DNA of 64,000 bases from the NCBI GenBank assembly GCA_951813575.1, contig OX638375.1, positions 1,937,042 through 2,001,041 on the forward strand, in the 5' to 3' direction. Source of the DNA: Candidatus Binatia bacterium. Lineage in GTDB: Bacteria; Desulfobacterota; Binatia; UBA9968; JAJDTQ01. Below the pieces are notes generated by a model, which saw nothing but the letters and a program-made list of their open reading frames with translations, did not search any database and was not told where the DNA came from. A program made the translations under genes and the position numbers. Positions within the stretch are counted from its first letter, which is position 1. Every line of letters starts with the position of its first letter. Shown here piece after piece: positions 1-64,000 of the stretch.

Positions 1-65
1 ACGGCGCCGGGAAAAGCCCCTTCGGCAACGCCGCGGCGGCAGGTCTCGTCGAGGGCGCGCCACAT
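1..65 (-). CDS. Serine hydrolase, beta-lactamase/penicillin-binding class C-like (N-terminal fragment)
   Basis: Only the first 21 codons lie in the window; the gene runs off the left edge. The ATG shares one base with the stop of the LD-carboxypeptidase gene (TGATG), so the two are translationally coupled. The visible peptide, MWRALDETCRRGVAEGAFPG, looks like the opening helix and G-x-(F/I)-P-G turn that begins many class C beta-lactamase-like serine hydrolases. The catalytic SxxK motif would lie beyond the edge, so the family call is an inference from a short segment and its peptidoglycan-enzyme neighbour. Confidence 0.5.
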   Translation of the reverse strand, partial: MWRALDETCRRGVAEGAFPGA

Positions 66-988
66 CAGCACGCCGCCCGGGTGGCCGGCTCCACCAGCAT
101 CAGCACGCCGTTGCGCCCGTCCAACTCGGCGTTGAGCCCGATGGGAAGCAGGGTGTTCGGGGTGGCGTGGCCGCAGGGCAGTCCGGTCACCACCGGATAG
201 GGCGCGTCGGCAAAGACGTCGGCCAGGACCTCCGTGACGTCCCGCTCGGCGCCGGTCTCGCAGTCGTTGAAGGCGCCGGTCACCACGCCGGCGACGTCGT
301 CCAGTTTCCCCGCCATGCGCAGATGGGTCAGCATCCGTTCGATGCGGTAGGGGCGCTCGCCCACGTCCTCCAGAAAGACGATCTTTCCCGCGGTGTCGAT
401 CTCGTAAGGGGTCCCGAGGGTGGTGACCAGCACCGACAGGCAACCGCCGGCCAACGCTCCACGGACGGAGGCGCCGCCGCGGAGCACGCTGGAGCCGTTG
501 ATCTGCCAGAGCCGGCGCTTGCCCGTGAGGGCGTCCCAGAAACCGCTGCTCACGCCGCCTTCGAGCTCCCCGGCGAACTCCACCGCGACCATGGGGCCGT
601 GGAAGGCCACGACTCCGCAACGCTGCGACATCCAGTTGAGCAGGGCGGTGACGTCGCTGAAGCCGACGAAGATCTTGGGATGGGCGCGGATGAGCTCGGG
701 GTCGAGGGCGGGCAGGAGCTGTATCGAGCCGAAACCGCCGCGGGCACAGAAGATGGCGGCGATGTCGTCCCGCAGGAAGAAACGCTCAAGCGTTTCCGCG
801 CGCTGCTGCTCACTGCCGGCCAGGTACCCCTTGCGCGCGAGGATTCCCTCGGCCAGCACCACGCGGAACCCGCGCGCCTCCAGGGCACGGACGCCCTTGG
901 CCAGGAGGTCCTCGTACACGGCTCCGGCCGGGGCGATGACCCCGATGGTGTCTCCAGGCCTCAAGGGCGGCGGTTTGAGGAGGTTCAT
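65..988 (-). CDS. ldcA: LD-carboxypeptidase (muramoyltetrapeptide carboxypeptidase, peptidase S66)
   Basis: Predicted to remove the terminal D-alanine from the L,D bond of murein tetrapeptides during cell-wall recycling. The 307-residue product opens with the family-typical LKPPPLRPGDTIGVIAPAG. The nucleophile serine is in GFSDVTALLN (about residue 110), the catalytic Glu in FLEDVGERPYRIERM, and the His in GLPCGHATPN near the C terminus, so the S66 Ser-Glu-His triad is complete. The ATG at 988 was preferred to an in-frame start at 1024 because the family begins near this point; no strong Shine-Dalgarno sequence precedes either. It is divergent from groES and coupled to the following serine hydrolase, which suggests a small peptidoglycan-processing operon. 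Confidence 0.88.
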   Translation of the reverse strand: MNLLKPPPLRPGDTIGVIAPAGAVYEDLLAKGVRALEARGFRVVLAEGILARKGYLAGSEQQRAETLERFFLRDDIAAIFCARGGFGSIQLLPALDPELIRAHPKIFVGFSDVTALLNWMSQRCGVVAFHGPMVAVEFAGELEGGVSSGFWDALTGKRRLWQINGSSVLRGGASVRGALAGGCLSVLVTTLGTPYEIDTAGKIVFLEDVGERPYRIERMLTHLRMAGKLDDVAGVVTGAFNDCETGAERDVTEVLADVFADAPYPVVTGLPCGHATPNTLLPIGLNAELDGRNGVLMLVEPATRAAC

Positions 989-1117
989 CACGTGTTTACA
1001 GGGTGTTAGCCGCCATTCTGTCAAGATTTCGGTGACACGGCAAACGTTGAGGGCAGGTTCTGCACGTTACCGGCCCGGTCCCGCCGGCAGATTTCCGACA
1101 AAAGTTGTCCACACCCC

Positions 1118-1145
1118 TTGACAGTGCCGGGACCGTGCTTAGATT
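1118..1145 (+). promoter_or_regulatory. Sigma-70-type promoter for groES-groEL
   Basis: TTGACA at 1118-1123, a 16-base spacer and TAGATT at 1140-1145. Transcription would start near 1152, leaving a leader of about 75 nt. I saw no CIRCE (TTAGCACTC-N9-GAGTGCTAA) in the 237 bases upstream of groES. A small perfect dyad, TCGGT-CTA-ACCGA, lies at 1174-1186 in the leader; its role is unknown. Confidence 0.6.
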
Positions 1146-1225
1146 TACCGCCACACCTCATAGTGCACGTCTATCGGTCTAACCGAAATACGTTTTACGG
1201 CGAACTTGGAAAAGGAGGAGAGAAC

Positions 1226-1516
1226 ATGAACATCAGGCCCTTACAGGACCGGGTCATCGTCAAGCGGATCGAGGAAGAGGAGAAGACCGCGGGCGGGATC
1301 ATCATCCCCGATACCGCCAAGGAGAAGCCCCAGGAGGGCGAGGTCGTCGCGGTGGGCAAGGGCAAGGCCAACGACGACGGCAAGGTCACTCCGCTGGACG
1401 TGAAAGTCAAGGACCGGGTGTTGTTCGGCAAGTACGCCGGCTCCGAGATCACCCTGGACGGCGAAGAGCACATCATCATGCGCGAGGACGACATCCTCGG
1501 CATCGTCGAAAAATAA
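1226..1516 (+). CDS. groES: Co-chaperonin GroES (Hsp10)
   Basis: Forms the seven-subunit lid of the GroEL folding chamber in the cytoplasm. The 96-residue product has the normal family length. It begins [20 protein letters not shown], and the mobile loop that docks on GroEL, with GGIIIP at 23-28, is intact. The ATG at 1226 was chosen over the longer frame because it fits the family and has a strong Shine-Dalgarno sequence, AAGGAGG, ending about 7 bases upstream. groEL follows after 27 bases. Confidence 0.98.
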
Positions 1517-3202
<1,686 letters not shown>

Positions 3203-3224
3203 CACGCCATACCGGCTGAACCCA

Positions 3225-3265
3225 GGGCCTGGGGCGTCTCGCGAGAGATGCTCCAGGCCCTTTTT
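3225..3265 (+). terminator. Rho-independent terminator after groEL
   Basis: GGGCCTGGGGC pairs with GCTCCAGGCCC (one G-U pair). The inner stem TCTC/GAGA is capped by a GCGA tetraloop, and five T residues follow at 3261-3265. It lies 22 bases beyond the groEL stop. Confidence 0.93.
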
Positions 3266-3292
3266 GCTTTATTTCCAAGGGGAGACTATATT
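3264..3292 (+). promoter_or_regulatory. Sigma-70-type promoter for ffh
   Basis: TTGCTT at 3264-3269, a 17-base spacer and TATATT at 3287-3292. The -35 element lies inside the T tract of the groEL terminator, so the terminator and the next promoter are directly juxtaposed. The ffh ATG follows 56 bases after the -10 element. Confidence 0.6.
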
Positions 3293-3348
3293 ACCATCCC
3301 TGATTTTTCGGCTTCCCTTGCAGACTCGTCGGCAACGACCTCGACCCC

Positions 3349-4695
3349 ATGTTCGAAAACCTCACCGACAAGCTGGAGCAGACCTTCAAGCGGCTGCGGG
3401 GCCACGGCAGGATCACCGAGTCCAACGTGGCGGAGTCGCTGCGCGAGGTGCGGATGGCGCTGCTCGAGGCGGACGTCAACTTCAAGGTGGTGAAGGGCTT
3501 CATCGAGTCGGTCCAGGCCAAGTCCATGGGCCAGGACGTGCTCCAGAGCCTGACGCCGGACCAGCAGCTCATCAAGATCGTCAGGGAAGAGCTGATCGAG
3601 ATCCTGGGCGGGGAGGCCGCCGGGCTCGATCTCAAGGGGCGGCAACCGGTGGTGCTTATGCTGGTGGGGCTTCAGGGCTCGGGCAAGACCACCACGGCCG
3701 TCAAGCTGGCGCTGCACCTGAAGAAGCAGCAGAAACGGACGCCCTATCTCGTCTCCGCGGACGTGTACCGCCCGGCGGCCAGGGAACAACTGCGCACGCT
3801 GTGCGACGAGCACGGCCTCCCGGTGCACGACTCCGGCGACAGCTCGGCGCCGGTGGAGATTTGCCGCGCCGCCCTCGCCAAGGCGGACCAGCGCCTCTGC
3901 GACGTACTGATCGTGGACACCGCGGGACGGCTGCAAATCGACGAGGCAATGATGCAGGAGCTGGTGGCGATGCGCTCGGCGCTGGAGCCCCGCAACATCC
4001 TCCTGACCCTGGATGCCATGATCGGCCAGGACGCCGTCAACCAGGCGCAAGGCTTCAACGAGGTCCTGGACCTCAACGGCGTGATCCTGACCAAGCTGGA
4101 CGGCGACGCCCGGGGCGGGGCCGCCCTCTCCGTGCGCGCGGTGGTGGGCAAGCCGGTGCTCTACGTCGGCGTCGGCGAGAAGGCGGACGCCCTCGAGCCC
4201 TTCTTCCCGGACCGGATGGCGTCGCGCATCCTCGGCATGGGCGACGTGCTGTCGCTCATCGAGAAGGCGGAGCAGGCGGTGGACAGGAAGGCCGCGCCGA
4301 AGCTCGAGCAGCGGATGCGCAAGGGGGAGTTCACGCTGGAGGACTTCCAGACGCAGATGCAGGCCATCAAGAAGATGGGCTCCATCGGCGGCCTGCTGGA
4401 CATGGTGCCCGGGGGACGGAAGCTGAGCCAGCAGGTGGACATGTCCAACGCGGAAAAGGAAATCAAGCGCGTCGAGGCCATCATCAACTCCATGACGCTC
4501 AAGGAACGGCGCAACCCGGCGCTGCTGAACGGCGGCCGGCGGCGGCGCATCGCCGACGGCAGCGGCACCACCGTCGCCGACGTCAACCGTCTCATGAAAC
4601 AGTTCATGGAGATGAAAAAGATGATGCAGCGGATGAAGAAGCCGGGGGGCAAGCGGCGCGGCATGCCGGGCCGTTTGTCAACGCCGTTTCAATGA
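3349..4695 (+). CDS. ffh: Signal recognition particle GTPase Ffh (SRP54)
   Basis: Binds 4.5S RNA and the signal sequences of nascent membrane proteins and delivers ribosomes to FtsY and SecY. The 448-residue product has the N-terminal helical bundle (1-95), the GTPase domain with P-loop GLQGSGKTTT at 107-116, DTAGR at 190-194 and TKLD at 248-251, and the C-terminal methionine-rich M domain (about 300-430, with LMKQFMEMKKMMQRMKK). Its length is typical. A promoter for rpsP lies inside its last codons. The ffh-rpsP neighbourhood is common in proteobacteria. Confidence 0.98.
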   Translation: MFENLTDKLEQTFKRLRGHGRITESNVAESLREVRMALLEADVNFKVVKGFIESVQAKSMGQDVLQSLTPDQQLIKIVREELIEILGGEAAGLDLKGRQPVVLMLVGLQGSGKTTTAVKLALHLKKQQKRTPYLVSADVYRPAAREQLRTLCDEHGLPVHDSGDSSAPVEICRAALAKADQRLCDVLIVDTAGRLQIDEAMMQELVAMRSALEPRNILLTLDAMIGQDAVNQAQGFNEVLDLNGVILTKLDGDARGGAALSVRAVVGKPVLYVGVGEKADALEPFFPDRMASRILGMGDVLSLIEKAEQAVDRKAAPKLEQRMRKGEFTLEDFQTQMQAIKKMGSIGGLLDMVPGGRKLSQQVDMSNAEKEIKRVEAIINSMTLKERRNPALLNGGRRRRIADGSGTTVADVNRLMKQFMEMKKMMQRMKKPGGKRRGMPGRLSTPFQ

Positions 4696-4703
4696 GCTAA
4701 AAC
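4675..4703 (+). promoter_or_regulatory. Sigma-70-type promoter for the rpsP group
   Basis: TTGTCA at 4675-4680, a 17-base spacer and TAAAAC at 4698-4703. The -35 element is inside the last codons of ffh and the -10 element just after its stop. The rpsP ATG is at 4735. Confidence 0.55.
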
Positions 4704-4734
4704 TTGAGAAAACAAAGAGAAAAGAGACTCCCCT

Positions 4735-4998
4735 ATGAGCGTGAAGATCAGACTCAGCCGACACGGCGCCAAGAAGCGGCCGTACTACCGTATCGTGGTG
4801 GCGGATGCCCGCACTCCCCGTGACGGCAGGTTCATCGAGCAGGTGGGCACCTACGACCCCACCACTCCCTCCGCCGCGCTGAAGGTCGACCAGGCCAAGG
4901 TCGACGGATGGCTGAAGCAGGGGGCGCAACCGACCCAGACCGTGCGCAGCCTCATCAAGAGGGCCGCGAAGGAAGCCGCCGCCGCCACGCCGGCGTAG
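4735..4998 (+). CDS. rpsP: 30S ribosomal protein S16
   Basis: Assembly protein of the 30S subunit body. The 87-residue product begins [20 protein letters not shown], the family signature, and keeps the [12 protein letters not shown] segment. The C-terminal tail is Ala-rich (EAAAATPA) and ends in a TAG that is also the first three bases of a dispersed palindromic repeat. It is the first gene of rpsP-khpA-rimM-trmD-rplS. Confidence 0.98.
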
Positions 4999-5024
4999 GG
5001 GCGGGGTTCAAACCCGCCCGCGGC
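4996..5024 (+). repeat. Dispersed GC-rich palindromic repeat, copy A
   Basis: TAGGGGCGGGGTTCAAACCC followed by GCCCGCGGC. The stem GGGCGGG/CCCGCCC brackets GTTCAAA. The leading TAG is the rpsP stop codon. It is one of five related copies in the window (also 5840-5868, 43753-43785, 60024-60052, 61516-61547). No T run follows, so it is not a classical terminator. Confidence 0.75.
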
Positions 5025-5075
5025 GTCCCAGGTCTGCCGCAGCGGCCGGACCGGGCAGCCAGGAGACGAGGTTTC

Positions 5076-5312
5076 TTGAAGCAACTGGTGCAGTATCTGG
5101 CGCAGTCCATCGTCAACGAGCCCGACGCCGTCGAGGTGACGGAAACGCAGGAAGACGACGCCTCGGTGGTGGAGCTGAAGGTGGCCAGGGAAGATCTCGG
5201 CCGGGTCATCGGCAGGCAGGGACGCACCGCCAAGTCCCTGCGGACGATCCTGAACGCCGCCGCCGCCAAGACCGACCGGAAGGTCGTTCTGGAAATCGTC
5301 GACGAAGAATAG
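5076..5312 (+). CDS. khpA: KH-domain RNA-binding protein KhpA (YlqC family)
   Basis: Small RNA chaperone-like protein usually encoded between rpsP and rimM. Starting at the TTG at 5076 it is 78 residues, the usual family length, opening LKQLVQYLAQSIVNEPDAV. The KH motif with its GxxG loop is VIGRQGR at 44-50, followed by AKSLRTIL. AGGAGA lies about 10 bases before the TTG. The longer upstream frame crosses repeat copy A and is not conserved sequence, so it was rejected as the start. The precise cellular role is not established in most lineages. Confidence 0.9.
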   Translation: MKQLVQYLAQSIVNEPDAVEVTETQEDDASVVELKVAREDLGRVIGRQGRTAKSLRTILNAAAAKTDRKVVLEIVDEE

Positions 5313-5329
5313 CCGATCCCTCCTTCCCA

Positions 5330-5842
5330 TTGTCCAGCAACCAGATCGCCCTGGGCGACATCACAGGCACGCACGGCGTCGCCGGCTGGCTCCGGCTCCG
5401 ATTGTACAACCCGCAAGGCCGGGCTCTCTATTCCACCGCGGAGGTGGATCTGGCCCGCGGCGGGACCCGGCTCACGCTCCGGGTCGACGGGGCCAAGCCC
5501 CACGGGGGAGCCGCCCTTCTGAAGCTCCGCGGCATCGACGACATGGACGCGGCCCGGGACCTGGTGGGCTGCCGGTTGTGGGTGCGGCGGGACGCCCTCG
5601 CGCCCCTGGGTGCGGCCGAGTACTACTACGAAGAGGTGGTGGGTTTCGAGGTCGTGGACGCCGGAGGTGAGCGCATCGGCACCGTGACCCGGATCTGGCC
5701 CAGGGAGGGCGGCGACCTGCTGGTGGTGGCCGGCTCCGCGAAGGAGCACCTGATCCCGGCGGTCAAGGAATTCATCCGGCAGATCGACGTCGTGAACAGG
5801 ACCGTCACCATCGACGCGCCCGAGGGGCTGCTGGAACTATAG
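5330..5842 (+). CDS. rimM: Ribosome maturation factor RimM
   Basis: Assists assembly of the 30S head by binding S19. The 170-residue product has the N-terminal RimM domain, beginning QIALGDITGTHGVAGWLRLRL, and a C-terminal PRC-barrel (about 95-168, with YYYEEVVGFEVVDAGGERIG and YLIPAVKEF-like LIPAVKEFI). It appears to start with TTG at 5330; no clear Shine-Dalgarno sequence is visible, so the start is less certain than the gene. Its TAG stop is the beginning of repeat copy B. Confidence 0.95.
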   Translation: MSSNQIALGDITGTHGVAGWLRLRLYNPQGRALYSTAEVDLARGGTRLTLRVDGAKPHGGAALLKLRGIDDMDAARDLVGCRLWVRRDALAPLGAAEYYYEEVVGFEVVDAGGERIGTVTRIWPREGGDLLVVAGSAKEHLIPAVKEFIRQIDVVNRTVTIDAPEGLLEL

Positions 5843-5868
5843 GGCCGGGGTTCAAACCCGCCCGTGCC
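5840..5868 (+). repeat. Dispersed GC-rich palindromic repeat, copy B
   Basis: TAGGGCCGGGGTTCAAACCC followed by GCCCGTGCC. It is nearly identical to copy A over 20 bases and again starts exactly at a stop codon, that of rimM. It lies in the 68-base gap before trmD. Confidence 0.75.
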
Positions 5869-5910
5869 CGAACCGACGCGAAACACGGCAACACAACCAA
5901 CGCGCCTGTC

Positions 5911-7170
5911 ATGCATTTTTCGGTCATCACGCTGTTTCCGGAGATCTTCGAGTCGCCGCTGGCCCACAGCATCCTCAAGCGGGCACGGGAGAAGAAGCTC
6001 CTCTCCATCGACTTGGTGGACCTGCGGCGGTATGCCACGGACCGGCACCGTACCACCGACGACTATCCCTACGGCGGCGGCCAGGGCATGGTGCTGAAGC
6101 CGGAGCCGCTCATCGACGCCATCGAGGACTGCCGGCGCCGGCTCCAGGACCCGCGGGTGGTGCTGCTGTCGCCCCGGGGCAGGGTCTTCGACCAGGAGAC
6201 CGCCGCGGCGACGTTGGCGCACAAGGAAATCGTGCTGGTCTGCGGCCGCTACGAAGGGGTCGACGAGCGGGTCATGGACTATGTCGACGACACGCTTTCC
6301 ATCGGGGACTATACGCTGAGCGGCGGCGAGATACCGGCTCTCGCGGTCATCGACACGGTGGCCCGGCTGGTGCCGGGGGTCCTGGGCAACGAGCAGTCGG
6401 CCCGGGAAGAGTCGTTCACGGAGGGGCTGCTGGAATATCCGCAATACACCCGGCCGGCGGAGTACCGGGGCATGAAGGTGCCGGAGGTGCTGCTGTCGGG
6501 CGACCACGAGGAGATCCGCCGGTGGCGCCACAGGATGAGCGTCGAGACCACCATGCGGCGGCGGCCCGACCTGCTGGCCAAGGCGCCCGGCGAGGCGGCC
6601 GGGCCGCGGGCGGACGTCTACGTGGCGCTGCTGCACTACCCCGTGTCCGACCGCCGCGGCGACACGGTCACCTCGTCCATCACCAATCTCGACATACACG
6701 ACATCGCCCGCACCTGCCGCACCTACGGGGTCGCGGGTTTCTACGTCGTCAACCCGGTGAAGACCCTGCAGAAGCTGGCGGCCAGGATCATCGACCACTG
6801 GGAGCGGGGCTACGGCGGCGCCTACAGCGGCACGCGCAGGGAAGCCCTTTCCCGGGTACGGCTTTGCGACACGCTGGACGAAGCAGCGGCCGGCGTGGAA
6901 CGGGAGCGCGGCACCGCTCCCCGGCTGGTGGCGACGTCGGCCCGGTCCGTGCCGGGCCGGGAGCTGACAACTTTTGGAAAAATGCGGGAAATGCTAATAA
7001 GAGACGATGTCCCCTGCATGATCCTGCTGGGCACGGGTTGGGGCTTGGCGGACTCCGTCTTCGCCCGCTCGGACCTGGTGCTGGAGCCCATCGCGGGCAA
7101 GGACGCATACAATCATCTCTCCGTGCGAGCGGCGTCCGCCATCATGCTGGATCGTATACTGGGACGGTAG
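5911..7170 (+). CDS. trmD: Fusion: tRNA (guanine37-N1)-methyltransferase TrmD plus a second SPOUT RNA methyltransferase domain
   Basis: Residues 1 to about 230 are a complete TrmD, which methylates N1 of G37 in tRNAs to prevent frameshifting. YGGGQGMVLKPEPL, CGRYEGVDERV and SIGDYTLSGGEIPALAVID, the trefoil-knot SAM site, are all present. TrmD normally ends near 240-250. Here the frame continues through about residue 235-419 with a second domain (DVYVALLHYPVSDRRGDTVT ... LLGTGWGLADSVF ... YNHLSVRAASAIMLDRIL) that resembles the COG4752 SAM-dependent RNA methyltransferase family, usually a separate gene between trmD and rplS. The substrate of the second domain is unknown. The joint has no internal stop or obvious start. 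Confidence 0.93.
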   Translation: MHFSVITLFPEIFESPLAHSILKRAREKKLLSIDLVDLRRYATDRHRTTDDYPYGGGQGMVLKPEPLIDAIEDCRRRLQDPRVVLLSPRGRVFDQETAAATLAHKEIVLVCGRYEGVDERVMDYVDDTLSIGDYTLSGGEIPALAVIDTVARLVPGVLGNEQSAREESFTEGLLEYPQYTRPAEYRGMKVPEVLLSGDHEEIRRWRHRMSVETTMRRRPDLLAKAPGEAAGPRADVYVALLHYPVSDRRGDTVTSSITNLDIHDIARTCRTYGVAGFYVVNPVKTLQKLAARIIDHWERGYGGAYSGTRREALSRVRLCDTLDEAAAGVERERGTAPRLVATSARSVPGRELTTFGKMREMLIRDDVPCMILLGTGWGLADSVFARSDLVLEPIAGKDAYNHLSVRAASAIMLDRILGR

Positions 7171-7187
7171 TTTGAAGGGAGTGCCGA

Positions 7188-7544
7188 ATGAACGTCATTG
7201 ACCGAATCGAACAGGAACAGACGCGGGAAGCGCCCGCGCTCAAGCCCGGGCAGCGGGTCCGTGTCCATGTCCGCATCGTGGAAGGCGAGAAGGAACGTAT
7301 CCAGGTCTTCGAAGGCGTGGTGATCGCCATCTCCGGAAGCGGCAACCGCGAGACGTTCATGGTCCGCAAGACGTCCTACGGCGTGGGCGTGGAACGCATC
7401 TTTCCGCTCCACTCGCCGCGCATCGAGAAAGTCGAGATCGTCACCCAGGGCCGGGTGCGCAGAGCCAAGCTGTACTATCTCAGAAACCTCTCGGGCAAGC
7501 GCGCCCGTCTGGAAGAGGATCGCAGGCCGCGGGCGTCGCGCTGA
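7188..7544 (+). CDS. rplS: 50S ribosomal protein L19
   Basis: Sits at the 30S-50S interface. The 118-residue product begins [20 protein letters not shown] and contains the signature [20 protein letters not shown] and the RAKLYYLR segment. It follows trmD after 17 bases with GAAGGGAG as a Shine-Dalgarno sequence, the standard position for this gene. Confidence 0.98.
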
Positions 7545-7551
7545 CGATGCC

Positions 7552-8880
7552 GTGGAACTGTTCGACTCCGCGAGTTCCCGCAGCGCCGGGAAGAACACGC
7601 CCCTGGCGGAGCGGATGCGGCCGTCCCGCCTGGACGACGTGCTGGGGCAGGAACATCTCCTGGGCCCCGGCACGCTCCTGCGGGGCATGGCCGACACGGG
7701 CCGCCTCCAGTCCATCATCCTCTGGGGTCCGCCGGGATGCGGCAAGACGACCCTGGCCCGGCTTCTGGCCGATGCCTGCCAGGCCCACTGCATCCAGTTC
7801 TCCGCGGTCAGCTCCGGCACCCGGGAGCTCAAGAACATCCTCCCGGACGCCCGGCGGCTGCAACGGAGCGCCGTCCCGGTGGTGCTCCTGGTGGACGAGA
7901 TCCATCACTTCAACAAGTCCCAGCAGGACACCTTCCTCCCCCATGTCGAAGCGGGACTGCTGACCCTCGTCGGCGCCACCACCGAGAACCCGTCCTTCGA
8001 GCTGATCGCCCCGCTGCTCTCCCGTTGCCGGGTGTGCGTGATGCACCCGCTGACCGAGGAGACCCTCACGCGGGTGGTCGACCGGGCGTTGGCGGAACGC
8101 GGACGGGGACTCTGGGACGCCGCCCTGGAGATGGCGCCGGAGGCCCGGACCGTGCTGGTCCAGCGGGCCCAGGGGGACGCCCGGGTGGCGCTCAACGGCC
8201 TGGAGGGAGCGGTCACACTGGCGCGCAACGACTCCGACGCCGGCCGCATCGAGCTACCCCACGTCGAACAGGCCCTGCAACTCGGGCCGCTCCGCTACGA
8301 CAAGTCCGGCGAGGAGCACTACAACCTTGTCTCCGCGTTCATCAAGAGCCTCCGGGGCAGCGACCCCGACGCGGCGGTGTACTGGATGGTGCGGATGATC
8401 GAGGCCGGGGAGGACCCGCTCTTCATCGCCCGCCGGATGGTCATCTTCGCCGCCGAGGACATCGGCAACGCCGACCCGCGGGCGTTGCAGGTGGCCGTGG
8501 CCGCCAGGGACGCGTTCCACTTCGTGGGGCTGCCGGAGGGGCGGATTCCCATGAGCCAGGCGGCCGTATACCTGGCCACCGCGCCCAAGTCCAATGCATC
8601 CTACCGGGCGCTGCTGGAGGCCACCCGGGACTTGCACGAACACGGCGCCTTGCCCACTCCCCTCCATCTCCGAAACGCCCCCACCGGCCTGATGAAGTCC
8701 CTGGGCTACGGCGCCGACTACCGCTACCCCCACGACGCTCCGGGTCACGTCACGGACCAGCAGCATCTGCCGCCGGAGCTCGAAGGACGCCGCTACTACG
8801 AGCCCAGCGACGAAGGCTATGAGCGGACGATCCGGGAGCGGCTGAAGTCCTGGGAGGAGTTGAAGAAGCGCCCGCGCTAG
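7552..8880 (+). CDS. rarA: Replication-associated recombination protein A (RarA/MgsA), AAA+ ATPase
   Basis: Clamp-loader-like ATPase acting at stalled replication forks. The 442-residue product has Walker A GPPGCGKTT at 59-67, Walker B VLLVDEIH at 111-118, sensor 1 GATTENPSFE and a C-terminal tetramerisation region with SLRGSDPDAAVYWMVRMIEAGEDP and NAPTGLMKSLGYG, all typical. The GTG at 7552 is 7 bases after the rplS stop, so it is probably co-transcribed. Its TAG stop overlaps the TAG of the convergent secretin gene in the palindrome CTAG at 8877-8880. Confidence 0.96.
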   Translation: MELFDSASSRSAGKNTPLAERMRPSRLDDVLGQEHLLGPGTLLRGMADTGRLQSIILWGPPGCGKTTLARLLADACQAHCIQFSAVSSGTRELKNILPDARRLQRSAVPVVLLVDEIHHFNKSQQDTFLPHVEAGLLTLVGATTENPSFELIAPLLSRCRVCVMHPLTEETLTRVVDRALAERGRGLWDAALEMAPEARTVLVQRAQGDARVALNGLEGAVTLARNDSDAGRIELPHVEQALQLGPLRYDKSGEEHYNLVSAFIKSLRGSDPDAAVYWMVRMIEAGEDPLFIARRMVIFAAEDIGNADPRALQVAVAARDAFHFVGLPEGRIPMSQAAVYLATAPKSNASYRALLEATRDLHEHGALPTPLHLRNAPTGLMKSLGYGADYRYPHDAPGHVTDQQHLPPELEGRRYYEPSDEGYERTIRERLKSWEELKKRPR

Positions 8881-10970
8881 GGCGGGCTCGACGGCGGGCC
8901 GGTTCCCGGCGGAACCGCCGGCGGACGGCGGGCTTCCAACTCCCGCCGCACGGCCCGGACCCGGTCCAGGAAGCGCGCCGTCACGCGCTCGCCTTCCCTC
9001 CGGTTGCGGATCACGCGGGGCGTGATCAGGATGACCAGCTCCGTCCGTTCGGACCGTTCGAGGTCGGTGCGGAAGAGCTGCCCCAGGACCGGCAGCTCCA
9101 TGAGCAGGGGGATGCCGATCCGGGTGCGCCGGCGGTTGTCCGTGATGATGCCGCCGATGACCAGGGTCTGGCCGTCCTGGAGCACCGCGGTGGTCTCCGC
9201 GTCGCGGACGTTGAACGCGTCGAAGGATTGCCTCCCCACCACCACCCGTTCGCCCACGTCGCTGACCTCGACCCGGACCTGCAAGTGGACGAGGCCCTCG
9301 GAGTTCACCTGGGGCACGATGGTGAGGATCCGGCCGACGTTCTTGAACTGGATGGTCGTGGTGGTCGCCTGGGCCTCTTGCGAGACCACCATCCCGGTGG
9401 CCACCGGCTGCTCGCTGCCGACGCGGATCCGCGCGGGCCGGTTGTCCACGGCCAGCAGATGGGGCGATGACAGCACCTTGACCCGGGCGTCCTGCATCAG
9501 CGCGTTGACGAACACGCGAAACTCCCTTCCCGCTTCGACAATGGACGTGAAACCCGACTCCAATGCCCGGAAGCCGCCGCTGCCTTGCGGGTTGGCCGGG
9601 GCCTGGTCCCCCGCGGCCGAGGGCTCGAAGCCACCTTTCGAAAGCGCGTATTCCACGCCGAACTCGAAGTCGTCGGAGAGCGTCACCTCCGCCACCAGCA
9701 CCTCCATGAGCACCTGGCGCGGAATCAGGTCCAGCCTCCCGAGCACTTCCTCGATGGCGCGGTATTCCCGCGGCGTCGCGAGAATGACCAGCGAGTTCGT
9801 GGCCGGCTCCGCAACCACCCGTACCCCTTCCCCGGCGGCGGACGGCATCGGCGTCCGCCCCGGCCGATCCGGGCGCGCGGCCGCCCGGAGACCTCCGTCG
9901 CCGCCCGGACCTCCGGTGAAGCGCGCCGGTCCCTGACGGCCGCCTTCCTTTGTTCCGGCGCCCGGGAGTCCGCCGGCGACGGCGAGCCCGTCCCGGCGCG
10001 GCCGCGGATCGCGGATGGACGACCCGCCGGAGCCGTAGAGCCGGCCGAGCACCCGCGCCAGCTCCGTCGCCTTGCCGTTCTCCACGGGCCGGATGAAGAT
10101 CTTCCGTCCCGGCGTATCGGCGACGACGTCGATACGCGCGATCCAGCGCTTCACGTACTGCCACGCGGCCTCGCTGTAGGCGATGACCAGGAGTTGGTTG
10201 ATCCGCGGCAGCGGCAGGAACCGGGCGGCGAAGTGGTCGTCCTGCGTCGCGGAAGCCGCGAAGAGCTTCATGGCCGCCGACATCTCCTGGGCAAGGTCCC
10301 TCGCCGACGCCGCCCTGGGCCGGTAGAGCTCCATGCGGGTCCCGGCAAAGACCCGGACGTCGATGAGGTCCCTGATTTCCGCCAGACGTCGGATGTTTGA
10401 CGGTAAATCGACAAGTACCAGATAGTTGCCGCGCACGTGCTCGAGAATCGACCCTCCCTCGCCCATGAACGGCGTCAGCAACCGCTTCATGGCACTCACC
10501 GGGAGAAACCGTACGGGAAGGACGTGCATGGAGAACCCGGGACGCCCGGCCGCGGCCGGACCGGCCAGCCCGGACCCCTTGGCGATGGAAGTGATGCGGT
10601 ACAGGTTCCCCCGCTTGACCGCCACGGCGTCATGGATTCGGAGGAGCTCGTGGAAGATCGGCAGCAGGTCGTCCCGCCGTACCGGATGGCCGCTGAACAG
10701 CGTGACCGTGCCCCCGACGTCCTCATCGAGGGTGTAGTTGAGCCGCAAGTGCCGCGCCAGGACGTGTATGACCTCCGCCAGATCGGCGCCGTCGAAATTC
10801 AGGGTCACCGTGCCGGCGCGCCCGGAGGGACTCCCGGACGAAACCGCCCCCGACCGGCCGCTTCCCGAGGCGGGCCCGGGCAAGGAGGCGCCCTGGCCCA
10901 TGACCGGAGCCGGACAGAGGTGGAGGCCCACGATCAACCAGGCGGCAACCCTCAGGGTGTTTGCAGTCAT
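8877..10970 (-). CDS. Secretin, GspD-like (type II secretion/type IV pilus family outer-membrane channel)
   Basis: The 697-residue product (ATG at 10970; an in-frame TTG at 11024 is less likely) starts with a signal peptide, MTANTLRVAAWLIVGLHLCP. An N0 domain follows (VTLNFDGADLAEVIHVLARHL, about 45-115), then N1-N3 repeats interrupted by a long Gly/Arg/Pro-rich insert (about 325-390), and a full secretin domain with EVTLSDDFEFGVEYAL, VLSSPHLLAVDNRPARIRVG and PVLGQLFRTD. The C terminus is Pro-rich. No other type II secretion or pilus gene is visible, so its partners are unknown. It lies 91 bases downstream of lptD on the same strand. Confidence 0.85.
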   Translation of the reverse strand: MTANTLRVAAWLIVGLHLCPAPVMGQGASLPGPASGSGRSGAVSSGSPSGRAGTVTLNFDGADLAEVIHVLARHLRLNYTLDEDVGGTVTLFSGHPVRRDDLLPIFHELLRIHDAVAVKRGNLYRITSIAKGSGLAGPAAAGRPGFSMHVLPVRFLPVSAMKRLLTPFMGEGGSILEHVRGNYLVLVDLPSNIRRLAEIRDLIDVRVFAGTRMELYRPRAASARDLAQEMSAAMKLFAASATQDDHFAARFLPLPRINQLLVIAYSEAAWQYVKRWIARIDVVADTPGRKIFIRPVENGKATELARVLGRLYGSGGSSIRDPRPRRDGLAVAGGLPGAGTKEGGRQGPARFTGGPGGDGGLRAAARPDRPGRTPMPSAAGEGVRVVAEPATNSLVILATPREYRAIEEVLGRLDLIPRQVLMEVLVAEVTLSDDFEFGVEYALSKGGFEPSAAGDQAPANPQGSGGFRALESGFTSIVEAGREFRVFVNALMQDARVKVLSSPHLLAVDNRPARIRVGSEQPVATGMVVSQEAQATTTTIQFKNVGRILTIVPQVNSEGLVHLQVRVEVSDVGERVVVGRQSFDAFNVRDAETTAVLQDGQTLVIGGIITDNRRRTRIGIPLLMELPVLGQLFRTDLERSERTELVILITPRVIRNRREGERVTARFLDRVRAVRRELEARRPPAVPPGTGPPSSPP

Positions 10971-11061
10971 GCCCTGTCGGAGACGCAAATTCCGGACCGG
11001 CTCCGGCCCGGTCCGTGATCGCAAGACGGCGGGGCCCGGTTCCTGACGGACCGGACGATTC

Positions 11062-13341
11062 CTAGGAACCCAGGCCGAGCAGATTGAACTTTACGGAGAA
11101 GAGCGTGCGGTCCGGGTTGGTCTGCCGGTCGACGGAGACCATGAAGGTCCAGCACTCGCACTCGGAGAGATACTTGATGCTCCCCCGGTTGCGCGTCATC
11201 CGGCCGGCTTCGCCATCGTAGTTGCCGTCGTAGAGCCACAGGACCTGGTCGCTCACGCGCAACAGGGCGTCGGCCTGCACGCCGTTCAAGGGATTCCGTT
11301 GCTCGCATCCGCTGTCCCCCGGAGGGCAGTCGACGGCGGCCGGGTGGAGGTTGGCATTCGTCGCGAGCGGCGCAAGCGGGTTTTTTCGTATGTGGCGGTA
11401 CCGCAGCGAGAGGCGGTTGGGGCGCGCGAAATCCCGGTCGGCGACCCTCGTCTCGAGGGGCGCGTCCCCGGACACGGAGAACCCCGCTACGGCTTGACGG
11501 AGGTTCCACGGCCCCGGGTCCAGGCCCACGCCGGCATCGACGTCGAGGTTCCGGGCGGGGCTGAGGCGCACGCCGACGTCCACGTCGGAGAGGTCGTCCC
11601 GCCCCTCGCGCGACCGGTCGATGTCGAAGCTCGTGGCCACCCGGGCGACGGCCAGCCGGCGCACCGTCACGGGTTCGCCGGCGGCGGCGCCCCCGGACAC
11701 CCCCCATAAACGGTTGGTCAACGAGACCGTGAGCACGTTGCGGCGATTGATCCGGTCGATGCCGTCCCAGATCGGGAGCCTGCTCTGGTCCGTATGCGGG
11801 ATGAACAGGTACTCCACCGCCGGCTCCACCACGTGCCGTATCCGGCTCCACGCGCCTTCGTTCCACTCGTAGACGCGGCTCAGCGAGGTGGCCAGGCTCC
11901 CGCGTACCTCGAACAGCTCCCGGGAACTGTTGCGCGGGAACTTGCCGGTGAAGCCGCCCTGCTCGTCGAACCGGCCCTCCACGGCGTCGAGGCGGTACAG
12001 GGTCTCGCGCAGCGCGACGCTGGTGGCGAACCTGAAGTGACGGCCGAGATTCACGGGCCAGGTCAACTCCGGCCTGATATCCACCCTCAGGCCGTCTGCG
12101 TGCTTCTCGCGCACGAAATTCGTGAGTTGCACGTGCCAGCCGAAGCCGAGCCGGTCGTCGAGCGGGCGGTTGCCGCTGAAGGAGAGGTGGGGGACCCGAT
12201 GGAGCGTGTGTCTCTGGGGCTGGACCAGATCCTGCTGGTAGTCCAGCAACCCCTGGAGGGTCATCCCCGACTCATGGCGATAGAATCCGAGGCGCGACGC
12301 GCTGTAGCGGCTGGTGCGGGCAAGCCGCCTCGCATCGGAGCCCAGGTCGGTAAATTCCAGCAACTCGCGCGTCACCAGGCTGTCGCTGTAGAGCGCGACG
12401 TCGCTGAACGTGGCCCAGGGGCCGCGATGGCGGTGCGTCAGCAGGGCGCTCCAACGGTCCTCGGGAATCTCGGCATCCGCGATATGCTTGTCCGCCGCCA
12501 CCCGGGTATCGCGCATCCGCTCGCTGAAGTAGGCCACGTCCAGGCGGCCGTGGGCGGCGCGGCTGGGCACGGTGCGGTATTGGCCGGCCACGCCGAGGCG
12601 TGTCTTGGACTCCACCGCGAAGTTGAGCGTGGCGTCGTTGCTCTTGTCCAGCGCCCAGAAGAAAGGCTGCCGGTACAGCATGCCGTTCTCGTCCGACCAG
12701 CCGAAGGACGGGAAGAGCAGCCCGGTGGTGCGTTGCGAGAGAGGGGGGAAGTAGACGTAGGGCAGGTAAAGGACGGGGACGTCGTAGACGTAGAAGGTGG
12801 CGTCGTCCGCCACCACCTCGCCTTCACGGCGCAGCCGGAGCTCCCGGGCGCCGATGCGCCACGGAGGCGTGCCGGTGTCGCAGAGGCAGGTGGTGAAAAG
12901 CCCGTCCTGGACCTCGTAGACCTGGCCGGGGAATTTCTGCAGCCGGCTTCCGCTGAAGCTGATATGGCCTTCCTCGATGAACACGTCGCCGTCGAGAATC
13001 GTGGCGGTCTCGTCTATCAGGTTCATCTCGAGCCGCGACGCCGTCAGCCGGTAGCGCGGATCGCGGAGAAATACCGAACCCTCGGCGCGCAGCGTTTGCG
13101 CCGACCGGCGGACGTCCACGGCATCGGCGCCGAAGACGGTCTGTCCCCGCCGTATCTCCACGTTGCCCCGGACCTTCACGGCGTCGCCCTGCTCGCTCAC
13201 CTCGATGGAGTCGCCGGCCAAGACCTCGACCGGTTCCGCGTCGCCTTCGGATTGGGCCTGGACCATGGCGAAGGGCCACAGGAGGCACCCTGACAGCAGC
13301 AGCGACGTCAGGGTCCGGATGTCTGGTTTCGGTCGAAACAT
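11062..13341 (-). CDS. lptD: LPS-assembly outer-membrane protein LptD
   Basis: Inserts lipopolysaccharide into the outer leaflet. The 759-residue product has an N-terminal signal peptide (about 1-29), an OstA-like beta-jellyroll (about 38-140, VEVLAGDSIEVSEQGDAVKV), and a beta-barrel ending in alternating hydrophobic residues (LFSVKFNLLGLGS). Two Cys pairs fit the disulfide-linked pattern of the family: C152-L-C154 just before the barrel and C728-E-C730 at the C terminus. A further pair lies at AVDCPPGDSGC. It is shorter than E. coli LptD, in line with delta-type homologues. It follows folC by 24 bases and is probably in the same transcript. Confidence 0.93.
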   Translation of the reverse strand: MFRPKPDIRTLTSLLLSGCLLWPFAMVQAQSEGDAEPVEVLAGDSIEVSEQGDAVKVRGNVEIRRGQTVFGADAVDVRRSAQTLRAEGSVFLRDPRYRLTASRLEMNLIDETATILDGDVFIEEGHISFSGSRLQKFPGQVYEVQDGLFTTCLCDTGTPPWRIGARELRLRREGEVVADDATFYVYDVPVLYLPYVYFPPLSQRTTGLLFPSFGWSDENGMLYRQPFFWALDKSNDATLNFAVESKTRLGVAGQYRTVPSRAAHGRLDVAYFSERMRDTRVAADKHIADAEIPEDRWSALLTHRHRGPWATFSDVALYSDSLVTRELLEFTDLGSDARRLARTSRYSASRLGFYRHESGMTLQGLLDYQQDLVQPQRHTLHRVPHLSFSGNRPLDDRLGFGWHVQLTNFVREKHADGLRVDIRPELTWPVNLGRHFRFATSVALRETLYRLDAVEGRFDEQGGFTGKFPRNSSRELFEVRGSLATSLSRVYEWNEGAWSRIRHVVEPAVEYLFIPHTDQSRLPIWDGIDRINRRNVLTVSLTNRLWGVSGGAAAGEPVTVRRLAVARVATSFDIDRSREGRDDLSDVDVGVRLSPARNLDVDAGVGLDPGPWNLRQAVAGFSVSGDAPLETRVADRDFARPNRLSLRYRHIRKNPLAPLATNANLHPAAVDCPPGDSGCEQRNPLNGVQADALLRVSDQVLWLYDGNYDGEAGRMTRNRGSIKYLSECECWTFMVSVDRQTNPDRTLFSVKFNLLGLGS

Positions 13342-13365
13342 GCCTGGGCCGCCATGCTCACTGCG

Positions 13366-14667
13366 CTATCGCGATCGCGCCGCCAGTTCAAGGGCCTTGC
13401 CGCGGACCGCGCCCACGAGATAGAGGGAACCGGCCACGAGAATGGGGACGTCCCGTCCGCGCCGGTCCGCCGCGAGCCGCGAGATGGCGGCAACCGGATC
13501 GTCCGCCGTGGTTGCCGGAAGCCCCGCCGGCACGGCCGAAAGAAGCGATCGGGGGTCGGCCCCTCGCTCGGACGGGACCCGTGTCAACACCACCTCCCTG
13601 GAAACCCCGCACAGCACGGCCAGCATCGCCGGCCAGTCCTTGTCCGCCATGCTGCCGAACAGCAACCGGACCTTCCCGCCGCCCGGGAGCGTGCGGATCT
13701 CGGCGGCGAGCGCCTCCACGGCGGCGCGATTGTGCGCGCCGTCCAGTATGACCGCGGGGCGCCCGGAAACCCTCTCGAAGCGGCCCGGCCAGGCCACCGC
13801 CGCCAGCCCGGCGCGGATGGATTTCTCCCGGACGGGCAGCACCGGGTCCAAGGCCTCCAGGGAAGCCAGGGCGACTCCCGCATTGTGTCTTTGATACTCC
13901 CCGGGCAACCCCAGGTCGAGACCCTGCAACGACCATTCGCGTCCGTGATAGTCGAACGAGCGGTGGCCGCGGGAGGCGACGGAGAAGTCCGTGGCCCAAT
14001 GACGCACCGCCACGCCGGCGGCGCGGGCCACTCCGTTCACGACCCGCTTCGCCGCCGGAGGCAGGGCGCCGCACACCAGCGGAACCCCCGGTTTGACGAT
14101 GCCGGCCTTTTCCCGGGCAATGGAGCCGATGCGGCTGCCGAGGAAGCGCTCGTGGTCCCGGGAGATGGTGGTGATGACGGTGACGTCCGGCCGCACCACG
14201 TTGGTGGCGTCGAGCCTTCCCCCGAGGCCCACCTCCACCACCGCGGCCTCCACCCCCTCCCTGGCGAAGTGGAGGAACGCCATCACGGTGGCGAACTCGA
14301 AGAACGTGAGACAGACCGCCGCCCGCCGCGTACGCTCGGCGATCTCCCCGACCAGGGCGGCGACCGCGGCCTGGGTGATGCGCCGCCTGCCCACCCGGAT
14401 CCTCTCGGTGAAGGCGGACAGGTGCGGCGAGGTGTAGAGTCCCGCGCGGTACCCGGCGACGGACAACACCGAATGGACCATGGCCGCCGTGGAACCCTTG
14501 CCGTTGGTTCCGGCGACATGGCAGACCTTGAACCGGTGCTGGGGGTCGTCGAACAACGACAACGCCCGCGCCACCCGCTCGAGCCGGAGATCGATCTCGG
14601 CGCCGCGGAGGTTGTAGATAAAATCGAGGCTCTTCTGATAGGAAGTCACGACACCCGGAAACGCCAC
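13366..14667 (-). CDS. folC: Bifunctional folylpolyglutamate synthase/dihydrofolate synthase
   Basis: Mur-ligase-like enzyme that joins glutamate to (di)hydropteroate and folates. The 433-residue product has ATP-binding GTNGKGST at 53-60, TSPHLSAFTERIRV, EVGLGGRLDATN, the ITTISRDHERFLG segment (usually ISxDHxxxLG) and LDGAHN. The GTG at 14667 is the best start, although the Shine-Dalgarno sequence is weak. It lies 13 bases after trpF. In many proteobacteria trpB, trpA and accD sit between trpF and folC; none is here. Confidence 0.96.
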   Translation of the reverse strand: MAFPGVVTSYQKSLDFIYNLRGAEIDLRLERVARALSLFDDPQHRFKVCHVAGTNGKGSTAAMVHSVLSVAGYRAGLYTSPHLSAFTERIRVGRRRITQAAVAALVGEIAERTRRAAVCLTFFEFATVMAFLHFAREGVEAAVVEVGLGGRLDATNVVRPDVTVITTISRDHERFLGSRIGSIAREKAGIVKPGVPLVCGALPPAAKRVVNGVARAAGVAVRHWATDFSVASRGHRSFDYHGREWSLQGLDLGLPGEYQRHNAGVALASLEALDPVLPVREKSIRAGLAAVAWPGRFERVSGRPAVILDGAHNRAAVEALAAEIRTLPGGGKVRLLFGSMADKDWPAMLAVLCGVSREVVLTRVPSERGADPRSLLSAVPAGLPATTADDPVAAISRLAADRRGRDVPILVAGSLYLVGAVRGKALELAARSR

Positions 14668-14680
14668 ATCCCAAGGCCGG

Positions 14681-15304
14681 TCATTCCGCCTTGGCCGCCG
14701 CGATGAAGTCTTTCATTCGCTGATGATCCTTGCGGCCCGGCGCCGCCTCGACCCCTGAGCAGACGTCCACGCCGAAGGGCTTCAACTCACGCACCGCCTC
14801 GCTCACGTTGCCGACGTCGAGACCGCCGGCAAGGATCACGGGGCGGGCCATGGGGGCGGTCAGCCATTCCCAGGCGAAAGTGGCTCCCGACCCGCCGTAC
14901 CCGGGACTCCAGGAGTCCAGGAGGTAATAGTCCACCGGATACTCCCCGATCTCCCCGAGGGTCTGCTCATCGCGCACCCGGAACGCCTTGATGACCTTGA
15001 GCGGCCAGCGGGCGCAATAGTCCCGGGCCTCATCGCCGTGGAACTGCACGGCAGTGAGCCCGGCGCTTCCCCCGGAGCGGCACGTCCGGAGCACCGACTT
15101 CACGTGTTGCCGGGTCTCGTTGACGAAGAGCCCGGCGGTGCACATCCCGGCGGGCAGCTCCCCGAGGATCCGCGCCGCCTGCTCGGGCGGAATGTACCTC
15201 GGGCTGGGCGGGTAGAAATTGAATCCCAGCGCGTCGGCGCCGTACTCCACCGCCCTCAACGCGTCGTCGGCGCTGGTGACGCCGCAGATCTTAACCTTGA
15301 CCAT
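14681..15304 (-). CDS. trpF: Phosphoribosylanthranilate isomerase
   Basis: Third step after anthranilate in tryptophan synthesis: Amadori isomerisation of PRA to CdRP. The 207-residue TIM barrel begins MVKVKICGVTSADDALRAVE, carrying the catalytic Cys in KICG, and has LGFNFYPPSPRYI, VQFHGDE and LAGGLDVGNVSEAV. The ATG at 15304 lies inside the end of trpC (14-base overlap); the longer upstream frame is only the shifted trpC sequence. It is part of trpD-trpC-trpF. Confidence 0.97.
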   Translation of the reverse strand: MVKVKICGVTSADDALRAVEYGADALGFNFYPPSPRYIPPEQAARILGELPAGMCTAGLFVNETRQHVKSVLRTCRSGGSAGLTAVQFHGDEARDYCARWPLKVIKAFRVRDEQTLGEIGEYPVDYYLLDSWSPGYGGSGATFAWEWLTAPMARPVILAGGLDVGNVSEAVRELKPFGVDVCSGVEAAPGRKDHQRMKDFIAAAKAE

Positions 15305-16127
15305 GGTGTCGGGCCGCGCTGGCCGCCCCCAGCAGCTCGGCGAGCTTGGCGCCGGGATCGCCGGCGCGCATGAGCGTTTCCCCCACCAGGAAGACCCGGG
15401 CGCCGGAGGCCTCGAGCCGTTCCACGTGGCCGACGTCCTTGATGCCGCTCTCACACACCGCCAGCACATGGGACGGGAGCCGGGGCAACAGCGCTTCGGC
15501 GACCCCGAGGTCCACCCGGAAGGTCCGCAAGTCGCGGTTATTGATGCCGACCATGCTCGCTCCGACTCTTAGCGCCGCCTCCAGCTCCGGCTCCGAGTGT
15601 ACCTCCACCAGCACGTCCAGGGAAAGCGCGCGGGCCTCGGCGTGGAGCGCCGCCAGCTCGCCTTCGTCCAGGATCGCCGCGATGAGCAGCACGGCGTCGG
15701 CGCCGAAGCTCCGGGCTTCCGCGAGCTGATAGGCGTCGACGACGAAGTCCTTCCTGAGAAGGGGCAGGGAGACCGTCGGGCGGATGTCGGACAGATAGCG
15801 GAGGGAACCGTCGAAGAAGCGTTCCTCGGTGACCACGGAAAGGGCGGTGGCGCCGTTAGCCTGGTAACCGGAGGCGATGCCCACCGGGTCGAAATCCTGG
15901 CGGATCACGCCCTGGGAGGGCGATGCGCGCTTGACCTCGGCAATGACGTGGCGTCCGGGCCTCGACAAGGATTCGAGAAACCCCCGGGGGCTCCGCTGGT
16001 ATAGCGGACTGTCCTTCAGCGACTCCACCGGATGCTCCCGCCGGCGGGAATCGAGCTGCCCGCGCACGTGGGCGACGATCCGGTCGAGGATGTCGTTGGT
16101 CACCGGGACACCGCCATCATGACTCAT
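15291..16127 (-). CDS. trpC: Indole-3-glycerol phosphate synthase
   Basis: Converts CdRP to indole-3-glycerol phosphate. The 278-residue TIM barrel has VIAEVKRASPSQGVI with the catalytic Lys, SVVTEERFFDGSL, LPLLRKDFVVDAYQ, GINNRDLRTF and CESGIKD, all classical. The ATG at 16127 lies inside the end of trpD (11-base overlap), and its own end overlaps trpF, so the three genes are tightly coupled. No trpE, trpG, trpB or trpA is in this window. Confidence 0.97.
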   Translation of the reverse strand: MSHDGGVPVTNDILDRIVAHVRGQLDSRRREHPVESLKDSPLYQRSPRGFLESLSRPGRHVIAEVKRASPSQGVIRQDFDPVGIASGYQANGATALSVVTEERFFDGSLRYLSDIRPTVSLPLLRKDFVVDAYQLAEARSFGADAVLLIAAILDEGELAALHAEARALSLDVLVEVHSEPELEAALRVGASMVGINNRDLRTFRVDLGVAEALLPRLPSHVLAVCESGIKDVGHVERLEASGARVFLVGETLMRAGDPGAKLAELLGAASAARHHGQG

Positions 16128-17133
16128 GGGTGAGCCGGATCAGGTGCTCGAGCTTCCCCTGAGCGGCCCCGGAATCGATGCGCTCCCGCGCCAGGCCGAT
16201 GCCGTCGGCGATGTTTTCGGCCCGTCCGCCGACGCAGAGCGCCGCGCCGCTGTTGAGCAGGACCACGTCCAGGGCGGGACCCGGTTCTCCCTTCAGGACG
16301 GCCGTCACGATGGCGGCGCATTCCGCCGGATCCGCCGCCGTCAGCAGCGAGGCCGGTTGCTTCTCGAAACCGAAGTCCTCGGGGTTGAGGGTGTAGCGGG
16401 CGACCGCGCCGTCCTTCCACTCGGCCACCGCGGTGGGGCCGCCGAGGGAGATCTCGTCGAGGCCTTCCTCGCCGTGGACCACCATGGCCCTCTCGCTGCC
16501 GAGGTTCCCGAGGACCTGCGCGACCATCTCGATGAGCGTGCCGTCGTAGATGCCCATGAGCTGACGGCTCGCCCCGGCGGGGTTGGTCAGGGGGCCCAGG
16601 AGATTGAAGATGGTCCGGATCCCCACCTCCCGGCGCGGAGCCGCGGCATACTTCATGGCCCCGTGCATCGCTGGCGCGAAGAGAAAGCCGATGCCGACTT
16701 CCCGCAGACAGCGCTCCACCATCTCCTTGGGCACGTCGATGTTGACGCCCAGGGCGCCCAGGACGTCCGCGCTGCCCGAGCCGCTGGAGACCGCCCGATT
16801 GCCGTGCTTGGCCACGGTGATGCCGGCGGCCGCCACCACGAAGGCCACCGTGGTGGAGATGTTGAACGTGTTCTTGCCGTCGCCCCCGGTGCCGCAGGTA
16901 TCCAGCACGCAACCGTCGCCCGCGTCCACGTGCAGCGCCTTCTCCCGCATGACCCGGGCTGCGCCGGTCACTTCCTCCACGGTCTCGCCCTGGATTCGCA
17001 ACGCCGTCAGGAACGCTCCCACCTGGATCGGGGTGGCCTCGCCCGTCATGACCTGGTTCATGACGTCCACCATCTGCTGCTCGGTGAGGTTCGCGCCACC
17101 CACCAACTGCGCTATGGCTTGCTGGATGTTCAT
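16117..17133 (-). CDS. trpD: Anthranilate phosphoribosyltransferase
   Basis: Transfers phosphoribose from PRPP to anthranilate. The 338-residue product has the glycine-rich PRPP loop CGTGGDGKNTFNIST (GTGGD at 81-85), KHGNRAVSSGSGSADVLGALG, FLFAPAMHGAMKY and TIFNLLGPLTNP, all signatures of the family. It has no TrpG-type glutaminase fusion. Its ATG overlaps the stop of the SPOR-domain gene by four bases (ATGA), so it is coupled to that gene. Confidence 0.98.
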   Translation of the reverse strand: MNIQQAIAQLVGGANLTEQQMVDVMNQVMTGEATPIQVGAFLTALRIQGETVEEVTGAARVMREKALHVDAGDGCVLDTCGTGGDGKNTFNISTTVAFVVAAAGITVAKHGNRAVSSGSGSADVLGALGVNIDVPKEMVERCLREVGIGFLFAPAMHGAMKYAAAPRREVGIRTIFNLLGPLTNPAGASRQLMGIYDGTLIEMVAQVLGNLGSERAMVVHGEEGLDEISLGGPTAVAEWKDGAVARYTLNPEDFGFEKQPASLLTAADPAECAAIVTAVLKGEPGPALDVVLLNSGAALCVGGRAENIADGIGLARERIDSGAAQGKLEHLIRLTHES

Positions 17134-17687
17134 TGGTTCCTCGTGATCATCGCGTTCTTGTAGTTCTCGGTCTTGAGTCGCTGGAGGGCGGCCAGGGCTT
17201 CCCGGCGGGTGCCGTACCGTCCTACCCGGACCCGGTAGAACTTCCTCCCGCTGAGCTCACCGGATGTGACGTAGGCCCGATGTCCGCGCTTCCTCAGCTC
17301 CGCCGCCATACGGTCGGCGGTGGCGCGGGTTCGATGGGCGGCGATCTGCACGGCCCATGGAGGCTGGGGCGGAGGGGTTGCCGCCTTCGGCGCGGGCTTG
17401 GCCTCCGACGGCGGCTCGGGCTTCGTCAAGGTATCGTAGAACGTGAGATCGTCGTCCTTCTTCGCCTTGGAGTCGACCGGGACCTTGGCCACCTCCTCCT
17501 GCCGTTGCAGGATCTTCCGTTCCTCGATGCTCTGCCCGATGAGGATGCCGAGGAAGAAGATGACGACCGACGCGATGCAGAAGAGGACGGTAACGGTGAC
17601 GAGCTGGGGGCGGCTGAAATAGACGTGGCCGCCTGCCGTCGACTTTCGATGGTTGAGCATATACGCCAATCGATCCCGTGCTGTCAC
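17130..17687 (-). CDS. SPOR-domain membrane protein (DedD/FtsN-like)
   Basis: The 185-residue product has a short basic cytoplasmic segment, one membrane helix (about 29-51, LVTVTVLFCIASVVIFFLGI), a charged/Pro-rich linker, and a C-terminal SPOR domain (about 108-183, PWAVQIAAHRTRATADRMAA). SPOR domains bind denuded septal peptidoglycan, so a role in division or envelope maintenance is likely. In proteobacteria a SPOR gene often sits next to folC; here it precedes trpD. The start is uncertain: GTG at 17687, or ATG at 17660 (MLNHRK). Neither has a clear Shine-Dalgarno sequence. Confidence 0.85.
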   Translation of the reverse strand: MTARDRLAYMLNHRKSTAGGHVYFSRPQLVTVTVLFCIASVVIFFLGILIGQSIEERKILQRQEEVAKVPVDSKAKKDDDLTFYDTLTKPEPPSEAKPAPKAATPPPQPPWAVQIAAHRTRATADRMAAELRKRGHRAYVTSGELSGRKFYRVRVGRYGTRREALAALQRLKTENYKNAMITRNQ

Positions 17688-17765
17688 CAGCGCGGGAAAC
17701 GGCCCGGGCGGTTTGCCGGGATCCGTTGCGGCAACAGGGGGGCGTGACGAACGGCGGAGCCCGGC

Positions 17766-18188
17766 TCAGGCCTCGGCAGTCGGGGCCGGCCGGTTCGCGG
17801 GGGCGTTACCCGCCGCCGCCTCTTCCCCGGTCTCGGACGGTATCAGCTCGATGACGGAAAGCGGCGCCGCATCGCCGCGCCGACGTCCCACCTTGACGAT
17901 CCTGGTATAGCCGCCATTGCGATCCTGGAAACGCGGCCCGAGGTCGTTGAACAACCGCGCGACCACGGCCTTGTCCTGCACGAACGCCAGCGCCCGGCGG
18001 CGTGCATGCAGGCTGCCGTCCTTTCCGAGGGTGATGAGCCAGTCCGCCCAACGCCGCAGCTCCTTCGCCTTGGCATCGGTGGTGGTGATGCGATCGTGGC
18101 GCAGCAGCGACGTGGTCATGTTGCGCAACATGGCCAGCCGGTGGCTGGGACTGCGATTCAGCTTTCTGCCTTTCTTCAGGTGCCGCAT
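17766..18188 (-). CDS. rplQ: 50S ribosomal protein L17
   Basis: Last ribosomal gene of the large block. The 140-residue product begins [20 protein letters not shown], the family signature, and has the [24 protein letters not shown] segment. It carries a C-terminal Ala/Pro-rich extension. It lies 3 bases after rpoA. I saw no T-run terminator in the 78 bases between it and the SPOR gene. Confidence 0.98.
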
Positions 18189-18191
18189 GGC

Positions 18192-19214
18192 CTACGCTGT
18201 CTCCTTCTGCTCCGCCTGCTTCCGGCTCTCGAGCTCTTCGCGGCTTGGGAAGTGGTCCAGTCTCATGCCCAGCTCCAATCCCAGCTCGTTGAGCAGCTCC
18301 TTGATCTCGTTCAATGACTTGCGTCCGAAGTTCTTGGTCTTGAGCATGTCCTGCTCGGTCTTCTGCACCAGTTCGCCAATGTACTTGAGATTGGCGTTCT
18401 GCAGGCAGTTCTGTGCCCTGACCGAGAACTCCAGGTCCTCGACCGCGCGGAAGAGATTCTCGTTGAGGGGAGCGGCTTCGGCATCCGATTCGTTCTCCGA
18501 AGGCTGCGGCCCCTCCTGGAAGTTGATGAAGATGTCGACCTGGTCCTGCAGGATCCGGGCCGCGTGGGCCAGCGCATCCTCGGGCTTCTCGCTCCCGTCC
18601 GTCCAGACCTCGAGCACCAGACGATCATAGTCCGTGCGCTGGCCGACCCGGGCGTTGGTCACGGTGAAGTTCACCTTGCGGATGGGAGAGAAGACCGCGT
18701 CCATGAAGATCGTGTCGACGGGCTGCTCCTCTTCCCGGTTGCGTTCCGCCGGCACGTATCCCTGACCCATCCGCACCACCATCGTGGCGTTCAGCCGTCC
18801 CTCCTTCGAAAGCGAAGCGATGTGGTGCTCGGGATTGAGGATCTCCACCTGCGGCCCGCAGACGATGTCCTTGGCCAGCACCTCTTCCGGGCCCGACGAT
18901 TCGATGCGGACGACCTCCCGCTCGGAGTCGTGAAGCTTCACCCGCACCTCCTTCAGGTTCAGGATGATGTCGGTCACGTCCTCCGTGGCGCCCGGGATGG
19001 TGGAGAACTCATGAAGGGCGTCTTCCAACTGGACCGAGGTGATGGCCGCGCCCCTGAGCGACGACAGCAGGATGCGCCGCAGACTGTTGCCGACGGTCTG
19101 GCCGAAACCCCTCTCGAAAGGCTCTCCGACGAACTTGCCATAGGTCGGGGTCAGACTCTTCTCGTCGACCTCGATGGCGTCCGGTTTGATCAGTTCGCTC
19201 CAATGCTTCTGCAT
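18192..19214 (-). CDS. rpoA: RNA polymerase alpha subunit
   Basis: Scaffold for RNA polymerase assembly and contact site for activators. The 340-residue product has the N-terminal dimerisation domain (about 1-235, with [20 protein letters not shown] and [18 protein letters not shown]) and the C-terminal domain (about 255-325, [19 protein letters not shown], then [11 protein letters not shown]) that binds UP elements. The length is slightly above E. coli because of a longer interdomain linker. Position rpsD-rpoA-rplQ is standard. Confidence 0.99.
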
Positions 19215-19238
19215 GGGATCTCCAGCCCCGCTGAAGGG

Positions 19239-19865
19239 CTACTTGGAATACAACTCGACGATGAGCTTCTCGTTGATGGGCGTGGTGATGTCACCGCGGC
19301 TCGGCAGCACCCTGACGGTCCCGGAAAAGCTCTCCTGGTTCAACTCGATCCAGTCGGGCACGCCGCGCCGCTGGGCTCCTTCCATGGCGGTGATGACCCG
19401 CTCCGACTTGCGGCTCTTCTCCGCCACCGCCACCACGTCTCCGACTCCCACGCGATACGAAGGGATCGTCACGCGCCGGCCGTTGACCAGAACGTGGCCG
19501 TGCCGCACCAGCAGCCGGGCATCCCCTCTGGAACAGGCGAATCCGAGTCGGTACACGACGTTGTCGAGCCGTCGCTCCAGAATCACCAGCAGATTCTCGC
19601 CGGTGATGCCGCGGGCCTTCTCCGCCGTCTCGAAGCTGCTCCTGAACTGTTTCTCGAGCAGCCCGTACATGCGCTTGACCTTCTGCTTCTCCCGCAACTG
19701 GAGGCTGTACTCGGAGAACTTGAGGCGTCGCTGGCCGTGTTGACCCGGGGGGTAGTTGCGCCGCTCGATGGCGCACTTGTCCGTATAACACCGATCGCCC
19801 TTGAGAAACAGTTTCAAATTCTCTCGCCGGCAGAGCCGGCAAACCGGACCATGGTACCTAGCCAC
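19239..19865 (-). CDS. rpsD: 30S ribosomal protein S4
   Basis: Primary 16S rRNA binder that nucleates 30S assembly. The 208-residue product begins [20 protein letters not shown] and has a zinc-type Cys set (C9, C12 and two Cys near 26-31), then an S4 RNA-binding domain ([20 protein letters not shown]). It lies 13 bases downstream of rpsK. Confidence 0.98.
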
Positions 19866-19878
19866 TGACTATCTCCTC

Positions 19879-20289
19879 TCAGACGCGCCTGCGTTTGGGC
19901 GGTCTGCAGCCGTTATGGGGAATGGGCGTCACGTCCTTGATCAGGCTGATGTTCAACCCTGCCGACTGAAGCGACCTCAGGGCCGACTCCCTGGCCGAAC
20001 CCGGTCCGCGCACGTAAACCTGTATCGAGTGCATGCCGTGGTCCATGGCCTTGCGCGCCACGTTGTCCGCCGCCTGCTGCGCCGCGAAAGGCGTGCCCTT
20101 GCGGGATCCCTTGAAGCCGATGGCCCCGGCGCTCGACCATGCCACGACGTTCCCCTGCGTGTCCGAGATCGTGATGATCGTATTGTTGAAGGTGGAATGG
20201 ATGTGCGCCACCCCCTCGGCGATGTTCTTCCGTCCGCGCCGTTTCCTCGGCGCCCTCGCGTCACGCGCTTTTTTCGCGGCCTGAGCCAT
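19879..20289 (-). CDS. rpsK: 30S ribosomal protein S11
   Basis: Platform protein of the 30S subunit near the mRNA exit. The 136-residue product has [20 protein letters not shown] and ends with [17 protein letters not shown], the diagnostic C terminus. The N terminus is basic and Ala-rich. It is followed by rpsD. Confidence 0.98.
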
Positions 20290-20313
20290 GGATGCTCCTG
20301 TTCTGTTTTGGGC

Positions 20314-20697
20314 CTAACCCTTCGACGGCGGCTTCCTCTTTCCGGCGATGGTCCGCCGGGGGCCCATCCGGGTACGCCCGTTGGTATGCGTGCGCTGTCC
20401 CCTGACGGGCAGCCCGCGCCGGTGCCTGAGGCCCCGATAGGAGCCGATGTCCATGTGGCGCTTGATGTCCATGGTGACGTCGCGCCGCAGGTCGCCCTCG
20501 ACCTTCATTTCCTGGTCGATGATCCGCCGTATCACGACGACCTGATCGTCGGACAAGTCGTCGGACTTGAGCTGAAAAGATATCCCGGCTTCCTTGAGGA
20601 TGTTCCGGGACGTGGTCGCGCCGATGCCGTAGATGTAGGTCAACGCCACTTCCATCTGCTTGTTCTTGGGCAGATCCACCCCAGCAATACGTGCCAT
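20314..20697 (-). CDS. rpsM: 30S ribosomal protein S13
   Basis: Head protein that contacts L5 and P-site tRNA. The 127-residue product begins [20 protein letters not shown], has [11 protein letters not shown] and the C-terminal [20 protein letters not shown] followed by a basic tail. It follows rpmJ by 29 bases. Confidence 0.98.
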
Positions 20698-20726
20698 GAG
20701 TTATCCTTTCCGAGTCAGCCTGGCCC

Positions 20727-20840
20727 TTAGCCTTGCCGCTGGGCGTGCTTGCGGGTGACGCAGATGACCCGCACGACCCTGTTCCTGCGAACGATTTTGC
20801 ACTTGTTGCAGATCTTCTTGACCGACGCTCTTACTTTCAC
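20727..20840 (-). CDS. rpmJ: 50S ribosomal protein L36
   Basis: A 37-residue gene read directly from the sequence: [20 protein letters not shown] followed by [17 protein letters not shown]. Cys 11, 14 and 27 and His 32 form the zinc ribbon (C+ form). It starts with GTG at 20840, 27 bases after the map stop, and is followed by rpsM. infA, normally just upstream, is absent here. Confidence 0.95.
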
Positions 20841-20867
20841 ATCCGACCTCTTTGTCCACGCGGAACG

Positions 20868-21626
20868 CTACAGACGGCTCAACACGTAAGGCCCGTTCTC
20901 GGTAACGGCGATGGAGTGCTCGAAGTGGGCCGCGAGACTCCGGTCCCGGGTGATGGCGGTCCAGCCGTCGTCCAGGATGCTGATTTCCTTCTTCCCGGCG
21001 TTGACCATGGGCTCCACCGCCAGGACCATGCCCGCCCGCAGGCGGGCTCCCTTGCCCGCGTCGCCGTAGTTGGGCACCGGTGGTTCCTCGTGCAGCTTCC
21101 TGCCGATGCCGTGTCCCACGAATTCCCGGACCACCGAATAACCCGAACGCTCCGCGATCTCCTGTATGGCGTTGCCCAGGTCTCCCAGGCGGTTGCCCTC
21201 GCGCAGCATCTCGATGCCCTCGTTCAGCGCCGTCTCGGTCACCCGCATGAGGCGTTCGGCCTCGGCGCTCACCCGGCCCAGGCCCACCGTCACCGCCGAG
21301 TCGCCGTAGAAACCGTCGTACACCACGCCGAAGTCCATCCCCAGGATGTCCCCTTCCTCGAGCACACGGTCCGAAGGAATCCCGTGGACGATTTCCTCGT
21401 TGACCGACGTGCACAGGCTGTGCTCGAACACCCTGCCGGCAACGGCATAGCCCTTGAACGCCGGCTTGGCCCCCTTCTCGTACGTCATCCGCTCCGCCAG
21501 CTCGTCCAGCTCCAGGGTGGTCATGCCCGGCTTCACCACCTCCTTGAGCGCCTGAAGGACCTCGGCCACGATGACGCTGGCCCGGCGCATGGTGTCTATC
21601 TCGGCCCGGGACTTGAGATAAATCAT
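20868..21626 (-). CDS. map: Methionine aminopeptidase, type I
   Basis: Removes the N-terminal Met from nascent proteins. The 252-residue product has the pita-bread fold signatures: HGIPSDRVLEEGDILGMDFG with the metal Asp residues in DFGVVYDGFYGDSAVTV, FVGHGIGRKLHEEP (His), GMVLAVEPMV (Glu) and HFEHSIAVTENGP (Glu). The ATG at 21626 is 38 bases after the secY stop. The longer upstream frame is shifted secY. adk, usual between secY and map, is absent. Confidence 0.97.
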   Translation of the reverse strand: MIYLKSRAEIDTMRRASVIVAEVLQALKEVVKPGMTTLELDELAERMTYEKGAKPAFKGYAVAGRVFEHSLCTSVNEEIVHGIPSDRVLEEGDILGMDFGVVYDGFYGDSAVTVGLGRVSAEAERLMRVTETALNEGIEMLREGNRLGDLGNAIQEIAERSGYSVVREFVGHGIGRKLHEEPPVPNYGDAGKGARLRAGMVLAVEPMVNAGKKEISILDDGWTAITRDRSLAAHFEHSIAVTENGPYVLSRL

Positions 21627-21664
21627 TCGAGGGTCACCTCGGCGGGCGGCGTCTCCGGCGTTCC

Positions 21665-22967
<1,303 letters not shown>

Positions 22968-22975
<8 letters not shown>

Positions 22976-23411
22976 GGGAAAGGACTTCTACCGTGCCTCC
23001 CGCGGCTTCGATCTTCTCTACGGCGCTGCGCGAAAAGCCATGGGCCTTCACCGTCAGCGGCTTGGACAACTCTCCGCGGCCCAGGATCTTCACCAGGCCC
23101 TTGCCGGCCAGCCCCGCCGCCCGCAACGACTCGGGCGAAACCTCCTGGCCCGCGTCGAACCGGCCGAGCCCGTCGAGGTTGACCGGGGTGAAGCTGGTCC
23201 TGAAAGGATTGTGGAAACCGCGCTTGGGCACGCGCCTCGTGAGCGGCATCTGGCCGCCCTCGAAGCCCGGCCTGACACCGCCGCCGGAGCGGGAGCCCTG
23301 GCCCTTGTGTCCGCGGCCGGAGGTCTTGCCGGTGCCGGAGCCCATGCCCCGGCCCACGCGCTTCTTGGCGTGCCGGGTGCCCTTCGCGGGGCGCAACTCA
23401 CGCAGATCCAT
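22968..23411 (-). CDS. rplO: 50S ribosomal protein L15
   Basis: Late 50S assembly protein. The 147-residue product starts [20 protein letters not shown], followed by the Gly/Arg-rich [20 protein letters not shown] and [17 protein letters not shown]. The start at 23411 fits the family; the frame further upstream is shifted rpsE. The 38-base gap to rpsE leaves no room for rpmD (L30), which is normally there. Confidence 0.98.
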
Positions 23412-23449
23412 GAACGGCTCCTTTTCGGTGTCCTGTCGCCACGGGACGC

Positions 23450-23947
23450 CTATCGAATCTCCGCCAACGGCTTCCCTCTCAAGTCCGATACCTCTTCCGG
23501 CGACTTCAGGTTCTTGAGGGCCTCGAAGGTCGCCTTCACCATGTTGTGCGGATTGTTGGAGCCGATGCACTTGCTCAAGACGTTGGGGATGCCGGCCGCT
23601 TCCACCACCGCCCGTACTCCCGCGCCGGCGATCACGCCGGTACCGGGGGCGGCGGGCTTCAGCAGCACGTGCCCGGCGCCGAAGCGCCCGGTGACCTCGT
23701 ACGGGATGCTGTCATCCACCAGCGGCACCCGAAGCAGCGTCTTCTTCGCGTGCTCGACTCCCTTGCGGATGGCCTCGGGCACCTCGTTGGCCTTGCCCAG
23801 GCCGTATCCCACGACCGAGGCTTCGTCACCCACCACCACCAGCGCGTTGAAGCTGAACCTCCGTCCGCCCTTGACCACCTTGGCCACGCGGCTGATGTGG
23901 ATGACCTTCTCCTTCAGCTCCAAGCCCTGCGCATCGACTCGTTCCAA
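23450..23947 (-). CDS. rpsE: 30S ribosomal protein S5
   Basis: Decoding-fidelity protein. The 165-residue product has the double-stranded RNA-binding-like N domain ([20 protein letters not shown]) and the C domain ([19 protein letters not shown]). It appears to start with TTG at 23947, with GGGGG a few bases upstream; no ATG or GTG lies near. It comes 13 bases after rplR. L30 is missing downstream. Confidence 0.96.
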
Positions 23948-23960
23948 AGCAACCCCCGGA

Positions 23961-24323
23961 TCAGAAAACGAGGCCGGCCTCTCGTGCCGCCTCGGCCAGC
24001 GCCTTCACCCGTCCATGAAAGAGAAAACCGTTCCGGTCGAACACCACCCGGGAAATCTGCTTCTCGCCGCACCGTTCCGCGATGCGCCGGCCGACATCTC
24101 TGGCCGCGTCGACCCCCTTGCTCTCGTCGGAGCCCGCGGCCGGGCTCGACAGCGTCGAAGCGCTCGCCAGCGTGACCCCGCTCTGGTCGGAAATGACCTG
24201 CGCGTAGATATGCCTGGAGCTCCGGTACACGCACAACCTGGGACACGTGTCGCTTCCCGTGATTCGCTTCCGCACGCTCCGTTGCCGCCGCTTGCGGCTC
24301 ACGACCTTCTTGCTCGTCAACAT
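23961..24323 (-). CDS. rplR: 50S ribosomal protein L18
   Basis: Binds 5S rRNA with L5. The 120-residue product starts [20 protein letters not shown], and has [20 protein letters not shown] and the C-terminal [20 protein letters not shown]. The ATG at 24323 lies 22 bases after the rplF stop and matches the family start. The upstream in-frame extension is shifted rplF. Confidence 0.97.
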
Positions 24324-24345
24324 GACGCCACCCGATTCGTTTGGT

Positions 24346-24894
24346 TCAACCTGCCGCCCCGCCCATGGCCTTGCCGGCCTTCCGCTGGACGAGCTCGCCC
24401 TGATACCGGATGCCCTTGCCCTTGTACGGCTCGGGAGGACGGAACCGCCGCACCTCGGCCGCCGCCTGGCCCAGCACCTGCTTGTCATGACACTCGAGGG
24501 TGATCACGGTCTGCCGTTCCACCGACGCGGACACGCCGGCGGGCAGAGGGTAGACGATGGGATGCGAGAACCCCAGCGCCATGTGCAGAGACCCGTCCTT
24601 GAACTCGGCCCGGTAGCCGACGCCGTTGATCTCCAGCACTTTCCTGAAACCCTCGCTGACCCCCTCGACCATGTTGGCAAGCAACTTCCGGGTAAGCCCG
24701 TGCCGTGCTCTGATGGCCTTGGTCTCGTCGTTCCGGCGGACGTGCAGCCGGTCGCCGTCCACGTCCACCGTGATGCCCTCCGGCACGCGGTGGGTCAGCG
24801 TGCCCTTGGGACCCTGCATCCGTACTTCGGCGCCCTGGAAATCGATCTTGACCGTTCCGGGCACGACAATCGGCATTTTTCCTACACGCGACAC
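24346..24894 (-). CDS. rplF: 50S ribosomal protein L6
   Basis: Located near the factor-binding site of the 50S subunit. The 182-residue product starts at GTG 24894 ([20 protein letters not shown]), supported by AGGAG about 7 bases upstream; a longer ATG frame at 24918 does not fit the family. The two L6 domains are present, ending in the signature [15 protein letters not shown]. It follows rpsH by 25 bases. Confidence 0.97.
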
Positions 24895-24919
24895 GGAGCA
24901 CTCCTGGTATTCGAGCACA

Positions 24920-25324
24920 CTAGCTGACGGAACAAAGCAACTCGCCGCCGACCTTGGCCTTTACCGCCTCCCGATCCACCACGATCCCCTTGGGCGTGGA
25001 CAGGATGTGGGTGCCCAGACCCTTGCGGACCGGTTGGATGTCCTTGTAGCCCAGATACACGCGCCGGCCCGGCCGGCTCACCCGTTTCAACTCGCTCATC
25101 ACGGGCCGGTGTTCCCGGTCGTACTTGAGGGAGACCCGGAGGGTATCCTGAACCTGGCCGTCGACCTGGATACGCCGGACCTGTCGCACGTACCCTTCCT
25201 CCACCAGCACCTTCACGATGCTCTCCTTGAGACGGGACCACGGGACGTCGACGGTTTCGTGCTTCGCCATCCCGCCGTTCCGCATCCGCGTCAGCAAATC
25301 CGCAATTGGATCGGTCATGCTCAT
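24920..25324 (-). CDS. rpsH: 30S ribosomal protein S8
   Basis: Central-domain 16S binder and, in E. coli, repressor of the spc operon. The 134-residue product starts MSMTDPIADLLTRMRNGGMA and ends GGELLCSVS; STPKGIVVDREA is the RNA-binding signature. GGAGG lies 11 bases before the first ATG, favouring 25324 over the second ATG at 25318. It follows rpsN by 15 bases. Confidence 0.97.
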   Translation of the reverse strand: MSMTDPIADLLTRMRNGGMAKHETVDVPWSRLKESIVKVLVEEGYVRQVRRIQVDGQVQDTLRVSLKYDREHRPVMSELKRVSRPGRRVYLGYKDIQPVRKGLGTHILSTPKGIVVDREAVKAKVGGELLCSVS

Positions 25325-25339
25325 TCGAGACTGCGCCTC

Positions 25340-25525
25340 CTACCAGCTTGCCTTGATGACCCCGGGAATCTCTCCCCGGCGGGCGTACAGCCGAAGGCAG
25401 ATCCGGCACATCCGGAAACGTCGGTAAAACGCCCTGGCCCTGCCGCAAAGCGGGCAGCGGTTGTACTGACGGACCTTGAATTTCGGCGTTCTCGCCGACT
25501 TGATGCGAAGACACTTCTTAGCCAC
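25340..25525 (-). CDS. rpsN: 30S ribosomal protein S14, zinc-type
   Basis: Short (61-residue) type Z form with two Cys pairs, C24-x2-C27 and C40-x2-C43 ([20 protein letters not shown]), ending [11 protein letters not shown]. This form needs zinc. Its ATG overlaps the end of rplE by 8 bases. No alternate, zinc-free S14 gene is in the window. Confidence 0.98.
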
Positions 25526-26078
25526 TTGTGGTACCCCCGTCGCCGGCGAACGGCAGTCCGAGATGCTTCAACAAGGCCCTGCCCTCCTCGTCGGTACGTG
25601 CGGTGGTCACGATGGACACCGTCAGGCCGTGCACCCGCTCCACCGACTCCGGCCTCACTTCCGGGAAGATGCTCTGCTCGCGAATCCCCAACGAGTAGTT
25701 GCCGCAGCCGTCGAAGGACCGTGCCGGGATGCCCTTGAAATCCCTCACCTGGGGGAGGGCCACCTGTATCAGGCGATCCAGGAACTCGTACATCCGCTGA
25801 CGGCGCAGCGTCACCATGCATCCGATGGGGTTGCCGCGGCGCAGCTTGAAGTTGGAGATGTCCTTGCGGGCCCGGGTCACCACCGGACGCTGGCCGCTGA
25901 TGGCGGCCAGTTCCGCCACCGCCGAGTCCAGCAGCTTGGCGTTCTGCACCGCTTCACCGATGCAGACGTTGATGGAGACGTTCTTCAGACGCGGCACCTG
26001 GAGCCTGTTGCGATAGCCGAAGTCGGCCATCATGGCCGGCACGATCGCCTCATTGTATTTCTGTTCGAGCCTTACCAT
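25518..26078 (-). CDS. rplE: 50S ribosomal protein L5
   Basis: Binds 5S rRNA and forms the B1b bridge. The 186-residue product starts [40 protein letters not shown] and the terminal [16 protein letters not shown] are characteristic. The ATG at 26078 was preferred to an in-frame GTG at 26096 on family length. The last codons overlap rpsN. Confidence 0.97.
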
Positions 26079-26113
26079 CGTTCGATTCCATTCCACGGGC
26101 CCGCGACGCGGCC

Positions 26114-26431
26114 CTAGCCCAGGCCCTCGCCGCAGCGCCGGCAGACGCGTATCTTCTCACCGTCCGGGAGGACCTTGTATCCCACCCGGACCGGGGCATT
26201 GCACGGGTCGCACATGATCATGACGTTCGAGACGTGGATCGAGGCTTCCTTCTCCACGATGCCGCCAGGCTGCTGCGCGCTGCGGGGCTTGGAATGGCGC
26301 TTGACGAGATTAACCCGTTCAATGAAGACGCGGCTCTTCTTCGGCAGCACCTTGATGATCTTGCCGGTCTTCCCCCGCTCCCTCCCGGCCACCACCATCA
26401 CGTTGTCATCTTTGCGGACGAACAGGCTCAT
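26114..26431 (-). CDS. rplX: 50S ribosomal protein L24
   Basis: Assembly initiator of the 50S subunit. The 105-residue product starts [20 protein letters not shown], a KOW motif, and includes [20 protein letters not shown]. The C terminus carries CDPCNAP and CRRCG, a zinc-ribbon-like pair seen in some L24 proteins. The ATG overlaps the rplN stop by four bases (ATGA). Confidence 0.96.
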
Positions 26432-26796
26432 AGCACCTCCGGCGCCAGCGAAACGATCTTCATGAAACGCTTCGCCCTGAGCTCCCGTGCCACGGGACCG
26501 AAGATTCGCGTGCCCACCGGCTCCTTCTGGTTGTCGATCAGGACCGCCGAATTGTTGTCGAAGCGGATGTAGGAACCGTCCACGCGGCTGAGCTCCTTGG
26601 CGGTCCGCACCACCACCGCCCTGACCACGTTGCCCTTCGGCACCTTGGAATTGGGCATGGCCTCCTTGACCGAGACGACGATGACGTCGCCGACGCTGGC
26701 GTACTTCCGCCTCGTCCCGCCGAGCACCTTGATGCACCGGACCCTTCGCGCACCCGAATTGTCCGCCACGTCCAGCACCGTCCCCACTTGTATCAT
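26428..26796 (-). CDS. rplN: 50S ribosomal protein L14
   Basis: Contacts 16S helix 14 at an intersubunit bridge. The 122-residue product starts [20 protein letters not shown] and has [17 protein letters not shown] and [13 protein letters not shown], all canonical. It follows rpsQ by 3 bases and overlaps rplX. Confidence 0.99.
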
Positions 26797-26799
26797 CGA

Positions 26800-27096
26800 C
26801 TAAACCCCTGCGCTCTCCGGCGCCGCGGGAGCCTCGCCCGCGGCGGGACGATTCAAGACCCGGCTCACGCGCCATCGCTTCTCCCGGCTCAGCGGCCGGC
26901 ATTCGACGATCACGACCCGGTCCCCGACCCGGCACTGATTGCCTTCGTCGTGGGCCTTTACCCGGGTCCGGCGTTTCAGATATTTCTTGTAACGCGCATG
27001 AAGGACCGTCCGCTCCAACTCGACCACGACGGTCTTCTCCATCCGGTCGGTCCTGACCACCCCTTCACGCTGCTTGGTGACACCACGCTCACTCAT
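26800..27096 (-). CDS. rpsQ: 30S ribosomal protein S17
   Basis: Early 16S rRNA binder with an OB fold. The 98-residue product has REGVVRTDRMEKTVVVELER and GDRVVIVECRPLSREKRWRV. The C-terminal tail (RPAAGEAPAAPESAGV) is an Ala/Pro-rich extension. The ATG lies inside the end of rpmC (8-base overlap). Confidence 0.97.
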   Translation of the reverse strand: MSERGVTKQREGVVRTDRMEKTVVVELERTVLHARYKKYLKRRTRVKAHDEGNQCRVGDRVVIVECRPLSREKRWRVSRVLNRPAAGEAPAAPESAGV

Positions 27097-27304
27097 GATC
27101 GCCTTCTTCGTTTGCCGGGGGCCGGCGTTCCGCGAGCACCGTCTCCACCCGGGCCAGATCGCGCCGCGACTGCCGCAGCTTCATGGGGCTCTCCAACTGC
27201 CCGGTGGCGCGCCGCAACCTCAGGTGAAAGATCTCCTCCTTGCACTCCGTGCGCTTCTGGCGCAGCTCGTCGGAGCTCAGGTCTCGCAATTCCTTCGCGT
27301 GCAT
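27089..27304 (-). CDS. rpmC: 50S ribosomal protein L29
   Basis: Small helical protein near the peptide exit tunnel. The 71-residue product starts MHAKELRDLSSDELRQKRTE and has HLRLRRATGQLESPMKLRQS followed by RRDLARVETVLAER. It follows rplP by 12 bases and overlaps rpsQ. Confidence 0.97.
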   Translation of the reverse strand: MHAKELRDLSSDELRQKRTECKEEIFHLRLRRATGQLESPMKLRQSRRDLARVETVLAERRPPANEEGDHE

Positions 27305-27316
27305 CGTGGACCCCGT

Positions 27317-27721
27317 CTACCGCTCTACGAACACGGTGGCCAGACCGAGCTTTCGCGAAGCAAGCCGGAATGCTTCCTTCGCGGCTTCCCGCTGGACCCC
27401 CTCCATCTCGAACAACAGCTTTCCCGGCTTGATCACGGCGACCCATGCGTGCAACGGACCCTTGCCCTTGCCCATACGCACCTCGGCAGGCTTGCGGGTG
27501 ATGGGCTTGTCCGGGAAAACCCGAATCCAGACCTTTCCATGCCGTTTCAGGTAGCGCGTCAAGGCGATTCGGGCGGCCTCGATCTGACGCGCCGTGATGT
27601 AGCCGCGGTCCACGGACTTCAGCCCGTAGTCGCCGAAGGAGAGACTGGAGCCTCGCTGGGCAAATCCGCCCCTCCGACCCTTCTGTACCTTGCGGTATCT
27701 GATCCTTCTTGGTTCAAGCAT
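27317..27721 (-). CDS. rplP: 50S ribosomal protein L16
   Basis: Late assembly protein near the A-site tRNA. The 134-residue product starts [20 protein letters not shown], has [40 protein letters not shown] and ends in [10 protein letters not shown]. rpsC lies 32 bases upstream. Confidence 0.98.
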
Positions 27722-27753
27722 GATTCGCTCCGGCTAAGCCAAGGCAACGAGCC

Positions 27754-28416
27754 CTATAGCCCCAGAGAGGCCTTCTGCTGCTCTTCCTGCTTGGTCAGAA
27801 TCTCGCCCCGGAAGATCCAGGCCTTGACGCCGATGACGCCGTAGGTCGTCTTGGCCTCCGCCAGCCCGTAGCTTACGTCCGCCCGCAGCGTGTGCAGCGG
27901 AACGCGCCCTTCCCGGTACCATTCCGTGCGGGCGATTTCCTGCCCGCCCAACCGGCCGCCGCACTGGATACGGATGCCCTGGGCGCCCATGCGCAACGCA
28001 CGGGAAACGCTTTCCTTCATGGCGCGGCGGAAGGCCACCCGGCGTTCGAGCTGCAGGGCGACGTTCTCGGCCACCAACTGGGCGTCCAGGTCGGGCCGCC
28101 GGACCTCGTGGATGTTGATGAAGACCTCCCGCGGCGACAGCTTTCCCAGTTCTTCCTTGAGCTTCTCGATCTCCGCGCCCTTCTTGCCGATGACGATGCC
28201 CGGACGAGCGGTGTGGATATTGATCTTGGCCTTGTTGGTCGCCCGTTCGATCTCGATCTTGGAGATGCCCGCATGATGCAGGCGCCCCTTGAGAAAGCTC
28301 TTGATCTTGAGATCCTCGTGCAGCAATTCCGGATAGTCGTTGCCCGCGTACCACTTGGAGTCCCAGGTCTCGATGACACGCATGCGAAAAACCTTGGGGT
28401 GCGTCTTCTGTCCCAT
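27754..28416 (-). CDS. rpsC: 30S ribosomal protein S3
   Basis: mRNA-entry protein with helicase role. The 220-residue product starts [20 protein letters not shown], has a KH domain with [15 protein letters not shown], and the C domain with [20 protein letters not shown]. Its upstream region has been replaced by a transposon-like element: the AGGA at 7 bases before the ATG lies in the element's terminal repeat. Without the element, the ATG would follow the rplV stop by one base. Confidence 0.98.
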
Positions 28417-28418
28417 CT

Positions 28419-28580
28419 TAGTGTCCTGTCCTGTTCATTCGCACAACAATATGCGGGTCTTTTCCCCGTCGGCTGCGTTGCTCTTCCTCGCGTGGTGCCC
28501 GCCACTGCTCGTCATCGCGCCTTGCCGACGACGAAGAATCCTCCGCATCTTATCATGCGAATGAACAGGACAGGACACTA
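28419..28580. mobile_element. MITE-like element with 25-bp perfect terminal inverted repeats, inserted between rplV and rpsC
   Basis: Positions 28419-28443 and 28556-28580 are exact inverted copies of each other (TAGTGTCCTGTCCTGTTC... outward to inward). Each end carries a TA dinucleotide, which is compatible with a TA target duplication as made by IS630/Tc1-mariner-type transposases. The interior is also an imperfect palindrome about the same centre: ATGCGG at 28451-28456 mirrors 28543-28548, GTCGGC at 28468-28473 mirrors 28524-28529, and GTGG/CCAC at 28492-28505 forms the tip. It has no open reading frame. Removing one TA plus the core restores TAA-G-ATG at the rplV/rpsC junction. The family assignment is inference; no transposase is in the window. 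Confidence 0.85.
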
Positions 28581-28913
28581 GGCCCTTTCGTCGACCACTA
28601 CGGTCAGGTGGCTCAAGCGTTTACGGATCCGGTTGGCGCGGCCCATTCCGCGCGGCATGAACCGTTTCCACATCCCGGCCTGACCCACCTCGGCCCATTT
28701 GACGTACAACAGGTCCACGTCGACGCTCTGCGTGTTCTCGGCGTTGGCGACCGCCGACCGCAACGTCTTGGACACGATGCCGGCGCAGCCCTTCGGCACG
28801 AACTTGAGGATCGTCAGCGCCTCCCCTACCGAGCGGCCCCTTACCTGGTCCACCACGAGTCTCATCTTGCGGGGCGAGACTCGAGCGAACCTCGTGACAG
28901 CACGCGCCTCCAT
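28578..28913 (-). CDS. rplV: 50S ribosomal protein L22
   Basis: Lines the peptide exit tunnel. The 111-residue product has RFARVSPRKMRLVVDQVRGR, NAENTQSVDVDLLYVKWAEV and the terminal SHLTVVVDERA. The TAG stop consists of the outermost bases of the MITE-like element; before insertion the stop would have been TAA, at the same position, so the protein is unchanged. It follows rpsS by 3 bases. Confidence 0.98.
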   Translation of the reverse strand: MEARAVTRFARVSPRKMRLVVDQVRGRSVGEALTILKFVPKGCAGIVSKTLRSAVANAENTQSVDVDLLYVKWAEVGQAGMWKRFMPRGMGRANRIRKRLSHLTVVVDERA

Positions 28914-28916
28914 AGC

Positions 28917-29207
28917 CTATCTCCTCACGCCCCTGGCGTCTCCCCTGCGGTCGCCCGCATGGCCGTGGAACGTGCGCGTGGGCGAGAACTCTCCCAGCTT
29001 GTGGCCCACCATGTTCTCGGTGACGAACACCGGAAGGAATTTCCGCCCGTTGTGGACCGCAATGGTGTGACCGATCATGTCCGGGGTGATGGTCGAGCGC
29101 CGGGACCACGTCTTGAGGACCCGCCTGACCTGCGACCGATTCATCTCGTCGATCTTGCGCATCAGGTGGTCGTCCACGAAAGGACCCTTCTTGATCGAAC
29201 GAGCCAT
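28917..29207 (-). CDS. rpsS: 30S ribosomal protein S19
   Basis: Head protein near the A-site tRNA, partner of RimM. The 96-residue product starts [20 protein letters not shown], and has [20 protein letters not shown] and [20 protein letters not shown]. It starts 2 bases after the rplB stop. The C terminus is slightly extended with basic residues. Confidence 0.98.
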
Positions 29208-29209
29208 GT

Positions 29210-30037
29210 CTATCTTCCCTTCCTGCGCTTCACGATGTACTTGTCCGAAGGCTTGACGCCCCGTGTCCGGTACCCCTTGGTGGGCTTGCCCCAGGGCGTC
29301 TGCGGATGATTGCCCTTGGACCGGCCTTCGCCGCCCCCGTGCGGATGGTCGACGGGATTCTTGGCCATACCCCGGGTCACCGGCCGGCGGCCCATCCATC
29401 GGGACCGCCCCGCCTTGCCGTAGGTCACGTTCTCGTAGTCGCTGTTTCCCACTTCGCCGATGGTGGCGCGACACTCGGAGCGGACGTTGCGCAGCTCCCC
29501 GGACGGCAGCTTGAGAAGGGTGTAGGAGCCCTCTTTCGCCATCACCTGGGCGGATGCCCCCGCGCTCCGGACGATCTGGCCGCCCTTGCCGGCCTTGAGC
29601 TCGATGTTGTGCACCAGCGTCCCGGTGGGGATGTACCCCAGCGGCAGGGAGTTGCCCGGCTGAATGTCGATATCCTGATCGCCGGATATGATGCGGCTGC
29701 CCACCCTCAGCTTGTCGGGGGCCAGGATGTAACGCCGCTCGCCGTCGAGATAGCAGATGAGCGCCACCCGGGCGGACCGGTTCGGATCGTACTCGATGGT
29801 CTCGACCCGGCCGGCGACCCCCTTCTTGTCGCGCTTGAAGTCGATGAAGCGGTAGCGCCGCTTGTGCCCGCCTCCGCGGTGGTCCTTGGTGATCCGGCCC
29901 CGGTTGTTCCGTCCGCCGTGCCCCTTGAGCGGGCGCAGCAACGGCCGGTGCGGCGAGTCGCTGGTGATCTCGTCGAACCCGAAGCCGGTGGAAAAACGGC
30001 GCCCCGGAGAAGTCGGGCGGCGGTTCTTGATCGACAT
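29210..30037 (-). CDS. rplB: 50S ribosomal protein L2
   Basis: Essential for subunit association and peptidyl transfer. The 275-residue product has the OB and SH3-like domains, with [20 protein letters not shown], the conserved [20 protein letters not shown] near the peptidyl-transferase centre and a basic C terminus. It follows rplW by 20 bases. Confidence 0.99.
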
Positions 30038-30057
30038 GGCCTACAACCCTTGTCCTT

Positions 30058-30348
30058 CTAACCCACACCGAAGAAGTCGATGCGGTCGCCTTCCTTCAGG
30101 GTGACGATCGCCTTCTTCCACAGCGGCAACCGTCCGGTGTTCCTGCCCACCCGGCGCATCTTGCCCAGGTAGCGCGCGGTGCGGACGTCGAGCACCGTGA
30201 CCTTGAACAGCGTCTCCACCTCTTTGCGGATCTCGATCTTGTTGGCGTCCGGACGCACCTTGAAGATCACCTGGTTCGACGACTCGGCCAGCATCGCACC
30301 CTTCTCGGAAATCAGCGGAGCGAGGACCGTATCCCGAACGCCCCTCAT
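30058..30348 (-). CDS. rplW: 50S ribosomal protein L23
   Basis: Docking site for SRP and trigger factor at the tunnel exit, both encoded in this window. The 96-residue product starts [20 protein letters not shown], has [20 protein letters not shown] and the loop [20 protein letters not shown]. The ATG overlaps the rplD stop (ATGA). Confidence 0.97.
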
Positions 30349-30941
30349 TGCGAGAACCTCTCTTCTATCTTCGCCAGCGCTTCGCGGGTCAGCACCAGGT
30401 ATTCGAACCGCAGCAGGTCGTACACGTTCAACCCGGCGACCCGCAACACCTTCACGTTGGGCAGATTGCGCGCGGACAACTCGATGTTGGCGTCGCTGTC
30501 GGCGATGACGAACAGCGACTTCCCCACCCCCAGCGCGGCCATGGCCTCGGCCATGAGGCGGGTCTTGATCTCGGTGACGTCCTCGGGCTCCACCACCACG
30601 ACCTTTTCTTCCTGGCGCTTCAGGCTGAGCGCGGACAGCACCGCCTGACGGCGGGCTTTCTTGGGAATCCGGTAGGAATAGTCCCTCGGCATGGGCCCGA
30701 ACACGGTCCCGCCGCCGACCCAGATCGGAGAGCGGACGCTGCCGGCGCGGGCCCTTCCCGAGCCCTTCTGGCGCCACGGCTTCCTGCCGCTGCCGCGGAC
30801 CAGGCCGCGGGTCTTGGTGGACGCGGTGCCGGCTCGCCGGTTGTTCAACTGCATGACCACCGCCTGATGCAACAGGTGCGGCCGCACCGCCACGCCGAAT
30901 ATGCTGTCCGGAAGCTCCGGCTCGATCCTGCGAAATTCCAT
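30345..30941 (-). CDS. rplD: 50S ribosomal protein L4
   Basis: Tunnel-wall protein and, in E. coli, repressor of the S10 operon. The 198-residue product has [20 protein letters not shown] followed by [20 protein letters not shown], the tunnel loop, and a C-terminal globular part ending [12 protein letters not shown]. It follows rplC by 3 bases. The S10 leader hairpin known from enterobacteria was not recognised here. Confidence 0.97.
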
Positions 30942-30944
30942 GCC

Positions 30945-31577
30945 CTACCCCTTGACCGCCCTGCGGACCAGGACCAGCCCGCCGTTGGCTCCCGGAATGG
31001 CGCCCTTGACCAACAGCAGGTTCTCCTCGGGGCGGACCTCCACCACGCGAAGGTTCTGGATGGACACGCGCTCGTTGCCCAAGTGTCCGGCCATCCGCTT
31101 CCCCTTGAACACCTTGCCCGGATAGGAACGGTTCCCGATGGAGCCGCCGTGCCGGAAATACTCGTGGGTGCCGTGGGTGCGGGAGAAACCGTGGAAGTCC
31201 CAGCGCTTCATGACGCCGGCGAAGCCCCTGCCCTTGGAGGTGCCGGTGACGTCCACCAGATCCCCGGCCTCGACCAGGTCCGTCACCGTGAGCTCCTGGC
31301 CCACCTCGTAGTCCGAGACGTCGTCGACCCGGAACTCGCGGAGCACACGGAAGGAACCCTTCTCCGCCTTGGCCATGTGGCCCCGCAGAGGACGGTTCAC
31401 GCGCTGGTTCTTCTGCGTGCCGAAACCCAGTTGCAGCGCGTTGTACCCGTCCTTCGCCTCGTCCTTCTTCTGCACCACCACGCACGGGCCCGTCTCCACC
31501 ACCGTCACGGGGATCACGTTCCCGGTGTCGTCGAAGAGCTGGCTCATGCCGATTTTCTTTCCGATGAGACCTGTCAT
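30945..31577 (-). CDS. rplC: 50S ribosomal protein L3
   Basis: Assembly initiator with a loop near the peptidyl-transferase centre. The 210-residue product starts MTGLIGKKIGMSQLFDDTGN, has GRGFAGVMKRWDFHGFSRTH and PGKVFKGKRMAGHLGNERV, typical of the family. It follows rpsJ by 9 bases. Confidence 0.98.
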   Translation of the reverse strand: MTGLIGKKIGMSQLFDDTGNVIPVTVVETGPCVVVQKKDEAKDGYNALQLGFGTQKNQRVNRPLRGHMAKAEKGSFRVLREFRVDDVSDYEVGQELTVTDLVEAGDLVDVTGTSKGRGFAGVMKRWDFHGFSRTHGTHEYFRHGGSIGNRSYPGKVFKGKRMAGHLGNERVSIQNLRVVEVRPEENLLLVKGAIPGANGGLVLVRRAVKG

Positions 31578-31586
31578 CTCGCCAAC

Positions 31587-31895
31587 CTATTGAAGCTTGA
31601 TTTCCACGTCCACGCCGGCCGCCAGATCCAGCTTGCCGAGCGCGTCGATGGTCTGCTGGGTCGGCTCAAGGATGTCCAGCAGCCGCTTGTGGGTGCGGAT
31701 CTCGAACTGCTCCCGCGACTTCTTGTCCACGTGCGGCGACCGGTTCACGGTAAACCGCTCGATGCGTGTCGGGAGAGGGATGGGGCCGGCGACCCGGCCG
31801 CCCGTTCTCTTCACGGTCTCGACGATCTCGCCCACCGACTGGTCCAGGACCCGGTAGTCGTAGGCCTTGAGCCGAATGCGGATTTTCTCGTTCAC
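31587..31895 (-). CDS. rpsJ: 30S ribosomal protein S10 (NusE)
   Basis: 30S head protein that also acts with NusB in antitermination and binds NusG, linking transcription to translation. The 102-residue product starts [20 protein letters not shown] and has [20 protein letters not shown] and the RTHKRLLDI segment. It follows fusA by 40 bases; tuf, often found in this gap, is absent. Confidence 0.98.
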
Positions 31896-31935
31896 ACCCT
31901 CACCTCTATCGAATCACGCTCAGCGGACTGTGCGG

Positions 31936-34017
31936 TCAGACACGCGCCTCCCGGCCCATCATGTCTTCCTTCACCGTTTCCGGCACTTCCTCGTAGCGCG
32001 AGAACTGCATGGTGTACGTCGCCCGGCCCTGAGTCTTGGATCTCAGGTCCGTCGCGTAGCCGAACATCCGCGACAGCGGGACGCGGGACTGCACCACCTG
32101 CGCGTTGCCCTTGGAGTTCATGCCCAGGACCTTGCCGCGCCGGGAGCTGATGTCCCCGATCACGTCGCCCATGAACTCCTCCGGCACCACCACCTCCACG
32201 TCCATCACCGGCTCCAGCAACACCGGGGAGGCCTTTCCCAGGGCTTCCTTGAAGGCCATGGAACCGGCGATGGTGAACGCCATCTCCGAGGAGTCCACGT
32301 CATGGTAGCTGCCGTCCAGGAGAGTGACCTTCACGTCCACCACCGGATACCCCACCAGGCCGCCGTTGGTCATGGCCTGCTCGACGCCGTTCCTGACCGC
32401 CGGCACGTAGTCCTGCGGGATCACGCCGCCCTTGGTGGCGTCGACGAACTCGAACCCGCTTCCGGTGGCCTGGGGCTCCAGGCGCAGGAAGACGTGGCCG
32501 TACTGTCCGCGGCCGCCCGACTGCCTGACGAACCGGCCCTCCTGCTGCACCGTCCGGCGTATGGTCTCCTTGTACGCCACCTGCGGCTTGCCGACGTTGG
32601 CGCCCACCTTGAACTCGCGCAACAGCCTGTCGACGATGACCTCGAGGTGGAGCTCCCCCATGCCCGAAATCAGCGTCTGGCCGGTCTCCTGATCGACCGT
32701 GACCCGGAAGGAGGGATCCTCCTTGGCCAGCTTCTGCAGGGAGGTCCCCAGCCTCTCCTGATCGTCCCGGGATTTGGGCTCGATGGCGATGGCGATGACC
32801 GGTTCCGGAAAGTCGATGGCCTCGAGCAGGATGGGGTTGTCTTCGTCACAGAGGGTGTCGCCGGTCTTGGCGCTGCGCAGGCCCACGGCCGCAGCAATGT
32901 CCCCGGCGCAGACCTCGTCGATCTCTTCCCGCTTGTTGGCGTGCATCTTGAGAATGCGGCCGACACGCTCCCGCTGGCCGGTGGAGGCGTTGTACACGAA
33001 CGCGCCGGACTTGCGCGTTCCGGAATACACCCGGAAGAACGTCAACGACCCCACGAAGGGATCGGCCATGATCTTGAAGGCCAACGCCGAGAACGGCGCA
33101 TCATCGGAGGTCGGGCGGACCTCCTCTTCGTTGGCGTCCGGCGCCGTTCCGTGGATCGGCGGTACGTCCAACGGTGAAGGCAGGTAGTCGACCACCGCGT
33201 CCAGCAACGGCTGCACGCCCTTGTTCCGGAACGCCGCGCCGCAAAGCACGGGGACGAGCTGCAGCTTCAGGCCGGCGGCCCGAATGGCCCGGATCAACCG
33301 GTCGTCGGAGATGGCGTCACCCTGGAGATACGCGGTCATGATGGCATCGTCGCAGTCGGCCAGCGTCTCCAGCATGTTCTCGCGATATTCGTCCGCCTGG
33401 GCCTGCAGCTCGGCGGGTATCGGCGCCTCCCGGAAACTGGCGCCGAGATTCTCGTTGTCCCACAGAAGCGCCTTCATCCGCACCAGATCCACCACCCCCT
33501 GAAAGCGGTCTTCCGATCCCACCGGGAGCTGGATCACCAGGGGCCGGGCCCCCAGCCGGTCCTCGATCATCCCGACCACACGGAAGAAGTCGGCGCCGAC
33601 GCGGTCCATCTTGTTGATGTAGGCGATCCTCGGCACGCCGTACTTGTCCGCCTGCCGCCATACGGTCTCGGTCTGGGGCTCCACGCCGCCGACCGAGCAG
33701 AACACCCCGATGGCGCCGTCCAACACCCGCAGCGACCGCTCCACCTCGATGGTGAAGTCCACGTGGCCCGGCGTATCGATGATGTTGATCCGGTGGTCGC
33801 GCCAATGGCAGGTGGTGGCCGCCGAGGTGATGGTGATCCCCCGCTCCTGCTCCTGGACCATCCAGTCCATGGTCGCGGTGCCATCGTGCACCTCGCCCAG
33901 CTTGTAGTTGATGCCGGTGTAGAACAACACGCGCTCGGTCGTGGTGGTCTTGCCGGCATCGATGTGGGCCATGATGCCGATGTTGCGGGTCCGGTCTAGT
34001 GGAATCTGTCTGCTCAT
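31936..34017 (-). CDS. fusA: Elongation factor G
   Basis: GTPase that moves tRNA and mRNA through the ribosome. The 693-residue product starts [20 protein letters not shown] with the P-loop [23 protein letters not shown] and [10 protein letters not shown], and domains II-V through [19 protein letters not shown]. The ATG at 34017 is preferred to the longer frame from 34098, which runs through a terminator hairpin. It lies 81 bases after rpsG, with an intrinsic terminator in between, and no clear promoter was found. Confidence 0.98.
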
Positions 34018-34044
34018 TTCTCGTAATCGCGTGCGTACGACGGC

Positions 34045-34074
34045 AAAAAAAGGAGGCGGTTCTACCGCCTCCTT
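34045..34074 (-). terminator. Rho-independent terminator between rpsG and fusA
   Basis: On the minus strand AAGGAGGCGGT-AGA-ACCGCCTCCTT forms an 11-bp perfect stem with a 3-base loop, followed by a run of seven T residues in total (complement of A at 34045-34051). It is about 25 bases past the rpsG stop and about 28 bases before the fusA ATG. It should end or attenuate transcription of the str genes. Confidence 0.9.
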
Positions 34075-34098
34075 GATTGGACAATGATTGATTGGCAA

Positions 34099-34945
<847 letters not shown>

Positions 34946-34972
34946 ACTTTCCGCTTTCGCAATAAACCGCCG

Positions 34973-35001
34973 ATTTTACCGGAACTTTGGTCGCCTGTCA
35001 A
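34973..35001 (-). promoter_or_regulatory. Sigma-70-type promoter for rpsL-rpsG (str genes)
   Basis: On the minus strand TTGACA (35001-34996), a 17-base spacer and TAAAAT (34978-34973): close to consensus. It lies entirely between the rpoC stop (35005) and the rpsL ATG (34945); transcription would start about 20 bases before rpsL. Confidence 0.75.
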
Positions 35002-35004
35002 CCG

Positions 35005-39132
<4,128 letters not shown>

Positions 39133-39140
39133 GGCGCCTC

Positions 39141-43235
<4,095 letters not shown>

Positions 43236-43307
43236 GTGCTCCCCCTTCACTCGACCCTGAGAATGACGCCCGGCGCCGCCGCCGGCCTGTTGCCGTCGTT
43301 CGCTCCG

Positions 43308-43679
43308 CTATTTGACCTCGACGCTCCCTCCGACCTCCTCGATCTTCGTCTTGATCTCCTCGGCCTCGTCCTTCGAGACTCCCTCCTTGACGTTCTTCGG
43401 GGCCCCGTCCACGAGATCCTTGGCCTCCTTCAGGCCCAGGCCGGTGATCTCCCGCACCACCTTGATGACCTGGATCTTCTTCTCGCCGGCGCCGGTCAGC
43501 ACGGCGTCGAACTCGGTCTTTTCCTCGGCCGCCTCGGCCGCCGCGGGCGCGGCCGCCACGGCCACGGGCGCCGCCGCGCTGACCCCGAGCTCTTCCTCGA
43601 GCTCCTTGACCAGGCCGGCCGCCTCCAGAAGAGACATGTTCTTGATGAAGTCCTTGACTTGCTCCCGACTCACTTCCAT
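43308..43679 (-). CDS. rplL: 50S ribosomal protein L7/L12
   Basis: Forms the flexible stalk that recruits translation GTPases. The 123-residue product has the N-terminal dimerisation helix region (1-33, [20 protein letters not shown]), an Ala-rich hinge (about 36-55) and the C-terminal domain ([40 protein letters not shown]). It follows rplJ after about 100 bases that hold repeat copy C. Confidence 0.99.
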
Positions 43680-43752
43680 TGGAACTCCCCCTTTGACTGT
43701 CTTGATCCCTTGATTTCCCGAACCTTGCTGTCTTCGTGCCTGCCCGCCGGGG

Positions 43753-43785
43753 CCGGGACACGGGCGGATTCGAAACCCGCCCCTA
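43753..43785 (-). repeat. Dispersed GC-rich palindromic repeat, copy C
   Basis: On the minus strand TAGGGGCGGGTTTCGAATCC followed by GCCCGTGTCCCGG. The TAG is the rplJ stop codon. The orientation relative to the upstream gene is the same as for copies A, B and E. It lies in the rplJ-rplL gap, a place where stalk-protein stoichiometry is controlled in other bacteria. Confidence 0.75.
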
Positions 43786-44298
43786 CTCTCTGCTCTCCCT
43801 GAGCGCGTCGAGCAGACGTACCAGTTGGCTTCCCGGTTCCTGGATCGTGCGCAACAACCGGCCGGCCGGCGCCTGCATCAACGAAAGCAACTGCGCCTGC
43901 AACTCCGGCAGGCTCGGCAGCGTGGCCAGCCCCTTGACCTGCGCGGGCTGGAGCAACGCTCCGTCGAGCACCGCTCCCTTGATGGTCAACTGGTCATTCT
44001 GGTCCGCGAACTTGACCAGCGCCTTGGAGAGGCCCACGGGGTCGTCGTAGGCGAACACCCAACCGTTGGGTCCGGTCAGGAAGTCCTCGAGGGCCTGATA
44101 GGCCGTGTCCCTGATGGCCAGCCGGACCAGGTTGTTCTTGGCGATCTTGTATTCGCCCGCCGCGTCGCGGACGTCGCAACGAAGCTGCGTCATCTTGTCC
44201 ACGGACAGCCCCCGATAGTCGGTCACCACCGCCATGGTGGCGGTCCGGAACTTGTCCTGGAACGCGTCGACGACTGCCGTTTTTTCCTGACGATCCAC
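43783..44298 (-). CDS. rplJ: 50S ribosomal protein L10
   Basis: Anchors L7/L12 to the ribosome and represses its own operon in E. coli. From GTG 44298 the product is 171 residues, (M)[18 protein letters not shown], which matches the family start and has GGGAGA a few bases upstream. An ATG at 44310 would add MGDS and has no clear ribosome-binding site. Characteristic segments are [20 protein letters not shown] and [10 protein letters not shown]. It lies about 11-23 bases after rplA. The TAG stop belongs to repeat copy C. Confidence 0.95.
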
Positions 44299-44321
44299 GC
44301 TGTCTCCCATCCAATCCGCAG

Positions 44322-45026
44322 TTACACCGCCATGACGCGCACTTCCGCCGGATCGATCCTGACGCCCGGCCCCATGGTCGCGGCCACGGCCACGCTCTTG
44401 ATGTAAGTTCCCTTGGCCGCCGCGGGCTTGGCCCGCAGCAGGGCGCCCACCACCGCCCTGGCGTTGTCCAGCAGCGCATCGGCCTCGAACGACACCTTGC
44501 CGATGGGCAGGTGTACGATGCCCGCCTTGTCGACCCGGTACTCGAGCCGTCCTGCCTTGATCTCCGTGACCGCCTTGCCGATCTCCGCCGCCACGGTCCC
44601 GGACCGCGGGTTCGGCATCAGTCCGCGGGGCCCGAGGATCTTGCCGATGCGACCGACCGCTCCCATCATGTCGGGAGTGGCCACCACCTTGTCGAAGTCG
44701 AGCCAGCCCTCGGTGATCTTCTTGATCAACTCGTCGTTGCCGACGAACTCGGCGCCGGCCTCCTGGGCTTCCTTCTCCTTCTCGCCCTTGGCGAACGCCA
44801 GCACCCGGACCGGCTTGCCAAGGCCGTGGGGCAGCCCCACCGCGCCGCGAATGTTCTGGTCCGCGCGGCGCGGATCGACCCCGAGCCGGACGGACATCTC
44901 GACGGTTTCGTCGAACCTGGCCGTGGCCGTCTCCTTGACGATCCGTATCCCCTCGTCCAGGGGATACTTCCGGGTCTTGTCCACCTGTTCCGCGACGCCC
45001 TGGTACTTCTTGCCCTTCGCTCTCAT
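44322..45026 (-). CDS. rplA: 50S ribosomal protein L1
   Basis: Mobile stalk protein that releases deacylated tRNA. The 234-residue product starts [20 protein letters not shown], has [20 protein letters not shown] and the signature [20 protein letters not shown]. It follows rplK by 17 bases. Confidence 0.98.
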
Positions 45027-45043
45027 GGCAGCCCCCGGCCCGA

Positions 45044-45466
45044 TCAGACAACCTTGAGGCCGAGGCTCCTGGCGGTGCCTTCGACGGTCTTGACCGCGGC
45101 CTCGATGCTGGCGCTGGTCAAATCGGGCATCTTGATCCGGGCGATCTCCTGAACCTGTGCCTTCGTCACCTGACCCTTGCTTTCCTTGCCCGGCTCCGGG
45201 GCTCCCTTCTCGAGCCCCGCGGCCTTCTTCAGCAACACGGCCGCCGGAGGGGTCTTGGTGATGAAGCTGAAGGTGCGGTCGGCGTAGACGGTGATGACGA
45301 CGGGGATGATCATGCCCGGTTCCGTCTGGGTGGCCGCGTTGAAGGCCTTGCAGAACTCCATGATGTTCACGCCCCGCTGGCCCAACGCCGGTCCCACCGG
45401 AGGGCTGGGATTCGCCTGCCCCGCCGGTATTTGCAACTTGATCTCGCCGATCACTTTCTTGGCCAT
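45044..45466 (-). CDS. rplK: 50S ribosomal protein L11
   Basis: Forms the GTPase-associated centre with 23S rRNA. The 140-residue product starts [20 protein letters not shown] then [20 protein letters not shown], and has [15 protein letters not shown] and [17 protein letters not shown]. It follows nusG by 3 bases. Confidence 0.99.
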
Positions 45467-45469
45467 GGT

Positions 45470-46081
45470 CTAACTCCGCTCCACCTGAATAAAGTCCAGC
45501 TCCACCGGGGTCGCCCGGCCAAAGATGCTGATGAGCACTCGCAGCTTGCCCTTGTCGGCCTTCACTTCCTCCACCACACCGTTGAACTCCGAGAAGGGGC
45601 CGTCGATGACTTTCACGCTCTCACCCACCGAGAACACCACCCGGGGCCGGGGCCGCACCGCCCCCTCCTCCATCTGATGGGCGATCTCACGCACTTCCTC
45701 TTCACTGACCCACGGCGGCTGCGTGGTGCCGCCCACGAACCCGGTGACCTTGGGCGTGGACTTGACGATGTGCCAGGTCTCGTCGTCCATCGTCATGTGG
45801 ACCAGGATGTAGCCCGGGAAGAACTTTCGCGAAGACGTCCGCTTCTTGCCCTTCACCAGCTCGACGACCTTCTCCGCCGGCACCAGGATCTCGCCGAACC
45901 GGTCAAGCTTCTCCTCCAACGCCTTGATCTTGTCCTGCTTCTCCGGATCGTCTCCGGCCCTCAACTCCTTGACATGATTCTCCACCTTGCTCTTGGAGGC
46001 TTTGATCCCCTCCTCCAGAGCGGCCTTGGCCTTGTGTTCGAACCCGGCGAACGTGTGGACGACATACCAATGCTTTTCCAT
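45470..46081 (-). CDS. nusG: Transcription termination/antitermination protein NusG, with an insertion in the NGN domain
   Basis: Binds RNA polymerase, Rho and S10. The 203-residue product starts [20 protein letters not shown], has [20 protein letters not shown] and the C-terminal KOW domain [20 protein letters not shown] with [14 protein letters not shown]. Compared with the 181-residue E. coli protein, about 25-30 charged residues (about 27-58, with [20 protein letters not shown]) are inserted between the first helix and the next strand. The insert is predicted to be helical. Confidence 0.98.
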
Positions 46082-46097
46082 GGGTTACCCGGTTGCC

Positions 46098-46319
46098 TCA
46101 GCGCAACAGCCACTGTCTCGCGTACGAAAGCAGGAAATCGACCAGGCCAAGATAAATGGCGAAGAAAATCACCACCAGCACCACGACCCCCGTTGCCGCG
46201 TAGGTCTCCCTCCTGGTGGGCCAGTGTACCCGCTTGAGCTCCTGCCAGGCTTCGCGGACGAAGTCGGTGAGCCGCCCCACGGAGGCGAACGAATCAGTGA
46301 GTTTTTCCATCGCCGGCAA
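46098..46319 (-). CDS. secE: Protein translocase subunit SecE
   Basis: Clamps SecY in the membrane. The 73-residue product has one membrane helix (about 45-66, TGVVVLVVIFFAIYLGLVDF) after the amphipathic signature FVREAWQELKRVHWPTRRET. The start may be ATG 46319 (MPAMEKL) or ATG 46310 (MEKL). It sits between tRNA-Trp and nusG, the classical context, and only 5 bases separate the tRNA 3' end from the first ATG. Confidence 0.96.
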   Translation of the reverse strand: MPAMEKLTDSFASVGRLTDFVREAWQELKRVHWPTRRETYAATGVVVLVVIFFAIYLGLVDFLLSYARQWLLR

Positions 46320-46324
46320 TGAGC

Positions 46325-46401
46325 TGGCGGGTCAGGCAGGACTCGAACCTGCAACAGCCGGATTTGGAGTCCGGTGCTCTACCAATTGGAGCTACTGACC
46401 C
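46325..46401 (-). tRNA. tRNA-Trp (anticodon CCA)
   Basis: Complete cloverleaf: acceptor GGGTCAG/CTGACCC, anticodon arm CCGGA-CTCCAAA-TCCGG, T arm GCAGG/CCTGC, discriminator G, CCA encoded (46325-46327). It reads UGG. It lies between rpmG and secE. Confidence 0.97.
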
Positions 46402-46413
46402 GGTTCCGCTACC

Positions 46414-46566
46414 TCAGACCCGGATTTCCTTGTGCGCCGTGTGGGTACGGCAATGCGCACAGAACTTCTTGAATTCGAGCTTGTCCGTGGTCCTCTTCTT
46501 GTTCTTGGTCGTGGTGTAGTTCTTCCGCTTGCACTGGTCACAGGCGAGCCCTACCAGGTCGCGCAT
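46414..46566 (-). CDS. rpmG: 50S ribosomal protein L33, zinc-binding form
   Basis: A 50-residue gene read from the sequence: MRDLVGLACDQCKRKNYTTT, then KNKKRTTDKLEFKKFCAHCR and THTAHKEIRV. Two CxxC pairs (C9/C12, C36/C39) form the zinc ribbon. The ATG at 46566 is 13 bases after the tuf stop. The tuf-rpmG-tRNA-Trp-secE order is widespread. Confidence 0.96.
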   Translation of the reverse strand: MRDLVGLACDQCKRKNYTTTKNKKRTTDKLEFKKFCAHCRTHTAHKEIRV

Positions 46567-46579
46567 CTCTCACCCCCCG

Positions 46580-47770
46580 CTACTGTACGATCTCGGTCAC
46601 GACCCCGGCGCCCACGGTGCGGCCGCCTTCCCTGATGGCGAAGCGCAGGCCGTCGTCCATGGCGATGGGGGTGATGAGATCGACGTCGATGTGAACGTTG
46701 TCGCCGGGCATGATCATCTCGGTGCCCTCGGGCAGCGTCGCCACGCCGGTGACGTCCGTGGTCCGGAAGTAGAACTGCGGGCGATAGCCGTTGAAGAACG
46801 GTGTGTGCCGGCCGCCCTCCTCCTTGGTCAGAATGTACGCCTCGGCCTTGAACTTGGTGTGCGGGGTAACCGTCTTGGGCTTGGCCAGCACCTGGCCCCG
46901 CTCCACCTCGTCACGCTTGACGCCCCTGAGGAGGACGCCGATGTTGTCACCCGCCTGCCCTTCGTCGAGCAGCTTGCGGAACATCTCGACGCCGGTCGCC
47001 ACCGTCTTGTGGGTCTCCTTCAGGCCGACGATCTCGACTTCGTCGCCCACGTGCAGGATGCCGCGCTCCACGCGACCCGTCACGACGGTGCCCCGGCCGC
47101 TGATGGTGAAGACGTCCTCCACCGGCATGATGAACGGCTTGTCCACGTCCCGGAGCGGATCGGGCACGTAGCCGTCCACCGCATCCATCAACTTCACCAC
47201 GGACTCCGTGCCCAGCTCGCTCACCTCGCCGTCGAGGGCCTTGAGGGCGCTGCCGGTGACGACCGGGATGTCATCACCCGGGAACTGGTACTTCGAAAGC
47301 AGCTCCCTTACCTCCAGCTCCACCAGCTCCAGCAGCTCGGGGTCGTCCACCATGTCCGCCTTGTTGAGGTAGACCACGATGGAGGGAACGCCCACCTGGC
47401 GCGCCAGCAGGATGTGCTCGCGGGTCTGCGGCATGGGTCCGTCCGCTGCCGACACCACGAGGATCGCGCCGTCCATCTGGGCGGCGCCGGTGATCATGTT
47501 CTTCACGTAATCCGCGTGTCCCGGGCAGTCCACGTGGGCGTAGTGACGCTTTTCGGTCTGGTACTCGACGTGCGCGATGTTGATGGTGACTCCACGCTCC
47601 CGCTCTTCGGGCGCCTTGTCAATCTGGTCGAAGGGCACGAAATCCGCCGATCCCTTTTCCGCCAGCACCTTGGTGATGGCCGCCGTCAAGGTCGTCTTGC
47701 CGTGATCGACATGGCCGATGGTGCCGATGTTGAGATGTGGTTTCGTGCGCTCGAATTTTGCCTTGCTCAT
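46580..47770 (-). CDS. tuf: Elongation factor Tu
   Basis: Delivers aminoacyl-tRNA to the ribosome. The 396-residue product starts [20 protein letters not shown] with [10 protein letters not shown] at 19-28, the effector region [29 protein letters not shown] and NKADMVD, and ends [22 protein letters not shown] lies a few bases before the ATG. It is the only tuf copy seen; the position after fusA is empty. Confidence 0.99.
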
Positions 47771-47824
47771 CTTCTCCTCCTGTAGATATCACCTGGTCTG
47801 ATTCAATGGCTTACAAACAGGCAA

Positions 47825-47897
47825 AGCCCAGGAGCGGGCTTGAACCGCCGACCTCGTCCTTACCAAGGACGTGCTCTACCGACTGAGCTACCTGGGC
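47825..47897 (-). tRNA. tRNA-Thr (anticodon GGU)
   Basis: Acceptor GCCCAGG/CCTGGGC with discriminator U, anticodon arm GTCC-TTGGTAA-GGAC (central GGT), T loop TTCAAGC. No CCA is encoded. It is 54 bases upstream of tuf. Confidence 0.96.
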
Positions 47898-48021
47898 ATG
47901 GGGTCCCGCGCGGCCGCGGCCTCCGGTCCGCCTGGCCGCTGTCCACGGGTTCTCGTGTGGCGTCTTCGTTCAGCGCCGGGGCCCTGAGAACGAGGCCCCC
48001 GGTATCCACACCGATTCGCTA

Positions 48022-48098
48022 TGGAGCGGGAAACGGGATTCGAACCCGCGACCCCGAGCTTGGAAGGCTCGTGCTCTAGCCAACTGAGCTATTCCCGC
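48022..48098 (-). tRNA. tRNA-Gly (anticodon UCC)
   Basis: Acceptor GCGGGAA/TTCCCGC, discriminator U, CCA encoded (48022-48024), anticodon arm CGAGC-CTTCCAA-GCTCG, T arm CGGG-TTCGAAT-CCCG. The 124 bases to tRNA-Thr(GGU) hold nothing I could recognise. Confidence 0.97.
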
Positions 48099-48137
48099 AA
48101 AAAAACGACTCCTGTCGCCCCGGAGTCTTTCAACTGA

Positions 48138-48223
48138 TGGTGGAGAGGGGAGGATTCGAACCTCCGAAGCCGATCGGCGGCAGATTTACAGTCTGCTCCC
48201 TTTGTCCACTCGGGAACCTCTCC
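48138..48223 (-). tRNA. tRNA-Tyr (anticodon GUA)
   Basis: Class II tRNA with a long variable arm (CCGATCGG core). Acceptor GGAGAGG/CCTCTCC, anticodon loop CTGTAAA, discriminator A and encoded CCA (48138-48140). Confidence 0.97.
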
Positions 48224-48300
48224 CTGACTCGTCCGTCGCTGTTCTCGTGCAAGTCGGAAAGCCCCGGCAAAGAGGCCTCCGCTCAATGAAATCGCTGACT

Positions 48301-48375
48301 TGGAGCTGGCGATAGGATTTGAACCTACAACCTGCTGATTACAAATCAGCTGCTCTACCGTTGAGCTACGCCAGC
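48301..48375 (-). tRNA. tRNA-Thr (anticodon UGU)
   Basis: Acceptor GCTGGCG/CGCCAGC, anticodon arm GCTGA-TTTGTAA-TCAGC, discriminator U, encoded CCA (48301-48303). First gene of the block tRNA-Thr, Tyr, Gly, Thr, tuf, an arrangement known from many proteobacteria. Confidence 0.97.
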
Positions 48376-48432
48376 GGATGCAGCCGTTGTCACCGCGTCC
48401 GAAACAAAAAGCGGATAATAAAGCCACACTTA

Positions 48433-48458
48433 CCCTGTCCCTCTTTCGCGAAACAGGG
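48433..48458. promoter_or_regulatory. Dyad in the leader of the tRNA-tuf transcript
   Basis: CCCTGT at 48433-48438 pairs with ACAGGG at 48453-48458 around an inner palindrome TTTCGCGAAA. It lies between the promoter and tRNA-Thr(UGU). No T run follows on the minus strand, so it is not an evident terminator; it could be an operator or a leader hairpin. Confidence 0.35.
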
Positions 48459-48484
48459 CAAATGTGAGCTCGCACCAAACGAGA

Positions 48485-48513
48485 TATAAAGCATTTGTCA
48501 TGGAAAATGTCAA
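48485..48513 (-). promoter_or_regulatory. Promoter for the tRNA-tuf-secE-nusG block
   Basis: On the minus strand TTGACA (48513-48508), a 17-base spacer and TTTATA (48490-48485). The -35 is perfect and partly overlaps the rlmB stop; the -10 is weaker. About 100 bases separate it from tRNA-Thr(UGU). Confidence 0.6.
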
Positions 48514-49283
48514 CGGGGCGGACTCGAAACGGCAGCCAGCCGCTGTCTCGCCAATTCGTAGGCGAAGGTGCCCCAGGCCACCCCCACGTTCAACGAACCC
48601 ACCCGGCCTTGCATGGGGATGGAGACCAGATAGTCGCAGTTGCGCCGTATCAGCGGGCGGATGCCGCGCTCTTCCCCGCCCAGCACGACCGCCAGCCTTT
48701 CCGGATAGACCGGGTCGCAGACCCTGCTTTCCGCCTGGGCATCGAGCCCCACCACCCAGTAGCCCCTTTCCCGGAGCGCCGATAGCCCGCGAAAAAGATT
48801 GGGGACTCGGTAGAGCGCCACACGGTGGGCGGCGCCCGACGAGGCCTTGATCACCGCCGCCGTCACCCCGGCGGCCCGGTCCCTGGGTATGACGACGTGG
48901 CCGACCCCCATGGCCTCGGAGGTGCGCAGGATGCCCCCGAGGTTCCGGGGGTCCAGCACTCCGTCCAGGAACAGGACGCAGTCCGGAGCCTCCGCGGCCG
49001 GCGCCGTCAGCAGCGCGTCGAAAGAGCCGTAGGCAAAGGGCGCCGCGCGGGCGGCGACTCCCTGATGCCGGCCCCCTTGGGTGAGGGCGCTCAGGGCACG
49101 GGCGTCCGTCTCGGAGACCCGGCAACGCTCCTGCCGGGCGGCCTGCTCGACCCGGCGCAGCGCGGCGCCCCGCCGGCCGCCGACCAGCAGGACTTCAATG
49201 ATGTCGCCGGGCGCGGTCCGCAGCTTCTCCAGCACCGGGTGGATGCCGTAGATCAACGCCGGTCTCCGGATTGAGGAATTCAT
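48510..49283 (-). CDS. rlmB: 23S rRNA 2'-O-ribose methyltransferase RlmB (TrmH family)
   Basis: SPOUT enzyme expected to methylate G2251 of 23S rRNA in the P loop. The 257-residue product has the N-terminal L30e-like substrate domain (LIYGIHPVLEKLRTAPGDII) and the SPOUT domain with LDGVLDPRNLGGILRTSEAM, VVLGGEERGI and IPMQGRVGSLNVGVA. The ATG at 49283 is preceded in frame by a TTG. Only 22 bases separate it from the divergent lptF. Its distinction from other TrmH-like ribose methyltransferases rests on domain layout and context. Confidence 0.92.
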   Translation of the reverse strand: MNSSIRRPALIYGIHPVLEKLRTAPGDIIEVLLVGGRRGAALRRVEQAARQERCRVSETDARALSALTQGGRHQGVAARAAPFAYGSFDALLTAPAAEAPDCVLFLDGVLDPRNLGGILRTSEAMGVGHVVIPRDRAAGVTAAVIKASSGAAHRVALYRVPNLFRGLSALRERGYWVVGLDAQAESRVCDPVYPERLAVVLGGEERGIRPLIRRNCDYLVSIPMQGRVGSLNVGVAWGTFAYELARQRLAAVSSPPR

Positions 49284-49305
49284 CAAAGACAGCTACCATT
49301 GCCGG

Positions 49306-50493
49306 GTGCATCGGACCTTGAGCGCCTATGTAGCCGGTCAGATCATCCCGCCTTTCCTGGTCGGCCTTCTCGCCTTCACTTTCGTGTTCCTCGCCGGTCG
49401 TATCGTGCGGCTCATCGAATTGGTGGTCAGCCGCGGCGCCCCCTTGGACCAGATCGCCAAACTCTTAGCGCTCATCCTGCCGACGCTGCTGGAAACGACG
49501 CTCCCCATGGCCTTCCTGCTGGGGATTCTCTACGGCTGCGGCCGCCTTTCGCGGGACAGCGAGACGCTGGCCTTCAAGGCCTGCGGCGTGGGTCCTTTCC
49601 ACTTTCTGGTTCCGGTGGCGCTGGTGGCGGTCGCGGTATCGGTGCTGACCCTCGGCTTGTCGATCTTCGTGCGGCCGGCCGCCAACCTGGCGGTCAAGAG
49701 GGAACTCTACGCCGTCGCCAAGAACCAGGCCGGATCGCTGCTCAAGGAGAACGTGTTCAACGACCTTTTCCCCAAGGTCCTGATCTATGTCGACAAGGTC
49801 GTTCCTCCAGGGAACACCTTCCAGGGTGTCTTGATCGTCGACCAGAGGGAGGAGGCCGCCGAGAATCTTATCATCGCGCGGGTGGGCCTGCTACTGTCCG
49901 ACAACGAGACCAACTCCATCGGGCTGCGCCTGTTCGACGGCAGGATACATGAGCGAAGGGATTCCGGGGCCGGATTCAGCCAGACGTCGTTCAACGTCTA
50001 CGACCTGAACCTCGAGCTCGGCCGGATCCTGTCGCCGCTCGACCGCGGGCCGCGAAGCCCGGCGGAGATGCCCCTGCAACGGCTGGGCGAGACCATCCGG
50101 TCCCAATCGGCGCAGGGGATCGGCGCCATACCGGAAAGGTTGGAACTGCACCGGAGATTCGCGCTCCCGTTCGCGCCGCTGGTCTTCGCCTTGCTGGGCA
50201 TCGCCATCGTGCTGGCGCGGAACCCGTCGGCGCGGGGCCGTTCACAGGGAGTCGCCTCGTGCGTTGCCTGGCTGTTCGCCTACTACGCCCTGCTCTCGGT
50301 CGGAACCGCCATGGGGGAGAACGGCAAGTTGCCGCCCTGGCTGGCGCTGTGGTTGCCCAACATCGTCGTCGGACTCATCTCCCTCTACCTGTTCCTCGGG
50401 ACCCTGCGCGAGTCTCCCCTGGACCTGAAGCCCCGGAGCTGGATACGGGCCCTGAGCCGAGGACGCCCGAGCCGGGAGGCCGCCGCGAAATGA
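49306..50493 (+). CDS. lptF: LPS export ABC transporter permease LptF
   Basis: With LptG and LptB it extracts LPS from the inner membrane. The 395-residue product has three N-terminal membrane helices (about 12-35, 54-80, 98-122), a periplasmic beta-jellyroll (about 130-270) and three C-terminal helices (FALPFAPLVFALLGIAIVLA onward). It starts with GTG at 49306 (HRTLSAYVAGQIIPPFLVGL) without an obvious Shine-Dalgarno sequence. Its stop overlaps the lptG start (ATGA). Confidence 0.93.
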   Translation: MHRTLSAYVAGQIIPPFLVGLLAFTFVFLAGRIVRLIELVVSRGAPLDQIAKLLALILPTLLETTLPMAFLLGILYGCGRLSRDSETLAFKACGVGPFHFLVPVALVAVAVSVLTLGLSIFVRPAANLAVKRELYAVAKNQAGSLLKENVFNDLFPKVLIYVDKVVPPGNTFQGVLIVDQREEAAENLIIARVGLLLSDNETNSIGLRLFDGRIHERRDSGAGFSQTSFNVYDLNLELGRILSPLDRGPRSPAEMPLQRLGETIRSQSAQGIGAIPERLELHRRFALPFAPLVFALLGIAIVLARNPSARGRSQGVASCVAWLFAYYALLSVGTAMGENGKLPPWLALWLPNIVVGLISLYLFLGTLRESPLDLKPRSWIRALSRGRPSREAAAK

Positions 50494-51593
50494 TCGGCTC
50501 CCCGCTGCAACCTCCCCCGGGAAGCAGCCTCGACCGCTACTTGCTGAGGCAGTTCTTCCGCGTGTTCTGCGCGACGCTGCTGGTGGTGATCCTGTTGCAC
50601 CTCGCCAGCGACGTCTTCAACCGAGTCGACAACCTGATGGGGAGCGAGGTGACGCTGTCGACAGCCGTGTGGTTCTTCATCTACCGCCTGCCGCTCATGA
50701 TCTCCCGCGTCATCGGCTTCGCCGCGCTTTTCGCCGCGTTCCTGACCCTCGGCTCACTGGCGCGGGGCAACGAGCTGGTGGCCATGGGCGCCTGCGGCAT
50801 CAGCCTCCACCGGTTCACACTGCCGTTCCTGTTGGCGTCCCTCGGCCTGAGCGCCGCTACGTTTCTGTGGAACGAGACCGCGGTACCCGTCTCCACGCGG
50901 CAGGCCAAGCACATCTACGACGTGGAGGTGCACAAGAAGACACGACAATCGGTGTTCGGCGACAAGGAGATCTGGATGCGGAGCAGCGGCGCGTTCATAC
51001 GGGCCGACGACTTCGACACGGAAGCCAACAGGCTTCATGGCCTGGTGATCTACCGGATCACTCCCGAGTTCACGATGGAAGGGTTCATCGAGACGCCGGC
51101 GGCGGCCTGGAGGGGCGGCCGCTGGGTACCCGACGGGGGCACGGAGTGGCGCTTGCTCGAGGGGGGAAGCCTCCACCGGCGGCCCCTCGGGTCAACCCTG
51201 CCGCTCGACGAACGGCCCGAGGACTTCCGCATCTTCGCTCGTTCGCCCGACGAGTTCAGCTACTTCGAGTTGCGGCGGCGAATCGCCGACCTGCGCGGCA
51301 AGGGGATCGACACGGTACGCGACAGGGTCCATCTGCACACCAAGCTGGCGGTCCCGCTGGTGACGCCCCTGATCATACTGCTGGCCGTGGCGTTCGCGGT
51401 CAAGCCCGGGAGGAAGGGCGGCCTCGCCCTCAACTTCGGCCTGACCATCGGGATAGGATTTTCCTACTGGGTGCTGCTGGGCTTCTGCGTGTCGCTCGGC
51501 AAGGCCGGGGCGATGCAGCCCTGGCTTGCCGCGTGGTTGCCCAACATTCTGACGGGGTTGTTGAGCCTGTATCTGTACACAGGCTCGGAATGA
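50490..51593 (+). CDS. lptG: LPS export ABC transporter permease LptG
   Basis: Second permease of the Lpt exporter. The 367-residue product starts MIGSPLQPPPGSSLDRYLLR and has the same layout as LptF: three helices, a periplasmic jellyroll, three helices (KLAVPLVTPLIILLAVAFAV, then FSYWVLLGFCVSLGKAGAMQ). The ATG overlaps the lptF stop by four bases; the long frame further upstream is shifted lptF. It converges on rpsI with 24 bases between the stops and no clear terminator. Confidence 0.93.
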   Translation: MIGSPLQPPPGSSLDRYLLRQFFRVFCATLLVVILLHLASDVFNRVDNLMGSEVTLSTAVWFFIYRLPLMISRVIGFAALFAAFLTLGSLARGNELVAMGACGISLHRFTLPFLLASLGLSAATFLWNETAVPVSTRQAKHIYDVEVHKKTRQSVFGDKEIWMRSSGAFIRADDFDTEANRLHGLVIYRITPEFTMEGFIETPAAAWRGGRWVPDGGTEWRLLEGGSLHRRPLGSTLPLDERPEDFRIFARSPDEFSYFELRRRIADLRGKGIDTVRDRVHLHTKLAVPLVTPLIILLAVAFAVKPGRKGGLALNFGLTIGIGFSYWVLLGFCVSLGKAGAMQPWLAAWLPNILTGLLSLYLYTGSE

Positions 51594-51617
51594 AGCGGAA
51601 GGGGTGCCGGCCGCCGA

Positions 51618-52010
51618 TCAGCGCTTGGAGAACTGCGGCCGCTTCCGTGCCTTGTGCCGGCCGTATTTCTTCCTCTCCACCGCGCGCGGGTCTCGGGTGA
51701 CGTAGCCCGCCTTCTTGAGCGGGGTGCGAAACCCTTCATCGACCTGCATCAGGGCCCGCGTGATGCCGTGCCGGATGGCGCCGGCCTGACCCGAAATTCC
51801 GCCGCCCTTGACGTTGGCGACGATGTCGAAGTCCCCCAGGGTGCGGGTCACGTGGAAGGGCTGCCGGACGACCATCCTGGCCGTTTCACGACCGAAATAG
51901 TCCTCCAGCATCCGGCGGTTGATCCGGATGTCGCCGTTGCCGCGTTTCAGATAGATTCGCGCAACCGAGGTCTTGCGCCTGCCGGTCGCGTATATGAGCT
52001 CGTCCGCCAT
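51618..52010 (-). CDS. rpsI: 30S ribosomal protein S9
   Basis: Its C-terminal tail contacts P-site tRNA. The 130-residue product has [40 protein letters not shown] and ends [16 protein letters not shown], the invariant tail. It follows rplM by 11 bases. Confidence 0.99.
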
Positions 52011-52021
52011 GATTTCGATCT

Positions 52022-52462
52022 CTACCCGCTCATCTCGAGCGGTTCGGGCACCTGGGCCCGATGCGGATGCTCGGGGCCGCCGTAGACCTTGAGCTTGTCG
52101 AGCTGGCCGCGTCCCAGGCGATTCTTCGGCAACATGCCCTTCACCGCCAGCCGCACCACCTGCTCGGGTTTCTTCTCCCGCATCTCCGAAAGACTCGCTA
52201 CCCGAAGCCCGCCGGGATAGCCGGTATGGCGATAGTAGCGCTTGTCACTGTCTTTCGTACCGGTCAGCCTGACGCGTTTGGCATTGACGACGATGACGAA
52301 ATCGCCCGCGTCCACGTGCGGGCTGAACGCCGGCTTGTGCTTGCCGCGCAGGACCCTGGCGATCTCGGTGGCCATCCGTCCGAGGACCTTGTCCTCGGCG
52401 TCGATGATGTACCACCGGCGCTGTGCCAGGGACTCCTCTTTTGTCATCTGAACCGTTCGCAT
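52022..52462 (-). CDS. rplM: 50S ribosomal protein L13
   Basis: Early 50S assembly protein. The 146-residue product starts [20 protein letters not shown], has [20 protein letters not shown] and [20 protein letters not shown] followed by GPEHPH. It starts 14 bases after tRNA-Asp and is probably transcribed with it from the promoter at 52567-52595. Confidence 0.98.
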
Positions 52463-52476
52463 CTCGCAATGAATTT

Positions 52477-52553
52477 TGGCGGGGCCGACGAGACTCGAAC
52501 TCGCGACCTCCGGCGTGACAGGCCGGCGTTCTAACCAGCTGAACTACGGCCCC
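52477..52553 (-). tRNA. tRNA-Asp (anticodon GUC)
   Basis: Acceptor GGGGCCG/CGGCCCC, discriminator G, encoded CCA (52477-52479), anticodon arm CCGGC-CTGTCAC-GCCGG. Its 5' end lies about 7 bases after the predicted start of transcription. Confidence 0.97.
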
Positions 52554-52566
52554 GAACCAAACGGAA

Positions 52567-52595
52567 CCTATAACGTTTATCGTCGACGATTGCAA
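52567..52595 (-). promoter_or_regulatory. Sigma-70-type promoter for tRNA-Asp-rplM-rpsI
   Basis: On the minus strand TTGCAA (52595-52590), a 17-base spacer and TATAGG (52572-52567), followed at once by tRNA-Asp. It separates this group from tRNA-Val and lon. Confidence 0.6.
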
Positions 52596-52653
52596 CCGCG
52601 GCGCACCGTCACACGCACTTCCGTCCGTGCGACACCACGCAGGGAGCAACGAA

Positions 52654-52726
52654 TGGGCGGTACAGGACTTGAACCTGTGACCCCCGGCTTGTAAGGCCGA
52701 TGCTCTCCCAACTGAGCTAACCGCCC
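52654..52726 (-). tRNA. tRNA-Val (anticodon UAC)
   Basis: Acceptor GGGCGGT/ACCGCCC, discriminator A, anticodon arm TCGGC-CTTACAA-GCCGG, T arm ACAGG-TTCAAGT-CCTGT. CCA is not encoded. It lies 25 bases after lon. Confidence 0.96.
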
Positions 52727-52751
52727 GAAGAAACTGGCGACAGGACACCCG

Positions 52752-55214
52752 TCACTGGGGCAGACTGGGTCTGGGTTCCGCGTCCTTCTTGTCGAAGCCG
52801 GCCGGCGCGTCGGCGGACGGGTCGTCGAGGTCCCGGTGCGCGAACAGCCTTTCCGGATCGCTGACCACGAGAGCCCGTTTGAGGACGTCGTCCATGTGCC
52901 CGACCAGAATCATCTCCACGCTCTTCAGGATCGCCGCCGGGATGTCGTTGATGTCCTTCTTGTTCTCCTCGGGGATGAGGACGGCCTTGATCCCGCCGCG
53001 GTGCGCGGCGAGCACCTTCTCCTTGAGGCCCCCGATGGGAAGCACGTTGCCCCGCAGCGTGATCTCGCCGGTCATCGCCACGTCGTGGAACACGGGGATC
53101 CGGGTCAGGGCCGATACCAGCGACGTCGCCATGGTGATGCCGGCCGACGGGCCGTCCTTGGGAATCGCCCCCTCGGGCACGTGGATGTGTATATCGTTCT
53201 TCTGGTAGAAGTCCTTCTCCAACCCCAGGTCCACCGCCCGCGACCGCACGTAGCTCATGGCGGCCTGGGCCGACTCCTGCATGACGTCCCCGAGCTTGCC
53301 CGTGATGGTCAACTGGCCCTTGCCCGGCATGATGGACACCTCGGTGGACAAGAGCTCGCCGCCCAGCTCGGTCCATGCCAAACCGGTGGTGGTGCCGACC
53401 CTGTGCGCTTCCTCGGCCATGCCGTACCGGAACTTGGCGGGGCCGAGATACTTCGGCAGGTTCCTGCCGCCCACGGTCGTCTTCGCCGCCTGATCGTTCT
53501 TCACCACGTCGACGGCCACCTTCCGGCAGATGGAGGCGATCTCGCGCTCCAGGTTCCGGACGCCCGCCTCCTTGGTATAGTGCCGGATCAGCCCCAGAAT
53601 GGCCTTGTCGGACAGGACGATGTTCTCGTCGTTGAGCCCGTTGGCCTCGAGCTGCTTCACCACGAGGTACTTCTTCGCGATGTTCAGCTTCTCCAGTTCC
53701 GTGTAGCCCGCGATCCGTATGATCTCCATCCGGTCCTGCAACGGCCGTGGGATGCCGTCCAGCGTATTCGCCGTGGTGATGAACATCACCTTCGAGAGAT
53801 CGTAATCGAGATCCAGGTAGTGATCGTTGAAAGCCTGGTTCTGCTCCGGGTCCAGCACCTCCAGCAGCGCCGACGACGGGTCGCCGCGAAAGTCCATGGA
53901 CATCTTGTCCACCTCGTCCATGAGGAAAACCGGATTGCTGGACCCGGCCTTCTTGAGGGACTGGATGATCTTCCCCGGCAAGGCTCCGATGTAGGTGCGC
54001 CGGTGACCGCGGATCTCCGCCTCGTCGCGCACGCCGCCGAGGGACACCCGGACGAACTCGCGTCCCGTGGCGCGGGCGATGGAGCGCCCGAGGGAGGTCT
54101 TGCCTACCCCCGGCGGTCCCACCAGGCACAGGATGGGGCCCTTGATCTTGCCGACGAGACTCTGTACCGCGAGGTACTCGAGGATCCTCTCCTTGACCTT
54201 CCCCAACCCGTAGTGGTCGTCTTCCAGCACCTTCTCGGCCTCACCGATGTCGAGCTTGTCCTCGGTGTAGTCGTACCACGGCAGACTGAGAATCCAGTCG
54301 ATGTAGTTGCGGACCACCGTCGCCTCGGCCGACATCGGCGACATCATCTTGAGCTTCTTGAGCTCCTTCTCGACCTTTTCCTTGGCCTCGGCCGAGAGCT
54401 TCTTCTGCTTGATCTTCTCCTCGATCTCCTGCATCTCGTTCTTGAACTCGTCCTTCTCCCCGAGCTCCTTCTGGATCGCCCGCATCTGCTCGTTCAGGTA
54501 GTATTCCTTCTGGGAACGCTCCATCTGCTTCTTGACGCGCGAACGAATCCGCCGCTCCACCTCGAGAATTTCGATCTCCGCCCGCATGTGCCCGAGCACC
54601 TTCTCGAGACGTTCGGTGGCGTTGATGGTTTCGAGCAGGACCTGGCGTTCCTCCAGCTTCACTCCGAGATGGCCGATGATGGTATCCGCGAGCTTGCCGG
54701 GTTCCTCGATGGAAGACACCGACATGACCATCTCCGGGGGGATCTTCTTCTTGACCTTGACGTAGTTCTCGAAGGCGCTGTGGACCTCGCGCACCACCGC
54801 GCCCACCTCGGTGCCCTGCTCCACCACGTCTTCCAGCTCCTCCACCTCCACCAGGAAGAACTCCGGATGGGTGAGGTATCGCGCGATCCTGCCTCGCCGC
54901 TTGCCCTCCACCAGGACCTTGACGGTCCCGTCCGGCAGCTTCAGCATCTGCACGACGTTGCCCAACGTGCCGATGGGATAGATGTCGTCCTCGCCGGGCT
55001 CGTTGGTCCTGGCATCCTTCTGGGACGCCAGAAAGATAGAAGTCTGGTTACGGGACGCCTCCTCCAGCGCACGAATCGACTTCTGCCGTCCCACGAACAG
55101 CGGCACGACCATGTGCGGGAAGACGATGATGTCCCGGAGCGGCAGCAACGGCGCCTGCACCGTGTTGTCGGCTCCCTCTCCGCCGTCATCCTTCTTGTCG
55201 CTGCGAAATAGCAT
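52752..55214 (-). CDS. lon: ATP-dependent protease Lon
   Basis: Cytoplasmic AAA+ serine protease that degrades damaged and regulatory proteins. The 820-residue product has the N-terminal substrate domain ([20 protein letters not shown]), a coiled-coil region (about 190-270), Walker [16 protein letters not shown], Walker [12 protein letters not shown] and the protease domain with the catalytic Ser in KDGPSAG and Lys in [15 protein letters not shown]. The C-terminal tail beyond the protease is short and acidic. It follows clpX by 12 bases in tig-clpP-clpX-lon. Confidence 0.99.
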
Positions 55215-55226
55215 CGGTAACCCCTC

Positions 55227-56480
<1,254 letters not shown>

Positions 56481-56492
56481 CGAAGTTCCCCC

Positions 56493-57095
56493 TCACCCCT
56501 TTGTATTTACGTCCAGGCGGCTGGTGATCACTTCATCCACCAATCCGTACTCCAGCGCCTGCTGTCCGGTCATGAACAGGTCCCTGTCCGTGTCCCGCTC
56601 GATCCGCTTCAGCGACTGACCGGTATGCTTGACGAGAATCGCGCCCAGTTCCTCCCGCGTCCTCAGAATCTCGCGCGCCTGGATGTCGACGTCGGCCGCG
56701 GTCCCCTGGAACCCGCCCAGGGGCTGATGGATCATGATGCGCGAATGCGGCAACGCGTAGCGCTTGCCCTGCTCTCCGGCGGCGAGCAGGACGGCGCCCA
56801 TGCTGGCCGCCTGACCGAGACAGACCGTGGAGACCTGCGGGCGAATGTACTGGATGGTGTCGTAGATGGCGAGACCGGCGGTCACGGAGCCGCCCGGCGA
56901 GTTGATGTAGAAGTAGATGTCCCGCTCCGGGTCCTCCGACTCCAGGAACAGCAACTGCGCGGTGATGAGGTTGGCCACCTCGTCTACGACGGGGCTGCCC
57001 AGGAAAACGATCCGGTCCTTGAGGAGCCGGGAGTAGATATCATAGGCGCGCTCCCCTCGACCGGTCTGCTCTACGACAAAAGGAATGAAGTTCAT
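56493..57095 (-). CDS. clpP: ATP-dependent Clp protease proteolytic subunit ClpP
   Basis: Forms the double-heptamer proteolytic barrel. The 200-residue product starts [20 protein letters not shown]; the catalytic Ser is in [11 protein letters not shown], the His in [10 protein letters not shown], and the Asp in [10 protein letters not shown]. The length and motifs are standard. It lies 59 bases after tig. Confidence 0.99.
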
Positions 57096-57154
57096 GTTGC
57101 CTCAACCCGAGTGGCGACGCCACCAGGAAAGTCTATCCTCTTTTGTTTGGGCCA

Positions 57155-58450
57155 TCAACCGTTTTCCGGAGGCTCCACCACCGTGACCTCCGCCTCCCGC
57201 AGCAGGAAGTCCAGCGTCTTCTCGGAAACCAGCTGGGAGCGCAGCGTCGCCCGCGCCCAATCCTGGCCGTACTGCCGGCGCACGGCCGCCGCCTGGTCCC
57301 CGCTGGCCCGCGCCACGGCCTCGACGCGGCCGTTCACCTCCTCCTCGGAAGCCGTGATCCCTTCCGCCGCGGCGATCCTTTCGATCAGCAACATCATCTT
57401 GACCCGGCGCTCCGCCTCCGGCCTGAGCTCTTCCCTGAGCTCGTCGGTGGTGGGCTCCGGAGCATCCGGGGCGGACATCTCCCGCTGGCTCGCGGCGCGC
57501 CGCGCGAGGTACGACAACTCCCGATCGACCATGGACGGAGAGACCTCGAAGTCGTGCTCCTCCATGAGACGCTCCACGATGCGATCCTTCAACTGCCGGT
57601 CCTGAAACGCCTCGATCTCGCTCCGCAGCTCCGAGCGCAGCTTCTCGCGCAGTTCTTCGAGCGTTTCGCACTCGCCGTAGTCCCGCGCGAACTCGTCGTC
57701 CAGGGCCGGCAGGACCTTGTTGCGTATCTCCTTGACCGTCACCTCGAAATCGGCCGTCTTCCCGGCCAGGCGCTCGTCACCCATCTCCGCGGGAAACTCC
57801 ACCGCGATGGTCCCGGGCGCGCCGCGCTCCATTCCCACCAGACCTCGCTCGAACTCCGGCAGGGCCTTGCCCGCGCCCACCTCCACCGGATAGCTCTCCG
57901 CCGTGCCGCCCGGAAACGCCTCGCCGTCCACCGAGCCCGAGAAGTCGATGAACACGTAGTCGCCGTCCTCCACCCGGTCACGCCCCTCCACCGGCTCCAG
58001 TTGCGCGTTCCGGTCCTGGAGCTCCTTCAGGGCGCGCTCCAGATCCTCGTCCTCCACGTCGGCGCGCACGCGCTCGACGGGCACCGCGTGATACTTCTTG
58101 AGCTCGATGTCGGGCTTCACCTCGATGACGGCGGTGAACGCGAACGGCAACCCCTCGTCCAGCTCACCGGTCTCGAGCCGCGGCTCGGACACCGGCTCGA
58201 GCCCTTGTTCCTTCACGGCGCCGGCGAGCGACTCCTCCACCAGCTCGGACAGGGCCTGCGCCTGGATCTCGGTGCCGTAGAGGCCGCGCAATATGTGCTG
58301 CGGGATCTTGCCCGCGCGAAAACCGTGCACCTTCGCCTGCCGTCCCACCTGCCGGTAGATGCGGGCGAACGCCTTGCCGACCCGGTCGGCCGGCACCTCC
58401 AGCCGAAGCTTCCTCTGCGTCGGCGTCAACACTTCGACTTCACACTTCAT
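57155..58450 (-). CDS. tig: Trigger factor (ribosome-bound chaperone, peptidyl-prolyl isomerase)
   Basis: First chaperone to meet nascent chains, docking on L23. The 431-residue product starts MKCEVEVLTPTQRKLRLEVP; the ribosome-binding signature is GFRAGKIPQHIL, the FKBP-type domain spans about 150-245 (GDYVFIDFSGSVDGEAFPGG), and the helical C-terminal arms follow. The ATG at 58450 fits the family; the longer frame reads through tRNA-Leu. A possible -10 (TACAAT, minus strand at 58480-58475) has no clear -35. Confidence 0.97.
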   Translation of the reverse strand: MKCEVEVLTPTQRKLRLEVPADRVGKAFARIYRQVGRQAKVHGFRAGKIPQHILRGLYGTEIQAQALSELVEESLAGAVKEQGLEPVSEPRLETGELDEGLPFAFTAVIEVKPDIELKKYHAVPVERVRADVEDEDLERALKELQDRNAQLEPVEGRDRVEDGDYVFIDFSGSVDGEAFPGGTAESYPVEVGAGKALPEFERGLVGMERGAPGTIAVEFPAEMGDERLAGKTADFEVTVKEIRNKVLPALDDEFARDYGECETLEELREKLRSELRSEIEAFQDRQLKDRIVERLMEEHDFEVSPSMVDRELSYLARRAASQREMSAPDAPEPTTDELREELRPEAERRVKMMLLIERIAAAEGITASEEEVNGRVEAVARASGDQAAAVRRQYGQDWARATLRSQLVSEKTLDFLLREAEVTVVEPPENG

Positions 58451-58573
58451 GCCTGTCCTGCCCCTTGTCGCTCCATTGTATTTCCAATCCCGCGCGGACG
58501 GGTCGCACCGGTTCCCGGATCCATGTTTCCGATGGAGGGCGAGCCCGCGGTGATTTCGATGGCGTTTCCGTGA

Positions 58574-58656
58574 TGGTGCGAGAGGGGGGACTCGAACCCC
58601 CACGGTTGCCCGCTAGATCCTAAGTCTAGTGCGTCTACCAGTTCCGCCACTCTCGC
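58574..58656 (-). tRNA. tRNA-Leu (anticodon UAG)
   Basis: Class II tRNA: acceptor GCGAGAG/CTCTCGC, anticodon arm CTAGA-CTTAGGA-TCTAG, variable arm CGGGCAACCGT, discriminator A, encoded CCA (58574-58576). Confidence 0.96.
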
Positions 58657-58695
58657 GTGCCGGTGGCCTGCCAGGGAGCACCGACCACGACTGTG

Positions 58696-58724
58696 CTGTA
58701 GCAACCCCGCGAACCGCAAGTCAA
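58696..58724 (-). promoter_or_regulatory. Possible promoter for tRNA-Leu
   Basis: On the minus strand TTGACT (58724-58719), a 17-base spacer and CTACAG (58701-58696), or TACAGC with an 18-base spacer. The -35 is good, the -10 weak. It lies in the 127-base gap between tRNA-Lys and tRNA-Leu. Confidence 0.4.
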
Positions 58725-58785
58725 GATAACTCCCGTCCGCGGGATACCGCCGGGATCTCGTGAGCCTTGTCGAGGAGGGGGGGAG

Positions 58786-58858
<73 letters not shown>

Positions 58859-58871
58859 GTACACGCTTGAT

Positions 58872-58949
58872 TGGGGTGAGTGAAGGGACTTGAACCCTCA
58901 ACCCCTGGAGCCACAGTCCAGTGCTCTAACCAATTGAGCTACACTCACC
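58872..58949 (-). tRNA. tRNA-His (anticodon GUG)
   Basis: Acceptor GTGAGTG/CACTCAC with the extra 5' G (58949) opposite C73, as required for histidyl-tRNA synthetase. Anticodon arm CTGGA-CTGTGGC-TCCAG; CCA is encoded (58872-58874). Confidence 0.96.
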
Positions 58950-58978
58950 AGAACACCCGTAACCAAAGCACCTGTTGC

Positions 58979-59055
<77 letters not shown>

Positions 59056-59142
59056 GGCGAACCGTTTCCTCAAGGCCCGTTCCCGGTATGCCGGCGTCTC
59101 CGGCTCCTTCACGACCCGTCTTCCACGGGCCATGCCACGGAG

Positions 59143-59219
59143 TGGTCGGGGCGAGCCGATTTGAACGGCCGACCCCCTGCTCCCAAGGCAGGTGCGCTAC
59201 CTGGCTGCGCTACGCCCCG
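59143..59219 (-). tRNA. tRNA-Pro (anticodon UGG)
   Basis: Acceptor CGGGGCG/CGCCCCG, discriminator A, encoded CCA (59143-59145), anticodon arm CCTGC-CTTGGGA-GCAGG. First of the tRNA series Pro-Arg-His-Lys-Leu upstream of tig. Confidence 0.97.
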
Positions 59220-59232
59220 TCACGGAGTCTGA

Positions 59233-59260
59233 AGTTTACCTGATGTGGCGCCGATAGCAA
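59233..59260 (-). promoter_or_regulatory. Promoter for the tRNA-Pro-Arg-His-Lys series
   Basis: On the minus strand TTGCTA (59260-59255), a 16-base spacer and TAAACT (59238-59233), directly after the rph stop (59263) and about 14 bases before tRNA-Pro. Confidence 0.55.
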
Positions 59261-59262
59261 GA

Positions 59263-59991
59263 CTAGGGGCCTGTCCGGTCCCGCAGGACCTGTTGCTGGA
59301 TCTCCAGGATCCGTTGAATGCCGGCACCGGCGAGGCCGATCAACCGATCGAGCTGTCCCGCGTCGAAGGGCTCCTTCTCGGCCGTCCCCTGGACCTCCAC
59401 GAACTTGCCCGAACCGGTCATCACGAAGTTCATGTCCACCTGGGCCTGGTTGTCCTCGCCGGCGTCGAGGTCCAGCACCGCCTGTCCCTCCACCACCCCG
59501 ACGCTGACCGCGGCGACACTGTCCCCGAGCAGGCCGTCGGGCACGGTCTTGTCCGCCGCCCACTTCTCCATGGCGCAGCACAGGGCCACGTAGGCGCCGG
59601 TGATGGAGGCGGTCCGGGTGCCGCCGTCCGCCTGGATGACGTCGCAGTCGAGCCACACGGTCCGTTCGCCGAGGCAGTCCAGGTCCGCCACCGACCGGAG
59701 GCTGCGTCCGATCAGCCGCTGGATCTCGTGGGTGCGGCCGCCCACCTTGCCGCGCGAGGACTCCCTGGGGATGCGGGTGGGCGACGAAGACGGGAGCATG
59801 CCGTACTCCGCCGTGATCCAGCCCCTGCCGGTCTTGCGCAGGAACGGCGGCACGCGGTCTTCCAGCGTGGCGGTGCAGATGACCCGGGTATCGCCCATCT
59901 CGATCAGGGCCGAGCCGTCGGCGTGCTTGATGAAACCGGGCGTGATGTCGAGGGGGCGCAACTCGCGATCCCCGCGTCCGTTTGTGCGCAT
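59263..59991 (-). CDS. rph: Ribonuclease PH
   Basis: Phosphorolytic 3' exonuclease that trims tRNA precursors, fitting its place before a tRNA series. The 242-residue product has the N-terminal RELRPLDITPGFIKHADGSA and GDTRVICTATLEDRVPPFLR, then EYGMLPSSSPTRIPRE, RLIGRSLRSVADLDCLGERT, and DVIQADGGTRTASITGAYVA. Length is normal and no dITP/XTP pyrophosphatase (rdgB) fusion is present. Confidence 0.98.
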   Translation of the reverse strand: MRTNGRGDRELRPLDITPGFIKHADGSALIEMGDTRVICTATLEDRVPPFLRKTGRGWITAEYGMLPSSSPTRIPRESSRGKVGGRTHEIQRLIGRSLRSVADLDCLGERTVWLDCDVIQADGGTRTASITGAYVALCCAMEKWAADKTVPDGLLGDSVAAVSVGVVEGQAVLDLDAGEDNQAQVDMNFVMTGSGKFVEVQGTAEKEPFDAGQLDRLIGLAGAGIQRILEIQQQVLRDRTGP

Positions 59992-60023
59992 GTTCGGTTG
60001 GCCTCCCGGCGGCGGAAATCCGT

Positions 60024-60052
60024 GGCGCGGGCGGGTCCGGGACCCGTCCCTA
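60024..60052 (-). repeat. Dispersed GC-rich palindromic repeat, copy E (divergent)
   Basis: On the minus strand TAGGGACGGGTCCCGGACCC followed by GCCCGCGCC. The TAG is the stop codon of the aldehyde dehydrogenase gene. It differs from the other copies in the centre but keeps the layout and orientation. Confidence 0.55.
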
Positions 60053-61462
60053 AAGATGAAACACGACCGTCTTTAGCTCGGTCATCTCCTCGATGGCGTA
60101 GCGCGGCCCCTCCTTGCCGAAACCGGACTCCTTGAGGCCGCCGTACGGCATCACGTCGGCCCGCCACTGCGGCCCCCAGTTCACGTGGAGGTTGCCGGAC
60201 TCCACCTCGCGGGCGAATCTCATGGCCCAGCCGATGTTCTCGGTGAAGATCCCGGCGGAAAGGCCGAAGACCGTGTCGTTGGCGAGCTCGATGGCCTCGT
60301 CGATGGACTCGAACGGCATCACCCCCACCGCCGGACCGAAGAGCTCGTCGCGCGAGATCTTCATGTCGCGGGAGACGTCCGCCACCACCGTGGGCGCGTA
60401 GACCGCGCCGTTGCGGGACCCGCCGGCCAGCACCCGGGCCCCCTGGCCCACGGCCTCGTCCACCCACTTCTCGACGCGGACGGCTTCGTCCACCTTGATC
60501 ATGGGCCCCACCTGGGTGGCGGCGTCGAGCTGGCTGCCGGTCGCCAGCGCCTCCACCTTGGGAGCCAGCGCGCCCAGGAAGTCCGCGTACACGCGGCGGT
60601 CGGCCAGCACGCGCTGGGTGGAGATGCAGACCTGCCCCGAATTCGCGTAGCCGGTGGCGGCCACCGCCGCGGCCACCTTGTCGAGGTCCGCGTCCGGCAT
60701 CACGATCACCGGACAGTTGGACCCCAGCTCCATGGTGACCTTCTTGATGCCGGCCATCCGGCAGATGCTCTCGCCCACCTCGCGGCTGCCGGTGAAGGTG
60801 ATCTTGCGGACCCGCGGGTCGGACACCAGCGGATCGCCGATCTCGCCGCCCGAGCCGGTCAGGCACTGGACGCCCTCGGGCGGAACGCCGGCCTCCAGCA
60901 GGATCTCGGTCAGCTTGAGGCCCGACAGCGGAGTGTCCGAAGCCGGCTTGATGATCACCGAGTTACCCCCGGCAAGGGCCGGACCGACCTTGTGGCAGAG
61001 CAGGTTCAGGGGAAAGTTGAACGGGCCGATGGCCACCACGACGCCGCAGGGCACCCGCAGCGTGAAAGCCAGCTTGCCCGCTCCCGCGGGGTCGGCGTCC
61101 ACCGGCACGGTCTCGCCGTGGACCCGCTTGGCCTCTTCGGCGGAGGCGGTCAAGGTCTCCACCGCCCGGCGCACCTCGCCCTTCCCCTCGGCCAGGACCT
61201 TTCCCTCTTCGCTCGAGATGAGCGTGCCGAGCTCGTCCACGCGCTCGGCCATGAGGGCCGCCGCGCGGGTAAGCACCCGCCACCGCTCGTGAGCGGTCAT
61301 CCGGGCCATGAGCGCGGCCCCGCGTTCGGCGAACGCCAGCGCGCGCTCGACGTCGTCGCGGCCGGCCTTCGGCACGCTGTCGATGACGGATTCATCATAC
61401 GGGTTGCCGACCTCCTGCATCCTCGGTCGATCGACCCACTCTCCGGCGAGAAACATCTTCAT
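60050..61462 (-). CDS. Aldehyde dehydrogenase, NAD(P)-dependent
   Basis: Oxidises an aldehyde to the acid; the substrate cannot be told from the sequence. The 470-residue product has the Rossmann and catalytic domains with GPFNFPLNLLCHKVGPALAG, the Lys-containing IIKPASDTPLSG, FTGSREVG, Glu245 in KKVTMELGSN, Cys279 in NSGQVCIS and the C-terminal PYGGLKESGFGKEG. The sequence resembles the lactaldehyde/phosphonoacetaldehyde/glyceraldehyde-3-phosphate non-phosphorylating group. It stands between a polyprenyl synthase and rph without a pathway partner. The TAG stop is part of repeat copy E. Confidence 0.92.
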   Translation of the reverse strand: MKMFLAGEWVDRPRMQEVGNPYDESVIDSVPKAGRDDVERALAFAERGAALMARMTAHERWRVLTRAAALMAERVDELGTLISSEEGKVLAEGKGEVRRAVETLTASAEEAKRVHGETVPVDADPAGAGKLAFTLRVPCGVVVAIGPFNFPLNLLCHKVGPALAGGNSVIIKPASDTPLSGLKLTEILLEAGVPPEGVQCLTGSGGEIGDPLVSDPRVRKITFTGSREVGESICRMAGIKKVTMELGSNCPVIVMPDADLDKVAAAVAATGYANSGQVCISTQRVLADRRVYADFLGALAPKVEALATGSQLDAATQVGPMIKVDEAVRVEKWVDEAVGQGARVLAGGSRNGAVYAPTVVADVSRDMKISRDELFGPAVGVMPFESIDEAIELANDTVFGLSAGIFTENIGWAMRFAREVESGNLHVNWGPQWRADVMPYGGLKESGFGKEGPRYAIEEMTELKTVVFHL

Positions 61463-61515
61463 CGGCGATCACGCTCCTTCGGAGTTGCCGGCCCTGCCCC
61501 GGACGGGACAGCGCG

Positions 61516-61547
61516 CCGGACACGGGCGGGGTTGAAACCCGCCCCTG
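61516..61547 (-). repeat. Dispersed GC-rich palindromic repeat, copy D
   Basis: On the minus strand CAGGGGCGGGTTTCAACCCC followed by GCCCGTGTCCGG. It is close to copy C over its whole length but begins CAG and is not at a stop codon. A second GTAGGGGC lies at about 61586-61593, 38 bases away, so this 135-base gap may hold a longer composite repeat. Confidence 0.7.
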
Positions 61548-61597
61548 CGACATCGCGCCTTGCCGGCGACAACCTCCCCGACAAGACGCCCCTACCG

Positions 61598-62629
61598 TTA
61601 CACGAGATCCCTTATGGGCTCCAGCACGGTTTCCGAGATCCCCTGCATCATGGCGGACAGGCGCGGCTGCTCCAACGCCCCGACGGCGGCCAGGGCCGCC
61701 CGCCTGCGGTCGTGCATCTCCCTCACCGCGAAGGGCAGCGAGCCGAGCCGGTCGAACAGTCCGGCGACCCGGTCGACGTCCCCGGCCGAGGTGGCCGCCC
61801 GGTCCTTGTCCAGCACCTCCAGCAGCCAACGCGCGTCTTCCGCCGACGCGTTCTCCAACGCATGGACCGCCAGGATGCTGCGCTTGCCCTCGGCGATGTC
61901 GCTGCCGCGCTGATCACGGCCCTTGTCGCCGTAGAGGTCCAGCACGTCGTCCTGAATCTGGAACAGGATGCCGAGCTGGCGCGCCGCTTCGGCGAGCCCC
62001 TCCAGCATCCCCGCCTCCCGGCCCAGCATCTCGGCGCTGCCGGCCATGCCGAGCACGAAGAGCCGGGCGGTCTTGGCTTCGACCATGTCGAAGTACCGCG
62101 TCAACGAGGGACGGCCGCTGGCCCGCAGCGCGAACTCCTGCTCCTGCCCGTCGATGACCTTCAGGGTCTCCGCCAGCATCCGCCGCGCCAGCGCCTCCCG
62201 CCGCTCGACGGCCACCGGCGCCCGTTGCGCCAGCAACAGCGCGAAGTAGAACATGGCATCGCCGAGGTTGATGGCCCGGGCGACGCCGAAACGATGCCAG
62301 ACCGTCTCCTGCCCCCGGCGCGCCTCGTCGCCGTCCTGCACGTCGTCGTGGACCAGCGTCGCGTTGTGCAGCATCTCGCAGGCCGCGCCCATGGGAACCG
62401 CCCTGGCGGGGTCCTCCCCCAGACAATCCGCCACCAGCAGCGGCAGCAGGGCGCGCAGCCGCTTGCCGCCCGTCCGGAAGTGATAGCGGCACATCTCGGC
62501 CAACCCCGACGCGCCGAGCTCGGCCTCCCGGAGCACGTCGTCGAGGAGGAAAAGGACTTCGGGGAGATAGCGCTTCCGGATGCCTTCGAGGTGCTCCAGG
62601 AAGGCCTGCTTTGGCGTCGATGCGGACAT
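61598..62629 (-). CDS. Polyprenyl diphosphate synthase (trans-isoprenyl type)
   Basis: Chain-elongating prenyltransferase that adds isopentenyl diphosphate to an allylic primer, probably for the quinone side chain. The 343-residue product has GGKRLRALLPLL (54-65), the first Asp-rich motif DDVQD at 95-99 and the second DDVLD at 227-231 followed by DKGRDQRGSDIAEGK. The residues before the first motif (MLHNATLVHDD) are small or medium, suggesting a longer product than farnesyl diphosphate, but the chain length is not proven. It lies 13 bases after the cold-shock gene. Confidence 0.9.
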   Translation of the reverse strand: MSASTPKQAFLEHLEGIRKRYLPEVLFLLDDVLREAELGASGLAEMCRYHFRTGGKRLRALLPLLVADCLGEDPARAVPMGAACEMLHNATLVHDDVQDGDEARRGQETVWHRFGVARAINLGDAMFYFALLLAQRAPVAVERREALARRMLAETLKVIDGQEQEFALRASGRPSLTRYFDMVEAKTARLFVLGMAGSAEMLGREAGMLEGLAEAARQLGILFQIQDDVLDLYGDKGRDQRGSDIAEGKRSILAVHALENASAEDARWLLEVLDKDRAATSAGDVDRVAGLFDRLGSLPFAVREMHDRRRAALAAVGALEQPRLSAMMQGISETVLEPIRDLV

Positions 62630-62642
62630 GCCGCCTGTGCCG

Positions 62643-62855
62643 TCAGCGGAGCTTCATGCCGAAGGCCACGGGCCCCTTGTCGCCCGCCCGGGTCTGAAAC
62701 TGCACGCTGTCGCCTTCACCGAAATCCTCGAACTGGACCCGGGGGGCGCCGCTGCTGCGATGGAAGAACACGTCGTCGCCGCCGTCATCCGGCTCGATGA
62801 AGCCGAACCCCCTGTCCTTGAGTATCTTCCTGATGGTTCCCGTCACCTCGTTCAC
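62643..62855 (-). CDS. Cold-shock domain protein (Csp family)
   Basis: Single OB-fold RNA/DNA-binding protein. The domain has RNP1 as RGFGFIEP and RNP2 as DVFFHRS, and ends QTRAGDKGPVAFGMKLR. From GTG 62855 the product is 70 residues, the usual Csp length (VNEVTGTIRKILKDRGFGFI); an in-frame ATG at 62900 would add a Gly-rich stretch, and neither has a clear ribosome-binding site. Divergent from lipB. The intergenic DNA also holds a GCGGGCG/CGCCCGC dyad at 62930-62961. Confidence 0.9.
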   Translation of the reverse strand: MNEVTGTIRKILKDRGFGFIEPDDGGDDVFFHRSSGAPRVQFEDFGEGDSVQFQTRAGDKGPVAFGMKLR

Positions 62856-63017
62856 TCCGGTTCCCGGACCTGCCGGCCCGTTCGATCCGATGCCACGCAC
62901 CCGTCTGGCCCGTTTCGCCCGTTTCTAGTGCGGGCGGCGCCGGGAGTCAAGAAGCGCCCGCGGCAACGATGCCTTGGCACTTTGATTTCATCTCGGATGT
63001 GATATGCGTCAAGCAGG

Positions 63018-63737
63018 ATGTCCAGCCCCCTGCGTGTCATCGACTTGCGCCGTCTCGACTACGAGGCCGCGCTGGCCGTTCAGGAACGGGTCCTCGAAGA
63101 GAAGACTCGGGAGCCCGGGGACGATTGCCTGATACTGGTGGAACATCCGCACGTCATCACCACCGGCCGGAGGGAGGCCGGCGCGCACATACTCGACGCC
63201 GGCGACGTCCCGGTGCGCGCCACCAGCCGCGGCGGCGACGTGACCTACCACGGCCCGGGGCAACTCGTGGCCTACCCCATCGTCGACCTCAAGTCCCGGC
63301 AACGCCGCGCGGTCCACCACTACCTGCACAGGCTCGAACAGGTCATCATCGACCTGCTGAGCTGCTTCGGCCTGGAAGGCGCGCGGCGCCCGCCCTTCAC
63401 CGGCGTGTGGATCGGCGACCGGAAGATCTGCGCCATCGGCATCGCCGTCAGACGCGGCGTCACCTACCATGGCGCCGCCGTCAACGTGGCGCCCGATCTG
63501 GACTACTTCCACAGGATCGTCCCGTGCGGCCTGGATTGGGCGCAGGTCACCTCCATGGAGCGGGAGACGGGAAAATCCATCGGGATGGAAGAGGTGAAGT
63601 CCCTGCTGGCGCGGAGTTTCTGCGAGGGTTTCGGATACGATGGGATCGTGGGGGACGGAGAGGGGGCCGATCCCGCCACGGGCGCCGACGGCGCCCGCCG
63701 CGGCCCAGCCGCTACTTCTGAAACCAGTCGGCGTTGA
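63018..63737 (+). CDS. lipB: Octanoyl-[ACP]:protein N-octanoyltransferase LipB
   Basis: Moves octanoate from ACP to lipoyl domains, the first step of lipoate assembly. The 239-residue product has the [12 protein letters not shown] signature at 71-82, Lys136 in DRKICAIG and the catalytic Cys170 in IVPCGL. The C terminus has an extra Gly/Ala-rich tail of about 30 residues that overlaps the end of the convergent ferredoxin gene by 26 bases. No lipA is in the window. Confidence 0.95.
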
Positions 63738-63975
63738 TCTGCGTGTACTCCTGCCACTTGTCGGGAACCGCGGCTTCCTCGAAGATGGCCTCCACCGGGC
63801 ACACCGGCTCGCAGGCGCCGCAGTCGATGCACTCCTCGGGATCGATGTAGAGCATGTTCTCCTTCTCGAATGTCTCGGGGTCGTTCTTGGTCGGGTGGAT
63901 GCAATCGACAGGGCAAACATCGACGCAAGCCGTGTCCTTGACGTCGACACAGGGCTCTGCAATCACGTAGGTCAT
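63712..63975 (-). CDS. fdxA: Ferredoxin with [3Fe-4S] and [4Fe-4S] clusters (FdxA type)
   Basis: Small electron carrier. The 87-residue product has eight Cys: 9, 17, 21 and 25, then 49, 52, 55 and 59 ([18 protein letters not shown]). As in Azotobacter-type 7Fe ferredoxins, the position corresponding to the fourth Cys of the first cluster is not Cys, which fits a [3Fe-4S] cluster. About ten extra residues ([10 protein letters not shown] region) separate the two motifs. AGGAGG lies 6 bases before the ATG. It overlaps the end of lipB by 26 bases. Confidence 0.95.
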
Positions 63976-64000
63976 TCACTTCCTCCTGGAGATACTAGTC

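Follow-up and report, generated by a model that had tools for sequence, protein, structure and literature searches.

In the S10 ribosomal-protein operon of this Candidatus Binatia bacterium, the space between rplV and rpsC appears to be occupied by one copy of a multi-copy family of palindromic elements of 162-163 bp, which was probably moved by an IS630-type transposase, lies in the rplV stop codon and would supply the Shine-Dalgarno sequence of rpsC; we assign this reading a probability of roughly 0.8. The window, by which we mean the whole stretch of 64,000 nucleotides that was analysed, covers positions 1937042-2001041 of a 4.21-Mb single-contig genome, and the features at the junction are as follows.

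28419..28580, no strand: whole element, 162 bp including both TA dinucleotides
28419..28443, plus strand: left terminal inverted repeat, perfect over 25 bp
28556..28580, minus strand: right terminal inverted repeat, perfect over 25 bp
28419..28420, no strand: left TA, presumed target duplication, read from the sequence (a TA duplication was seen at another site by comparison of filled and empty states)
28579..28580, no strand: right TA, presumed target duplication, read from the sequence
28450..28549, plus strand: conserved central core, covariance model R1 (a match by construction, the window sequence being in the model)
28578..28580, minus strand: rplV stop TAG, formed by TA and the first G of the element; the stop before insertion was presumably TAA
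28424..28427, minus strand: AGGA, predicted Shine-Dalgarno sequence of rpsC, 7 nt before the ATG and within the element end
28578..28913, minus strand: rplV (L22), Pfam Ribosomal_L22
27754..28416, minus strand: rpsC (S3), Pfam Ribosomal_S3_C/KH_2

An initial annotation had described this segment as a non-autonomous, TA-targeting transposon with perfect 25-bp inverted repeats at 28419-28443 and 28556-28580, TA at both edges and a position between rplV and rpsC. The sequence bears out each of these descriptive points: the ends begin TAGTGTCCTGTCCTGTTC and are perfect over 25 bp, both edges read TA, and on the minus strand the stop of rplV lies at 28578-28580 and the start of rpsC at 28416, both genes being confirmed by Pfam. 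Two further statements held in part. The interior was said to mirror itself; mirror identity across the entire element is only 50.6%, with a separate, imperfect hairpin forming the core at the centre. Taken by itself the element has no reading frame, as was said, although long mechanical ORFs extend through it. The predicted fold of positions 28400-28600 is strong, with -88.2 kcal/mol against a shuffle mean of -52.4 kcal/mol (z -8.7, with 0 of 200 shuffles as low).

The element is one of many. When 181 bases were compared by BLASTN with the genome of origin, 51 matches were returned (40 of 88 candidate places scored), a count that includes reverse matches of palindromes to themselves. Exact CTAGTGTNNTGTC ends occur 88 times in this genome, 44 on each strand, and a reversed control pattern occurs 0 times. 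Within 65 loci examined, 44 paired elements were recognized, the window copy included, which is a lower bound since lone or diverged ends were set aside. A chance palindrome is ruled out for the window element by the multiple BLASTN copies and the exact ends, and the search for further copies that the initial annotation had proposed as a check thus yielded at least 43 additional paired copies in the same genome. The size of 162 bp and the perfect 25-bp ends agree with what defines a miniature inverted-repeat transposable element (MITE), namely a length below 500 bp and terminal inverted repeats, and the 51 matches and 44 paired elements agree with the dispersed copies expected of one.

Most copies are of one length: 28 of the 44 are 162-163 bp long, seven are 184-185 bp, seven 207-208 bp, one 253 bp and one 1391 bp. 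The 27 single-unit copies other than that of the window are each 163 bp, and the window copy is 162 bp. In four loci (L012, L023, L028 and L030) a palindrome of about 22 bp, of the CCCCGGGTCAAGCCCGGGG type, was seen in the sequence to be inserted at a shared region of the core; one, two and four such units would account for lengths of 185, 208 and 253 bp, the other copies of 184-253 bp being judged by length only. The 1391-bp element at C1:2239891 was considered as an autonomous copy and rejected, since it proved to be a MITE whose core is interrupted by an IS110 gene: the transposase gene (NF033542, PF01548) lies within the MITE core at L058:2392-3782 (C1:2239891-2241281), and its insertion point is at or beside the site of the 22-bp palindrome. 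Very short end-to-end remnants, as if the middle had been deleted, were noticed at L063 near C1:3455952 (TAGTGTCGTGTCCCACGACACTAG) and at L054 near C1:1083518 (TAGTGTCCTGTCTCACCACTAG). A 45th row, L062:1808-2624 (C1:3117807), is something else, with 817 bp between TAGGGCCTGTTAACACTA inverted ends and no likeness to the MITE. One copy, L015 (C1:2989202), lies immediately upstream of an apparent tRNA-Leu gene, as judged by eye.

With up to 14 candidates scored per genome, the family was found in all nine genomes of the genus (G000-G008; Binatota), in 0 of 26 other genomes of the order and, as weak matches only, in three of the 23 genomes of the class; plasmids and phages gave no match to it. By rpsC, the nearest named relatives are metagenome-assembled genomes labelled 'Deltaproteobacteria' or Candidatus Binatia with APA, RHO and jk18 bin names; going by these names the bins are probably from sponges, and Binatota of sponges are the subject of published work. 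The insertion between rplV and rpsC is present in the genome of origin only, and the site is unoccupied in all eight other genomes of the genus. The initial annotation had named conservation at the same site in distant relatives as the observation that would point to a structural RNA, and the unoccupied sites favour a transposon instead. A conserved structural RNA or operon leader element could account for the strong fold, for the covariation of the arms and for the conservation of the core in parts of the phylum, the last two of which are described below; it is refuted as a site-specific element by the eight empty sites and the many copies elsewhere, it does not fit dispersed copies with TA edges and CTAG flanks, and Rfam gave no match at E up to 5 in 28000-29000, so that we regard it as highly improbable. 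The reading as a MITE is supported by the copies, the empty site in congeners and the TA duplication observed elsewhere, as shown below. The initial account did not contain the targeting of CTAG and stop codons, the rebuilt stop, the predicted Shine-Dalgarno sequence, the contrast of variable arms with a conserved core, or the occurrence of related cores elsewhere in the phylum.

The unoccupied junctions are of two kinds. In G001, G003, G004, G007 and G008, rplV ends in TGA, followed by a two-base spacer; G006 (TAGGACACTAAG), G002 (TAGGACACCAAG) and G005 (TGACAGGACAATAAG) carry 9-12 bases that resemble the end of the element. An exact empty site of the form rplV-TAA-rpsC was found in none of the genus relatives, the five plain junctions reading TGA. 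By their letters, the bases in G006, G002 and G005 might be excision scars of the element. We did not retain scars as a finding, as an operon tree sets G005 beside G003, which has no such bases (98.1% identity), and because rpsC itself begins ATGGGACAG, scar-like letters could also arise from a short duplication. For this tree, the element and the last 16 junction bases were removed and a second piece of G006 (L050) was excluded; G008 contributed only 462 upstream bases and G006 only 179 downstream bases, and the genome of origin was placed with low support (38 and 64).

Across the 44 copies, the left TA is preceded by C in 41 and the right TA is followed by G in 39, which makes CTAG the target of the family. 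The target of the window copy itself reads CTAA, not CTAG. A preference of IS630 for the TA in CTAG was reportedly described by Tenzen and Ohtsubo in 1991. CTAG is rare in this DNA: from base composition one would expect about 203 in the window, and 14 are present; six of these 14, the element's own end being counted, are in stop codons and none is inside a predicted gene. In a wider sample (246 kb, made up of the window and 47 loci), 36 CTAG sites lie outside element ends, of which 27 are intergenic, six fall in stops and three within genes. By targeting CTAG the family comes to lie in stop codons: in 23 of the 44 copies (24 ends, rplV included) the element provides the in-frame stop of an adjacent predicted gene of 45 codons or more, the gene calls resting on a codon-usage heuristic, and under stricter gene calls a stop is formed by 13 of the 28 copies whose flanks were long. 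The codon before insertion would have been TAG at 23 ends and TAA at one, that of the window, which is a matter of consistency and not an independent test, as for nearly all ends the earlier TAG follows by logic from the CTAG target. The first base of the element after TA is G, so that a stop of TAA or TAG reads TAG once the element is in place and no protein would be lengthened or cut. A preference for stop codons beyond that for CTAG was considered and not retained: the 23 of 44 copies compare with 6/36 and 6/14 in the controls, which do not agree with each other, and the sample of loci is biased.

Duplication of the target was seen at the site of own copy 373606. At the stop codon of the gene next to that copy, G002 has another copy with different arms; a single CTAG is present in G004, G006 and G007, TCAG in G001, G005 and G008, and other sequence in G003. 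The target-site duplication expected of a MITE is seen when G002, with TA on either side of its element, is set beside G006, with one TA only, the base before the left TA differing between the two genomes. It is this site that provides it, the window site having no exact empty counterpart. At a second filled and empty site (copy 1786865) the spacers are too diverged for base-by-base alignment.

At the window site the consequences for the two genes can be read on the minus strand as rplV ...GCC TAG TGTCC ... GGACAGGACACTAAG ATG rpsC, where the rplV stop is the element's own TA-G, in frame, and 7 nt separate the end of AGGA from the rpsC ATG. In L003 (same genome) and L034 (G003) an ATG lies one base beyond an element edge ending AGGACACTA, so that the arrangement of AGGA, 6-7 nt and an ATG directly at the element edge occurs at 3 of 95 ends (44 own copies and five copies of relatives), namely those of the window, L003 and L034; a fourth edge has GTG at +13 instead. 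The rplV stop and the Shine-Dalgarno sequence both fall in the stem foot of the predicted fold, and the latter pairs with probability 1.0. When the 12 nt past the stop were covered, the unpaired probability of the Shine-Dalgarno sequence rose from 0.00 to 0.22 (AGGA) or 0.45 (whole end), a modest release, and the accessibility of the AUG went from 0.38 to 0.30, that is, no more open. These calculations lend modest support to the prediction that translation of rpsC is coupled to that of rplV.

The course of events that we propose starts with an IS630 transposase acting in trans, which would have recognized the terminal 25-31 bp or so of the element and inserted it into the TA of the rplV stop (TAA, as judged from the far flank). 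The rplV stop would then be the TA-G of the element, and the Shine-Dalgarno sequence of rpsC would come from its opposite end. Once transcribed, the two arms would pair in the rplV-rpsC mRNA, placing the rplV stop in the stem foot, the rpsC Shine-Dalgarno sequence inside the 3' arm and the rpsC start 2 nt beyond the stem, and a ribosome finishing rplV would melt the stem foot and help to free the Shine-Dalgarno sequence. The insertion would thus be nearly silent, and rpsC translation would be coupled to that of rplV. The element's own stop and the ribosome-binding site that it would supply likely explain why an insertion is tolerated in so tight a place. This suggests that CTAG targeting, a rebuilt stop and a likely ribosome-binding site allow a mobile element to reside at low cost within a ribosomal-protein operon.

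Alternatively, the copy at this site may have been co-opted as a selected regulatory hairpin of the S10 operon, for mRNA processing or for tuned translation of rpsC, as reported for ERIC and Correia elements. The perfect 25-bp stem of the window copy and the placement of the hairpin exactly between stop and start, with the Shine-Dalgarno sequence within the stem, would suit such a role, and processing of MITE hairpins by RNase III/E is among the subjects reviewed in PMC2229807 and PMC10969869. However, the insertion is present in one of nine genomes of the genus, which gives no sign of long retention, and the outer arms are equally perfect in copies at unrelated sites. We consider co-option unlikely and prefer the reading of a tolerated insertion.

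The transposase that moved the family is probably of the IS630 type, as judged from end sequences. PF13358 gave eight matches in four of the nine genus genomes, and one of them belongs to a 1147-bp IS630 element (L167, in congener G005) with a 374-codon open frame, ends TAGTGTCCCGTCCCATTTAATA and TAGTGTCCTGTCCCATATAATT, and a match to profile NF033545 of 249 bits against a cut-off of 100. This element and the family ends share TAGTGTCCTGTCC. Among the MITE arms, that of copy L024 comes closest to the end of L167, with agreement at 26 of 30 positions, where 300 rounds of shuffled arms gave no more than 21; the arms of the window copy share with it only their outer 13 bases. No internal match of the MITE to IS630 better than E 0.38 was found (two copies against 11 IS630 elements). 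Similarity to an autonomous element is therefore confined to the ends, and because of this the element is a type II MITE under the definition given in PMC10969869. The initial annotation had proposed a search for an IS630/Tc1-type transposase gene with matching ends; such an element exists in the congener G005, and in the genome of origin the two PF13358 matches both have other ends. A matching IS630 in the same genome is usual for an IS630-mobilised element and not strictly defining. Among 24 core-carrying genomes of the phylum, nine have PF13358 matches (12 places), and 7 of the 11 IS630 elements of genus and phylum with findable ends have C..G flanks, i.e. a CTAG site; these elements also show similar TAGT ends.

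That the mobiliser was instead another transposase targeting TA or CTAG, for example of the IS5 type, is decidedly unlikely, given that 7 of the 11 IS630 elements with findable ends in genus and phylum resemble the family in their TAGT ends and C..G flanks. Points in its favour are that the genome of origin is without a matching IS630, that the window arms share only 13 outer bases with L167, that several core elements of the phylum are apparently flanked by 3-bp TTA/TAA and not by 2-bp TA, and that MITEPsy1, listed as 'IS5?' in PMC3189936, likewise targets CTAG or YTAA.

Two IS630 copies in the genome of origin, L031 and L032 (C1:1548364 and 1550678), are in opposite orientation; by eye, their transposase is encoded in two overlapping frames near an A-rich tract, a possible programmed frameshift, and a hydrophobic ORF lies between them. 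In G008 (L168, G008:C293), the edge TA of a MITE copy is occupied by a different IS630 element, 1131 bp long.

Much of this behaviour has precedents. IS630-type MITEs, TA targets, CTAG preference and mRNA hairpins are all described in PMC2229807, PMC10969869, PMC2170065 and PMC3189936. According to PMC2229807, the repeat unit of pneumococcus (RUP) is a MITE of IS630-Spn1 (107 bp, 108 copies) that shares with our family the TA target, IS630-like inverted ends and lack of an ORF, but the account of RUP there, compared by description only, mentions neither a conserved core within changing arms nor the rebuilding of stop codons. The same paper describes ERIC as a palindromic MITE with TA termini, like the window element, that is co-transcribed with its neighbours, and Correia/NEMIS as a MITE with 24-bp ends, TA termini and mRNA hairpins, resembling the window element, which differs, again by description only, in its host and in having one type with an IHF site and putative promoters. 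MITEPsy1 of Pseudomonas syringae resembles our family in being small and inserting at CTAG or YTAA, and differs in its 100 nt, its 4-nt duplication, its 'IS5?' label and its ends, which are unlike by eye (PMC3189936). ISY100/IS630, bacterial Tc1/mariner elements, duplicate TA, and 24-bp ends are likely enough for their transposition according to PMC2170065; they are autonomous, unlike the window element, which is without a transposase. Kinship of our core with ERIC was tested and not supported (p about 0.5 against two E. coli ERIC copies), the values for the related core of G336 (p 0.006 and 0.058) are at best marginal, those for the core of G041 are p 0.09 and 0.17, and the core covariance model gave no match on two ERIC loci. 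A limited search of the open-access literature found no description of this family, of a stop-rebuilding MITE or of a conserved core within changing arms.

The unusual feature of the family is this conserved core within changing arms. Among the 27 copies of exactly 163 bp (the 162-bp window copy was excluded for register), pairwise agreement is 51% at positions 13-32 and 92.5% in the core at 33-131. Inside a copy the two arms are complementary at 94% over positions 1-32 and 91% over 13-32, against 48% between copies. In 25 distinct rows, 96.6% of cells are paired against 69.6 in shuffles, 23 of 31 arm pairs change on both sides, and the covariation score is 0.654 against 0.152 in shuffles and at most 0.096 for slid structures; relatedness inflates such scores, and the slid controls keep the relatedness. 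Pair types, counted as one of five measures, were not clearly more numerous than in shuffles (45 against 41.5, reached in 47 of 500). Covarying arms could result from arm-to-arm copying in a foldback intermediate or from repeated adoption of new transposase ends. In this MITE lineage the arms that a transposase would read change fast and in step, and the middle hardly changes, which is the opposite of the pattern of conserved ends and free interior exemplified by QMITE1 in PMC10969869. This turns the purpose of a MITE interior into a directly testable question.

The core reaches further than the family. It aligns to elements of G041, another family of the class, and of G336, from the same phylum, at 71 and 69 against 1000-shuffle maxima of 49 and 47. 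BLASTN of the core found it in 4 of 297 phylum genomes, and a core covariance model built from ten sequences in 36 of 395 phylum genomes and 28 of 246 genera at E up to 0.001. When one locus was taken from each of 30 of the 36 genomes, the core lay between inverted arms in 24, above the maximum of 181 random placements; three of these loci (own, G041 and G336) had fed the model, and independently of it the count is 21 of 27. The arms around these cores are of many kinds and mostly unlike those of the family, and several elements are apparently flanked by 3-bp TTA/TAA, which, read from sequence, would mean another transposase. One candidate carrier, G042, was rejected, its BLASTN match covering only 27 bases and the core model finding nothing; the G336 core gave no match in plasmids.

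We tentatively suggest, at somewhat less than even odds, that the core is an ancient module, with its own function, which has persisted across the phylum while its arms were repeatedly replaced by the ends of different transposases. If this is true, the core would be a passenger that changes vehicles, IS630 types with 2-bp TA in some cases and others with apparent 3-bp TTA/TAA, and arms ending in TAG would allow it to settle in stop codons without damage. Within the palindrome, the core of the window copy contains two similar direct repeats, CGCGATGACGAGCA and CGCGAGGAAGAGCA, on the minus strand at 28479-28519, which may be a protein-binding site.
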